Below, piece after piece: positions 1-42,615 of a stretch of DNA of 42,615 bases. Each line of letters begins with the position of its first letter. Position 1 is the first letter of the stretch. The position numbers were made by a program, and so were the translations under genes. Origin of the DNA: Gemmatimonadota bacterium (GTDB lineage Bacteria; Gemmatimonadota; Gemmatimonadetes; Gemmatimonadales; Gemmatimonadaceae); assembly GCA_021299375.1 (NCBI GenBank), contig JAJTGR010000025.1:1-42615 (forward strand). The letters run 5' to 3'. The notes under the pieces are model-generated. The model was not told the origin of the DNA and searched no databases. It saw nothing but the letters and a program-made list of their open reading frames with translations.

Positions 1-1
1 C

Positions 2-229
2 CCCGTGCCGGTCACCCATGGCGCCTCCGGGCACCTGACCGAGCGTATACGCCAGTTGGAACCCCCACGCGGAGATCACCCCCATCTGCACCATGGTGAG
101 CCCCAGTTCGGGGGCCAGGTATTCCTGCGCGATGGCGATGTTGGTGCGCAGCGCGTAGGCCACCAGCCCCATGAGGGCGAGCAGCCAGACCACGCGACGC
201 GAGGACGACGGGGAATCGGAGGCGGACAT
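2..229 (-). CDS. MFS transporter, N-terminal fragment
   Basis: The 76 residues visible begin MSASDSPSSSRRV and run off the left edge, so the gene is partial at its 3' end. A first membrane helix (WLLALMGLVAYAL) is followed by an amphipathic loop, a second helix (VISAWGFQLAYTLGQ) and then PGGAMGDRHG. That last segment is the loop-2/3 motif A of the major facilitator superfamily (G-x-x-x-D-R-x-G), so the start of a 12-helix secondary transporter is likely. The motif and spacing resemble the anion/cation symporter (sugar-acid) branch, but the substrate cannot be read from this fragment. The ATG at 227-229 is the only good start. No Shine-Dalgarno sequence is obvious upstream. Confidence 0.75.
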   Translation of the reverse strand, partial: MSASDSPSSSRRVVWLLALMGLVAYALRTNIAIAQEYLAPELGLTMVQMGVISAWGFQLAYTLGQVPGGAMGDRHG

Positions 230-507
230 TGGCGCGGGGAGGAGGGACAACCACGCGCGCCGGCCGCGCGGGTCACGCGGGACGAGAATACGACACGGGC
301 CGGCGCAGCGCCACGCGCACGACGGCAGTGATGGCGGCGTGTCGGCGGAGTCCACCGCCGTGGAAGCTGGCCTCGATCACTGGCAGCGCACGGATGGACG
401 CGTCGGGCCCCGTTGCGCCCATGCGGACGCCGCGCTGCCCCGAGTGGCCACGGCGGCTGGCGCGCCCGTGTCGCCGCGCACGCCGCGGGCGCGTGGTGGA
501 CGGCCGG

Positions 508-1719
508 CTACCGCCGTCCCCGCACGCAGCGCACGACGTTGAGAATGCGCACGTCGTCGCCCTGCGGCCCGAAGCCCTGCGGATATCGCGCCGGGTCGCC
601 GTCCTTGGGGTCGGCGCGTTGGCTGCCCGCCCCGTGGACATCGATCAGGGTGCGGGCGCCGCTGCCGGGGGGCATCTCCATCCAGCCGAGGGCGCGGCCG
701 AAGGCGAAGTAGACGGCGCGCGTGTACATGACGTCGGGCGGACCGTCGAACACCGTGGTGCTGGTCCAGAAGTACGATTCGGCGGTGCTGGCCTGCAGCG
801 GTGGCGCCAGCGCCGCGCCCTGCGTGACCGCCGGCGCCCGGGTGTAGTCGACGATGCTGTGCAACTCCTTCGCATCGGGCAGGCGCCAGTCCGCCTGACC
901 GGCCAGCCGCAGTGCCGTGCAGTAGGCCAGCGCGTCGCGCCAGTTGCGGGTCCGCCCGTCATCGCGCTGTTGCCAGATCAGCCCCGAGCCGCGATCGGTC
1001 ACGGTGCCGTCGCCGTTGTCGCGGTACTCGTTGGTGCCGTAGGCCGGCCCGCGCACGAAGCGCACGCGCATGAGCTGTGGGACGGCACCGCGACTGCCCG
1101 GCTGGTAGCGCGGATAGCCCTTGATGCGGCCATCGGCGAAGTTGACGCCGAAGATGGTGGCGTCGTTGTTCATGGTGGTGGCAACGTACGCGGTCGACGA
1201 CCACAGCTGCACGTCGAAGAAGCGGGCGCCTTCGCCGTAGGCGAACTCGAACGTCGTGGTATCGATGAAGGGACGCGACTGAGCGGCGGTGGGGGCAAAC
1301 CAGCCGCGGAAGTCGATCAGCGTGTACAGCTCCTTGATGGTGGGCACGCGCCAATCGGTGTGACCACCGGTGCGCAGCGCCGCCGCTGCGGCTTGTGCCT
1401 CGTCCCACGACAGGGGGCCGGCGAGGGCGCGCGTCCACGTGAGCCCGGTCACCGGATCGGAGACCGTGCCATCGCTGCGGGCCTGAAACGACTGGCGGGG
1501 GCCGGGGCGCTGCCCATCCTGGCCGAAGAAGGACGCCCCCGCAGCCGGACAGTCCATGCGGGCGTCATTGGAGAAGCATCCCTCCTGGGCGGTGCCGGGC
1601 ACACGCCAAGCCGAGACGTCGGCGGAGGGCACGGTGGTGGCGGCGCCGTTGGCCTCAGCGGCGGCGCCGCAGGCAGCAAGCAGCAAGGGCAGCGCACCGG
1701 TGAGCCAGTGCCCGGCCAC
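508..1719 (-). CDS. Exported lipoprotein with two DUF1566 (Lcl_C) domains
   Basis: The mature part carries two copies of the DUF1566/Lcl C-terminal module. The first has DPVTGLTWTRA followed by WRVPTIKELYTLID. The second has DNGDGTVTDRGSGLIW followed by WRLPDAKELHSIVDY. Both show the family's W-R-[VL]-P-[ST]-x-K-E-L signature. A GTG at 1717-1719 gives a short lipoprotein signal, MAGHWLTGALPLLLAAC, with a good lipobox. The reading frame stays open upstream into the MarR gene, so a longer ATG start overlapping that gene is possible but would bury the signal peptide. The domain is common in secreted proteins of environmental bacteria and has no defined activity. The gene follows MarR by 25 bp and is probably co-transcribed. 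The stop codon lies in a small 7-bp inverted repeat (498-519). Confidence 0.8.
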   Translation of the reverse strand: MAGHWLTGALPLLLAACGAAAEANGAATTVPSADVSAWRVPGTAQEGCFSNDARMDCPAAGASFFGQDGQRPGPRQSFQARSDGTVSDPVTGLTWTRALAGPLSWDEAQAAAAALRTGGHTDWRVPTIKELYTLIDFRGWFAPTAAQSRPFIDTTTFEFAYGEGARFFDVQLWSSTAYVATTMNNDATIFGVNFADGRIKGYPRYQPGSRGAVPQLMRVRFVRGPAYGTNEYRDNGDGTVTDRGSGLIWQQRDDGRTRNWRDALAYCTALRLAGQADWRLPDAKELHSIVDYTRAPAVTQGAALAPPLQASTAESYFWTSTTVFDGPPDVMYTRAVYFAFGRALGWMEMPPGSGARTLIDVHGAGSQRADPKDGDPARYPQGFGPQGDDVRILNVVRCVRGRR

Positions 1720-1744
1720 AGGGCGGCGGGGCGGCGTGAACTGC

Positions 1745-2293
1745 TCAGCGCGGCATCGCCGGTCGTCGCCTCGCGCGGGCGCGCGCAGGCCAGGCAACGG
1801 TCTTGCGGGGCTCATCGGGCTCATCGGAACGCTCCTTGACGTTGACGAAGCGCGGATCGGCCCCGCCCAGCCCATCACGCAAACCCTCGAGCAGCGTCCG
1901 CAGGTGCGGACGGTCTGCGGCGGACAGCGACTGACACAACGCCTCCTCGACCTGTTGCCAGGCACGGCGAACCGCCTGCGCCGCACCACGCCCACGCGCC
2001 GTCAGCGTGAGAGTCACGCGCCGCGTGTCGTCGGCGTCGACCCAGCGCTCCAGCAGCCCGGCCGCCTGCATGCGCTGCGCCATGACCGTCGCGGTCGGCT
2101 GCGCGATGTGCAGACCGGCCGCCAGCTCGCCCACCGTCAGCGGACCCTGGCGCAACAGCGCGTCGAGCACACGCCCCTGGCCGTGATGGACACCCACGCG
2201 GGCCAGCGGCGCGCGCAGTTGCTCCTCCAGCAGGCGGCCAATGTGCAGGAACAGGTGGAGCAGGTGCTTGGGCGGCAGACCCGGCTCGTGCAT
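1745..2293 (-). CDS. MarR-family transcriptional regulator
   Basis: This is a 182-residue winged-helix regulator. The recognition region TVGELAAGLHIAQPTATVMAQR is followed by the wing LERWVDADDTRRVTLTLTARG, which is characteristic of MarR. An N-terminal helix (HLLHLFLHIGRLLEEQL) and a C-terminal dimerisation helix flank it. The tail beyond about residue 140 is unusually long and Arg/Pro rich and overlaps the region of alternative starts of the next gene. A promoter with an internal palindrome lies directly upstream, so autorepression is likely. MarR proteins usually respond to small phenolic or oxidant ligands; the ligand here is unknown. The DUF1566 lipoprotein gene behind it is a probable co-regulated target. 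Confidence 0.9.
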   Translation of the reverse strand: MHEPGLPPKHLLHLFLHIGRLLEEQLRAPLARVGVHHGQGRVLDALLRQGPLTVGELAAGLHIAQPTATVMAQRMQAAGLLERWVDADDTRRVTLTLTARGRGAAQAVRRAWQQVEEALCQSLSAADRPHLRTLLEGLRDGLGGADPRFVNVKERSDEPDEPRKTVAWPARARARRRPAMPR

Positions 2294-2327
2294 GGCCTAA
2301 ACATAGCCAGCTATGGAACTGCGTCAA
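2291..2327 (-). promoter_or_regulatory. sigma70-type promoter with MarR operator palindrome
   Basis: On the minus strand TTGACG (2322-2327) and TATGTT (2300-2305) are separated by 16 bp, a good -35/-10 pair. Between and overlapping them is the inverted repeat CATAGC-TG-GCTATG (2302-2315), placed where a bound MarR dimer would block RNA polymerase. The expected transcription start falls at or next to the ATG at 2291-2293, so the transcript would be leaderless. Assigning the palindrome to MarR is inference from position. Confidence 0.65.
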
Positions 2328-2460
2328 GACACGGGCCGCACTCGTTGGCACGGCGTCACCCAGCAGACCGCGCACCGCCAAACGCAGGCGTCCGCTGGCG
2401 CGGCCATGCCGGCACGGCGTCGGCACCGCAGCGACCCACTGTTACGGGCCGGGGCCCGGA

Positions 2461-2488
2461 AACACAAAACCCGGCGCGGGGCCGGGTT
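2461..2488 (-). terminator. Rho-independent terminator of the PEP-CTERM gene
   Basis: AACCCGGC (2468-2475) and GCCGGGTT (2481-2488) form a perfect 8-bp stem with a 5-nt loop. On the minus strand the stem is followed by TTTTGTGTTT, a clear U-tract. It lies 27 bp beyond the stop codon of the PEP-CTERM gene. Confidence 0.85.
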
Positions 2489-2514
2489 CGGTGGTGGATC
2501 AGGCGCGCAAACGC

Positions 2515-3210
2515 TCAGGGCTTGCGGCGTCGAGCGCGCAGGCCAAGGCCGGCGAGGCCGAGCCCGAGCAGCGCGAGCGAGCCGGGTTCGGGCACCGACG
2601 TCACCGTGCCGTTCACGACGATGTTGTCGTACTGCAGTGCGCGGTCGGCCGCATCGGTGCCGGTATGGTTGTAGCCGTACATGCGGAACTCGATCGTCGA
2701 CGTCAACCCCGTGAGGTCGATGGTGCCCACCGCCATCGTCGGCGGATCGTCGGAATCCGGGGCGACGGTCGGGCCGATCAGCTCCTTGAAGGTCGCGAAA
2801 TTGTCCGTGCTGTATCGCACGAAGAAGGTGCGCGGATCAGAATGGTTGGCCGACCACGCATCGAACGTGAGGGTGGTCAGATTCAACTGGTGTCCCATGA
2901 GGGGCGTCAGTGAGAACCCGGCGAAGATGTTCCGATCGAGCGCCTCCTGCTGTGTGTTGGCACCCGCTTCGTTGACAAACCGCAGCACGGGGGAGAGCAT
3001 GTACGTGCGGACCAGAAAGTGCCTGAGCCCGGGCCCCAGCGTGAGCGGGCCGACGGTCACTCCCGCCTGAGCGGCGTCGGGAGCGATCGGCCCCGACAGG
3101 ATGGTCGCGTCGGTGAGGGTGTTGAAGTTCCAGGTGGCGATCTGGGCCTGCGCCGTCAGCGGCAGCGCCACCAGAGCCAGCGCGGCAAGTGTCCGGGTAA
3201 ATCCCGACAT
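2515..3210 (-). CDS. PEP-CTERM sorting-domain protein
   Basis: This 231-residue secreted protein starts MSGFTRTLAALALVALPLTAQAQ, a classical signal peptide. It ends VPEPGSLALLGLGLAGLGLRARRR, that is, the PEP motif, a hydrophobic helix and an Arg cluster that define the exosortase-processed PEP-CTERM anchor. The body (about residues 24-200) is Thr/Asn rich with beta-strand character (NFNTLTDATILSG, TFFVRYSTDN, IEFRMYGYNHTG), like jelly-roll domains of this class; no enzyme motif is seen. No exosortase gene (EpsH) is in the window, so the processing enzyme must be encoded elsewhere. An ATG at 3208-3210 is preferred over an upstream in-frame ATG because it starts the signal peptide. Confidence 0.88.
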   Translation of the reverse strand: MSGFTRTLAALALVALPLTAQAQIATWNFNTLTDATILSGPIAPDAAQAGVTVGPLTLGPGLRHFLVRTYMLSPVLRFVNEAGANTQQEALDRNIFAGFSLTPLMGHQLNLTTLTFDAWSANHSDPRTFFVRYSTDNFATFKELIGPTVAPDSDDPPTMAVGTIDLTGLTSTIEFRMYGYNHTGTDAADRALQYDNIVVNGTVTSVPEPGSLALLGLGLAGLGLRARRRKP

Positions 3211-3609
3211 AAGCCTGTGTGAGTGATAAGGTGGATCGAGAGGGGCGGGCCGCACCGCGGACTCGCCGCGTCCTGCCGCGCGGTGCTCAGGCGGTCACCG
3301 GTGACGCGAGGCATCACGCCGCCCGAACCTATTCAAGTTCTGCGCCATCCGGAAGCGGCCTCGTGCGTGTCATGCAAGTCGTGGACGACGCGTGGTGTCC
3401 CGAGAGGGGACGACCTCCGGTTCCGGTGCTCCACACGCCGCAGCGGGCGCGGACGGATCGCCGTGCGCACCACGACAGACTGTGGCGTGAAGGCAACGGT
3501 TGTGGCGCGGCGTCCGGGGCGGGTCTGCCCGCCATCGGCGTGGTCGCCCCCCGAGCGTGGGGTATCACGACAAGCCAGGGCGCTATCGGCCACGACGCTA
3601 CGAGAGATG

Positions 3610-3660
3610 GCCGGGAGACCGCCGGGAGACCGCCGGGGCACCGCCGGACACCGCCGGGGC
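3610..3660. repeat. 11-bp tandem repeat, about 4.7 copies
   Basis: Two exact copies of GCCGGGAGACC (3610-3620, 3621-3631) are followed by GCCGGGGCACC, GCCGGACACC and a partial GCCGGGGC. It lies about 100 bp upstream of the PadR gene in non-coding DNA. Confidence 0.75.
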
Positions 3661-3749
3661 GTCTTGCCGCGCAACGCCCGACGCTTGCCGGGCAGGCCCA
3701 TCGCCTCCCCGTGTCCAACGCACACCAGTGCGGGGTCGCGCTATTTGTT

Positions 3750-3760
3750 CTACATTGTAG
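3750..3760 (+). promoter_or_regulatory. Candidate PadR operator palindrome
   Basis: CTACA-T-TGTAG is an odd-centred perfect palindrome ending 2 nt before the PadR ATG. It overlaps a -10-like TACATT (3751-3756). A self-binding site is the natural reading, because PadR-type winged-helix repressors commonly bind short TACA/TGTA-like dyads over their own promoters. The -10 position implies a leaderless transcript. No convincing -35 is seen. Confidence 0.5.
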
Positions 3761-3762
3761 CC

Positions 3763-4095
3763 ATGACCGGGATGCTCAGGGGCTCACTCGAGGCCACGCT
3801 GCTGGCCGCCGTGGCGGCACAGGGCGATGGAGCCAGCGGGTTGGACGTGCGTCGGGCGGTGACCGACCGGACCGGCCGCTGCTACGCCGTGGGGGCGATC
3901 TACACGGTGCTGCAGCGTCTCGAGGCCAAAGGGTGGGTCACGGCCCGCGTTGCCGACCCACGCCCGGTACGCGGCGGCAGGGTACGGCGCCTGTTCACGG
4001 TGACCGCCGACGGGCACCGGGCGCTGGAGTCCTTCCGCCAGCGTGCCGCGACAGCCTGGGCGCTTCCCATTCCACTCACCGAGGAGCGGTGCTGA
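3763..4095 (+). CDS. PadR-family transcriptional regulator
   Basis: This 110-residue protein is the size of the short PadR subfamily (winged helix plus one dimerisation helix). It begins MTGMLRGSLEATLLAAVAAQ, contains the helix-wing block GAIYTVLQRLEAKGWVTARV and a basic wing (PRPVRGGRVRRLFTVTADG), all standard PadR features. The ATG at 3763 is chosen because the conserved domain begins there; the frame stays open upstream. Its stop codon directly abuts the next ATG (TGA-ATG), so the two genes are translationally coupled. The pair matches PadR plus ADOP-type permease gene neighbourhoods seen in Acidobacteria and Gemmatimonadota. Confidence 0.92.
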   Translation: MTGMLRGSLEATLLAAVAAQGDGASGLDVRRAVTDRTGRCYAVGAIYTVLQRLEAKGWVTARVADPRPVRGGRVRRLFTVTADGHRALESFRQRAATAWALPIPLTEERC

Positions 4096-4701
4096 ATGCA
4101 TCCCGACACTGCGGAACGCCTGCTGCGCGCGACGGGCGCCTCCCCCCTGTTCGTGGACGACGTGCTGGGTGATCTCGAGGAGTTGCGTGCGCAGCGCCAG
4201 CACACGGGCCGAGCGGGCGGGCGTTGGTGGTACGGGGTGCAGGTAGTGCGTGCGCTCCCCTACGCCCAGCGCGACGGCCTGCGCGGCGTCGGGCTGTCTC
4301 ACCTGGTCGATTGGGGGCAGAAGGCGACCGCCGCGTGGGTACTGGTCGGGTTCTCGCGCCTGATCGCGGGGGGCCTGTGCTTCGGCGCATGGGCCGCCCT
4401 CACCCCACCGGCGGAACGCCCCGTGATCTGGTTCCCGTCCGGCCTGGTCATGGTGGGACTGCTGGTCGGCGGTGCGCTGTCCTACCTCCTGCTCGGGTAT
4501 GTGGCCGCGTGGATGGAGCGCGACCGCCCCATGATGGTGACGGGAGTGGCGGCGCTGTTCGGCGTGATGCTGCACACCCTGATGGCACAAGACGATCTGC
4601 GGGAATTCGGATCGGTGGCGCTGGTGGTCCCGCTGTTTGTGGGGTGTCTGATCACCGCCGGCGGCGTGTGGCGCGTTGCGCGCGCGCCGCGCGTCTCGTG
4701 A
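4096..4701 (+). CDS. Permease-prefix (ADOP-type) membrane protein lacking the FtsX permease
   Basis: The N-terminus (HPDTAERLLRATG, then FVDDVLGDLEELRAQR) matches the cytosolic permease-prefix domain found at the front of ADOP-type MacB/FtsX permeases, including the conserved L-G-D-L-E-E-L core. After it come about four membrane helices (roughly residues 80-103, 112-140, 147-165 and 172-196) and the protein ends at 201 residues. The large periplasmic and FtsX domains of ADOP permeases are absent, so this is a natural stand-alone prefix protein or a shortened relative. It is coupled to the PadR gene immediately upstream, which presumably controls it. Function is unknown. Confidence 0.75.
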   Translation: MHPDTAERLLRATGASPLFVDDVLGDLEELRAQRQHTGRAGGRWWYGVQVVRALPYAQRDGLRGVGLSHLVDWGQKATAAWVLVGFSRLIAGGLCFGAWAALTPPAERPVIWFPSGLVMVGLLVGGALSYLLLGYVAAWMERDRPMMVTGVAALFGVMLHTLMAQDDLREFGSVALVVPLFVGCLITAGGVWRVARAPRVS

Positions 4702-4758
4702 GCGGCAGGGCGCGGAGGACGCGGACCACGAACGCCGCGGCACGGCACGGACGCGCGC

Positions 4759-4790
4759 CGCATGGCCACACGGCACGATACGGCCATGCG
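4759..4790. terminator. Candidate bidirectional hairpin between convergent genes
   Basis: CGCATGGCC (4759-4767) pairs perfectly with GGCCATGCG (4782-4790) around a 14-nt loop. It sits between the convergent permease-prefix and GNAT genes. No U-tract follows, so terminator function is inferred from position. Confidence 0.4.
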
Positions 4791-4908
4791 CGACGTCCGC
4801 TCGGCGGGGGGCGAACCGCCCCTGGGGCCCCACGCGGTGCCGAGTGAGCCCCAGTCATTCCGCTGCCCGCGGCGGTGACGTCCCGGGCGGACAAGGGCGA
4901 GCGGTCGG

Positions 4909-5385
4909 TCAGCCGGCGCCCGGGCCTCGGCAGGCGTTCGGGCGGTGACGCTCCATGAAGCGATCGGGCGCGGCGAGCGGGGTGAAGTCGACCTTGGCAT
5001 ACAAGCCGTGGGCGTCCCGGGTCACCAGCAGCATGCGCCGCAGTCCCTGAACATCGGCATGGGACATGAGCGCCTCGAGAAGTCGACGCGACAGCCCCTG
5101 CCCGCGGTGCGACGGGAGCACGAAGACGTCGGCCAGATAGGCAAACGTGGCGCGGTCCGTGACCAGACGGGCAAACGCGACCTGTTGCCCGTTGACGTAG
5201 CCACCGATGCACAGCGAATGGGCGATGGCGCGCTCGAGCGTTTCACGCGGTATGCCGGGCGACCAGTACGTGGTGGTCAGGAAGGCATGAATGGCGTCCA
5301 CGTCGAGCCGGGACGCATCGAATGAGCACTCGAACCCGTCGCCACGGCCCTGCGGCGCCGTCGGCTCCCCTCCGTTGTCAGTCAT
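4909..5385 (-). CDS. GNAT-family N-acetyltransferase
   Basis: This is a 158-residue acetyl-CoA-dependent acetyltransferase. Motif A is clear at about residues 86-105: VFVLPSHRGQGLSRRLLEAL, with the R-G-Q-G-L pyrophosphate-binding loop. It is preceded by a beta-strand/hairpin (YVNGQQVAFARLVTDRATFAYLAD) and followed by the usual strand LLVTRDAHGLYAKVDF. Tyr129 in GLYAKVDF is in the position of the general acid. The composition resembles the small stand-alone GNATs close to the YesJ/ElaA type; the acceptor substrate cannot be predicted. GGAG lies about 5 nt upstream of the ATG. The gene is monocistronic. Confidence 0.88.
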   Translation of the reverse strand: MTDNGGEPTAPQGRGDGFECSFDASRLDVDAIHAFLTTTYWSPGIPRETLERAIAHSLCIGGYVNGQQVAFARLVTDRATFAYLADVFVLPSHRGQGLSRRLLEALMSHADVQGLRRMLLVTRDAHGLYAKVDFTPLAAPDRFMERHRPNACRGPGAG

Positions 5386-5574
5386 CCGTGCTCCGCGTGT
5401 ATGGCCGGTGGGTTTCTACGGTCAACGGCAGCCGCACGGGCGACCGTTCCTGACCCCTGAAGCGGCGACCGGGGGGAGGAGGGAGGAGACGTGCTCGAGT
5501 GGCTGCACCGGACGTCCGCAGGCCGCGCGCGGGAGCGCCCGCTTGTATGCCGCGAGGTGCACGAGTAACCGGAG

Positions 5575-5604
5575 CGCAACCTGACTGGGGGCAGTCAGGT
5601 TGCG
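5575..5604 (-). terminator. 12-bp hairpin overlapping the stop codon of the membrane protein gene
   Basis: CGCAACCTGACT (5575-5586) and AGTCAGGTTGCG (5593-5604) form a perfect 12-bp stem with a GGGGGC loop. The stop codon of the minus-strand gene (5595-5597) and its last codons lie inside the stem. There is no U-tract, but the stability and position suggest a terminator or 3'-end stabiliser. Confidence 0.6.
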
Positions 5605-6029
5605 AGACGCCGCTGGGTGGCGAAGGCGCCCCAGGCGCCGACCAGCGTGGCGCCGATGTCCCACGGATCGAAGCGGAACCGGGCGCTGCCAACCTGCAGG
5701 AACTCCCAGGCCACGAGGCCCGCCGTGGTGAACAGCAGCAGCCACCGGAAGCGGCGGCGCGACGCATCGGTCGGTGGCGTGCCCGCTGCGCGGCGGTCCA
5801 TCGCCGCGAATACCAGCGGCATCGCGTAGCCGGCGGCGAGATTCGGCATGCTGCCAAGAACGAAGGCGACAAGCGCCCCCGGCGCCCGCACCCGCTCCCG
5901 CAGCCAGTGCGTGCCGCTCAGGGCCGCCAGGCCCACCATCCCGGCCAGCGCCAGCCGCACCGACAGGGACGGCATGGCGGACGGCGTCGCAGACGGCGCC
6001 GGGCCGGGGGTGGGGCGGCGGTTGCTCAT
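5595..6029 (-). CDS. Small membrane protein, weakly VanZ-like
   Basis: The 144 residues hold about four hydrophobic helices: LALAGMVGLAALSG, GALVAFVLGSMPNLAAGY, WLLLFTTAGLVAWEFLQ and IGATLVGAWGAFA. The segment E-F-L-Q-x9-D-P-W-D-I-x4-V-G resembles the E-x2-Q...D-x2-D...G pattern of VanZ-like proteins, but the match is weak and the function is unknown. The N-terminus is Pro/Ser rich and probably cytoplasmic. Three ATG-containing copies of a 14-bp repeat lie at the start; only the innermost (6027-6029) is in frame. It is encoded 75 bp downstream of the ABC-permease/peptidase gene on the same strand. Confidence 0.7.
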   Translation of the reverse strand: MSNRRPTPGPAPSATPSAMPSLSVRLALAGMVGLAALSGTHWLRERVRAPGALVAFVLGSMPNLAAGYAMPLVFAAMDRRAAGTPPTDASRRRFRWLLLFTTAGLVAWEFLQVGSARFRFDPWDIGATLVGAWGAFATQRRLAT

Positions 6030-6073
6030 CGGCGGTTGCTCATCGGCGGTTGCTCATGAGCGGTTGGTCACAG
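6018..6073 (-). repeat. 14-bp tandem repeat carrying start codons
   Basis: The unit ATGAGCAACCGCCG-type (minus strand) occurs at 6018-6031 and 6032-6045, with one changed end at 6046-6059 and a degenerate fourth copy at 6060-6073. Each of the first three contains an ATG. As 14 is not a multiple of three, the ATGs are in three different frames and only the copy at 6027-6029 opens the gene. Confidence 0.85.
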
Positions 6074-6104
6074 GCGGAAGGCCTCTCGCCGAGGCGCGAG
6101 CACC

Positions 6105-9100
6105 CTAGTCACGAATCTCCCGCGTGTTGTCCCCCGGGTTCCGGTCGATCAACAGCGTGTACGGATCGATCCCGGCGCGGGCCGGTGGCTTCGGGACCAC
6201 GAACGTGTACCGGCTCGTCCCGGTCGCGACCTTCACGCGCCGCACGGCGAGTGGCGCCCCGAGCCGCGCCCCCGGCGCCGGGGCGTCGAACACGCCGACA
6301 TCCACGTAGTCGGCCATCGGCACCTCGGTCTCGTTCCCCAGCGAGTCGGCGCGGAGCTTCTTCGCGGTCGCCACGACCGTCACCTCGTACTGCCCATCGG
6401 GACGCTTGCGGCTGGTCGCGCTGTCCGCCCGCACGTCCCACAGCGTGATCGTGTCGAAGTAGTCCGTGAGGGCGTACCGCAGCGAATCGGGGGTCGCCGC
6501 CGTCAGGTGCCGCATGAGGTCGAACGTCGTTGCATACGGCGGCCCGGTGAACCGTCCCTCGTCCAGGAACGCGCGGATCGCCCGGTGCAGCGCCGCCTCG
6601 CCGATCAGCTCCCGCAGGGCGAAGAAGGCCAGCGACCCCTTCTGGTACCAGACGTACGATTCGCGGTCCACGCGGGTGAGTGGCCGCTCGCCCCGCGTCT
6701 CAGCGGCGCGCCCGCGCAGGTACCCGTCGAGCTCGGACCGGAGGAACTTCTGCGTGAACGGCAGCCCGTGCTTTCGCGCCGTGACCACGAGGGCCGCGTA
6801 CTCCGACAGCGCTTCCGACAGCATCTGCGCCCCCTCGACCTCGGCGGGCATGCGCTGGTAGGGGAACCACTGGTGCGCGATCTCGTGCGCGGTCACGAAG
6901 TACGGCAGGTCGGTGTCCTCCACGTCGGTGCTGTCCACGCGCGCGACGAAGCCGATGCCCTCGGAGTACGGCACCGTGTTGGGGAAGGACTGCGCGAACC
7001 CCTGGTAGCGCGGGAACTCGATGATGCGCAGCTGGCGGTGCTGGTACGGCCCGAATTCGCGGCTGGACCTCGCCCGCGACGCCTGCGACGCCTCGATCAT
7101 GCGCGCGACGTTGAAGCGGTGCGCGGGGTGGTGGTACACCTCGATGGGGACGCCCTCCCACGTGCCGCGCGTGACCGTCCACCGCGCGGAAAGCACCGCG
7201 AAGAAGTTCGGGATCGGCGCGTCCATTACGTACCGGAAGTGCCGGCGTCCCCCCTCGGTCCATTCCCGCTGGAGGTAGCCCGGTGCCATCGCGATCTGGT
7301 CGGGATCGGTGCTGACGGTGGCGTCGAACGCCACGAAGTCGGCGTCGGCGCTGAAGCTCTGCCGCTGCAGGGCGGCGGCGTCGGTGCGCGGGAGCGCGCG
7401 CCGCGTCGGGGGCAGGCGGTACTTCTTCCGCAGCTCATCGCTGCCCAGCTCGGCCCCTTCACTGTAGCCAAGGGTGGGAAACCACTCGCGGTTGAGAAAG
7501 GTGCCATTCGTGACCAGCGAGCGGTCGGGGGTGCCGTTGGGGAAGCCGCGCGCCGCGAGGTGCTGCACCACGTGCAGGCGCATGGTGTCGCCCGGCGCGA
7601 GGGGCTCTGCCAGACGCAGCAGCCGGACCCCGAACACGGTGTCGGCGGCGAGGAGCGTGGCCCCGCGGTCGAACACCAGTGAATCGAGCGTCACGGCAAG
7701 CCCCGGCGCATCACTCGCGATGTTCACCAGCACACTGTCGAGCGCGCGGTCGGTGCGGTTGACCATGGTGTAGCGCGTCGAGAGCCGCGCGGTGTGCGCG
7801 GTCGGGGCGAGATCCACGGCGAGGCTCGTGGCCACGACCTTCGGCATCGGGAGCGCCTCGAGCGGCCGCCAGCGCCGCTCGTAGTCTACCCGTCGCCGTT
7901 CGGTGGTCTTCCGCGTCTCATACTGGTTGAGGATGTTCGCGTTGTAGAAGATCGTGCCACCGAACGCCGCCATGCCGAGCACCCCACCAGCGGTGGCGGC
8001 GCGCGCCGGCCGGCGGTAGCGGGTCGCGAACCGCACACGCAGCGGTGCGGCCGCGGTTCCTCGGGGCCACACCACGTACGCGACAACGAGCAGCACGACC
8101 GCCAGCGAGATCGAGTATCCGTGCATCGTCACCAGCGCCGGCACCACGCCGCCGAGCCCGTTGAGATCGGTCCACGTGAATTCGGGGGACGGCCCCACCT
8201 GCAGCAGCTGGTGCGAGTATCCGAGGTTGACCAGCGCGATGTTGGCCACGAAGACGAGGATGACGACCACGTGCCCGATCGCCTTGCGCGGCACGAGCGC
8301 CTGCGCAAGGAAGGCGAGCGCCGTCATCACGATCCACCCGGGGAAGTCGTAGGGATACGTGTTCCACAGGTACACCGGCACGTCCACGACCGGAAATCCC
8401 TTGAGGAACGGCACCACCATCCCGGCGAGCATCACCACCGTGGCATACGCGAACAGGACACCGAGCATGGCGGTGTACTTCCCGAGCAGCACGGCGGCGG
8501 TGGGCACGGGCGTCGCATCGGCCACCTGGTCGGCGCGGAGCTGTCGCTCGCGCCACACCAGCTCGCCGGCATAGAACGTGAGGAGCACGATCATGAACAG
8601 CGCGTTGCTGGAGATCACGGCCTCCGACACCAGCCAGCTCATCGGCCAGCTGCGGCTGATGCCGGTCTGGTCGGCGAACCACGCGTTCATGATGGTGTTG
8701 ATCATCCCGATCGCCGCAATCGCGAGAAACGGGACCGAACGGATCATGGCCGTGGCCTGGAAGCGGGTCACGTCCCACCACGCCGTCCCGAGCGACGGGG
8801 CCTTGCACACCCCCGCCGCGGCGGCGGACGCGGTCGAGGGCACCGGGACCGGCACTGCGAGCGTCGCGCGGGTCGCCGGCGTGGCGGCCGCCTTGCGGCG
8901 CCGCCCGGTGAGGGGCGCACCGACTTCGAGCCGCGTGAAGCGGAACGCGACCGCGAGCAGGACGGCGCCAATTGCCGCCCACAGGGCGCGGTTTGCCAGC
9001 AGGAAGCTGCCCAGCGGCAGTAGCCGCGCGTTGCGCTCGGCGGGGGTCCAGTAGCGTGTCTCGAGGGTGATCGAGCGAATGGCGAACGGATCGATCAGGT

Positions 9101-9716
9101 TGGCGAGCTGGTCGTAGTCGAGCGTGCGGATGAGGTTGCCCGCAATGGCATAGCCAACGAGCAGCAGGATCCCGGCGACATATACAGCGAAGGCGCTGCG
9201 GGTGAGCGTTCCCGTCGTGAAGATCAGCGCGCTCAGGAAGAACACCCCGGGCACGCCGATCACCAGGAAGGGCTGCACGTAGTCCCAGGGCCGGATGGCC
9301 TGTACCGTCTCGGCGTTCACCCACGGCATGACGGTGCCCAGCAACGCTCCCACGGGCAGCGCGGCGAACACCAGCAGCATGGCGGCAAAGGCCGCGAGAA
9401 ACTTGGCGCCGAGGTAACCGCGGCGGGTGAGCCGCGTGGTGAACAGCAGCTCGTGCACCCCGACGTCCACGTCGCGCAGCACCGTCGTCCCCACGAGGGC
9501 GCTGGTGATGATCTGCCCGATGGCGAGCACGATGCCATACAGCTGCGCGAGCGAGTAGGGGCTGTTCTTCTTGACCTTCCCGAGCGACTCCCCGATGAGA
9601 ATCGCGTCGGTGCTGACGGCGAAGAAGGCGAGCAGGAACATGATGGCCACGTAGAGCCACGTGACGGGGCGGCGGAAGTGGCTCCGCAGTTCGAAGGCGA
9701 GGAGATGGCCGAACAT
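6105..9716 (-). CDS. ABC transporter permease fused to M1-family metallopeptidase
   Basis: In this 1203-residue fusion, residues 1 to about 590 contain two blocks of membrane helices typical of ABC-2 type export permeases: MFGHLLAFELRSHFRRPVTW at the start, and a second MIRSVPFLAIAAIGMINTIM block near 320. The last helix is around residue 585 (GGVLGMAAFGGTIFY). The remainder is an exported M1 aminopeptidase domain with the zinc motif H944-E-I-A-H948 and the third ligand in MLSEALSEY (Glu968). By my count the spacing is one residue longer than the classical HExxH-X18-E. Known relatives occur in Bacteroidota and Gemmatimonadota beside an ATPase, as here, where stop and start overlap as ATGA. 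The likely role is peptide handling coupled to transport in the envelope; the substrate is unknown. Confidence 0.93.
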   Translation of the reverse strand: MFGHLLAFELRSHFRRPVTWLYVAIMFLLAFFAVSTDAILIGESLGKVKKNSPYSLAQLYGIVLAIGQIITSALVGTTVLRDVDVGVHELLFTTRLTRRGYLGAKFLAAFAAMLLVFAALPVGALLGTVMPWVNAETVQAIRPWDYVQPFLVIGVPGVFFLSALIFTTGTLTRSAFAVYVAGILLLVGYAIAGNLIRTLDYDQLANLIDPFAIRSITLETRYWTPAERNARLLPLGSFLLANRALWAAIGAVLLAVAFRFTRLEVGAPLTGRRRKAAATPATRATLAVPVPVPSTASAAAAGVCKAPSLGTAWWDVTRFQATAMIRSVPFLAIAAIGMINTIMNAWFADQTGISRSWPMSWLVSEAVISSNALFMIVLLTFYAGELVWRERQLRADQVADATPVPTAAVLLGKYTAMLGVLFAYATVVMLAGMVVPFLKGFPVVDVPVYLWNTYPYDFPGWIVMTALAFLAQALVPRKAIGHVVVILVFVANIALVNLGYSHQLLQVGPSPEFTWTDLNGLGGVVPALVTMHGYSISLAVVLLVVAYVVWPRGTAAAPLRVRFATRYRRPARAATAGGVLGMAAFGGTIFYNANILNQYETRKTTERRRVDYERRWRPLEALPMPKVVATSLAVDLAPTAHTARLSTRYTMVNRTDRALDSVLVNIASDAPGLAVTLDSLVFDRGATLLAADTVFGVRLLRLAEPLAPGDTMRLHVVQHLAARGFPNGTPDRSLVTNGTFLNREWFPTLGYSEGAELGSDELRKKYRLPPTRRALPRTDAAALQRQSFSADADFVAFDATVSTDPDQIAMAPGYLQREWTEGGRRHFRYVMDAPIPNFFAVLSARWTVTRGTWEGVPIEVYHHPAHRFNVARMIEASQASRARSSREFGPYQHRQLRIIEFPRYQGFAQSFPNTVPYSEGIGFVARVDSTDVEDTDLPYFVTAHEIAHQWFPYQRMPAEVEGAQMLSEALSEYAALVVTARKHGLPFTQKFLRSELDGYLRGRAAETRGERPLTRVDRESYVWYQKGSLAFFALRELIGEAALHRAIRAFLDEGRFTGPPYATTFDLMRHLTAATPDSLRYALTDYFDTITLWDVRADSATSRKRPDGQYEVTVVATAKKLRADSLGNETEVPMADYVDVGVFDAPAPGARLGAPLAVRRVKVATGTSRYTFVVPKPPARAGIDPYTLLIDRNPGDNTREIRD

Positions 9717-10612
9717 CAGGCCTCCGCCGGTACGCGCCCGCCCGCCGCCGTGGCGAGGCGATGGAAATACACATCCTCGAGCGCCGGTTCGACGGCTTCG
9801 AAGCCGTCACCGGGGTCGGACTCGGCGTACACGTGGAGCAGGGTGCTGCCGGCGGCGAGGCGCGCCGAGATGACCTCGTACCGCGCCTTGTAGTCCTCCG
9901 CCTGCGCGCGGGGGACGGTGCGGCGCCAGATGCGCCCACGCACCTCGTCGAGGATGCGCTGCGGGGCGCCATGCACGACCACGCTGCCCTGGTTGATGAT
10001 CGCCATCTGCGAGCAGAGCTCGCGGACATCCTCGACGATGTGGGTGGAGAGGATGACCACAACCTCCTCGCTGACGTCGGCGAGCAGGTTGAGGAAGCGG
10101 TTGCGTTCGGTGGGGTCGAGGCCCGCGGTGGGTTCGTCCACAATGAGCAGGCGGGGGCTGCCCGCGAGCGCGATTGCAATGCCGAGGCGCTGCTTCATGC
10201 CGCCGGAGAACCCGCCCACGCTCTTCCCGCGGACCTCGTGGAGATTCACCTGCTGGAGCAAACGATCCACAAGCGCCTTGCGCTCGCCGCGATCGGCTAC
10301 TCCCTTGAGCGACGCGAAGTGATCGAGCACTGCGTCGGCGGGCATGTTGGGATAGAGCCCGAACTCCTGCGGCAGGTACCCGAGCTGGGCGCGCAGGCGG
10401 TCCGGCTCGGCGAGGACGTCGAGGTCGCCGAAGTGGATGGACCCGGCGTCTGGCGGCTGCAGCGTCGCGATGGTGCGCATGAGCGAGGACTTACCCGCCC
10501 CGTTCGGCCCGAGCAACCCGAACATTCCCGGCTCGATGGTGAGCGTGATGCCACGGAGCGCGTGGACCCCGTTGGGATAGGTCTTGGAGAGTCCTGCGAT
10601 GCGGAGCGACAT
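9716..10612 (-). CDS. ABC transporter ATP-binding protein
   Basis: This 298-residue ATPase has Walker A GPNGAGKSS, Q-loop LGYLPQEFG, signature FSGGMKQRL, Walker B LLIVDEPTAGLD and switch histidine STHIVED. The family is the ABC-2/multidrug export type (CcmA-like). The C-terminal extension after about residue 225 (RRTVPRAQAEDYKARYEVISARL) is a small accessory domain common in these exporters. The ATG at 10610-10612 starts directly before the conserved MSLRIAGLSKTYPNG; open frame upstream has no domain. It overlaps the permease-peptidase gene by one base of ATGA, so the two proteins are made in a fixed ratio as one transporter. Confidence 0.95.
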   Translation of the reverse strand: MSLRIAGLSKTYPNGVHALRGITLTIEPGMFGLLGPNGAGKSSLMRTIATLQPPDAGSIHFGDLDVLAEPDRLRAQLGYLPQEFGLYPNMPADAVLDHFASLKGVADRGERKALVDRLLQQVNLHEVRGKSVGGFSGGMKQRLGIAIALAGSPRLLIVDEPTAGLDPTERNRFLNLLADVSEEVVVILSTHIVEDVRELCSQMAIINQGSVVVHGAPQRILDEVRGRIWRRTVPRAQAEDYKARYEVISARLAAGSTLLHVYAESDPGDGFEAVEPALEDVYFHRLATAAGGRVPAEA

Positions 10613-10722
10613 GGACTGGGGGGTGGGAGGGGGTCTGGGGGGCGTGACAGAGCGTCCCCCGGGATACGGGGGCGTACGGGGAGCGGTTTCAGCGCCCCCC
10701 TGTTTGCCGTGTCGTGGGCGGC

Positions 10723-11736
10723 CTACTGCGGCGTTGGCCGCGGCGGCAGGGCGCTGAAGTGGGCCCACAGGGCGCGGAGCTCCACCTCGGTCATGTTCGC
10801 CGCCATTTTCTGCAGGAGCGACATGGGCGCACGGAGTGGGCGGCCGTCCTTGCTGCGTCCTTCCACCAGCGCCCGCCGGAAGTCGTCGTACGTCCATCCC
10901 GACAGCCCGGCCGGGGTCAGGTTCGCCGCCGGCGGCCAATCGGGGGGCCCCTCGACGATCGTGCCCCCGGCAAACTCGGCCCCGTGGCAGCCGCTGCATG
11001 TTTGGGCAAGGTGCCGCCCGAGCGTCACGTCGGGGACGTCCGGCGGCGGCAGCACGGCATGCGCGATCTCATGCCGCGTCGGATGCAGCTGCGCCGAAAG
11101 CGGAAAGCGCCCGGTCGCGATCAGGATCTTGCTGACGGGACCGAGGGACACGGCCGGCACGGTCTTGTCCACCGGCGGCAGCGACCGGATGTACGACACC
11201 AGGTCCGACAGCTCCCGGTCGGACATGCTGAAGAAGTCGCGCGACGGCATCGGGGATGCGTGGCCATCGGGCTTCACACCGCGCCGCACCATGCGGTCCC
11301 AGTCGGCCGCGGTATAGGTGAGGGTGCGTGACCCCGCGCCGGTCGTGAGGTTGGGGCCGAGCAGGCGCCCCATGGCCGGGTCGTCCACCATGACGCCGCC
11401 GCCGAAGTCCTGGCCGTGGCACTCGGCACAGGCATAGAACGACGAGGCGAGGTGCTTGCCGCGCGCCACCGCGCGCTCCGTCGCGATGGCCGTCAGCTCG
11501 CGCTCGGTGACGTCGGCCGCACTCCCGCCGCCGGCGCGGCGTACCGCCCGCACCGAGTCCACCTCGGCGGCGGTGAGCGGGAACGGGATCGGGAACTCCA
11601 CCCGATGCACGTCGTAGGTGGTCGAGAGCTTGCTGGCCGCCGCACTGGCCGCCCAGGCGTAGCCGCTACCTGCGGCGACCCCCGCGATGCCGATCACCAC
11701 GCCAACACCAATCAGGATCTTGCGACCGACTCCCAT
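10723..11736 (-). CDS. Membrane-anchored diheme cytochrome c
   Basis: The 337 residues begin with an uncleaved signal anchor (KILIGVGVVIGIAGVAAGSGYAW). Two cytochrome c domains follow, each with a CxxCH heme site: CAECH at 103-107 and CSGCH at 247-251. Each is followed by an A/G-x-x-G-G loop and a later Met that could be the axial ligand (SPMPSRDF near 163; PMSLLQKM). Each domain also has the terminal helix seen in class I cytochromes (DRELSDLVSYIRSLP). The layout resembles the C-subunits of alcohol or gluconate dehydrogenase-type electron carriers, but no dehydrogenase partner is adjacent. It probably passes electrons from a periplasmic enzyme to the respiratory chain. The exported FAH-family gene lies 120 bp upstream on the same strand. 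Confidence 0.93.
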   Translation of the reverse strand: MGVGRKILIGVGVVIGIAGVAAGSGYAWAASAAASKLSTTYDVHRVEFPIPFPLTAAEVDSVRAVRRAGGGSAADVTERELTAIATERAVARGKHLASSFYACAECHGQDFGGGVMVDDPAMGRLLGPNLTTGAGSRTLTYTAADWDRMVRRGVKPDGHASPMPSRDFFSMSDRELSDLVSYIRSLPPVDKTVPAVSLGPVSKILIATGRFPLSAQLHPTRHEIAHAVLPPPDVPDVTLGRHLAQTCSGCHGAEFAGGTIVEGPPDWPPAANLTPAGLSGWTYDDFRRALVEGRSKDGRPLRAPMSLLQKMAANMTEVELRALWAHFSALPPRPTPQ

Positions 11737-11856
11737 GCGTTGCCCCCGGAGAACGGGGTTTGCGTCCGAATGTGGAGAGGCGGCGCTCAGCGCGGAAGTC
11801 GCGCGTGCCGGGATGCGAGCGGCGGCGAGGGGCAGACCGGGGCAGCCGCCACGCGC

Positions 11857-12735
11857 TCAGGTCAGCGTAAACGCCAGCTCGCCGAGTCCCTGCACCGAGC
11901 AGGCCACCGTGTCGCCCGGCTTCAGCCACTGGCGCCGGTCCGGCGCCATGCCCTGGATGACGCCGGCGGGTGTGCCGGTGAAGATGAGATCGCCCGGCTC
12001 GAGCGTGAGATACTGCGAGATAGAGCTCACCATGTGCCGGGCGCCGACGATGAAGTCGGACGTGCTGGACGACTGCCGCGTCTCGCCGTTGACGCGGCAC
12101 TCGATCGTGAGGTTGTCGGGATCCACCTGGTCGGCGGTGACGAGATGCGGACCGATCGGCGCGAAGCCGTCGAGCGCCTTGCCCACCATCCACTGCCCGC
12201 TGCGGCCGTTCTGCAGGTCGCGCGCGGTGAAGTCGTTGCCGGTGGCGTAGCCGGCCACGTACGAGAGCGCCTCGGCCACGCGCTTCGCCGGGCGCCCGAT
12301 CACGATGACCCGCTCCACCTCGTAGTCGAACTGGGTGGCCAGGTCGACCGGGAGTGTGACGGTGCCGCGGTGGCTGTTGAGGGAGGCGTTGAACTTGTTG
12401 AAGAGCACCGGGTGTGCCGGGATGGCGGCGCCGACTTCCTCGGCGTGCCGGCGGTAGGTGAGCCCGACGCACACGATCGTGTCCGGGCGCCGCACCAGCG
12501 GCGCGTACAGCTGCAGCAGGTCCGCCGCACGAGCCACATCGAGGCTGCCCTTGGCGCTCTTCGCGCCGAGGCGGTCGAGGTTGCCCTCGCGGACGGACAG
12601 CAGCGTCAGCCCTCGCGCAAGGCCGGTGCCCAGGGTCCGCGCGGGCGTGGTGGTCGGGTCCGGCGCACAGCCGGCGGTGGCCATGGCGCCAAGCGCGCCG
12701 GCCGATCTGAGGAAGTCGCGGCGATCGAGGGTCAT
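11857..12735 (-). CDS. Tat-exported fumarylacetoacetate hydrolase family protein
   Basis: The C-terminal two thirds is a FAH-family fold: CVGLTYRRHAEEV, then the metal-binding acid block FDYEVERVIVIG, GYATGNDFTARDLQ, MVGKALDGFAPIGPHLV and the end block GDLIFTGTPAGV. FAH enzymes cleave C-C bonds or isomerise/hydrate oxo-acids using Mg or Mn bound by the conserved acidic residues, which are present. The unusual part is the N-terminus MTLDRRDFLRSAGALGAMATAGC: a twin-arginine signal with a lipobox-like A-G-C at residue 23. Most FAH proteins are cytosolic. The ATG at 12733-12735 is chosen for this signal. A -10-like TAGACT lies 6 nt upstream. The gene is divergent from another Tat-exported protein and upstream of the diheme cytochrome. 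Confidence 0.88.
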   Translation of the reverse strand: MTLDRRDFLRSAGALGAMATAGCAPDPTTTPARTLGTGLARGLTLLSVREGNLDRLGAKSAKGSLDVARAADLLQLYAPLVRRPDTIVCVGLTYRRHAEEVGAAIPAHPVLFNKFNASLNSHRGTVTLPVDLATQFDYEVERVIVIGRPAKRVAEALSYVAGYATGNDFTARDLQNGRSGQWMVGKALDGFAPIGPHLVTADQVDPDNLTIECRVNGETRQSSSTSDFIVGARHMVSSISQYLTLEPGDLIFTGTPAGVIQGMAPDRRQWLKPGDTVACSVQGLGELAFTLT

Positions 12736-12887
12736 GACGCGCGAGTCTACGCGGCGGATGGGTCGCTGCCGGCGCAGGGCCGAAAAACTTTCCGCCGTTG
12801 CGGTGCGTACAGCGCCCATGGCACGGCGGGGCGAGGCGTTCCCCCCCGGCGGACCGATGCCGCTCGACCCTTCATCCGGAGTTCCTT

Positions 12888-13658
12888 ATGGAGTCATTGT
12901 CCACGCCCGCTACGCGTCCAGGCACGCGCCGCGGATTCGTTGCCCGCCTCGCCACACTCGTAGGCGGAACTTCGCTCGGTGCGGGGGCGCTGGCCTCGCT
13001 CGGCGCGCAGCCGCCTCGCCGCGCCAGCAAGGGGGCCTCGCCCACGCCCGCCGCTGCGCCGCAGGCCGGGTCACAGGCCGCACCGCTTGTCCACGCCGAA
13101 GATGCCTGGCTCGACACGCTGCCCCGCGGCCACCGCATGGTGTTCGACGCCTTCACGCTGCCGGGCGTCTTGAACGCGGGGCGCTACTGCAACAACTGGA
13201 TCCGCTCGAATGAATCCGGCTACGGACTCACGCCAGCGCAGCTCGGGGCGGTGATCGTCCTGCGGGCGGGGGCGACGATCTTCGCCTTCGACGATGTGAT
13301 CTGGAGCAAGTACCCGCTGTTCGGCCAGCAGACCCGAGCCGATCCCGCCACGGGCAAGCCTTTTGCGTTCAACCCGTTTCTGCGCACACCCGGAGGCGAC
13401 GCGCTGACGCAGGGCGTCCAGTGGAAGGAGCTCGTGGAGCTTGGGGTGCACTTTGCCGTCTGCAATGGAACGACGACCGGTCTTGCGTCGGCCATCGCGA
13501 GCGCCGCGGCGGGTGGCAACGCCGACGCGGCGGCCGTCGAAGCCGTGCGGCAGGAGCTGGCCGCGCACCTCCTGCCCAACGGGCACCTCATGGCGACCGG
13601 GATCGTCGCCCTCGGGCGCGCCCAGGAGAAGGGCTACACCTTCGGCTGTGGCGGGTAG
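12888..13658 (+). CDS. Tat-exported DsrE-like protein
   Basis: The 256 residues start with a Tat signal (TRRGFVARLATLVGGTSLGAGALASLGA). The mature part has the alternating strand/helix pattern of DsrE/DsrF-like proteins: HRMVFDAFTLPGVLNAGRYCNNWI, then LGAVIVLRAGATIFAFDDVIWSKY, then VQWKELVELGVHFAVCNGTT. The cysteine in HFAVCNGT is at the position of the sulfur-relay Cys of DsrE homologues. The family assignment is by pattern and is moderate; the protein may instead be an uncharacterised periplasmic family. ATG at 12888 has GGAG (12878-12881) 6 nt upstream. It shares a 152-bp divergent promoter region with the FAH-family gene, suggesting common control. Confidence 0.72.
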   Translation: MESLSTPATRPGTRRGFVARLATLVGGTSLGAGALASLGAQPPRRASKGASPTPAAAPQAGSQAAPLVHAEDAWLDTLPRGHRMVFDAFTLPGVLNAGRYCNNWIRSNESGYGLTPAQLGAVIVLRAGATIFAFDDVIWSKYPLFGQQTRADPATGKPFAFNPFLRTPGGDALTQGVQWKELVELGVHFAVCNGTTTGLASAIASAAAGGNADAAAVEAVRQELAAHLLPNGHLMATGIVALGRAQEKGYTFGCGG

Positions 13659-13695
13659 GGCGCGCGGGCGTGGCCGTCACCCGGCCGGAAACGCA

Positions 13696-13721
13696 CAGCG
13701 CCCACCACGCGGTGGGCGCTG
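13696..13721. terminator. Bidirectional terminator hairpin
   Basis: CAGCGCCCACC (13696-13706) and GGTGGGCGCTG (13711-13721) form a perfect 11-bp stem with an ACGC loop. It lies between the convergent DsrE-like gene and the SusD gene. On the minus strand it is followed by TGCGTTTCC, a weak U-run. Confidence 0.7.
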
Positions 13722-13747
13722 CCGTCATGCTCCGGGTGGCGTGGCGA

Positions 13748-15160
13748 CTAGGGATTGCGATCCGAGCAGCCAGCGAACGCGGTGTTGTTGCGCTCCGCGA
13801 ACGACGGAGTGAGCGTGACGTCGTTGCCGTAGGTGCCGCCCTTGAAGTACGCGCCCGTGGGCCACACTGCACTGGCCGCCCGCCCGTACTGGCGCTGCAG
13901 ACGACGCAGGTCACCCACACGGGTTGCCGTGAGGTAGAACCAGAAGGCGCGCTCGCGGAACATCAGGGTGATGCGAGCATCGGCCGAGCCGGGATCGGTG
14001 AGCGCGGGGAGCACGTCGGGCGAGGCGCCGATCCCGCGGAGCGATCGCACGGTGGCATCGGCCCGCGCTTCGTTGAGCTTCGACAGCCAGAGGGCGACAT
14101 CGTTGCGACGCAACGCGGCCTCGGCCTCGATCATGCGCGCCGTCACACCGCTCACGAGCGTCGTGGGTGCCGACCCGTTCGCGTAGCCAAGGATGGTGAA
14201 CACCTGCGTCGACCCGTCCTGACCAAGGCGCGACGTCGTCGTGATGTTCACCCGCGGATCGCGGGCGGTACGGTAGTCGAGCCCGTTGCCTCCCTCGCGA
14301 TCGCTCGGTCCGAAGTTGGCGGTGTTCACCATCCAGTCGAAAATGGTGTTCACGAGCGTGGTCTGCGAGTACTCCACCTGGTACTGCCAACCGGTGGGAA
14401 TGGCGATGGAGCTGGCGCCGTCGCCGCCGGCGCTCACGGTGGCCGCGGCGGCATCCAGCTGGTTGAGGTTGAGCTGCGCGCGCGCCTTGGCGATGCGGGC
14501 GAGATACCGGAAGTTCTGGTCTGTCGCCGCCGTCCCGAGGGTGGCCAGTGCACTGTCGGCCTGGGCGATGGCGCGCTGATACATCTGCTGCGTGGTGACC
14601 AGGGTGGCCGCTTCCGGCGCCGCGTCGTTCACGGTGGAGAGCGGTACCCCATTGCAGAACAGCTCACCCGCGATGTTGAAGGTGATGCCCTGCAGGGCGT
14701 ACAGCTGGCCGATGTCGCGATTGCGCGTGGCACCGGCCGGCGCGTACTGATTGAGCGCGCGCACGGCACGAACCGTCTGCGTGTACGCATTGGCGAACTT
14801 GTTCCACGCCGCAGCGGGGAAGGTGTTCTCGTTGAATGCGCGCTGGTCGATGTGGTCGGCACCGGGGCGGGCGTTGATGAGCTCATCGCTCAGCAGCCCC
14901 ACATAGATGTTCACGCCGGTGTTGGTGGTGCCACTGAAGAACTCGGCGAAGTCACGCATGGCACCGGCGCGGACGGCTGCCGCCCCCTGCGGGCTCGCGG
15001 CATCTTCCGGGCGGATCTGGTCGGGCGTTTCCACGCCGAGGAGCCGTTCACGCGCGCAGCCGGCGAGCATGACGGTGAGGCCGAGTGCGGCCAACGCGAG
15101 AGTGTGGCGACGTGGGAGCATGGTGGTGCGCAGAAGCTCGGGGTGCATGGGCTCGCTCAT
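13748..15160 (-). CDS. SusD/RagB-family outer-membrane lipoprotein
   Basis: This 470-residue SusD-like nutrient-binding lipoprotein has a signal ending VMLAGC (lipidated Cys35 from the ATG at 15158-15160). TPR-type helices follow (NKFANAYTQTVRAVRALNQYA; LARIAKARAQLNLNQLDAAAA), then the conserved late block MIEAEAALRRNDVALWLSKLNEARADA and the C-terminal REAFWFYLTATRVGDLRRL-like segment (written here as RERAFWFYLTATRVGDLRR). All are typical of the family. It starts 1 nt after the SusC stop, so it is translated from the same message. SusD caps the SusC barrel and binds the substrate; here the substrate (glycan or peptide) is unknown because no hydrolase gene flanks it. Confidence 0.93.
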   Translation of the reverse strand: MSEPMHPELLRTTMLPRRHTLALAALGLTVMLAGCARERLLGVETPDQIRPEDAASPQGAAAVRAGAMRDFAEFFSGTTNTGVNIYVGLLSDELINARPGADHIDQRAFNENTFPAAAWNKFANAYTQTVRAVRALNQYAPAGATRNRDIGQLYALQGITFNIAGELFCNGVPLSTVNDAAPEAATLVTTQQMYQRAIAQADSALATLGTAATDQNFRYLARIAKARAQLNLNQLDAAAATVSAGGDGASSIAIPTGWQYQVEYSQTTLVNTIFDWMVNTANFGPSDREGGNGLDYRTARDPRVNITTTSRLGQDGSTQVFTILGYANGSAPTTLVSGVTARMIEAEAALRRNDVALWLSKLNEARADATVRSLRGIGASPDVLPALTDPGSADARITLMFRERAFWFYLTATRVGDLRRLQRQYGRAASAVWPTGAYFKGGTYGNDVTLTPSFAERNNTAFAGCSDRNP

Positions 15161-15161
15161 C

Positions 15162-18100
15162 TCAGTATCCCAGGTTGACGCGCAGCATCCAGTAACGCAG
15201 GAGCGGCGCCGAGAAGAAGTCGTTGTTGCCACCACCGGTGTTGGCCACCGACCCGTTGGTTTCGGGATCGATACCGGGGAAGCGGTTGTAAAGCAGACCA
15301 AGGTTGCGGCCGACGATCGCGATGTTCGCGCTGCGCGCGCCAATCCTGGAGCCCACCTTGCCCGGCAGCGCATAGGACACGGACAGTTCGCGGAAGCGGA
15401 TGAAGTCGTTCGGCGTGAAGTAGCCCCACACCGTGTTGCCCAGGCGCGCGCTGGTCGTGGCGACCGCGGCCGCCTGGTCGGCCAGGGGCGCCTTCGGGTC
15501 GTTCACCGCGCGACAGTTGCCCGAGATGCACCGCTGGTTCTCGAAGCCCCACTGGTTGTAGTGGCCACCGCGATAATCGAGCAGGGTGCTCACCTGCACC
15601 TTGTTGTTGAAGAACGCGAAGGTGTTGGACCAACCAGCCTCACGCGTCGGGAGCGTCGGGCCCTTGTACTCGGCGGTGTCGCCCACGACGATCTCACCTT
15701 CGGTGATGATGCCGTCGCCGTTCGCATCGTTGATGCTCTTGATGGGACGCGCCCAGAGCGCGAAGGTGGGATAGCCCACCACATTGCGCGCGCCCTGCGT
15801 GACGGCCAGCTGCGCCTTGCCGGCGTCCACGAGCTTGTTCCTGATCAGCGAGCCGTTGAGGCGTGTGCTCCAGTCGAACCACTTGTTGGACATCACGCGC
15901 ATGTCGAGCGCGAGCTCGGCGCCCGCGTTCGAGACGGCCGCGATGTTCTGCCACTGGCTCGTTCCGGCGCCGAAGCTGGGCGGGAGTGGATTCTGAAACA
16001 GTGCGTCCTTCGAGATCTTGCGGAAGTAGGTGGCTTCCACGTTCACGCGGCCGTTGAGCAGCGCCACGTCGAGCCCGGCTTCCGTTTCCGTCGTGACCTC
16101 GGGCCGGAGATCGAAGTTGCCGATGGCCGCGAGCCGCAGCGCTCCCACTTCAGTGCCGCCAAGCGGCACCGTGTTGGCACTCAGGAACTGCAGCGCCGCG
16201 ATGGTGCTTGGCTGCACGCCGGCCTGACCCCAGGCCGCCCGGAAGCGCAGGTTGTTGAAGAGCGTGCTCTGCGGGAACCAGGACTCGTCGCTCATCACGT
16301 ACGAGACGGCCGCACGCGGATACAGCGTATTGCCGGCGTTCCGGCCGAACGCGCTGTTCTGGTCGGTGCGTACGCTGCCCGTGAGGAAGAGGCGATCGTT
16401 CCACGCCACGTCCTGTTGCAGGTACGCGCCGTAGGTGGCGTTCTCCGACGTGAATTCGCTGCTCGTGCGGATGGACGCCGAGTTGGGGGTCTGCGCGCCA
16501 GGTGGCAGCGTATAGCCCTGCACGACGGTCTCGTACTGCGTGTCCTTGAACCACTGCGCACCAGCACTCGTCTTGATGCTGATCGTCGGCGTGAGGGTGA
16601 AGCTCGCCGTGGAGCCAAGGTCCACCGAATACCGCGAGAAAACGCTGCGCGTGGCGTCCTTGCCCCCGGTCTGGCCTGGCGGCCCCCACCCGGTGATGGT
16701 GCCTTCGTTGGCTCGCGCGAAGCGATACGAGTAGCCACTCACCTGGTCGAGACCCACCACGGCGCGGTTCGACAACCACGAGAACGGCTTCCAGTTGACC
16801 TGTGACGAGCCGGTGAAGCGCTGGTCGCGGCGCGACTGGGTCACGGAGAGGATGTCACCGGTGAACTGCGCGGAGTTGCCGTTGAACGCCGTGCGGAAGC
16901 CCGGCGCGAAGTAGCTCTGGAACGACAGACCGGCGAAGAAGCCGCCATCGAAGGGGCTGAGCAGGCTGCGATCGATGAAGCCGGTGTTCAGCGACATGTC
17001 GGCGTTCTTGCCGAGCGGGAACGTGAAGTTGCCGCGCACCGACGTCTGCTTGAGCTGATTCGGTTCGATCTGCTCGTTGGTGGGCCGTGTCCCGCGCAGG
17101 GTGGTGAGGCGCGTGATTTCCGCGTCGGGCATGCGGTACGGACCCGTTTCCTCCTGGCGTTCCGCACTGAAGAAGTACTTCAGATTCTCGGTGCCGCCCG
17201 ACGCGGTGATGCCGAGCTGCTGGCGCGGCTGCGTGGCAAACGGACGCGTCTCCGGGTTCATGAGCGGGTTGAACGTGGTGAGCGAATCCCGTACGCACCG
17301 GCCGAGCGACTGGTCGCTGATGCGGCACAGCACCGCGGCGGTGCCCGGCGTGCCGTTCACCACGTTCCGACCCCACGCGCGGTAGTTGTCGAAGAACGTG
17401 GCCGGCTGATCCACCTGGCCCTGTTCGCCGCTGATCGTCCACCGCGTGGCGCCCGTCTTGCCGCGCTTCGTCTTGATCACGAGCACGCCGTTGGCGGCCG
17501 CCGTGCCGTACAGTGCCGACGCCGATGGCCCCTTGAGGATGTCGACCGATTCGATCTCCTCGGGGTTGAGGCCGCTGAAGTTGTTGATGCGCTGCGTGGA
17601 GTAGTTGCCGGAGGCTGGCGAGTTGTCGATACGCACACCGTCCACCACGATGAGCGGCTCGTTGGACAGAGAGAGGGAGCTCGTCCCGCGAATGCGGATG
17701 GACGACGAGGTTCCGGTCTGACCGGAGCCCTGTACGATCTGCACACCGGCCACGCGGCCCTGGAGCAGCTCGTTCACGTTGGTCGCGGCGGCCTTTTCGA
17801 TGAGGGAGTCAGCCCTCACCGTGGCCACGACGTTGCCGTACGACTTGCGCGACTGTTCCCCGGTGGCCGTCGTGACCACGGCGTCGAGGGTCTTCGCTGC
17901 CGCCATGAGGGCGAAGTCGGCGACGGCCTCACCACCGGCACTGAGCGTGACCGTCTTCGTGAGCGGCTGGTAGCCGAGGCGTACCACGCGCACCACCACC
18001 GAGCCGGCGGTCACGCCGCGGATGGTGTAGCGACCGTCGTTGTCCGACAGGCCGCCCAGTCGTGTCGTGCTGATCGAGATCTGGGCGGCGGCAAGCGCGC

Positions 18101-18215
18101 CACCGGTACCCGCATCCGTTACTCGCCCTCGCACCGTGCCGGTGGCCTGTGCCCATCCCGCAGAGGGCAGCAACAGGAATCCCAGCAGGAGCTTCGCACC
18201 ATCGACTCCGCGCAT
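15162..18215 (-). CDS. SusC/RagA-family TonB-linked outer-membrane transporter
   Basis: The 1017-residue protein begins MRGVDGAKLLLGFLLLPSAGWAQ. A carboxypeptidase-regulatory-like domain (about 24-108, GTVRGRVTDAGTGGALAAAQ) and a TonB plug (about 118-245) follow. The plug carries the SusC hallmark IESVDILKGPSASALYGTAA. The rest is a 22-strand barrel ending in the aromatic YWMLRVNLGY. It imports large nutrients at the expense of the proton motive force through TonB. The start at 18213-18215 is supported by GAGGTG about 6 nt upstream and by the signal peptide; an earlier in-frame ATG gives an unlikely leader. It forms an operon with the SusD gene. Confidence 0.95.
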   Translation of the reverse strand: MRGVDGAKLLLGFLLLPSAGWAQATGTVRGRVTDAGTGGALAAAQISISTTRLGGLSDNDGRYTIRGVTAGSVVVRVVRLGYQPLTKTVTLSAGGEAVADFALMAAAKTLDAVVTTATGEQSRKSYGNVVATVRADSLIEKAAATNVNELLQGRVAGVQIVQGSGQTGTSSSIRIRGTSSLSLSNEPLIVVDGVRIDNSPASGNYSTQRINNFSGLNPEEIESVDILKGPSASALYGTAAANGVLVIKTKRGKTGATRWTISGEQGQVDQPATFFDNYRAWGRNVVNGTPGTAAVLCRISDQSLGRCVRDSLTTFNPLMNPETRPFATQPRQQLGITASGGTENLKYFFSAERQEETGPYRMPDAEITRLTTLRGTRPTNEQIEPNQLKQTSVRGNFTFPLGKNADMSLNTGFIDRSLLSPFDGGFFAGLSFQSYFAPGFRTAFNGNSAQFTGDILSVTQSRRDQRFTGSSQVNWKPFSWLSNRAVVGLDQVSGYSYRFARANEGTITGWGPPGQTGGKDATRSVFSRYSVDLGSTASFTLTPTISIKTSAGAQWFKDTQYETVVQGYTLPPGAQTPNSASIRTSSEFTSENATYGAYLQQDVAWNDRLFLTGSVRTDQNSAFGRNAGNTLYPRAAVSYVMSDESWFPQSTLFNNLRFRAAWGQAGVQPSTIAALQFLSANTVPLGGTEVGALRLAAIGNFDLRPEVTTETEAGLDVALLNGRVNVEATYFRKISKDALFQNPLPPSFGAGTSQWQNIAAVSNAGAELALDMRVMSNKWFDWSTRLNGSLIRNKLVDAGKAQLAVTQGARNVVGYPTFALWARPIKSINDANGDGIITEGEIVVGDTAEYKGPTLPTREAGWSNTFAFFNNKVQVSTLLDYRGGHYNQWGFENQRCISGNCRAVNDPKAPLADQAAAVATTSARLGNTVWGYFTPNDFIRFRELSVSYALPGKVGSRIGARSANIAIVGRNLGLLYNRFPGIDPETNGSVANTGGGNNDFFSAPLLRYWMLRVNLGY

Positions 18216-18860
18216 CGCAAACACCTCGTGTGGGGAAAGGTTGTGCCGCTCCACGCCACGCGAAACCGGCGGGGGGCCACGGATGGGTCCGTGGCCCCTG
18301 CTCGAATCGCGGCCGCCGTGTGGTCCCGCTGCCGATGGCTGCCACGGCCGAAGGGAGCGGCGGCTCACTGGGCGGTGACATCCGGCTCATTCGGCAGGAC
18401 CGAAGAGGGGCAACTCCGGGGCCGGGCGAACGTACCGCTCGCGGGGAGCATTCGCCACTCCGCGCAGCGGTGTCGACGGCGCGGAGCGTGCGGTCGGCCA
18501 TCGGCGCCGGGACACGATGGAGGAGTCCGGACCACGGGACCGCGCTGGGTTGCTGTCGTGAAGCGCGCTTGCCGCGACGGTAGGAGACGCTGCCCGCTCA
18601 CCTGTCTCGGGAAGCTCCCCCCGGGGCCGCAGTCGTCAGCTGGGGTGCGGTGTGGTGACGACGGGGCAGGCGACTCGGGAGTTCGCGTCGGACGCTGGGC
18701 CTGCCTGCGCGGGCCCGAGGAACGTTGGCCCCCTTCATCCCGCCGATGCCGGAAGAGCGTGCGGCACACGCCTTGCAGCCCTCTCGTACCTCTGCGGTGA
18801 GCGAGCCGAAGTCGCCCACCCGGTGTCACCCCGTCTCCCCACCGAGTACCAGTCGATTTC
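18216..18860. other. Gene-free stretch between divergent genes
   Basis: The 645 bp separate the SusC start (minus) from the second PEP-CTERM gene (plus). Open frames on both strands give low-complexity Arg/Gly/Pro translations without start signals. I see no repeat or RNA motif. It presumably carries both promoters. Confidence 0.5.
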
Positions 18861-19601
18861 ATGATCACGAAACGAACGTGTGCCGCCCTGGGCGCCCTAC
18901 TGTGGGCGCCCACCGCGGCGTACGCGCAGGCGAACCTCATCAGAAACGGGTCGTTCGAGCAGTTCACCGTCCCCACGAACGGGGACTACCGCGACCACAC
19001 GGGCTGGATCCGCATGGCCCCCGGCTCCGGGAACCTGACCGAGTGGAGCATCGGGGCGTTCGGTGGAGGCAGTGGCACCATGGGGATCGACCTGCACCTC
19101 GGCACCGGCGACCACCTGCCCCGCCCGGCCCAGCATGGCACCCGCATGGTTGACCTCAACATCGACGGCACCGGGGGGCAGGGCAACGGCCAGGGCACCA
19201 TCTCCCAGACGTTCGCGACGGTCCTCAACAGCTGGTACACGCTCGACTTCTGGCTCGCCGGCCCCAGCAGCGGCACCAGCTGTCCGCAGGGGTGCACCGC
19301 CGACCCGCGCCTGGTCGTGGTGGACATCACGGGAAGCCCCACCCAGACGTTCTCCGTCATCGCGTCCCCTTCGAACGCGGTCAAGTGGTACCAGCAGACC
19401 TTCAGCTTCCAGGCCAACGCCGAGCACACCGCACTGACCTTCTCCCCGGCGGCGAACACCCTGAACGCCGGCTACTGGGGGGCGTTCATCGACCACGTGA
19501 GCGTGAGGCAGGGCACCGTGGTCCCCGAACCATCCACCGTCGCCCTCCTCGCGGCCGGGCTGGTCGGCCTCTTCGCCGCCCAGCGCCGACGTCGAGCCTG
19601 A
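18861..19601 (+). CDS. PEP-CTERM sorting-domain protein, DUF642/choice-of-anchor-like
   Basis: The 246 residues begin MITKRTCAALGALLWAPTAAYAQ (signal peptide). The opening NLIRNGSFEQFTVP is the usual first strand of DUF642/choice-of-anchor jelly-roll domains, and AFIDHVSVRQGTVVPEPS is the last strand running into the sorting signal. The end VVPEPSTVALLAAGLVGLF followed by AAQRRRR is a complete PEP-CTERM anchor. A CPQGC pair near residue 140 could form a disulfide. The role is presumably in the cell surface or exopolysaccharide matrix. It is a separate family from the other PEP-CTERM gene at 2515-3210 except for the tail. Confidence 0.9.
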   Translation: MITKRTCAALGALLWAPTAAYAQANLIRNGSFEQFTVPTNGDYRDHTGWIRMAPGSGNLTEWSIGAFGGGSGTMGIDLHLGTGDHLPRPAQHGTRMVDLNIDGTGGQGNGQGTISQTFATVLNSWYTLDFWLAGPSSGTSCPQGCTADPRLVVVDITGSPTQTFSVIASPSNAVKWYQQTFSFQANAEHTALTFSPAANTLNAGYWGAFIDHVSVRQGTVVPEPSTVALLAAGLVGLFAAQRRRRA

Positions 19602-20177
19602 CCCGCCGGGTGTGAGCCGGCTCCCCATGGCCACCGCGCCGAGGGCCATGGCGTGGGTGGCCGGCGGTTCCGTGCCGGCCGACCGCACTCGATCGCCCGG
19701 TGGAGGAGCGCATGGGAGCCACTGACCGTGGAGGCAACGCCGCACTGTGCTGCCATTACGCATCAGCAGGGGTGTTTTCCAGCGCCTGACGGCCCCTGCA
19801 CATCGCCCCGGCAGTGGCGCGGGGGAGCCGTTGTCCCGGAGGGCAGCGTTCGGTCGGCGCGCGGCGAGGTCAACCATCGCGCCGGTGTGGGCTCGTCAAG
19901 CACTGGCCAGCGATGACTCCGGGCGCGGCCGATGGTGGCACCGACCACCGCTGGCCCGTCGCCGTCGCAAGGTCGACTAACCGTCCGCCACGTCAGCCTC
20001 CGAGCGAGGAAGACCAGACGGTGTTCCTCGCTCCGCGTTTCCCTCTCGGGAACTCGTCACGCCGTGAGGCAGCGTCTCCCGTGCGCGACAGTCACGAGGC
20101 ACACCCCCACGTCCGCCACCCGTGCCAGACAAGGCCGGTAACCGCGCGAGGGCGCCGCAACCGGAGCGCCCGCGCAC
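19602..20177. other. Gene-free stretch
   Basis: These 576 bp lie between the convergent PEP-CTERM and HisD-family genes. I found no coding frame with a domain and no strong hairpin. A short GGGCGC...GCGCCC inverted repeat near 20147-20170 is too small to call a terminator. Confidence 0.5.
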
Positions 20178-21458
20178 TCACCCGCGCGTGAGACGCCGCA
20201 CCCGGATGTCCGCCTGCTCGCGGTGCCCCGAAAAACGTTCGATCGCGCAGAGACGCGAGCAGTACTCCCCCATCGCGACCGACGCCTCGTCGGTCACGAT
20301 GCGCTGATACGTGTGCGTCTTGATGAACTTCCCGACCCACAGCCCGCCGGTGTACCGGCTGGCCCGGCGCGTGGGCAGGGTGTGGTTGGTGCCGATCACC
20401 TTGTCGCCGTATGCGACGTTGGTCCGGTGCCCCAGAAAGAGCGCCCCGTAGTTGGTCAGGCGAGCCAGGAACCAGTCGGGGTCGGCGGTCATCACCTGCA
20501 CGTGTTCGGAGCAGATCCGCTCGCTCTCCGCGAGCATCTCCTCGTCGGTGTCGCAGAGGATGATCTCGCCATGGTCCTGCCACGCCACGCGCGCAATCGG
20601 GGCCGTGTCGAGCCGCGCCAGGACGGCATCGATCGCCTCTGGCAGGCCGTCGGCGATGCGTCGTGACGTGGTGACGCAGACGGCGGGCGACGTGGGGCCG
20701 TGTTCCGCCTGCCCGAGCAGGTCGACCGCGACCAGTTCCGGATCGCAGCTGTCGTCGCAGATGACCAGGGTCTCCGTCGGGCCGGCGAGCAGATCGATCC
20801 CGACGCGCCCGAATAGCTGCCGCTTGGCCTCGGCGACATAGGCGTTCCCGGGGCCGACCAGCATGTCGACCGGCGCCATCTGCGCCGTGCCCAGCGCCAT
20901 CGCGGCGACGGCCTGCACCCCGCCCAGCACGTAGATCTCGTCGGCGCCAGCCAGCGCCATCGCGGCGATGGTCGCGGCCTCCGGCTTTCCCTCGTAGGGC
21001 GGCGTCGCCGCGATCACGCGCCGGACGCCGGCCACGCGGGCCGTGAGCACGCTCATGTGCGCCGAGGCGACCATCGGATACTTCCCGCCCGGCACGTAGC
21101 AGCCGACCGAGTGCACCGGAATGTTGCGATGGCCGAGGATCACGCCCGGGAGCGTCTCCACCTCGACGTCGCGCAGCGACGCCAATTGCACCTCGGCAAA
21201 CCGGCGAATCTGCGCCTGGGCGAAACGGATGTCGTCGAGGGTGCGGGCCGGCAGCGACGCGATGCAGGCGTCGATCTCCGCCTCGCTCAAGCGGAAGGAC
21301 GGCGGCGACCACTGATCGAGCTGTTCGGAGTACGCCCGGACCGCCACGTCGCCGCGGCGCTCGATCTCCAGCAGCATGTGCTCGACCGTGGTCCGGATGG
21401 CCGCGTCGTCCGCGCGCTGCGCTGCCGGCGGCCGGCCGGTCTTCACCTGTCTGATCAT
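20178..21458 (-). CDS. HisD-family dehydrogenase, HpsN-like
   Basis: This 426-residue NAD-dependent zinc dehydrogenase keeps the full set of HisD catalytic positions. Zinc ligands are Gln250 and His253 (GQAEHGP), Asp352 (AYGDKV) and His412 (FSGHRE); the catalytic pair is Glu318-His319 (CSEHVQV). NAD-fold motifs [14 protein letters not shown] and [20 protein letters not shown] are intact. Sequences such as [20 protein letters not shown] and [12 protein letters not shown] look more like the paralogous branch that includes sulfopropanediol 3-dehydrogenase (HpsN) than like biosynthetic HisD. No other his gene is adjacent, which supports the paralog view. The start at 21456-21458 has AGGAGG (21464-21469) 5 nt upstream. 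Confidence 0.88.
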
Positions 21459-21682
21459 CGAAGCCTCCTGAGACTCGTTCGACCCGCGCGGCGCCGTGCC
21501 CGGCCCGTCATGCCCGCTGAACGATGGGGCGCGTGGGCCGCGTGCGCACGATTCCGACCACCGTGCGGTGCTGGCGAGGCCGGCCATCGCGCCGTATGCT
21601 GGACGGAGCGTCATGCACCCCGAGTGAGATCGCCCTCCCGGTGAAACGCCGGTCCCGCGCCTCACCCCCTCCCACCCCCGCG

Positions 21683-23254
21683 ATGTCCCACCGCCCACAC
21701 GCCTCGCTGACACGGCGGCTGTTCACCGGCGCGGCTGCGGCCCCCGCCGTGACACTCCCCGCCCTGGCGGCCGTCCTGCTGCTGCCGCATGTCACGTACG
21801 CCCAAGGCGCCCGCCCGGCGCGCAGTGCGGCCACCCAGCGGCTCATCGCCCGCGGTGACTCGCTGCAGCGGCCGGGGGCGTGGACGCCGCCCCCTGGCGA
21901 CGGGCTGGCGCACCACATTGCCGGCTTTGCCACCACCATGTGCGCCGCGGTCTTCCTGACCGGCCTCGACCCCGCCGACGCCGCCGCCAACGTGGGGTTC
22001 TTCTCCGGGCCGGTCGAATACCGCCGTCAGGTCATCGACACGGTGGTGGACCGCGCCCGCCGCGAGATCCGCCTCACGCTGCCCGGTGGCGTGGTGCGCG
22101 CCGCCAAGGTGTACGGCAGCCAGGGATGCGTCACCCGTTCCGTTGGCGAGGACTCGGTGCACTTCACCCCGCAGCTCGTCACCCCCAACCTTCCTCCGGC
22201 CGCCAGCATGCCGTGGCCCATGGGTGACCTGCTCCCCGCCACGCCGTGGCCCGCCGGCGTGGACTCGGCGCAAGTGACCCGGGCCGTGAACGAGATCTTC
22301 GGCCCCGCCGAGGCGATGACGCTGGGGGTGGTGATCACGCACAAGGGGCGCCTCATCGGCGAGCGGTATGCGCCGGGGATCGGCATTCACACGCCGCTGG
22401 AGAGCTGGTCGATGGGGAAGAGCCTCACCGGCACGCTGGTGGGGCGCCTCATCCAGCTGGGGGTGTACCGGCTGGACCAGCCGGCCCCCATCCCCGAGTG
22501 GCAGCAACCCGGCGATCCGCGACAGGCCATCCGCATCCAGGACATTCTGCGGATGTCCAGCGGGCTGCGCATCCGCGCCCCGCAGGACCCCGACTACGAT
22601 GAATCACTGGGGTACCCCGACCACCTCTACTACTACACCGGCCCCAACGCCTACCAGTGGGCCGCCACGCGGCCGCCGCAGTGGGCCCCCAACACCGTGG
22701 GGCGCTACCGCAACACCGATCCCATCCTGGCCAGCTACCTGGTCAAGCTGGGGGCCGCCAGGCTGGGGCAGGACTACTTCAGCTTTCCGCAGCGTGTGCT
22801 GTTCGACAAGCTGGGAATGCGCGACGTCGTCATCTGGGCCGACCCCGCGGGGAACCTGCTGGGGAACGGCGGCGAGGTCATTGCCGCGCGCGATTGGGCG
22901 CGGCTGGGGATGCTGCACCTGCAGGATGGCGTGTGGAACGGCGAGCGGCTGCTGCCGGAGGGGTTCGTGCGCGAGCATGTGCGCACCCTGGCGCCGGCGT
23001 GGGTGGCCGACGGCCGGCCGCAGTACGGCGGCGCGTTTTTCTGGATCAACGGCGACGGCCGCGAGCCCATGCCCCGCGAGGCGTTCGCCATGCTGGGTGC
23101 CGGCGGGCAGAGCGCCTGGATGATCCCGTCGCACGATCTGGTGATCGTGCGCATCGGCAAGTACCGCGGGTCGGCGGCGGGCGAGGCGGCGCGGCGGAAG
23201 GGGACGGTGACGCTCCTGCAGGCGCTGCGCGGCGCCGAAGGAGCATCCCGATAA
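21683..23254 (+). CDS. Exported serine beta-lactamase-like hydrolase
   Basis: The 523 residues begin with a Tat-like signal ([25 protein letters not shown]). The C-terminal domain is the class C beta-lactamase/DD-peptidase fold: the S-x-x-K nucleophile is Ser243-M-G-Lys246 in WSMGKSLTG, the Y-x-N motif is Tyr342-R-Asn344 in GRYRNTDP, and the third motif is [12 protein letters not shown]. Before it is an extra domain (about 45-190) with [17 protein letters not shown] and VYGSQGCVT, also seen in long members of this family. The substrate is probably an ester, amide or peptide in the periplasm; genuine beta-lactam hydrolysis is not implied. The next gene follows by 5 bp. Confidence 0.9.
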
Positions 23255-23259
23255 CGAGG

Positions 23260-24963
23260 ATGCCGCCCGCAACGCTTCCCATCGTGCTGCTGCTTCTCCC
23301 CTCGGTGATGCCCGCCCGCGCGAATCCGGATTGCCGGCAGGCGCTCACGTCGCAGGTCCCCTGGGAGCTGGAGCGGGAGACGCTTTCGAGCAAAGCGGCC
23401 GCGGCCATGAAGCCGGTGTACGGCGAGCTGACGCGGGTGTTCCCCACGTCGCCGAAGGGGCTCCAGCTGCTCTACTACATCAGTGGTGCGGGCGTCCGGC
23501 CCGCTGGGCATGACCCGATCTGGAGCTACACGAGCACGGTTGGGGTCTTTGACCTCATCTGCTCGGAGACCAGCGGCGGAGCCACGGAGATCAGGGCCGA
23601 GCACGAGACCAGCGCGTGGCTGTATTTCATGGTCAACTCGTTTCCGATCAGGGGTCTCGCGAGTTTCACCACCGAGATGAAGTTCGGCCGGTGGGAACTG
23701 CCCCTGCATCTGGTGGGTGACCTTCGGGTCATCGAGAGTCCGACGGGGCTGACCTCGATCTACGCATTCAACGCGAAAGGCGAACAGACGTTCGCCGGCT
23801 GGTATTTCTCGGCCATCAAGACACCACCGTTCCGGAAGCTGTCGTGGTCGGAGCTGGCCGATGTCTACCGTACGTACTGGAGCACGAAGATCGACAGGAG
23901 CATCAAGGACCTCGAGGAGTCGCGGGCGGCCTCGCAACGGGCGATCCAGAGGGTCAACGCCGACGGGAGCATGAGTCCGAAGGAGCGCGAGGAATTTCTC
24001 CGCATCAGCGAGACCGCCGACGCGAAGACGCGGAGCGTGATCGACACGCTCAGGGGCTACCGGGGAGACATGCTCCGCACGACCGACGCGATGAAGCGCC
24101 GGCCGGATGCGTCGTCGCCGGCGTATGTCGGGTTCATCAACGATCTGCTCTATGACCCGAAATCGCTCAGCGCCGCGCCCGGCACGGGCTATCACGTCTT
24201 CGTGGAGAACCGCGAGATCTTCGACCGCACCGTGCCGACCTGGAAGCCGCAGACCGTCCTGGTCCGACTCCGGCGGAGCAATGCGTCGGCCGCCAAGACC
24301 GCGTTCTTCGATCGGTTCGAGAAGGAATTCGACTTCAACGTCCTCCGGCAGTTGAGCGGGCTTCCGGCCGTGGCCGCTCGCGCCACGATCGCCGAAATCG
24401 GCAGCACGCCGCAAGGCCGTGCGTCGGCAGGCAACCCATCCGGCACTCTTCCCGCCGGAAGCGGTGCGGACGCGGCCGGCGCGGGTTTCACCGAGGACTT
24501 CTCAGGTTCGGTCGCTGGCCAGGCGCCCTCGGGCTGGACCGTCGACAGCCCGCAAGCGCTCGTCCGCGAATTCGGCGGAACGAAGCGGTTGGTGCTGAAG
24601 GGCTCCCGCCTCGCCTTCCCCAAACAGGTCAACGACTTCGAGATGCGGCGCGTCGCGCTCACGCTCGATCCCTACTGGAACGATTTCGGCCAGTGGACGC
24701 TGCAGGTCTTCGACTCGCGTGGCGGCTTCCTGAGCAGCAAGTCGGACAAGACCCCGATCTTCTACCGGGACCGGAACTCGGTCGGCGTCCGGATCGTCCG
24801 CGACGGCACCCTGATGACCGTGTACTTCAACGGCACCAAGGTCATCGAGCAATCCGTTCTGGGCGAGGGCATCCGCTGGAACTTCATCGGTTTCGGCCTG
24901 TCGGGTTCGGCGAGCGCGGAGGCTGCCGACGAGATCAGCATCGGCAACATCCGTCTCAAGTAG
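23260..24963 (+). CDS. Secreted protein of unknown function with C-terminal lectin-like domain
   Basis: The 567 residues begin MPPATLPIVLLLLPSVMPARA, a signal peptide, then NPDCRQ. The central part (about 30-400) is mixed helix/strand with a charged helical stretch (WSTKIDRSIKDLEESRAASQRAIQ, near 205-235) and matches no family I can name. From about residue 408 a DFSGSVAGQAPSGWTV block starts a beta-rich domain with NDFGQWTLQVFDSRGG and DGTLMTVYFNGTKVIEQ, like the concanavalin/laminin-G-type folds that bind sugars. Codon use looks less extremely GC3-biased than its neighbours. It lies 5 bp behind the beta-lactamase-like gene and is probably co-transcribed. ATG at 23260 is the only start that gives the signal peptide; no ideal ribosome site is seen. 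Confidence 0.75.
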   Translation: MPPATLPIVLLLLPSVMPARANPDCRQALTSQVPWELERETLSSKAAAAMKPVYGELTRVFPTSPKGLQLLYYISGAGVRPAGHDPIWSYTSTVGVFDLICSETSGGATEIRAEHETSAWLYFMVNSFPIRGLASFTTEMKFGRWELPLHLVGDLRVIESPTGLTSIYAFNAKGEQTFAGWYFSAIKTPPFRKLSWSELADVYRTYWSTKIDRSIKDLEESRAASQRAIQRVNADGSMSPKEREEFLRISETADAKTRSVIDTLRGYRGDMLRTTDAMKRRPDASSPAYVGFINDLLYDPKSLSAAPGTGYHVFVENREIFDRTVPTWKPQTVLVRLRRSNASAAKTAFFDRFEKEFDFNVLRQLSGLPAVAARATIAEIGSTPQGRASAGNPSGTLPAGSGADAAGAGFTEDFSGSVAGQAPSGWTVDSPQALVREFGGTKRLVLKGSRLAFPKQVNDFEMRRVALTLDPYWNDFGQWTLQVFDSRGGFLSSKSDKTPIFYRDRNSVGVRIVRDGTLMTVYFNGTKVIEQSVLGEGIRWNFIGFGLSGSASAEAADEISIGNIRLK

Positions 24964-25083
24964 ACAGGCTGCAGCGAGCGCAGTGGGTGACGGCGATGCG
25001 GGATGGGGCGCCGCGAGCGTGGCGACCGCGGCCGACGACACGGACCGCGTGGTCGCCCGGGGCGGCTCGCGCTGACGCCGGTA

Positions 25084-25112
25084 CGGGAATACTTCCGCCG
25101 CCGATTCCCTCT
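25084..25112 (+). promoter_or_regulatory. Candidate autoregulated ECF promoter
   Basis: CGGGAATA (25084-25091), 12 unconserved bases, then ATTCCCTCT (25104-25112). The same block with one change recurs at 31143-31171 before the copper/CHRD lipoprotein gene. GGGAAT and the later TCTA match the form of an ECF -35 (GGAAC-like) and -10 (TCTA-like) 17 bp apart. GGGAAT/ATTCCC is also an inverted repeat. The end lies 8 nt before the sigma-factor ATG, so the transcript could be leaderless. Confidence 0.55.
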
Positions 25113-25120
25113 ACCCCCGC

Positions 25121-25729
25121 ATGGCCACCCCAACCCGACACTCCATCGAAGACCGGCAGCGGGAGTACGAGGCTCTCGTGCTCCCGCACCTCGATCGCCT
25201 GCTGGGCTTCGCCGCGCGGCGTACGGCAACGCTGGTGGACGCCGAGGACGCCGTCCAGGACACCTGTGTGCGGGCGTGGGCAGCCTTCGACCAACTGCGG
25301 GACCCGCGACGAGTACGGGCGTGGCTCTATCGTATTCTGCGCACGGTGCTGAGTGAGTCGGTCGAGCGGCAGACCCGGCGGGCGCAGCTGTTGCCATTGT
25401 CGCGCCTCGACAACGTGCATGAAGCGCTCGTGACCACTGCCACCGATGGGGTGTTCGATGCGCTGGTGTCGCGACTCGACCGGGAGGTGCTCGAGGCAGC
25501 GCTGCAGGTGATCCCGCACGACTTCGCCACGGCCGTGGAGTTGCACGATATTGAAGGCTTCACCTACGCCGAGATTGCCGACACGGTGGGGGTACCCATC
25601 GGGACCGTGATGAGTCGCATGTCGCGCGGGCGCCGATTGCTGGCTGCGGTCATCGCTGAACGTGCGCGGGAATGGGCACTCGGTGCGCCGGCCGAAGGCC
25701 AACCCCGCCGTATTCCGAGGCCATCATGA
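25121..25729 (+). CDS. ECF-type RNA polymerase sigma factor
   Basis: This 202-residue sigma70-family factor has region 2 at about residues 15-85 (YEALVLPHLDRLLGFAARR, DAEDAVQDTCVRAWAAFDQL, RVRAWLYRILRTVL) and region 4 at about 125-178 (FATAVELHDIEGFTYAEIAD, then VPIGTVMSRMSRGRRLL). The linker and absence of other regions make it an ECF sigma. It overlaps the anti-sigma gene by ATGA. In such arrangements the anti-sigma holds the factor until an envelope signal releases it, and the factor then transcribes its own operon. The candidate promoter at 25084-25112 is consistent with this. Confidence 0.93.
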   Translation: MATPTRHSIEDRQREYEALVLPHLDRLLGFAARRTATLVDAEDAVQDTCVRAWAAFDQLRDPRRVRAWLYRILRTVLSESVERQTRRAQLLPLSRLDNVHEALVTTATDGVFDALVSRLDREVLEAALQVIPHDFATAVELHDIEGFTYAEIADTVGVPIGTVMSRMSRGRRLLAAVIAERAREWALGAPAEGQPRRIPRPS

Positions 25730-26616
25730 GAGAGTTCTGGCACAACGCTGTGCCTCGGCAACTGCCGGCGCAGTGGGCACAGGAGACCGAACAGCATGAG
25801 GCGATTGCCTCGTTGCTGGGAGCGTACGTTGACGGCGAGTTGCCGGCTGAGACGATGGGGCAGCTCGACGGGCATTTCGCGGTCTGCCGCCGCTGCTCAC
25901 GCGAAGTCCGCCTGCTGCGGGCCCTGGCGGCTGGGCTGGGCCAGACACGCGGACCGGTAGGGTCGGCCGCGCTGCAGACGCGCATTCGCCAGGCCGTGAG
26001 CGCGACGTCGGCCCCGCCGGCACGATCGCATCCGCTCCGTCGGGGACTGGGTGTGCTGACTCTCTGGCGGGCACTCGCGCTGCTCACAATGCTTGCCACC
26101 GGCGGGTTCATCACCACGCAGGTCACCAGCCGCCGCGCCGCCTTCCCCGCCGTGTCGACGGTGGCGATCGATCGTGATGACTTGCTCGACTCCCTGTCCA
26201 CGCGTTGGCAGGCACTGGCCACGCAGGATCTTCCTGGGCGCGCTCGCGATCTCGACGCCGTACGCTCGGCGCTGGGTGTTCCAGTCACGCCGCTCGAAGG
26301 CCCCGGCCTCACCTTGGCCAGGGCGTGGACCACGAGCGTCACGGGCGAGCTGATGGGAGCGCTCGCGTATCGCCATGACGGTCGGCTCCTGATGCAGTTC
26401 ATCGTGCCGGGCGCCGTGTCTGCGCCAACCGGCGCGCTGCGGGCCGCGCTGCAGGTCGCGCCACTCGTGACCGCGTCGAGTGATTCGCTGACGATCGTGG
26501 TGTGGAATGCGTCCAGCGGGATGCACGTGCTTGTGGGGCCGGACTCGCCCGACATGCTGCGTGTGCTGGCCACCACGCAACTCCGGATGAACGGTGCCAA
26601 CCGGCCACGCCCCTGA
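25726..26616 (+). CDS. Zinc-finger (ZAS) anti-sigma factor, membrane-bound
   Basis: This 296-residue protein has the zinc anti-sigma domain at about residues 24-60: the short ZAS core LLGAYVDGELPAETMGQLDGHFAVCRRC (in parts), with His50-x3-Cys54-x2-Cys57. One membrane helix follows (about 108-130, GVLTLWRALALLTMLATGG) and then an extracytoplasmic domain of about 165 residues (DLPGRARDLDAVRSALGV, MHVLVGPDSPDMLRVL). A single-span topology puts the ZAS end in the cytoplasm holding the sigma factor and the C-terminus in the periplasm as the sensor or protease target. The sigma stop and this ATG overlap as ATGA. Confidence 0.9.
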   Translation: MREFWHNAVPRQLPAQWAQETEQHEAIASLLGAYVDGELPAETMGQLDGHFAVCRRCSREVRLLRALAAGLGQTRGPVGSAALQTRIRQAVSATSAPPARSHPLRRGLGVLTLWRALALLTMLATGGFITTQVTSRRAAFPAVSTVAIDRDDLLDSLSTRWQALATQDLPGRARDLDAVRSALGVPVTPLEGPGLTLARAWTTSVTGELMGALAYRHDGRLLMQFIVPGAVSAPTGALRAALQVAPLVTASSDSLTIVVWNASSGMHVLVGPDSPDMLRVLATTQLRMNGANRPRP

Positions 26617-26689
26617 CGCCGACGTCCGCAGTCGCCATCGGTAATGCCCGTACATTGCCAATCCGCAGCACCATCGCCCTATTGGTGGT

Positions 26690-28075
26690 GTGCCTGCCGA
26701 TCCCACGAGTCGTCCACCGCGCGTTGCTGGTACTGGCGCTGCCCTGCTGACGGGCGCGCTGGTGCTGCTGTCGGCACCCGTGGCCTCGGCGCAGCAGCGC
26801 GACAGCATACCACGCGATCGGGGGCAGCGCACCACCACGCTCGACTCCCTCGCTGCGCAACTCGCACGAACCGACTCCGCGCTCGCGCTGCTGCGGCAGC
26901 AAGTCGCTACGGAATCGGTGACTGCGGTGCGGATGCGCTCGCGCATTCAGCTCGACCTGTCGGCGCGTCTGGTACTGAACAGTTCCTTGACGACGGGTGC
27001 AGTGTCCGCCGCCGAGCTGCCGATCTTTGCCGCCCCGTCGCGCGCCAACGCCAATACGTTGGCCATGGCGCCCTCGGTATTCGGCATATCCATGCGTCAG
27101 GCATTGCTGGGTGGCAGTGTGAGCATGGACAGCGTTGCGGGCGCCACGCTGCTTGCCGATTTCGAGCTGGATTTTTTTGCGCGCGCGCTCGAGGCTGCCC
27201 CGCCGCTGTTTCCCGAGCCGCGGCTGCGGACGGCGCGTGTGTTTCTGCTGTGGCCGCGCACCGAGGTGATGTTCGGCATGGAGACGCCACTCATTTCGGA
27301 TCTCAACCCGATCAGCACGGCCGGCGTGGCCATCCCGGTCTTTGCTGGTGCAGGCAACTTGTGGAACTGGTTGCCGCAGCTGCGCCTCACACAGACGCTC
27401 GCGACCCGCGGTCAGTGGAGCGCGGCGGTGCAGGGCGCGGTGATCTCACCAAACGCCTCCGAACGCGCGGTATCCGCCACACCGGCCACGGACATCGGGC
27501 AGGCCAGCGCACGACCGGCGGTCGAATCGCGCCTTCGCCTGCGCCACGGGGTCGCGCTCGATGACCAACCAGCGCAGGGTGTGCTCACCTCGGGGTTCGA
27601 GGTGGGTATCGGCACTCACCGCGGCTGGCTTCGTCCATCGCGTGATGGGCTCCTCACGAGTTGGGCGCTGACGGCCGATATGCGCGCGTCGCTTGGCCAC
27701 GGCGTGGAAATCCGCGGGGAGGCCTACCGTGGCTCCTTGCTGCGCGGACTGGGCGGCGGCGGCATCGGCCAGAACTTCGGCACGCTGGGGCTGGCCCCGA
27801 CGGACGTGGGCGCCCCACTCACGGACGTTGCCGGTTGGTTGCAGGTGAACGCGCAGTGGCACCCCATGCTGAGCCATGGCGTGGGCTGCGGTACCGCCCG
27901 CGTCGTGGGCAACCGCGCCGACCGCCGTCGCAACACGGTATGCACCGGGCACGCCACGTGGCGTCCCGCCGTGCCCCTCTTCGTGAGCCTCGAGTACCGC
28001 GGGCTCCGAACACGCTACAGCGACGGTCCCTGGAGTGCGCGGCACTGGAACCTGGCCATCGGGATCGACCTGTGA
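26690..28075 (+). CDS. Outer-membrane beta-barrel protein, DcaP-porin-like
   Basis: The 461 residues start at a GTG (26690); the signal sequence runs to SAPVASAQ (about residue 35). A short coiled coil follows (TTLDSLAAQLARTDSALALLRQQV, in parts, about 47-72), then a long beta-rich part: IQLDLSARLVLNSSL, ATLLADFELDFF, RLRTARVFLLWPRTEVMFGMETP, NLWNWLPQLRLTQTL. It ends with the membrane-directing strand RHWNLAIGIDL. The coiled coil plus barrel pattern resembles DcaP-like porins. CGTARVV and TVCTGHA near 400-420 carry a Cys pair. It lies 73 bp after the anti-sigma gene and ends in a GTGA overlap with the cupredoxin gene. Confidence 0.75.
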   Translation: MPADPTSRPPRVAGTGAALLTGALVLLSAPVASAQQRDSIPRDRGQRTTTLDSLAAQLARTDSALALLRQQVATESVTAVRMRSRIQLDLSARLVLNSSLTTGAVSAAELPIFAAPSRANANTLAMAPSVFGISMRQALLGGSVSMDSVAGATLLADFELDFFARALEAAPPLFPEPRLRTARVFLLWPRTEVMFGMETPLISDLNPISTAGVAIPVFAGAGNLWNWLPQLRLTQTLATRGQWSAAVQGAVISPNASERAVSATPATDIGQASARPAVESRLRLRHGVALDDQPAQGVLTSGFEVGIGTHRGWLRPSRDGLLTSWALTADMRASLGHGVEIRGEAYRGSLLRGLGGGGIGQNFGTLGLAPTDVGAPLTDVAGWLQVNAQWHPMLSHGVGCGTARVVGNRADRRRNTVCTGHATWRPAVPLFVSLEYRGLRTRYSDGPWSARHWNLAIGIDL

Positions 28076-28080
28076 GCCGC

Positions 28081-28776
28081 ATGGCGCGTAGGCCGAGCGT
28101 ACACATCGTCGGCCTGTGCATCGTCGGCCTGTGCATCGGCGTCACGGGAATCCTCGGTGCGCAGGGTACGGTGCGCGGGCAGGTGCGGCTTATCGAGCGT
28201 GCCGGGGCCACACCAGCGGCCCTGGGCGATGTGGTCATCACGCTCGATGGTGAGTCCGGGCCGTTGCGGGCCCCGGCGTGGCTGCAGAAGGCGTCGGTGG
28301 GCATGCGCCTGCGTGAGTTCGAGCCGCGTGTCCAGATCGTCGGCGTGGGGGGGAGCGTGGCCTATCCCAATCAGGATCCCTTCAGCCACAACGTCTTCTC
28401 CAATTCGTCCCTCGGCGCATTCGATCTCGGGCTCTACCGCTCGGGGAAAACGCGCGCGGCCACGTTCAACGCGCCGGGCGTGTACGCGGTCTACTGCAAC
28501 ATCCACGCGCGCATGGTGAACTACGTGGTGGCCGTGCGTACGCCGTATGTCACGCGGGCGCGAGCGGACGGTTCGTTCGCCATTGAGGACGTTCCGGCCG
28601 GAACATGGACCATGCGGGTGTGGCATGAACGGGCCGCGGAGCATGTGGAAACCATCCGGGTCATTCCCGAGGGAGTCACGCTCACCCTCGCCCTCGATGC
28701 GCGCGGGTATGTGGCCAAGTCGCACCGCAACAAGTTCGGGCAGGCGTACTCGGCCACCCGCGCCGACCGGTATTGA
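28081..28776 (+). CDS. Secreted cupredoxin (type-1 copper) protein
   Basis: The 231 residues start MARRPSVHIVGLC; a GTG at 28072 in the GTGA overlap would add three residues. After the signal (to about residue 27) a strand domain begins with VRGQVRLIERAG. The copper site is of the methylamine-utilisation/plastocyanin type: His103 (FSHNVFS), Cys139, His142 and Met145 in VYCNIHARM, the compact C-x2-H-x2-M loop. A carboxypeptidase-regulatory-like tail (160-205, DGSFAIEDVPAGTWTMRVWHE) follows. It probably carries electrons or binds copper in the periplasm. The next gene starts inside its stop codon (TTGA), so the two are coupled. Confidence 0.88.
   Translation: MARRPSVHIVGLCIVGLCIGVTGILGAQGTVRGQVRLIERAGATPAALGDVVITLDGESGPLRAPAWLQKASVGMRLREFEPRVQIVGVGGSVAYPNQDPFSHNVFSNSSLGAFDLGLYRSGKTRAATFNAPGVYAVYCNIHARMVNYVVAVRTPYVTRARADGSFAIEDVPAGTWTMRVWHERAAEHVETIRVIPEGVTLTLALDARGYVAKSHRNKFGQAYSATRADRY
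28104..28133 (+). repeat. 15-bp in-frame duplication in a signal peptide
   Basis: CATCGTCGGCCTGTG occurs twice in tandem (28104-28118, 28119-28133) and a third copy begins. It encodes the repeated IVGLC-IVGLC in the signal peptide of the cupredoxin protein and is in frame. Confidence 0.9.
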
Positions 28777-30893
28777 CAGTGCCCGCAACACCGGTGGCCG
28801 CGGCACCTTGGCACCGCCTGTCGTGGCGGGTGTTCAGCGGCACCGCCGCTCTGGTCGCCATACTCCTCGCCGCGGTATTGGGGTTGGCGACCGTTGGCGT
28901 TCGTCGCGCCGCCCGCGAGTTGGCACAGCAGACGTTGGAGCAATCGGCCGACCTGGCGGCCCAACTGCTCGCTGGGCGCGGACGCAGTCTCGGTGGCGGC
29001 GCCCGCGTCTTCGTGCAGGGACCGTACTTCCGCACACTCGTCGCGGAGCGACGTCGCGACGACATTCTCGATCAGACATTCGAGGCCGCCGAGCAGCTCG
29101 ATGCAGCGTGGGTGTTCATTACTGATGAGGAAGGCAACCTCATCGCCAAGTCGGACGAGCCATCGGCCGTTGGAGAGCCCATGGCGCGGGTACCCCTGGT
29201 CTCGGCGGCTCTGCGCGGACAGGTCACCACCGGGTACGGCGGCTCCGGCGACTCGTTGCTGTTTCAGGCAACGGCGGTGCCGGTTGCCGCGCCGGGCGGC
29301 ATGCCCTTTGGTGTCCTGGTGGCCACGCGCGTACTCGACAGCCTCACGGCCGCTGACATCGCGCTCGCGACCAATCAGGCCGTGGTGTTCTTCGTGCTCG
29401 ACGAATCCGGCCACATCCGTGTGTCGGCGACGAGCCTCTCCAACGACCAGCCGCTCCGTACGGCTGTCACGCGGGCCATTGCCAGTATGCCGGTGACCGG
29501 CGGTGCTGCACACCAGGAAATGATTCACGCGGGACGTACATGGATCTTGCACCGCAGTACACTCGCCACCGCTGGTGGGATGCCGGTCGGCGGATATGTC
29601 GTACTGCGCCCGAGCGATGAAGCACTCACCACGCTGTTGCCGGTGCAGCGCTCGCTCCTGTTGGCAGCACTGCTCGGCGGGCTGTGCGCGCTTGCGGCTG
29701 GTGCCCTCACGTCGCGCGCGATCGCTACCCCGGTGGCCGTCATGGCGCAGCAGGTGCAGCAACTCGTGGAGCAAGGCGAGGTCACCGGCGCGGCCGCACG
29801 TGCCACACTCACCACCAGTCGCTTCGCCTCGGTCGAGGTGTCGGCCCTGGCCAACGCAGTCCAGGCGCTGGTCACCGAAACCACCGACCAGGACATCCTG
29901 CGGGCGCTCGTGTCATTGCAGCCGAGCCCGGACGTTGAGACGAGACGTGCCCCACGCGGACGCGCGCGCACTCTGGCGTTCCGCGCCGCAGCCGGACGCA
30001 CGATCACGTGGGCGCCGGGCATGGTATTCGCCGGTCGCTATCGCCTCGACGCTGAACTTGGTCGTGACGAGGGTGGGGTGCTCTTCCGAGCGCGCGATGT
30101 GCCGCGCAGCGAGGTGGTCGCGCTGCGTCTGCTGCGCACCGACGCGTTGCCGACGGGCGAGCGTGCGTCGGGAGCGGTCGTCGACAGCATGCTCGCGGCA
30201 GCCACGCACCTCATGTCGCTCGCCCCACACCGACATCTCGTGCGGGTGTACGATGCCGGCATTGTCGACGACACAGGCTTCCTGAGCACGGAGTTCGTCG
30301 ATGGGGTTGCGCTTTCCACCATCCTGCAGGGCCTGGCTCCGCTCGAGCCGGGCCAAGTGGCCGCCATTGCACGGCAGTGTCTGCAGGGATTGTCGGCGTT
30401 GCATGCGCAACGCGTGCTGCATGGCTGTCTCAACACGCACACGCTGCTCGTGTCACGCGCCGGAGTGCTGAAGCTCGCCGAGGGCGGTATGGCCACGGCG
30501 AATGCACCCCGGCGAGCGGCCATGACAGCGTACGTGGCTCCCGAAGTGCTCATAGGCGGGGCGGCATCGCCCCAGAGCGATCTGTACGCGGTCGGCGTCC
30601 TGTTGCATGAGTGTCTCACCGGCAGCACTCCATTTGCATCGCAAGACTTCATCGAAGTTCTTGGCGCCAAGCTCGCCGCGACGCCGCTGGGTGGCACGGC
30701 CGTGCCGACGCCGCGCGCGCCAGCACAGGCGACCGATGGCGCGCTGCGCTCCACTGCACTGCTGACCCTGCTCTCCACGATGACGCATGCCGATGTGACC
30801 CGTCGCCCCTCGTCGGCCAATGCGGCGCTTCAGGAATGGATTGGCGTGGGGCAACGCGTCAACGGGCGGCGCGAGCGCTGCCTGGGTGAGTGA
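28773..30893 (+). CDS. Membrane sensor fused to a serine/threonine pseudokinase
   Basis: This 706-residue protein has a TM helix at about 22-44, an extracytoplasmic region to about 285 with two Cache-like halves (AAWVFITDEEGNLIAKSDEP; VVFFVLDESGHIRVSAT), a TM helix (292-316) and a HAMP-like linker (PVAVMAQQVQQLVEQGE). From about 420 to 690 there is a protein-kinase fold. APE (589-591) and SDLYAVGVLLHECLTG are intact, so the fold is certain, but catalytic motifs are lost: VALRLL instead of VAxK (Arg452), HGCLNTHTLL at 550-559 instead of HRDLKxxN, and AEG (569-571) instead of DFG. It is therefore a probable pseudokinase. Start is TTG at 28773 overlapping the previous stop, or GTG at 28779. Confidence 0.88.
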   Translation: MTVPATPVAAAPWHRLSWRVFSGTAALVAILLAAVLGLATVGVRRAARELAQQTLEQSADLAAQLLAGRGRSLGGGARVFVQGPYFRTLVAERRRDDILDQTFEAAEQLDAAWVFITDEEGNLIAKSDEPSAVGEPMARVPLVSAALRGQVTTGYGGSGDSLLFQATAVPVAAPGGMPFGVLVATRVLDSLTAADIALATNQAVVFFVLDESGHIRVSATSLSNDQPLRTAVTRAIASMPVTGGAAHQEMIHAGRTWILHRSTLATAGGMPVGGYVVLRPSDEALTTLLPVQRSLLLAALLGGLCALAAGALTSRAIATPVAVMAQQVQQLVEQGEVTGAAARATLTTSRFASVEVSALANAVQALVTETTDQDILRALVSLQPSPDVETRRAPRGRARTLAFRAAAGRTITWAPGMVFAGRYRLDAELGRDEGGVLFRARDVPRSEVVALRLLRTDALPTGERASGAVVDSMLAAATHLMSLAPHRHLVRVYDAGIVDDTGFLSTEFVDGVALSTILQGLAPLEPGQVAAIARQCLQGLSALHAQRVLHGCLNTHTLLVSRAGVLKLAEGGMATANAPRRAAMTAYVAPEVLIGGAASPQSDLYAVGVLLHECLTGSTPFASQDFIEVLGAKLAATPLGGTAVPTPRAPAQATDGALRSTALLTLLSTMTHADVTRRPSSANAALQEWIGVGQRVNGRRERCLGE

Positions 30894-31142
30894 AGACGTA
30901 GCAGTCCAGTGTCGTCGGCAGGTTGGACACCACGCGCCCCGGCGAATCAGGAGCGCTCGGAGTTGCCTGCGGATCGCGGGGCGTGTGACGCGTGGGATCG
31001 TGCTCCGGAGCCCTGCGAGCAGGAGCGACGCATTGGCCATCGCGACGAGCGTGACATGGCGATGCCAGCTTCGGCCGCGAGCACCCCTGGAAGTCATCCA
31101 GACCAAACGCGTTCGGCAGCTCGCGGTCGTCTTCACGGCCAC

Positions 31143-31171
31143 CGGGAATATCTGGCCGGCTCATCCCCTCT
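31143..31171 (+). promoter_or_regulatory. Second copy of the candidate ECF promoter
   Basis: CGGGAATA-N12-ATCCCCTCT, matching the block before the sigma gene at all but one of the 17 fixed positions and at identical spacing. It lies 55 bp before the ATG of the copper/CHRD lipoprotein. The remaining 30894-31142 shows no gene. Confidence 0.5.
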
Positions 31172-31183
31172 TCGTACCGGGTC

Positions 31184-31198
31184 GACGCCTCAGGCGTC
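31184..31198 (+). other. Small hairpin in the 5' leader
   Basis: GACGCC-TCA-GGCGTC is a perfect 6-bp stem followed by AGGTTTTC, 28 nt before the ATG and downstream of the candidate promoter. It could be an attenuator or a fortuitous hairpin. Confidence 0.35.
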
Positions 31199-31226
31199 AG
31201 GTTTTCACTCAGCCGGAGAGATCGGG

Positions 31227-32537
31227 ATGTCGTCACCAATGCAGCACCTCGCGCGGATGGGTGCGGTCCTTCTAGTCAGTTCGACGGTCGGATGCGGCGG
31301 AGGCAGTGATGGCGGCACCACGCCGGCCCCGACCGCTGCCAGCATTACCCTGTCGGGGTCGTCCAGCGGCGCGCTCGTGAGCGTCGGGGACACACGGACC
31401 ATCACCGCCGCCGTGGCCGACGCAAGGGGCGCCAGCATGTCGGTGGCCTCCGTCACCTGGACGACCAGCGACGCCAGAGTGGCGACAGTCGCCGGCACCG
31501 GCACCACCGCTACCGTCACCGCCACGGGGAACGGCAGCGCGACCATCACCGCCTCGAGCGGCACGGCGCGCAACACCATCACGGTGGATGTCGCGCAGCG
31601 CTTCTCACAACTCACCGCCACGCTTGGCGTCGCGAGCATGGCCATCGGCACCACCAGTACGCTCACGGTCACCCCCCGTGACGCGCGCGGGACCGCGATG
31701 GCTGCGACGAGTGGCGCCACCTTTGCCACCAGTGATCGCACCAGGGCCCTCGTCGACGCCAACGGCCTCGTGACCGCGGTAGCCCCCGGCGCAGCCACCA
31801 TCACGACCACCCTGACCCGCGACGGAACCACGGCCACCGCCACGGCGAACGTGACGGTGGCGCCGCCAGCGGCGGCGACCCCGGCTGTGACCGTGCAGGC
31901 GACCGATGCAAGCCTCTTCACACCGCCGACGGTTACGGTCGCGCAGGGAGGGACGGTCACGTGGAGCTTTGGTGGCATCGGCCACAACGTGATCTTCCAG
32001 TCGAGCAGCGCACCCTCGAACATTGGGGTCACGTCGAGCGCCACCGCGCAGCGCGTGTTCGAAACGATCGGCAGCTATCCGTACGCCTGTACCTTGCACG
32101 CCGGCATGACGGGTACGGTGAACGTGGTGGCAAGCGCCCTCTTCACGCAGATGAACGGGGCCAACGAGCGACCGAACGCCGTGAACACCGCGGCCAACGG
32201 CGCCGCCGTGTTCACGCGCAGTGGCTCGGCGATGAGCTACACCATCACGTACCAAGGTATCGCGAGCAATCCCACCGGGCTGCATATCCACGCGCCGGCC
32301 GGGCCGAACGGCACAGCCGGTATCATTGTCGATCTCATGCGTACGCCCGTGACCGGCACCAGCGGTGTGCTCACCGGATCGTTCACGGCCTCAGACATTC
32401 GCGGAATCGGCGGCCAGCCGCCCATCACCCTCGATTCGCTGGTGACGATCCTTCGGAACGGGCAAGGCTATGTGAACGTGCACTCCTCCACATTCCCCGC
32501 CGGAGAGATCCGCGGTCAGCTTGGTCCCGCCAGCTAG
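31227..32537 (+). CDS. Lipoprotein with two Ig-like domains, a cupredoxin and a CHRD domain
   Basis: The 436 residues carry a lipoprotein signal with lipobox SSTVGC (Cys23) and a Gly-rich linker. Two bacterial Ig-like (Big_2) repeats follow (about 37-122, 125-211; SVTWTTSDARVATVAG, ATFATSDRTRALVDANG). Next is a cupredoxin with His253 (GIGHNVIF), Cys288, His291 and Met294 (YACTLHAGM). A CHRD domain (about 305-433) has GANERPNAV, TGLHIHAPAGPNGTAG and YVNVHSSTFPAGEIRGQL. ATG at 31227 has GGAGAG (31215-31220) 6 nt upstream; the longer open frame upstream has no signal peptide. It follows the pseudokinase gene by 333 bp with its own candidate promoter. The copper loop is the same C-x2-H-x2-M type as in the cupredoxin encoded upstream. 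Confidence 0.9.
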   Translation: MSSPMQHLARMGAVLLVSSTVGCGGGSDGGTTPAPTAASITLSGSSSGALVSVGDTRTITAAVADARGASMSVASVTWTTSDARVATVAGTGTTATVTATGNGSATITASSGTARNTITVDVAQRFSQLTATLGVASMAIGTTSTLTVTPRDARGTAMAATSGATFATSDRTRALVDANGLVTAVAPGAATITTTLTRDGTTATATANVTVAPPAAATPAVTVQATDASLFTPPTVTVAQGGTVTWSFGGIGHNVIFQSSSAPSNIGVTSSATAQRVFETIGSYPYACTLHAGMTGTVNVVASALFTQMNGANERPNAVNTAANGAAVFTRSGSAMSYTITYQGIASNPTGLHIHAPAGPNGTAGIIVDLMRTPVTGTSGVLTGSFTASDIRGIGGQPPITLDSLVTILRNGQGYVNVHSSTFPAGEIRGQLGPAS

Positions 32538-32548
32538 CAGGGTCAGGG

Positions 32549-32590
32549 AGAGCGGTGCGGCCATTCACCAACTTCGCCGCACCGCTTTCC
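32549..32590 (+). terminator. Terminator hairpin after the CHRD lipoprotein gene
   Basis: AGCGGTGCGGC (32551-32561) and GCCGCACCGCT (32576-32586) form an 11-bp perfect stem with a 14-nt loop, extended by G-T and A-T pairs and followed by TTTCC. It begins 11 nt after the stop codon. Confidence 0.7.
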
Positions 32591-32842
32591 GCGTACCGGC
32601 CCCCCGCCCGCGTGGGCATCCGAAATGCCCGACAGGAACGGACATGGGTGCGCCACGAGCGCGTGGGCAGCCCTCGGTACGCCGGTGGGAAGCGATCGGG
32701 CCTACCCATCCCCCATGGCCCTGATATGACGCCGGAATGGCCAACCGGCGCCGGAGGGCGCTGACGGGCCTCTCCTCGCCGGAAATGGAAACGTGTGCCT
32801 CCGCACCGATCGGCGGTGCAGGACCCATGCCGTCCGCTCCTT

Positions 32843-32873
32843 GCGGGCACACGTCCACGGGACGTGTGCCCGC
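32843..32873. repeat. 14-bp perfect hairpin with 3-nt loop upstream of the serpin gene
   Basis: GCGGGCACACGTCC (32843-32856), loop ACG, GGACGTGTGCCCGC (32860-32873). No U-tract follows. It lies 114 bp before the serpin ATG and more than 250 bp after the previous terminator, so it may be a regulatory element of the serpin leader or an operator. Confidence 0.75.
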
Positions 32874-32986
32874 TGACGGCAGGGCAGGGGAGTCGGTGAC
32901 GCAACGGATGGAGACCGGGTACAACACTCAGAAACCGCGGCGTCCGGGTTGGTCGCCTGCTGGGTCACTCCTCACCCGATCTCATC

Positions 32987-34303
32987 ATGACGACATTCCG
33001 GAGCATCCACGCGGCCATCGGTCGCCCCCATCACTGGCGGCGGCTGGCTGCCGTCACCATGCTGAGCGCGACGGCCGCGTGCGGCGACGGCTCGGCGGCC
33101 GGTCCGGAGCCGACCGGCACACTCGACTCGCTGACGGCCCTCCCGCGGACGCTCACGGCGACGGAGCAGCAGGGCGTGGCCGGCGTCAACGTGTTCGCCT
33201 ACAACCTGCTCAGGCAGGCCGCAGCCTCCAGCCCGGCTTCCGGCCAGCAACGCAACCTCCTGCTCTCACCGCTGAGCGTGCAGGTGGCCCTCGGGATGAC
33301 CATGAATGGCGCAGCCGGGACCACCTTCTCCCAGATGCAGCAGGTCCTGGGGTGGGGCGGGCGGTCGCGCGCGGAAATCAACGCCGCCTACAGGAGCCTG
33401 CTCGCACTGTTGCCCACGCTCGACTCGACCGTCACGGTGTCCGTCGGCAACGGCATCTGGACACGAACGAGCGCGGTGCCCGATACCAGCTTCGTGCGCG
33501 AGGCGCGGGAGTTCTTCTCGGCGCCGGTGCAGTCGGTGGCCACGGCCTCGCTCATGCGCGACTCGGTCAACGCGTGGGTCCAGCGCAGCACCCGCGGCCT
33601 GATCCCGACACTGCTGGAACAGGCGCCGCCCGACGATCTGCAGATGATGCTGGTCAATGCGGTCTATTTCGACGGCGCCTGGCGCGATCGGTTCGACATG
33701 AACAACACGCGCCTCGATGGCACGTTCACGCTGGCGTCCGGCGCGCCGGTCACCACGCCAATGATGCGGCGCACGGGTGGATTCAGCGTCAAGTCGACAA
33801 TCGACCTGGGCGCCGGCCGCACCGGCGTGGCCGCCGAGCTGCCGTTCGGCAACAGCGCCTACAGCATGCTGCTGCTGATGCCGACGACCGGGGGGGTCGA
33901 TGCCGTGATCCAGCGTCTGGATACGGCGTTCGTGGGGAGTGTCGTGCGCTCGCTGGAGCCGCAGACGCTGGCGTTCCTCGGGCTCCCACGCTTCACGCTG
34001 CGGGCGTCGCGCCAGCTGAACGGCGATCTGACGGCGCTCGGCATGTCGCAGGCCTTCAGCGATGCGGCGGAGTTCCCGCGGCTCGTGACGAACGTCCGGA
34101 CGAAGATCGGCTTCGTGCAGCACGGCGTGTCGATCGCGGTAACGGAGCGTGGTGCACGGGCCGGCGGCGCGACGGCCGTCGGCATCATGCCGGTAAGCTT
34201 GCCCCCGATCTACGAGTTCGACCGTCCGTTCGTGTTCATGATCCGCGAGCGCTTCACCGGCACGGTGCTCTTCATCGGCGTCGTCCACGACCCGCGCAGC
34301 TGA
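32987..34303 (+). CDS. Serpin-family protease inhibitor, exported lipoprotein
   Basis: This 438-residue serpin has a lipoprotein signal ending SATAAC (Cys32) and then about 400 residues of serpin fold: FAYNLLRQ, LLLSPLSVQVALGMTMNGAAG, VNAVYFDGAWRDRF with TPMM, LLMPTTGG, and the C-terminal DRPFVFMIRERFTGTVLFIG. The reactive-centre hinge is ERGARAGGAT (387-396), close to the inhibitory consensus (E-E-G-x-x-A-A-A-x-T) with small residues at P12-P9. By alignment the P1-P1' bond is Val403-Ser404, suggesting an elastase-like target. Bacterial serpins are uncommon; being surface- or periplasm-anchored, it would guard against the cell's own or foreign serine proteases. It forms a single-gene unit between two hairpins. 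Confidence 0.95.
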   Translation: MTTFRSIHAAIGRPHHWRRLAAVTMLSATAACGDGSAAGPEPTGTLDSLTALPRTLTATEQQGVAGVNVFAYNLLRQAAASSPASGQQRNLLLSPLSVQVALGMTMNGAAGTTFSQMQQVLGWGGRSRAEINAAYRSLLALLPTLDSTVTVSVGNGIWTRTSAVPDTSFVREAREFFSAPVQSVATASLMRDSVNAWVQRSTRGLIPTLLEQAPPDDLQMMLVNAVYFDGAWRDRFDMNNTRLDGTFTLASGAPVTTPMMRRTGGFSVKSTIDLGAGRTGVAAELPFGNSAYSMLLLMPTTGGVDAVIQRLDTAFVGSVVRSLEPQTLAFLGLPRFTLRASRQLNGDLTALGMSQAFSDAAEFPRLVTNVRTKIGFVQHGVSIAVTERGARAGGATAVGIMPVSLPPIYEFDRPFVFMIRERFTGTVLFIGVVHDPRS

Positions 34304-34397
34304 TTCGGCGTGTCGTGTAGGGGTTTGCGCGTCGGCCCTCCGTGATCTCGCGGAACGGCATCGGCATGTCGGCGTGAGCGGGAAACGGCTTCCGCGT

Positions 34398-34444
34398 ACG
34401 CTCCATCGGGCGGGAAGGGGCACCCCTCCCGCCCGATGGAGCGT
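34398..34444. terminator. Long inverted repeat between convergent genes
   Basis: ACGCTCCATCGGGCGGGA (34398-34415) pairs perfectly over 18 bp with its complement at 34427-34444; the middle AGGGGCACCCC can add four more G-C pairs past one bulge. It lies between the serpin gene and the convergent LTXXQ-like gene. There is no U-tract, but the stem is very stable, so bidirectional termination is likely. Confidence 0.7.
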
Positions 34445-34474
34445 CAACCCCCGCGCCGAGTCACGCGTGGGCGG

Positions 34475-35281
34475 TCAGCCCCCACACGACGACGTCCCGG
34501 TGATCGTGGCGATGTCGGTGGACAGCTTCTGCTGCGCCGCGCGCACCCGCTCGCGTGCGGGGGTGACCGCGTCGAGAATCCCGCGAATCTGCGATTCCAC
34601 AGCGCTGCTGCCCGGGCTGGCGGCGCGCAGGGCGAGGATCTTGTCGAGCGCATCGGAGATGGCCTTCAGATCGGCGGTCATCGCCAGCTCGAAGGCCCGT
34701 TCGAGATCGGCGATCTGCTGCGCCTGGGCCGCGGTGAGACTGAGCGGCGACGCGCAGCGGGCCAGCCACTCGCGCTGCGCCGGCGTGAGCACCGCGTCGA
34801 TGGCCTTCTGCAGCGCGGCCTCCGCCGCCTCGAGCCGCTGGGCGATGGCCGATCCCTTGGCCATGATGGCGTCGATGCTGGCAGCCGAGGCGCCGGCCGC
34901 GCGCGCCGCGCGTGCCTCCACGAGGATGGCGTTATAGTCGGCGGCGTCCTTCGCCGTCTGCTGTTCGAAGGTCGCCCGCAGGGCGTTGATCTGCTGCTGT
35001 TGCGCCGCGCTGAGCGCCAGCGACGCGGGCAACGCGAAGGCCGAGCCGGCCGCGGGCACGCCGGACGCGGTGCCCGGGCCGGCGCTGTCGCGACGGGTGG
35101 CCGCCGATGCGCTTCGGATCAAACTGTCGTTGGTTGCCACCTGTGCCGCGAGCGATGCATCGGTGTCGCCGGCCGGTGCCAGCGGCGACGCGTCGGTGCA
35201 GGCGGTGGCCCCCACCACGAGCAGGGCGGACACCGTGCCGATCGCGGCACCCCGTCGCTGCGTCCGGAGAAAAGAGAACAT
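34475..35281 (-). CDS. LTXXQ/Spy-like lipoprotein
   Basis: The 268-residue lipoprotein has a signal ending VVGATAC (Cys28). The mature part is almost all helix with LTXXQ-type repeats: LSAAQQQQINALRATF, LTPAQREWLARC and LTAAQAQQIADLERAF. These resemble the Spy/CpxP family of periplasmic chaperone/stress proteins, although the length and Ala content are greater. Two Cys residues (RCASPL; TSSCGG) could pair. The ATG at 35279-35281 has GGAG 6 nt upstream; a GTG at 35293 is an alternative. It lies 122 bp downstream of the ECF sigma gene on the same strand and could be in its regulon. Confidence 0.75.
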   Translation of the reverse strand: MFSFLRTQRRGAAIGTVSALLVVGATACTDASPLAPAGDTDASLAAQVATNDSLIRSASAATRRDSAGPGTASGVPAAGSAFALPASLALSAAQQQQINALRATFEQQTAKDAADYNAILVEARAARAAGASAASIDAIMAKGSAIAQRLEAAEAALQKAIDAVLTPAQREWLARCASPLSLTAAQAQQIADLERAFELAMTADLKAISDALDKILALRAASPGSSAVESQIRGILDAVTPARERVRAAQQKLSTDIATITGTSSCGG

Positions 35282-35403
35282 GTCGTGCTCCACTGAAGGG
35301 TGATGATGTGCAGCGTACCTGGCTGCGCGATGTCGTCAGCGCTGACGGCTACCAGGAACTACACCACGAGGCCAATGTCCCCTGACAGCAAGGTGAGCCG
35401 TCG

Positions 35404-35967
35404 CTAATCGCGCCAGGGCCGCAGCTGCTCGCGCAGCACACGCAAGGCGCGGCTCATCTGGGTCTCCACCGTCTTCACGGACACCTCGAGGACCGTGGCG
35501 ATCTCATTGTACGTGAGACCGCGCGCCCGACTGAGCAGAAAGACTTCGCGGGCCCCGGGGGCGAGGCGGGCCAGCGCCTGCTGCAAGGCGTGCTGCAACT
35601 CGGTGGCGATCACGTCGTCGTCCACTCCCTCGGTGCGACTGGCCACCTGCGCCGCCCGTTCCGGATCGCTCGTGATGGTGCCATCCTGCCGCCGTCGGTC
35701 CCGCACGTGGTTGAGGGCGCGATTGCGGCAGGCCTGGTACAGATAGGCCGGCAAGCCGTCGGGGATGTCGACCGCCGCGCGGTTGCGCCACGTAGCGAGG
35801 AGTGCGTCCTGCACGATGTCCTCGGCGGCCACCCGGTCCCGCACGATCTGGTGCACCGCCGAGGCGAGCCGCGGATAGTGCGTGCGAACAATGTGGTCGA
35901 ACGCGTCGCTCGAGGCGGACTCGTCGGGCGCGGAGGACCGCGCAGGGAAGCGATCGAGCGGATGCAT
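35404..35967 (-). CDS. ECF-type sigma factor, FecI-like
   Basis: This 187-residue sigma factor has region 2 (HIVRTHYPRLASAVHQIVRD, AAEDIVQDALLATWRN, LPAYLYQACRNRALNHVRDR) and region 4 (LAPGAREVFLLSRARGLTYN, then VSVKTVETQMSRALRVLREQL). A TonB-receptor/FecR pair lies divergent to it, so this is the FecI-like member of a surface-signalling set. The order is unusual: the sigma is transcribed away from the FecR gene. ATG at 35965-35967 has a TATCCT box 8 nt upstream. The palindrome AACACGCGTGTT at 36001-36012 lies 34 bp upstream, between the divergent genes. Confidence 0.9.
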   Translation of the reverse strand: MHPLDRFPARSSAPDESASSDAFDHIVRTHYPRLASAVHQIVRDRVAAEDIVQDALLATWRNRAAVDIPDGLPAYLYQACRNRALNHVRDRRRQDGTITSDPERAAQVASRTEGVDDDVIATELQHALQQALARLAPGAREVFLLSRARGLTYNEIATVLEVSVKTVETQMSRALRVLREQLRPWRD

Positions 35968-36000
35968 GCGGGCCAAGGATATCGTGTCAGGGTACAAATG

Positions 36001-36012
36001 AACACGCGTGTT
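36001..36012. promoter_or_regulatory. 12-bp palindrome between divergent sigma and FecR genes
   Basis: AACACGCGTGTT is a perfect palindrome placed between the two starts (35967 and 36097). It could be an operator shared by both promoters. No regulator gene is assigned. Confidence 0.45.
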
Positions 36013-36096
36013 ATTCTGAATCAGGTGGCGTTCCGTGCCTCGGTGCGGTCGCGACTGCCGGCGCTTTCCGCTGCACCACCCTCCGTCTCTCCCCCG

Positions 36097-37122
36097 ATGT
36101 CGATGTCCGACCTCCCCCCTGACGACGATCTGCGCTGGGCTCAAGCCACGCGCTTGGTCGCGGGCGGGCTCGACGCCGACGACGCGGCGCGTATGCGCAG
36201 GTGGCTGTCGTCGACCCCCGATGGCGCCGCGCTGCTCGCGGAGGCGGAGCACGTGTGGACGGCCGCGAACCAACTGGGCGGCACCGGGCCCGTGGTGTGG
36301 GACACCGACGCCGCGATGCGGCGATTTGCCGAGGCCCGCGCGCGGGAGGCGCACGCTCCGCGCCCGGCGCGGACATCACGCGGGGGTGTCCGGACCCGCC
36401 AGCGTGTCCTTGCCGCGGCGGCGCTGGTTGGCGTACTGATCGGGGTCGGGTGGTGGCGCCAATCGGCATTCGCCCCGGCGTCGCGCCCCACGGACGCGTT
36501 GCGGCTGGTCGCGAAGGGAGGAGACGCGCCCGTGTCGGTGACGCTGGCCGATGGCTCGCGGGTGACACTCGCGCCGGGGAGTACGCTTCGCGGCGCCGCC
36601 GACTTCGGGCGCGCCCATCGGCAGCTGGAGCTGACGGGCGAGGCGCTGTTCACCGTGACACCGGGCGCCATGCCTTTCCGGGTACGGGTGGGGGACGTGC
36701 TGGTGGAGGATGTCAGCACCGCGTTCGCGGTTCGGGAGCGCAGCGAGGCCACGCTGGTCGCCGTGGTCGAGGGCGCGGTAGTGGTGGGAGCGCGCCGCGA
36801 CACGGTGCGCGCCGGTGCGGGGGGCCTGGCCACGGCGGCGGGACTGGTGGCCCCGATCGGGGCCGACGAGGTGCGCCGAGCGATCGCCTGGACAGGTGGC
36901 CAGCTGGTGTTCGACAACGAGCCCCTCGGCGATGTGGTCGGTCGCCTCAGCCGCTGGAGTGGGCGGACCATCGAGGTGGACGCCTCGATGGCGCATCGTC
37001 GCGTGACGGTCACGTTCGATGGGGAGTCGCCCGACGCGATGGTCGACGTGCTGGCCACCACCATCGGCGGACAGCTCCGCCCCACGGCGCTCGGGTGGAG
37101 GCTGAGCGAGCGGACCAGGTGA
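36097..37122 (+). CDS. FecR-family anti-sigma factor
   Basis: This 341-residue protein (ATG 36097, MSMSDLPPDDDLRWAQ) has an N-terminal cytoplasmic sigma-binding region (about 1-90, LVAGGLDADDAARMRRWLSS), one membrane helix (about 103-120, RVLAAAALVGVLIGVGWW) and the periplasmic FecR domain (about 128-230). The latter shows VSVTLADGSRVTLAPGSTLR, ALFTVTPGAMPFRVRVGDVL and VSTAFAVRER. The tail (about 265-340, DNEPLGDVVGRLSRW) is an STN-like/DUF4974 module that contacts the receptor's signalling domain. It overlaps the receptor gene by GTGA. FecR passes a signal from the outer-membrane receptor to the sigma factor. Confidence 0.92.
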   Translation: MSMSDLPPDDDLRWAQATRLVAGGLDADDAARMRRWLSSTPDGAALLAEAEHVWTAANQLGGTGPVVWDTDAAMRRFAEARAREAHAPRPARTSRGGVRTRQRVLAAAALVGVLIGVGWWRQSAFAPASRPTDALRLVAKGGDAPVSVTLADGSRVTLAPGSTLRGAADFGRAHRQLELTGEALFTVTPGAMPFRVRVGDVLVEDVSTAFAVRERSEATLVAVVEGAVVVGARRDTVRAGAGGLATAAGLVAPIGADEVRRAIAWTGGQLVFDNEPLGDVVGRLSRWSGRTIEVDASMAHRRVTVTFDGESPDAMVDVLATTIGGQLRPTALGWRLSERTR

Positions 37123-39572
37123 GGCACCCGTTGGTGCTCGCGCTGCTGGCCGGCGTGGGGAGCCCCGCCGCCGCGGTCGCGCAGGCGAGCGCCGCGGCGG
37201 TGGCGCAGCCACCGGCCGTGCGCTCCGACGTCTGTCGGCCCGGTACGGCCGCCGAATCGCGCGGGGCGTGGCGTCTCGTGCGCGTACCGCTCGCCCAGGC
37301 CGTGCGGCAGGTTGCCGAGCGCGCGGGCTGGCGCCTGTCGTACAGCCCCGAGCAGCTGCCGCAGCGCGCGGTGTCGGTGGTGTGTGACACCTTCGAGGCG
37401 CGCGCCGCACTCGCGGTCATCCTTGCGGGAACCACCGTGCGCGTGATTGTCCGCGACAACCTGCTCATCTTGGCCCCGATGTCTCCGGCTGACGACCGGG
37501 CGGCTGATGCCCAGGCGGCCCAGCCTCTGCCGGTACAGCGGGTGCAGGCGGACGCTGACGCCGCGTCGCCTTCCCTGCTGGGCGTCCTGGCCGGTGTCGG
37601 TTCCCGCGTCGTGACACTCGATGGCGACAGTCTGCTGGCAAGCGGCGCCTCGTCGCTCGGCGAGGTGCTGCGCTCAACCCTGCCGGGGCTGACGGCGTGG
37701 GATCGCGGCGGCGGCGCGCTGCGCATTGCGAGTGTGCGTGGTCGGGGAGGGGACGGCGGTCCGGGGGTGAAAGTCTTCGTCGACGGTATCGAGGTGGCCG
37801 ACCCGGCGTCGGTGCTCGGGCTGGATCTGCGCGGCGTGGCGCACGTGCAGTGGCAGCCCGGCGCCGCGGGCGCCTCACGGTACGGCACGGATGCGCTGGA
37901 CGGCATACTGCACTTCACGACCCGTGCCCTGCAGGGCGCGCGCGCCGCCGGCGGCGGTTCGCGCGCGTTGCCGCAGTCGCTGCGAGTCGGCGCGGCCGGT
38001 TCCCGCCTGCAACGCGGGGCCCTGCTGAGCACCGATGTCGGCGCGGGCGGTGCCTGGACCCGCACGGCGCGGCCAGCCGCCGGAGACCGCACCGACTCCA
38101 CGGCGGTGCGCTACTCACTGGGCGCCACGGGGTTTGCCGTGCGTACCGGTGTGCCGGTGGGTGACCGGCCCATGACCACGGCTGGCGGGTCGTGGTCGGC
38201 GATGGCCGCCACAGCGCGCTGGCGGGTAGATCTCAACGCGCGCGCCGCGGGCGGGCGACAGATCCTGTCGATCGATCCGCGCTGGAGCGAGTCGGCGCCG
38301 GCCACCCGGCCCGGTGCCGCGAGCATCACGGCGCTCGACGAAGAGGAGGTACGGGACGCGCACGCGGGACTCGCGATGCGCTGGGACCCCGGGCACGGCG
38401 GGCACGCCCTGCAGCTCGCGGTAGCGCGGTCCGACCGTGAGGCCACCGCCGGCGCCCGACGGCTGTCTCTGCAGGACAGCATCCGCGTGGCGTGGCGTGG
38501 CCCGGTGACCCGATGGACGGCACGGTACCGCGGGGAGGTGCCGCTGCCTCGTTCGGGGCTCACCCTCCAGCTGGTCGCCGACGCCTCGCACCTGACCCGT
38601 AACGCGCCCGATACCTCGGGGCTCGCCAACTCGCTGGGCGACAGTGCCACCACGCAATCGCTGGCCGGTGGTGCGGTGAGCCTCCGGGGCGACCTCCGGC
38701 GGGTGCACTGGTCGGCGAGCCTGCGTGGGGAATGGAACGATGCGCTCGGCGTACGATCGCTGCCGCTGTGGCTCCCCTCAGCCGGCATCGAGGTGCCCAT
38801 GCCGGCCATCGGCCGCATGATGTGGCGCGGTCGGGCGGCGTTCGGGGCGAGTGCCCGAGCTCCGTCGCCGGGCATGAGCGCAGCGCGGACCACGTCGCTG
38901 TACGCCCAGCGGGCCAATCCGGGGTTGCAGGGCGAACGGCAGCGGGCACTGGAGGCGGGAGTGGACGGGAGCGCGGGGGAGGCCGGACAGCTGGCGGTGA
39001 CGGTGTTCCACCAGCGTACCGACGGCTTCGTTCAACTGGTGCCGACCGGACAAGCCGAAACGGGGGAGGGGTTCGTCCGCCGGGTCGTCCAGTTTCGCAC
39101 GGTGGGTTCGGTCGAGGCCCGCGGGGTGGATGCGGATGGCGTGCTGACGACCCGTTGGGGGCAATGGCGGGCAACCGGCAGTCTTGCGCGGTCGCGCGTG
39201 GTGACGCTCGACTCCAGCTACCGCGGTTCGCTCGAAGTGGGCGCGGTTCCGCTGGAAGCCCCCCAGTTGTCATGGGCCCTCTCCTGGACCACGCGTCTGC
39301 ACGGCGGCGACCTCACCATCGCCCAACAGACGATCGGCTCGTGGTCGTCGTTGGCCTGGGACTGCACCGGCGGCCGGACGGCGACGTGTGGCAATGACCT
39401 CCGCCTCGTGGCGCCCCTCACCCGATGGCACGCGAGCTTCGCCGGCCCACCGATCCGGGGCTGGCGCTGGCGCCTGCGCACGGAGAACCTCACCAACGAG
39501 CAGCGCGTCGACGGCAGTGCGATGCTGGTCGGGCCGGGGCGTTCGGTGACCGTCGAAATCGGCCGGTGGTGA
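37119..39572 (+). CDS. STN-containing TonB-dependent receptor
   Basis: The 817 residues start at a GTG in the GTGA overlap with FecR; signal MRHPLVLALLAGVGSPAAAVAQA. The STN signalling domain (about 52-120) has VPLAQAVRQVAERAGWRLSY and a C-x-F-pair. The plug (about 150-265) shows LGEVLRSTLPGLTAWDRGGG and GVKVFVDGIEVADPASVLGL, with SRYGTDALDGILHFTTR at its end. The rest is a beta barrel with RWSASLRGEW-like strands and a C-terminal VTVEIGRW ending in Trp. STN plus FecR means substrate binding is reported to a sigma factor, as in ferric-citrate uptake. The substrate (a siderophore, heme or other) is not indicated. Confidence 0.92.
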   Translation: MRHPLVLALLAGVGSPAAAVAQASAAAVAQPPAVRSDVCRPGTAAESRGAWRLVRVPLAQAVRQVAERAGWRLSYSPEQLPQRAVSVVCDTFEARAALAVILAGTTVRVIVRDNLLILAPMSPADDRAADAQAAQPLPVQRVQADADAASPSLLGVLAGVGSRVVTLDGDSLLASGASSLGEVLRSTLPGLTAWDRGGGALRIASVRGRGGDGGPGVKVFVDGIEVADPASVLGLDLRGVAHVQWQPGAAGASRYGTDALDGILHFTTRALQGARAAGGGSRALPQSLRVGAAGSRLQRGALLSTDVGAGGAWTRTARPAAGDRTDSTAVRYSLGATGFAVRTGVPVGDRPMTTAGGSWSAMAATARWRVDLNARAAGGRQILSIDPRWSESAPATRPGAASITALDEEEVRDAHAGLAMRWDPGHGGHALQLAVARSDREATAGARRLSLQDSIRVAWRGPVTRWTARYRGEVPLPRSGLTLQLVADASHLTRNAPDTSGLANSLGDSATTQSLAGGAVSLRGDLRRVHWSASLRGEWNDALGVRSLPLWLPSAGIEVPMPAIGRMMWRGRAAFGASARAPSPGMSAARTTSLYAQRANPGLQGERQRALEAGVDGSAGEAGQLAVTVFHQRTDGFVQLVPTGQAETGEGFVRRVVQFRTVGSVEARGVDADGVLTTRWGQWRATGSLARSRVVTLDSSYRGSLEVGAVPLEAPQLSWALSWTTRLHGGDLTIAQQTIGSWSSLAWDCTGGRTATCGNDLRLVAPLTRWHASFAGPPIRGWRWRLRTENLTNEQRVDGSAMLVGPGRSVTVEIGRW

Positions 39573-39900
39573 CCGTGCGGGGTCGGCACACTCTGATGCC
39601 TGGTACATCACGGTCACGATGGCGTGGGGCGCCACCCGCAGGCAGCGGCCATCAGCGCTCGGACCGAGCGCCGTGACCGTGACCGTGCTCCCCACCCCCC
39701 GGGTCACGCGCTCGAGGTCCCACCGCGGCGCCGGCGCGCGGCCCCGGCACTCCCCCAGACGTCGCGCCCGGTGTGCATCGTTCGGGCGTGAGGGGGGGGT
39801 AACGCCCCCGGCAACCTGATAGCGCGCGGGACAGCATCGCATCGCATCCGGTGCTGTCCCGCGAAACGTTCGGTACGCTGTCGGTCGAGCCGACGGTGCC

Positions 39901-39975
39901 GTTGCCCGCCGTTGCCCGCCGTTGCTTGCTGTTGCTTGCTGTTGCTTGCTGTTGCTTGCTGTTGCTTGCTGTTGC
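39901..39975. repeat. 10-bp tandem repeat, 7.5 copies
   Basis: Two units GTTGCCCGCC, five units GTTGCTTGCT and a final GTTGC, all in exact 10-bp register. The 5-bp subunit is partly self-similar. Located in non-coding DNA. Expansion or contraction by slippage is likely. Confidence 0.95.
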
Positions 39976-40353
39976 GGCGGTGCGCGCATCCTGGCATGCC
40001 AAGAGGCGCGATGCCAACTGCGCGGTCGTGCACAATCCGGCGGCCGCCGCGACTGCGTCCCGCGACCGCTCGGTGTGCGCGGGGTGGTGGCCCGCCCCGG
40101 TCCCTCGAGTGGGATGCGCGGCGCGACGACATGATGGACGACGACGGGCAACGCCTGATTCGCTGGGCGGGCGCCCCCCGGCGTGTCGCCAAGCCGTGTG
40201 CACGCAATCGTTGGCCGCCACATGCCGGCCATGACGCGTTCCCGATCACACCGCAGCGCCCGACACCGACGGCGCTCGCGGTTCACCACGCGCTTGTCGA
40301 CCGCCGGTGCCTGCCACGAACGTTCGATGGGTCAAGGACACTGACGCCGGGCG

Positions 40354-40379
40354 GTGCGCACGCGTGGTGCGCACGCGTG
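40354..40379. repeat. 13-bp tandem duplication
   Basis: GTGCGCACGCGTG occurs twice head to tail (40354-40366, 40367-40379). Each unit has overlapping palindromes GTGCGCAC and CACGCGTG. It lies 300 bp beyond the end of the PEGA-like gene. Confidence 0.85.
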
Positions 40380-40680
40380 GCACGAGCAGGGCGGGCGTAG
40401 GCAGACCCATGCCACGCGTGGTGGGGAAGCATGCGCCATGGCGGAGAGCACTCGCCGGCGCGAACGGGAGTCATCGTGTGCGTGTCACGTCAAGCCGACC
40501 GCTGGCCATTCCATCCGTGCGGATCTCGGACAGACGGTGGCGGGGCTCACGCGGATGATCCATGCACCCCGGACGGCCGAGCACGTCCTCGTGGCGACGC
40601 GGGAGGTGGTGCAGGCGGTGGGCGCACCGCGGTACGACGGGCGCTACAGGATGCCACACCCACCGGGCTTCCCCGTGCCA

Positions 40681-42027
40681 CTACTTGAGGCGCGCCTGCA
40701 TCTCGCCGATCACGTCCTTGTATGTGTTGAGCAGCCGGTCCCAGGGCACGAAGTTCTCGTCTTCCTTCACCGACACGCCGGCCATCTTGTTGCGCTCGCT
40801 GACGATCTTCATGGTGTACCGCAGCGGCGATTCGCTGGCACGCTTCACGATCACGCGCGTACGGATGACGACCTCGTTGTTGTCACCATACGACTTGATC
40901 TGCCAGGCCGTGCGAAGGTAGCCAGTCTCGCTGTCGGAGTTCTCCAGAACGTCGAAGTGCGACAGCACGATGGACGAGATGCGTTTCCACGCCATCAGGT
41001 CGGTGAGGGCGGTATTCACCTCGAACGTCACGTTGACATTGGCCTGGTCGCTCGCCACCGACGCGGAGAATGACTCGTCGGCCTTGAGCTGCACGAGCTG
41101 CTCGATCGGCGGCACGGGGGCGTTGTCCTGTGCACAGTACTCGCGTTCCCACGGCAGGAACGCGGGCTGCTCCACGCGCACCAGGACGCACTGAGCGTCC
41201 GGCACCTTCACCGGATAGCTGCCAACGCCCGCCTGCTTGTTGTTCACGAAGATCTTCGCATCAGTGGCGGCGTTCACGCTCACCACCCGTCCGGCGAGGA
41301 CGAGCCGATCGGATACCGGCGGATCGGGCATCCCTTCCTTGTTGCAGTACTGGCGCTCAGCAGCAGCAAACCCGGGCTTCTGCGCCCGAACGATGACGCA
41401 GGAACCACGTGGGATGACCACGTCGGCATCGTTGTCTCCGAGCTTGGCGTCGTTCTTGAAGAACTCCGCACCGGACTGCGAGGCCGTGAGCAGCACGCGA
41501 CGATCGCTCAGCTCGATGCGCTCTCGCGCCGGCGGATACTCGCTGGTGCCCTTGTCCCAGCGATACACGCGCGTGACGGGCGCCAAACCCGTTCGCCGGA
41601 TCTCAACGGTTTGTGCCGTGCCTTCCTCCACCTCGAGGTCATGCGAACGCTGCCCGCGCGCCTCACCATTCACGAAGATCGTGGCGTCGTACGGCAGCAC
41701 CGTGAGCTCCACCACACGGCGCGTGAGGAAGATGCTGTATGGTTCCTTCGTGTTGTATTTCTCCGCGTCTTTCGGGAAGCTCCGCCGGACATCGCGAAAG
41801 CCGTCCTGCCGTACGACAATGGTGTTGGGATCGTTCTTCTCGATCTTGAGACGGTACGGTTGCCCGGGGTCCGCCACCTTCTCCAGTGAGTTGTCCTGAA
41901 TCTTGAGACGCCAGATACTGGCGGTAGCCGGCCGCGCCTGCACGGTGATGGTCTGGGCGGTGAGCACTGGAGCGGCGACGGCAAGCAGCACGCCGACGAT
42001 CGGCAGGGCGCGGAGTGGAGAATTCAT
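40681..42027 (-). CDS. Secreted PEGA-like repeat protein
   Basis: The 448 residues start MNSPLRALPIVGVLLAVAAPVLTAQ (signal). About four beta-sandwich repeats follow (roughly 27-100, 104-170, 175-245, 246-315), resembling PEGA domains: VLPYDATIFVNGEARG, NAATDAKIFVNNKQAG, with T-x-x-[IV]-x-V-N-x-x-x-x-G. Repeats 3 and 4 each hold a Cys pair with exactly 17 residues between (210/228 and 280/298), probably a disulfide. The C-terminus (about 315-448, WKRISSIVLSHFDVLENSD, WDRLLNTYKDVIGEMQARLK) is a separate alpha/beta domain. Likely a surface protein; exact function unknown. The start at 42025-42027 is chosen for the signal; the open frame upstream has no motif. Confidence 0.8.
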   Translation of the reverse strand: MNSPLRALPIVGVLLAVAAPVLTAQTITVQARPATASIWRLKIQDNSLEKVADPGQPYRLKIEKNDPNTIVVRQDGFRDVRRSFPKDAEKYNTKEPYSIFLTRRVVELTVLPYDATIFVNGEARGQRSHDLEVEEGTAQTVEIRRTGLAPVTRVYRWDKGTSEYPPARERIELSDRRVLLTASQSGAEFFKNDAKLGDNDADVVIPRGSCVIVRAQKPGFAAAERQYCNKEGMPDPPVSDRLVLAGRVVSVNAATDAKIFVNNKQAGVGSYPVKVPDAQCVLVRVEQPAFLPWEREYCAQDNAPVPPIEQLVQLKADESFSASVASDQANVNVTFEVNTALTDLMAWKRISSIVLSHFDVLENSDSETGYLRTAWQIKSYGDNNEVVIRTRVIVKRASESPLRYTMKIVSERNKMAGVSVKEDENFVPWDRLLNTYKDVIGEMQARLK

Positions 42028-42518
42028 GGCAGAACACGAGCGCAAGGGGGACGCTGCGGGCGCGACGCGCCGTGGCAAGCGGCGAGAAGCTACGGGATGG
42101 GTGAGGTGACCACAAGCAGCGTGGGGGCTCGGCACCGTCGAGAGCGGATGGGAGGTGCCGGCGGGACCGCGGTGCACGAGGCACGACCGCGGGAGTTCCG
42201 TCATCAACGACCGAGAAGGCGTATCGCCGATGATCGCGGCGGTCTGTCCGAAAACTCGCGTACCGACGAGTCGCATCCGCACCCGGCACAACGGCCGTGG
42301 CGGCGACGGGGAACGTCATCACGTCGGGCCCGTGGGACGCATCGTGCGCACGACGACGGCTAGCGACCGCCTGCCTGGTCAAGTCCGGACGATGGCTCGC
42401 CACACGGGGTACATCCCGAGCGACTGGCAGCGATGAGGCTGAACGACCTGCCACGCGAGCAGGCCGGAGCCACATACTGACCCGGGCATTAACTAGTGCG
42501 TAGTGTTATATTGCCTCC
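42028..42518. other. Gene-free stretch between divergent genes
   Basis: The 491 bp separate the PEGA-like start from the IS630-like start. No domain-bearing frame is seen. The right end has TATATT (42507-42512), a good -10 for the following ATG, 6 nt away, and an ACTA-GTGCG-TAGT dyad (42492-42504), possibly part of an IS end. Confidence 0.45.
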
Positions 42519-42615
42519 ATGGTGAAACGCGTAGACGGGCGATCGCTGGACGCGGCGACGCAAGCGCACGTGCGCCGCACGGTCGTGCAGGCGGTCCGCG
42601 GCGGACTGACCCAAA
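42519..42615 (+). CDS. IS630-like transposase N-terminus (partial)
   Basis: 32 residues are visible (MVKRVDGRSLDAATQAHVRR, then TVVQAVRGGLTQ). The K-x-D-G-R-S-L-D-x-x-T-Q-x-x-x-R-x-x-V-V-x-x-V pattern is the first helix region of the HTH domain of IS630-family transposases. The gene runs off the right edge, so DDE catalytic residues and the inverted repeats cannot be checked. A -10-like TATATT lies 6 nt upstream of the ATG, so the message may be leaderless. A different HTH protein cannot be ruled out from so short a piece. Confidence 0.55.
   Translation, partial: MVKRVDGRSLDAATQAHVRRTVVQAVRGGLTQ

Follow-up and report, generated by a model that had tools for sequence, protein, structure and literature searches.

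Why should an ECF sigma factor and its anti-sigma factor share a row of genes with an outer-membrane barrel, a copper protein and a kinase-like membrane sensor, and does this row act as one system? We addressed this question in the window, the whole 42,615-nt stretch of Gemmatimonadota DNA that was analyzed, where five plus-strand open reading frames can be read in one row from 25121 to 30893. The sigma and anti-sigma genes overlap at an ATGA, a 73-bp gap separates the anti-sigma gene from the barrel gene, and the remaining junctions are a GTGA (barrel/cupredoxin) and a TTGA (cupredoxin/Cache-kinase sensor), so that genes, junctions and coordinates all agree with the preliminary description of this locus. 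The neighborhood search that it had proposed for the ordered set was run and found the exact five-gene order, here called architecture A, in 13 of 249 Gemmatimonadota genomes, the window and 12 others. Given that an identical order recurs in 12 other genomes, the operon is more than a chance arrangement. Other recurring neighbors, such as a 2-oxoglutarate dehydrogenase-like gene, look like clade synteny rather than parts of the module. Inverted repeats were looked for in the region, and none of note was found.

The first two genes have the features of an ECF sigma factor paired with a class I membrane anti-sigma factor. The sigma factor (25121..25729, plus strand, 202 aa) has regions 2 and 4 only (Pfam Sigma70_r2 and r4_2) and a DAED-like acidic motif in region 2.2; DAED or a near-DAED motif is present in 12 of the 13 architecture-A loci, which are all that could be read. 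The overlapping anti-sigma factor (25726..26616, plus strand, 296 aa) carries a cytoplasmic zf-HC2 zinc domain, whose H-x3-C-x2-C (HxxxCxxC) motif is invariant in an alignment of 13 sequences, and a conserved periplasmic C-domain. A hydrophobic stretch occurs in 13/13 and is probably a single membrane helix at about 108 to 127, although this helix is weak in the window's own protein. A DAED sigma factor, an overlapping zf-HC2 anti-sigma factor with a membrane helix and an autoregulated ECF promoter are common traits of class I (zinc) pairs. The pair in the window differs from ordinary ones in its fixed linkage to genes for a porin, a cupredoxin and a Cache-(pseudo)kinase sensor, in its GGGAATA -35 element and in a predicted regulon that is almost entirely local. 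The anti-sigma family is restricted to the 13 architecture-A loci in the 249 Gemmatimonadota genomes, with an E-value gap from 1e-29 to 1e-9, and it was never seen there without the barrel/cupredoxin/Cache module.

A predicted ECF-type promoter, with GGGAATA as -35, a 17-nt spacer and CTCT as -10, lies on the plus strand at 25085..25112, 8 nt upstream of the sigma start codon, and the operon transcript is probably leaderless. The consensus, GGGAATA-N17-[GC]TCT, was found upstream of the sigma gene in 12 of the 13 architecture-A loci (with exact 17-nt spacing in 11) and is absent in L051; on sequence alone, this is the promoter of an autoregulated ECF sigma factor. The preliminary description held that the five genes must be made together, and we likewise predict a single transcription unit because of the overlaps, the one upstream ECF promoter and the synteny. 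The unit is predicted to run beyond 30893, where that description ended it, and a second promoter copy (GGGAATA-N17-CTCT, 31144..31171, plus strand), recovered with a pattern built from sigma-gene promoters only and conserved at the equivalent position in L041-L045, to drive the next gene. That gene (31227..32537, plus strand) is a putative sigma target encoding a lipoprotein, identified by Pfam and its lipobox, with two Big_2 domains, a cupredoxin domain in which all four copper ligands can be read, and a CHRD domain. In L041-L044, L047 and L050, too, the promoter precedes the gene for a CHRD lipoprotein. In a pattern search of the whole 4.48-Mb genome, the strict form gave 2 sites, before the operon and before the cupredoxin-CHRD lipoprotein gene, and the reversed control gave 0. 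Several further promoter-like matches elsewhere were set aside as background, including one (GGGAATATTGCGCAATGG...) that recurs unchanged in genomes lacking the sigma gene and resembles 16S rRNA.

The other three genes encode the envelope half of the locus. The barrel (26690..28075, plus strand, 461 aa) has no match in Pfam or NCBIfam, and its AlphaFold model (pLDDT 83, pTM 0.76) is closest in the PDB to the porin DcaP of Acinetobacter baumannii (6eus; E 8.6e-15, target TM 0.75). The two share a predicted fold, an N-terminal helix and porin barrel, at 13% identity and with no common sequence family found, so the model supports the outer-membrane barrel proposed earlier. Assignment to the DUF3034 family (PF11231) was ruled out by the missing Pfam match and the lack of significant profile similarity, and the barrel of L090 was ruled out as a homologue by profile comparison. 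The secreted cupredoxin (28072..28776, plus strand) has a weak Copper-bind match and a carboxypeptidase-regulatory-like C-domain (CarboxypepD_reg-like) in Pfam/NCBIfam, ends in a conserved HxNKFG..Y...RY tail, and matches amicyanin and plastocyanin profiles in the PDB. Its type-1 copper ligands, His-Cys-His-Met, are all invariant across phyla and form a predicted copper site, in line with the copper protein first suggested.

The fifth gene (28773..30893, plus strand) encodes a 706-aa membrane sensor laid out as TM1, a periplasmic double Cache domain (dCache_3), TM2 and a cytoplasmic Ser/Thr pseudokinase. Pfam (Pkinase) and the structure model, in which the Cache domain has pLDDT above 90 and the kinase domain is PknB-like, both indicate a Hanks-type Ser/Thr kinase fold. 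In the window protein, three residues of a catalytic Hanks-type kinase are missing: the motifs of the catalytic Lys, the HRD Asp and the DFG Asp read VALR, HGC and AEG, which confirms the membrane pseudokinase of the preliminary description for this genome. The sequence of the Cache domain was also checked for a c-type haem site (cf. PMC12889525), and no CxxCH was found. Among architecture-A kinases, 7/13 retain Lys, Asp, Asn and DFG, with L045 and L051 as examples of a live kinase, the HRD arginine is lost in 13/13, and catalytic residues are lost in 6/13, the window included; there were two separate losses within the sigma/anti-sigma clade, one of them in the window's lineage. Because only some members of the clade have a dead kinase, the pseudokinase is not a defining part of the system. 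In the dead-kinase clade, Cache identity is 78-88%, higher than that of the kinase or the anti-sigma factor, and conservation has moved from the kinase to the Cache part.

These residues bear on how the sensor could reach the sigma factor. The M. tuberculosis kinase PknB is active and lies outside the operon. Its control of the zinc anti-sigma factors of SigE and SigH has been reviewed (PMC8999054), and by analogy, the kinase of architecture A could phosphorylate the anti-sigma factor and release the sigma factor, a step then lost in the window's lineage. Both systems have a zinc anti-sigma factor and a PknB-like kinase fold, here encoded in one operon, and the 7 kinases that keep Lys, Asp, Asn and DFG would suit such a step; the window differs in its dedicated, partly decayed Cache sensor. 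With the HRD arginine gone from every kinase and catalytic residues from six, we consider this route possible but doubtful for the clade, and it cannot hold in the window because the kinase there has lost its catalytic residues. We give very little credence to direct phosphorylation of the sigma factor, as in ECF43 (PknT/EcfP, PknS/EcfK), even though a membrane protein with a Ser/Thr kinase fold is likewise encoded in an ECF sigma operon. ECF43 sigma factors have DAED replaced by phosphorylatable residues and have no anti-sigma factor (PMC8103513, PMC8999054), whereas the 12 readable loci of architecture A all retain DAED or near-DAED, an anti-sigma factor is always present and the window kinase is catalytically dead; we rejected the idea on the first two of these grounds.

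Comparison with loci outside architecture A suggests where the sensor half came from. In the rest of the Gemmatimonadota loci, the barrel, cupredoxin and Cache-kinase genes adjoin without a sigma gene, and the sensor output in other Gemmatimonadota is an intact Ser/Thr kinase, a histidine kinase (HisKA-HATPase) or a nucleotide cyclase. In Proteobacteria, a homologous cupredoxin, named a 'methylamine utilization protein', is directly followed by a homologous dCache_3-HAMP sensor whose output is GGDEF-EAL in 76/80 loci, that is, c-di-GMP turnover instead of the window's kinase-like domain and sigma factor. Companions there are DUF3034 with truncated haemoglobin, or DUF4394; DUF3034 is nearby in many loci and has no significant similarity to the window barrel, the layout in Novosphingobium is divergent, and the three annotated cupredoxins read have no C-terminal HxNKFG tail. 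With its homologous cupredoxin adjoining a dCache_3 membrane sensor, the window locus belongs to the same module. The sigma/anti-sigma architecture has one origin (support 100). We conclude from these comparisons that the operon is a clade-specific derivative of a more widespread barrel/cupredoxin/Cache-sensor module, most versions of which lack a sigma factor; the sensor half is the old module, its cytoplasmic output domain swapped between lineages, and an ECF sigma factor with a membrane anti-sigma factor was joined to it in one clade. The preliminary description did not recognize the combination as a described system; a search of an open-access library, outside which most of the literature lies, turned up no paper describing the module, and none of the papers searched there described the Proteobacterial cupredoxin and GGDEF-EAL module.

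The same comparison weighs on a simpler explanation, in which an ordinary ECF/anti-sigma pair senses through the anti-sigma factor's periplasmic domain, and the barrel, cupredoxin and pseudokinase are passenger target genes. That periplasmic domain is conserved, the predicted autoregulated promoter sets all five genes downstream of the sigma factor, and the kinase decays, all as expected of passengers. However, in other genomes these three genes make up a module of sensor type that has no sigma factor, the Cache domain outranks both kinase and anti-sigma factor in identity where the kinase is dead, and the anti-sigma factor never occurs without the module in the 249 genomes; we regard this explanation as unlikely.

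What might be sensed was first put as envelope copper or redox state. A regulon for copper-ion sensing and detoxification could account for two cupredoxins with predicted full copper sites under one sigma factor, but no copper ATPase, multicopper oxidase or efflux gene occurs among the recurring neighbors or predicted targets, and the Proteobacterial companion in 37/80 loci is truncated haemoglobin, not a copper gene. We therefore find a copper regulon quite improbable. Redox is the better half of the original guess, given that the proteins predicted to be under sigma control are secreted and of redox type (cupredoxin-CHRD, CHRD, Rieske and cupredoxin) and that no copper efflux or oxidase gene was found under the promoter.

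We favor, at a probability of roughly 0.55, a switch in which the ECF sigma factor controls its own operon and very few other, local genes and takes its input from a copper protein and a Cache receptor that together sense the redox state of the envelope in the periplasm. Depending on that redox state, the copper protein would be loaded or reduced and would then meet the Cache domain, the periplasmic part of the anti-sigma factor, or both. Where relatives retain a live kinase, phosphorylation of the anti-sigma factor may carry the signal on; in the window's lineage, the signal would pass by pseudokinase/anti-sigma contact or directly to the anti-sigma factor. Once freed, the sigma factor would raise expression of both the operon that encodes it and the gene for the secreted cupredoxin-CHRD lipoprotein, and this positive feedback would supply electron-transfer proteins to the periplasm and surface. 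That the signal is redox state is a guess, and we infer that the pseudokinase touches the anti-sigma factor. The original proposal was right on the conserved ordered set and on a sensor-pseudokinase coupled to an envelope ECF switch, with the qualification that some members of the clade have a kinase that is not dead, and signaling of the pseudokinase through the sigma factor is plausible. Counting against the redox-fed switch, the sensor genes lie within the sigma factor's own operon and so could be controlled by the switch instead of feeding it, the anti-sigma factor could sense alone through its own periplasmic domain, and L051 lacks the promoter element. More tentatively, a membrane kinase sensor may have been captured by the ECF sigma/anti-sigma pair and then lost catalysis, such that the dead kinase domain, moved by a Cache domain that reads the copper protein, would control the anti-sigma factor by contact.

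If this is true, the locus would represent a membrane pseudokinase in charge of an ECF switch, and a replacement of the output on an otherwise exchangeable sensor. The locus links a widespread, undescribed envelope sensor (a copper protein with a Cache receptor), seen in this analysis in lineages ranging from Gemmatimonadota to Pseudomonas, to an output that can be read, namely two predicted promoters with a precisely defined element and a regulon almost of their own, and a reporter could therefore be used to test what the module senses. In addition, the clade offers a natural series, from an active kinase without a sigma factor, through a kinase with a sigma factor, to a dead kinase with a sigma factor, in which the origin of a pseudokinase can be followed as a second output replaces the first.

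The operon that had been proposed in the preliminary description from sequence alone was borne out, with its five open reading frames for sigma factor (25121-25729), anti-sigma (25726-26616), barrel (26690-28075), cupredoxin (28072-28776) and Cache-kinase (28773-30893), all on the + strand. The first two genes overlap in ATGA at 25726, the barrel gene starts at 26690 after 73 intergenic bp, and the last two junctions are GTGA (28072) and TTGA (28773). Pfam matches supported the sigma factor, a zf-HC2 anti-sigma and the Cache-kinase, gave weak cupredoxin and carboxypeptidase-regulatory matches for the cupredoxin gene product and returned none for the barrel protein. The cupredoxin assignment held, given that a profile of nine cupredoxins matched PDB entries for amicyanin, for plastocyanin and for nitrite reductases (in their cupredoxin part); in our alignment, the His, Cys, His and Met ligands do not vary between phyla. 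The claimed barrel was likewise upheld by its predicted fold (pLDDT 83, pTM 0.76), in which a helix at the N-terminus leads into many successive strands; among solved structures, the porin DcaP comes closest (E 8.6e-15, 13% identity). In the model of the 706-residue membrane protein, TM1 and TM2 flank a periplasmic double Cache domain, most of which has a pLDDT above 90, and a kinase domain folded much like PknB/Stk1 follows TM2. Nearly all kinase-coupled cupredoxins (window ~28700-28773; loci L041-L079) end in a conserved tail, LDARG...HxNKFGxxY...RY, which was absent in the three annotated proteobacterial cupredoxins examined and is a candidate for docking with the Cache domain. The first 330 residues of the L079 Cache-kinase contain seven cysteines (other members have none or one), and this sensor may be a metal or disulphide variant.

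In an evenly drawn sample of 249 Gemmatimonadota genomes, the barrel was found in 52, nearly always with the cupredoxin alongside, and 40 loci were fetched and examined. The Cache-kinase gene adjoined the cupredoxin gene in all 38 fetched cupredoxin loci uncut by a contig end. The ordered five-gene set, running in one direction (architecture A), recurred in 12 fetched loci besides the window; nearly all other fetched loci, on which our picture of architecture B rests, had the barrel divergent from the cupredoxin and Cache-kinase genes and carried neither sigma nor anti-sigma. The sharpest test of architecture A is the distribution of the anti-sigma, which was matched at E below 1e-28 in 13 of the 249 genomes, each time at an architecture A locus; no other match in the sample was better than E 1e-9. 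The 13 A loci form a single clade with support of 100 in a tree of barrel and cupredoxin, and both architectures are present in two genomes (G080 and G203). At L064 (G080:C2) and L080/L078 (G081), the cupredoxin and Cache-kinase genes lack an adjoining barrel gene, which lies on another contig; the core pair can thus occur apart from the barrel.

A predicted ECF promoter element was found 5' of the sigma gene in 12 of the 13 A loci, consisting of GGGAATA (or AGGAATA/CGGAATA), 17 nt (exact in 11 loci) and GTC or CTC, with the -10 part usually CTCT or GTCT. By this pattern, the operon promoter in the window lies at 25085-25112 (+), and because it is just 8 nt from the sigma start codon, the transcript is probably leaderless. 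The search pattern was built solely from sites upstream of sigma genes, and it matched exactly at a second site, 31145-31171 (+), upstream of the gene after the operon, where 0.12 matches would be expected in the window with one mismatch allowed. Genome-wide, the strict pattern returned these two sites only (reversed control, 0), and a looser pattern added one site elsewhere. Across both strands of the fetched loci, we counted 26 sites in 395 kb for A versus 5 in 808 kb for B.

The second site is also present in L041-L045, and the gene behind it encodes a Big_2/cupredoxin/CHRD lipoprotein in the window (31227-32537, +) and L041-L044. CHRD lipoproteins again stand behind the element in the differently laid-out L047 and L050, the latter also having a divergent Rieske protein gene at an element. 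In L045 the site precedes a membrane protein gene, a 41%-identical relative of which lies behind an element in genome G071, where elements also precede cupredoxin lipoprotein and arylsulfotransferase genes. G071 (L218-L223) has seven strict matches, and its regulon may be larger. In L046 (11456-12092), the kinase gene is directly followed by a second ECF sigma gene with an element before it, which suggests a cascade in this genome. In the window, a lipoprotein serpin gene (32987-34303; Pfam Serpin, E 1e-79) just after the CHRD lipoprotein gene had no element copy before it, and a second ECF-sigma-like open reading frame (35404-36375, - strand; Sigma70_r2, E 7e-14) lies ~5 kb downstream of the operon.

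The architecture B kinases that could be read all had K/HRDxKPxN/DFG, with DLG in the L063 copy. The HRD arginine is lost in all A kinases (HG or HA instead); seven are otherwise intact (L045, L046 and L048-L052), and one or more catalytic residues are lost in the window, L041-L044 and L047. This is 6 of 13 A versus 0 of 24 B kinases (Fisher 7e-4), for which the honest number is two events on the tree, the first falling in the window's lineage and the other in L047. Mean identity was 65% for the kinase and 36% for the Cache domain in B, 56% and 57% in A loci with live kinases, and 53% and 83% in the window's clade. Judged by these identities, constraint on the sensor is stronger than on the kinase domain that it formerly drove. 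Among relatives whose kinase is intact, a fair model of the release step would be that the kinase phosphorylates the anti-sigma, by analogy with the zinc anti-sigmas of Mycobacterium tuberculosis SigE and SigH, which are released through PknB phosphorylation (PMC8999054). Direct phosphorylation of the sigma factor, as in ECF43 (PMC13147305, PMC8103513), is unlikely given that, in contrast to ECF43, the DAED motif, or a near form of it, is retained in the 12 A loci other than L050 and an anti-sigma is invariably present.

The cupredoxin-Cache pair extends beyond the kinase-bearing loci. In another Gemmatimonadota class, L090 carries a barrel, a cupredoxin and a dCache_3-HAMP protein ending in HisKA-HATPase, with a REC-HD-GYP gene next, and L086 is similar; in G141, the cupredoxin is followed by a membrane protein that combines HAMP and nucleotide cyclase domains. 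On proteobacterial plasmids, the cupredoxin is annotated "methylamine utilization protein" and has DUF3034/truncated haemoglobin or DUF4394 on one side and a Cache/EAL gene on the other. When 84,980 species genomes were scanned with a proteobacterial cupredoxin alignment, at least 567 relatives were found, and among the best 80 a Cache-HAMP part was nearby in 78, 76 of them with GGDEF-EAL; the exceptions lay at contig ends, apart from one in Rokubacteria that has a histidine kinase. DUF3034 and truncated haemoglobin occurred together in 37 of these 80 and DUF4394 in 22. Because the 80 loci were selected by cupredoxin only, their context is not built into the result. In Herbaspirillum (L140, L144, L150 and L181), the truncated haemoglobin gene of the cupredoxin/GGDEF-EAL module is followed at ~500 bp by an ECF sigma gene, which may be an independent connection of the module with an ECF sigma. 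No description of the module was found in the open-access literature searched.

In summary, anatomy and co-inheritance, read from sequence and predicted structure, establish a sensor module to which an ECF switch is tied in one clade, a regulon that is almost private and a kinase under relaxed constraint. The main rival to a sensing role for the whole module is that the anti-sigma senses alone and the remaining operon genes are targets. Of the copper or redox sensing first proposed for the operon, copper-ion stress as the signal is supported by nothing other than the copper sites, and redox sensing is the likelier of the two. The periplasmic copper protein would most likely report the redox state of the envelope either to the Cache domain or to the anti-sigma's own periplasmic domain; the anti-sigma would then release the sigma factor, and the freed sigma would raise expression of the operon and of the secreted cupredoxin-CHRD lipoprotein.
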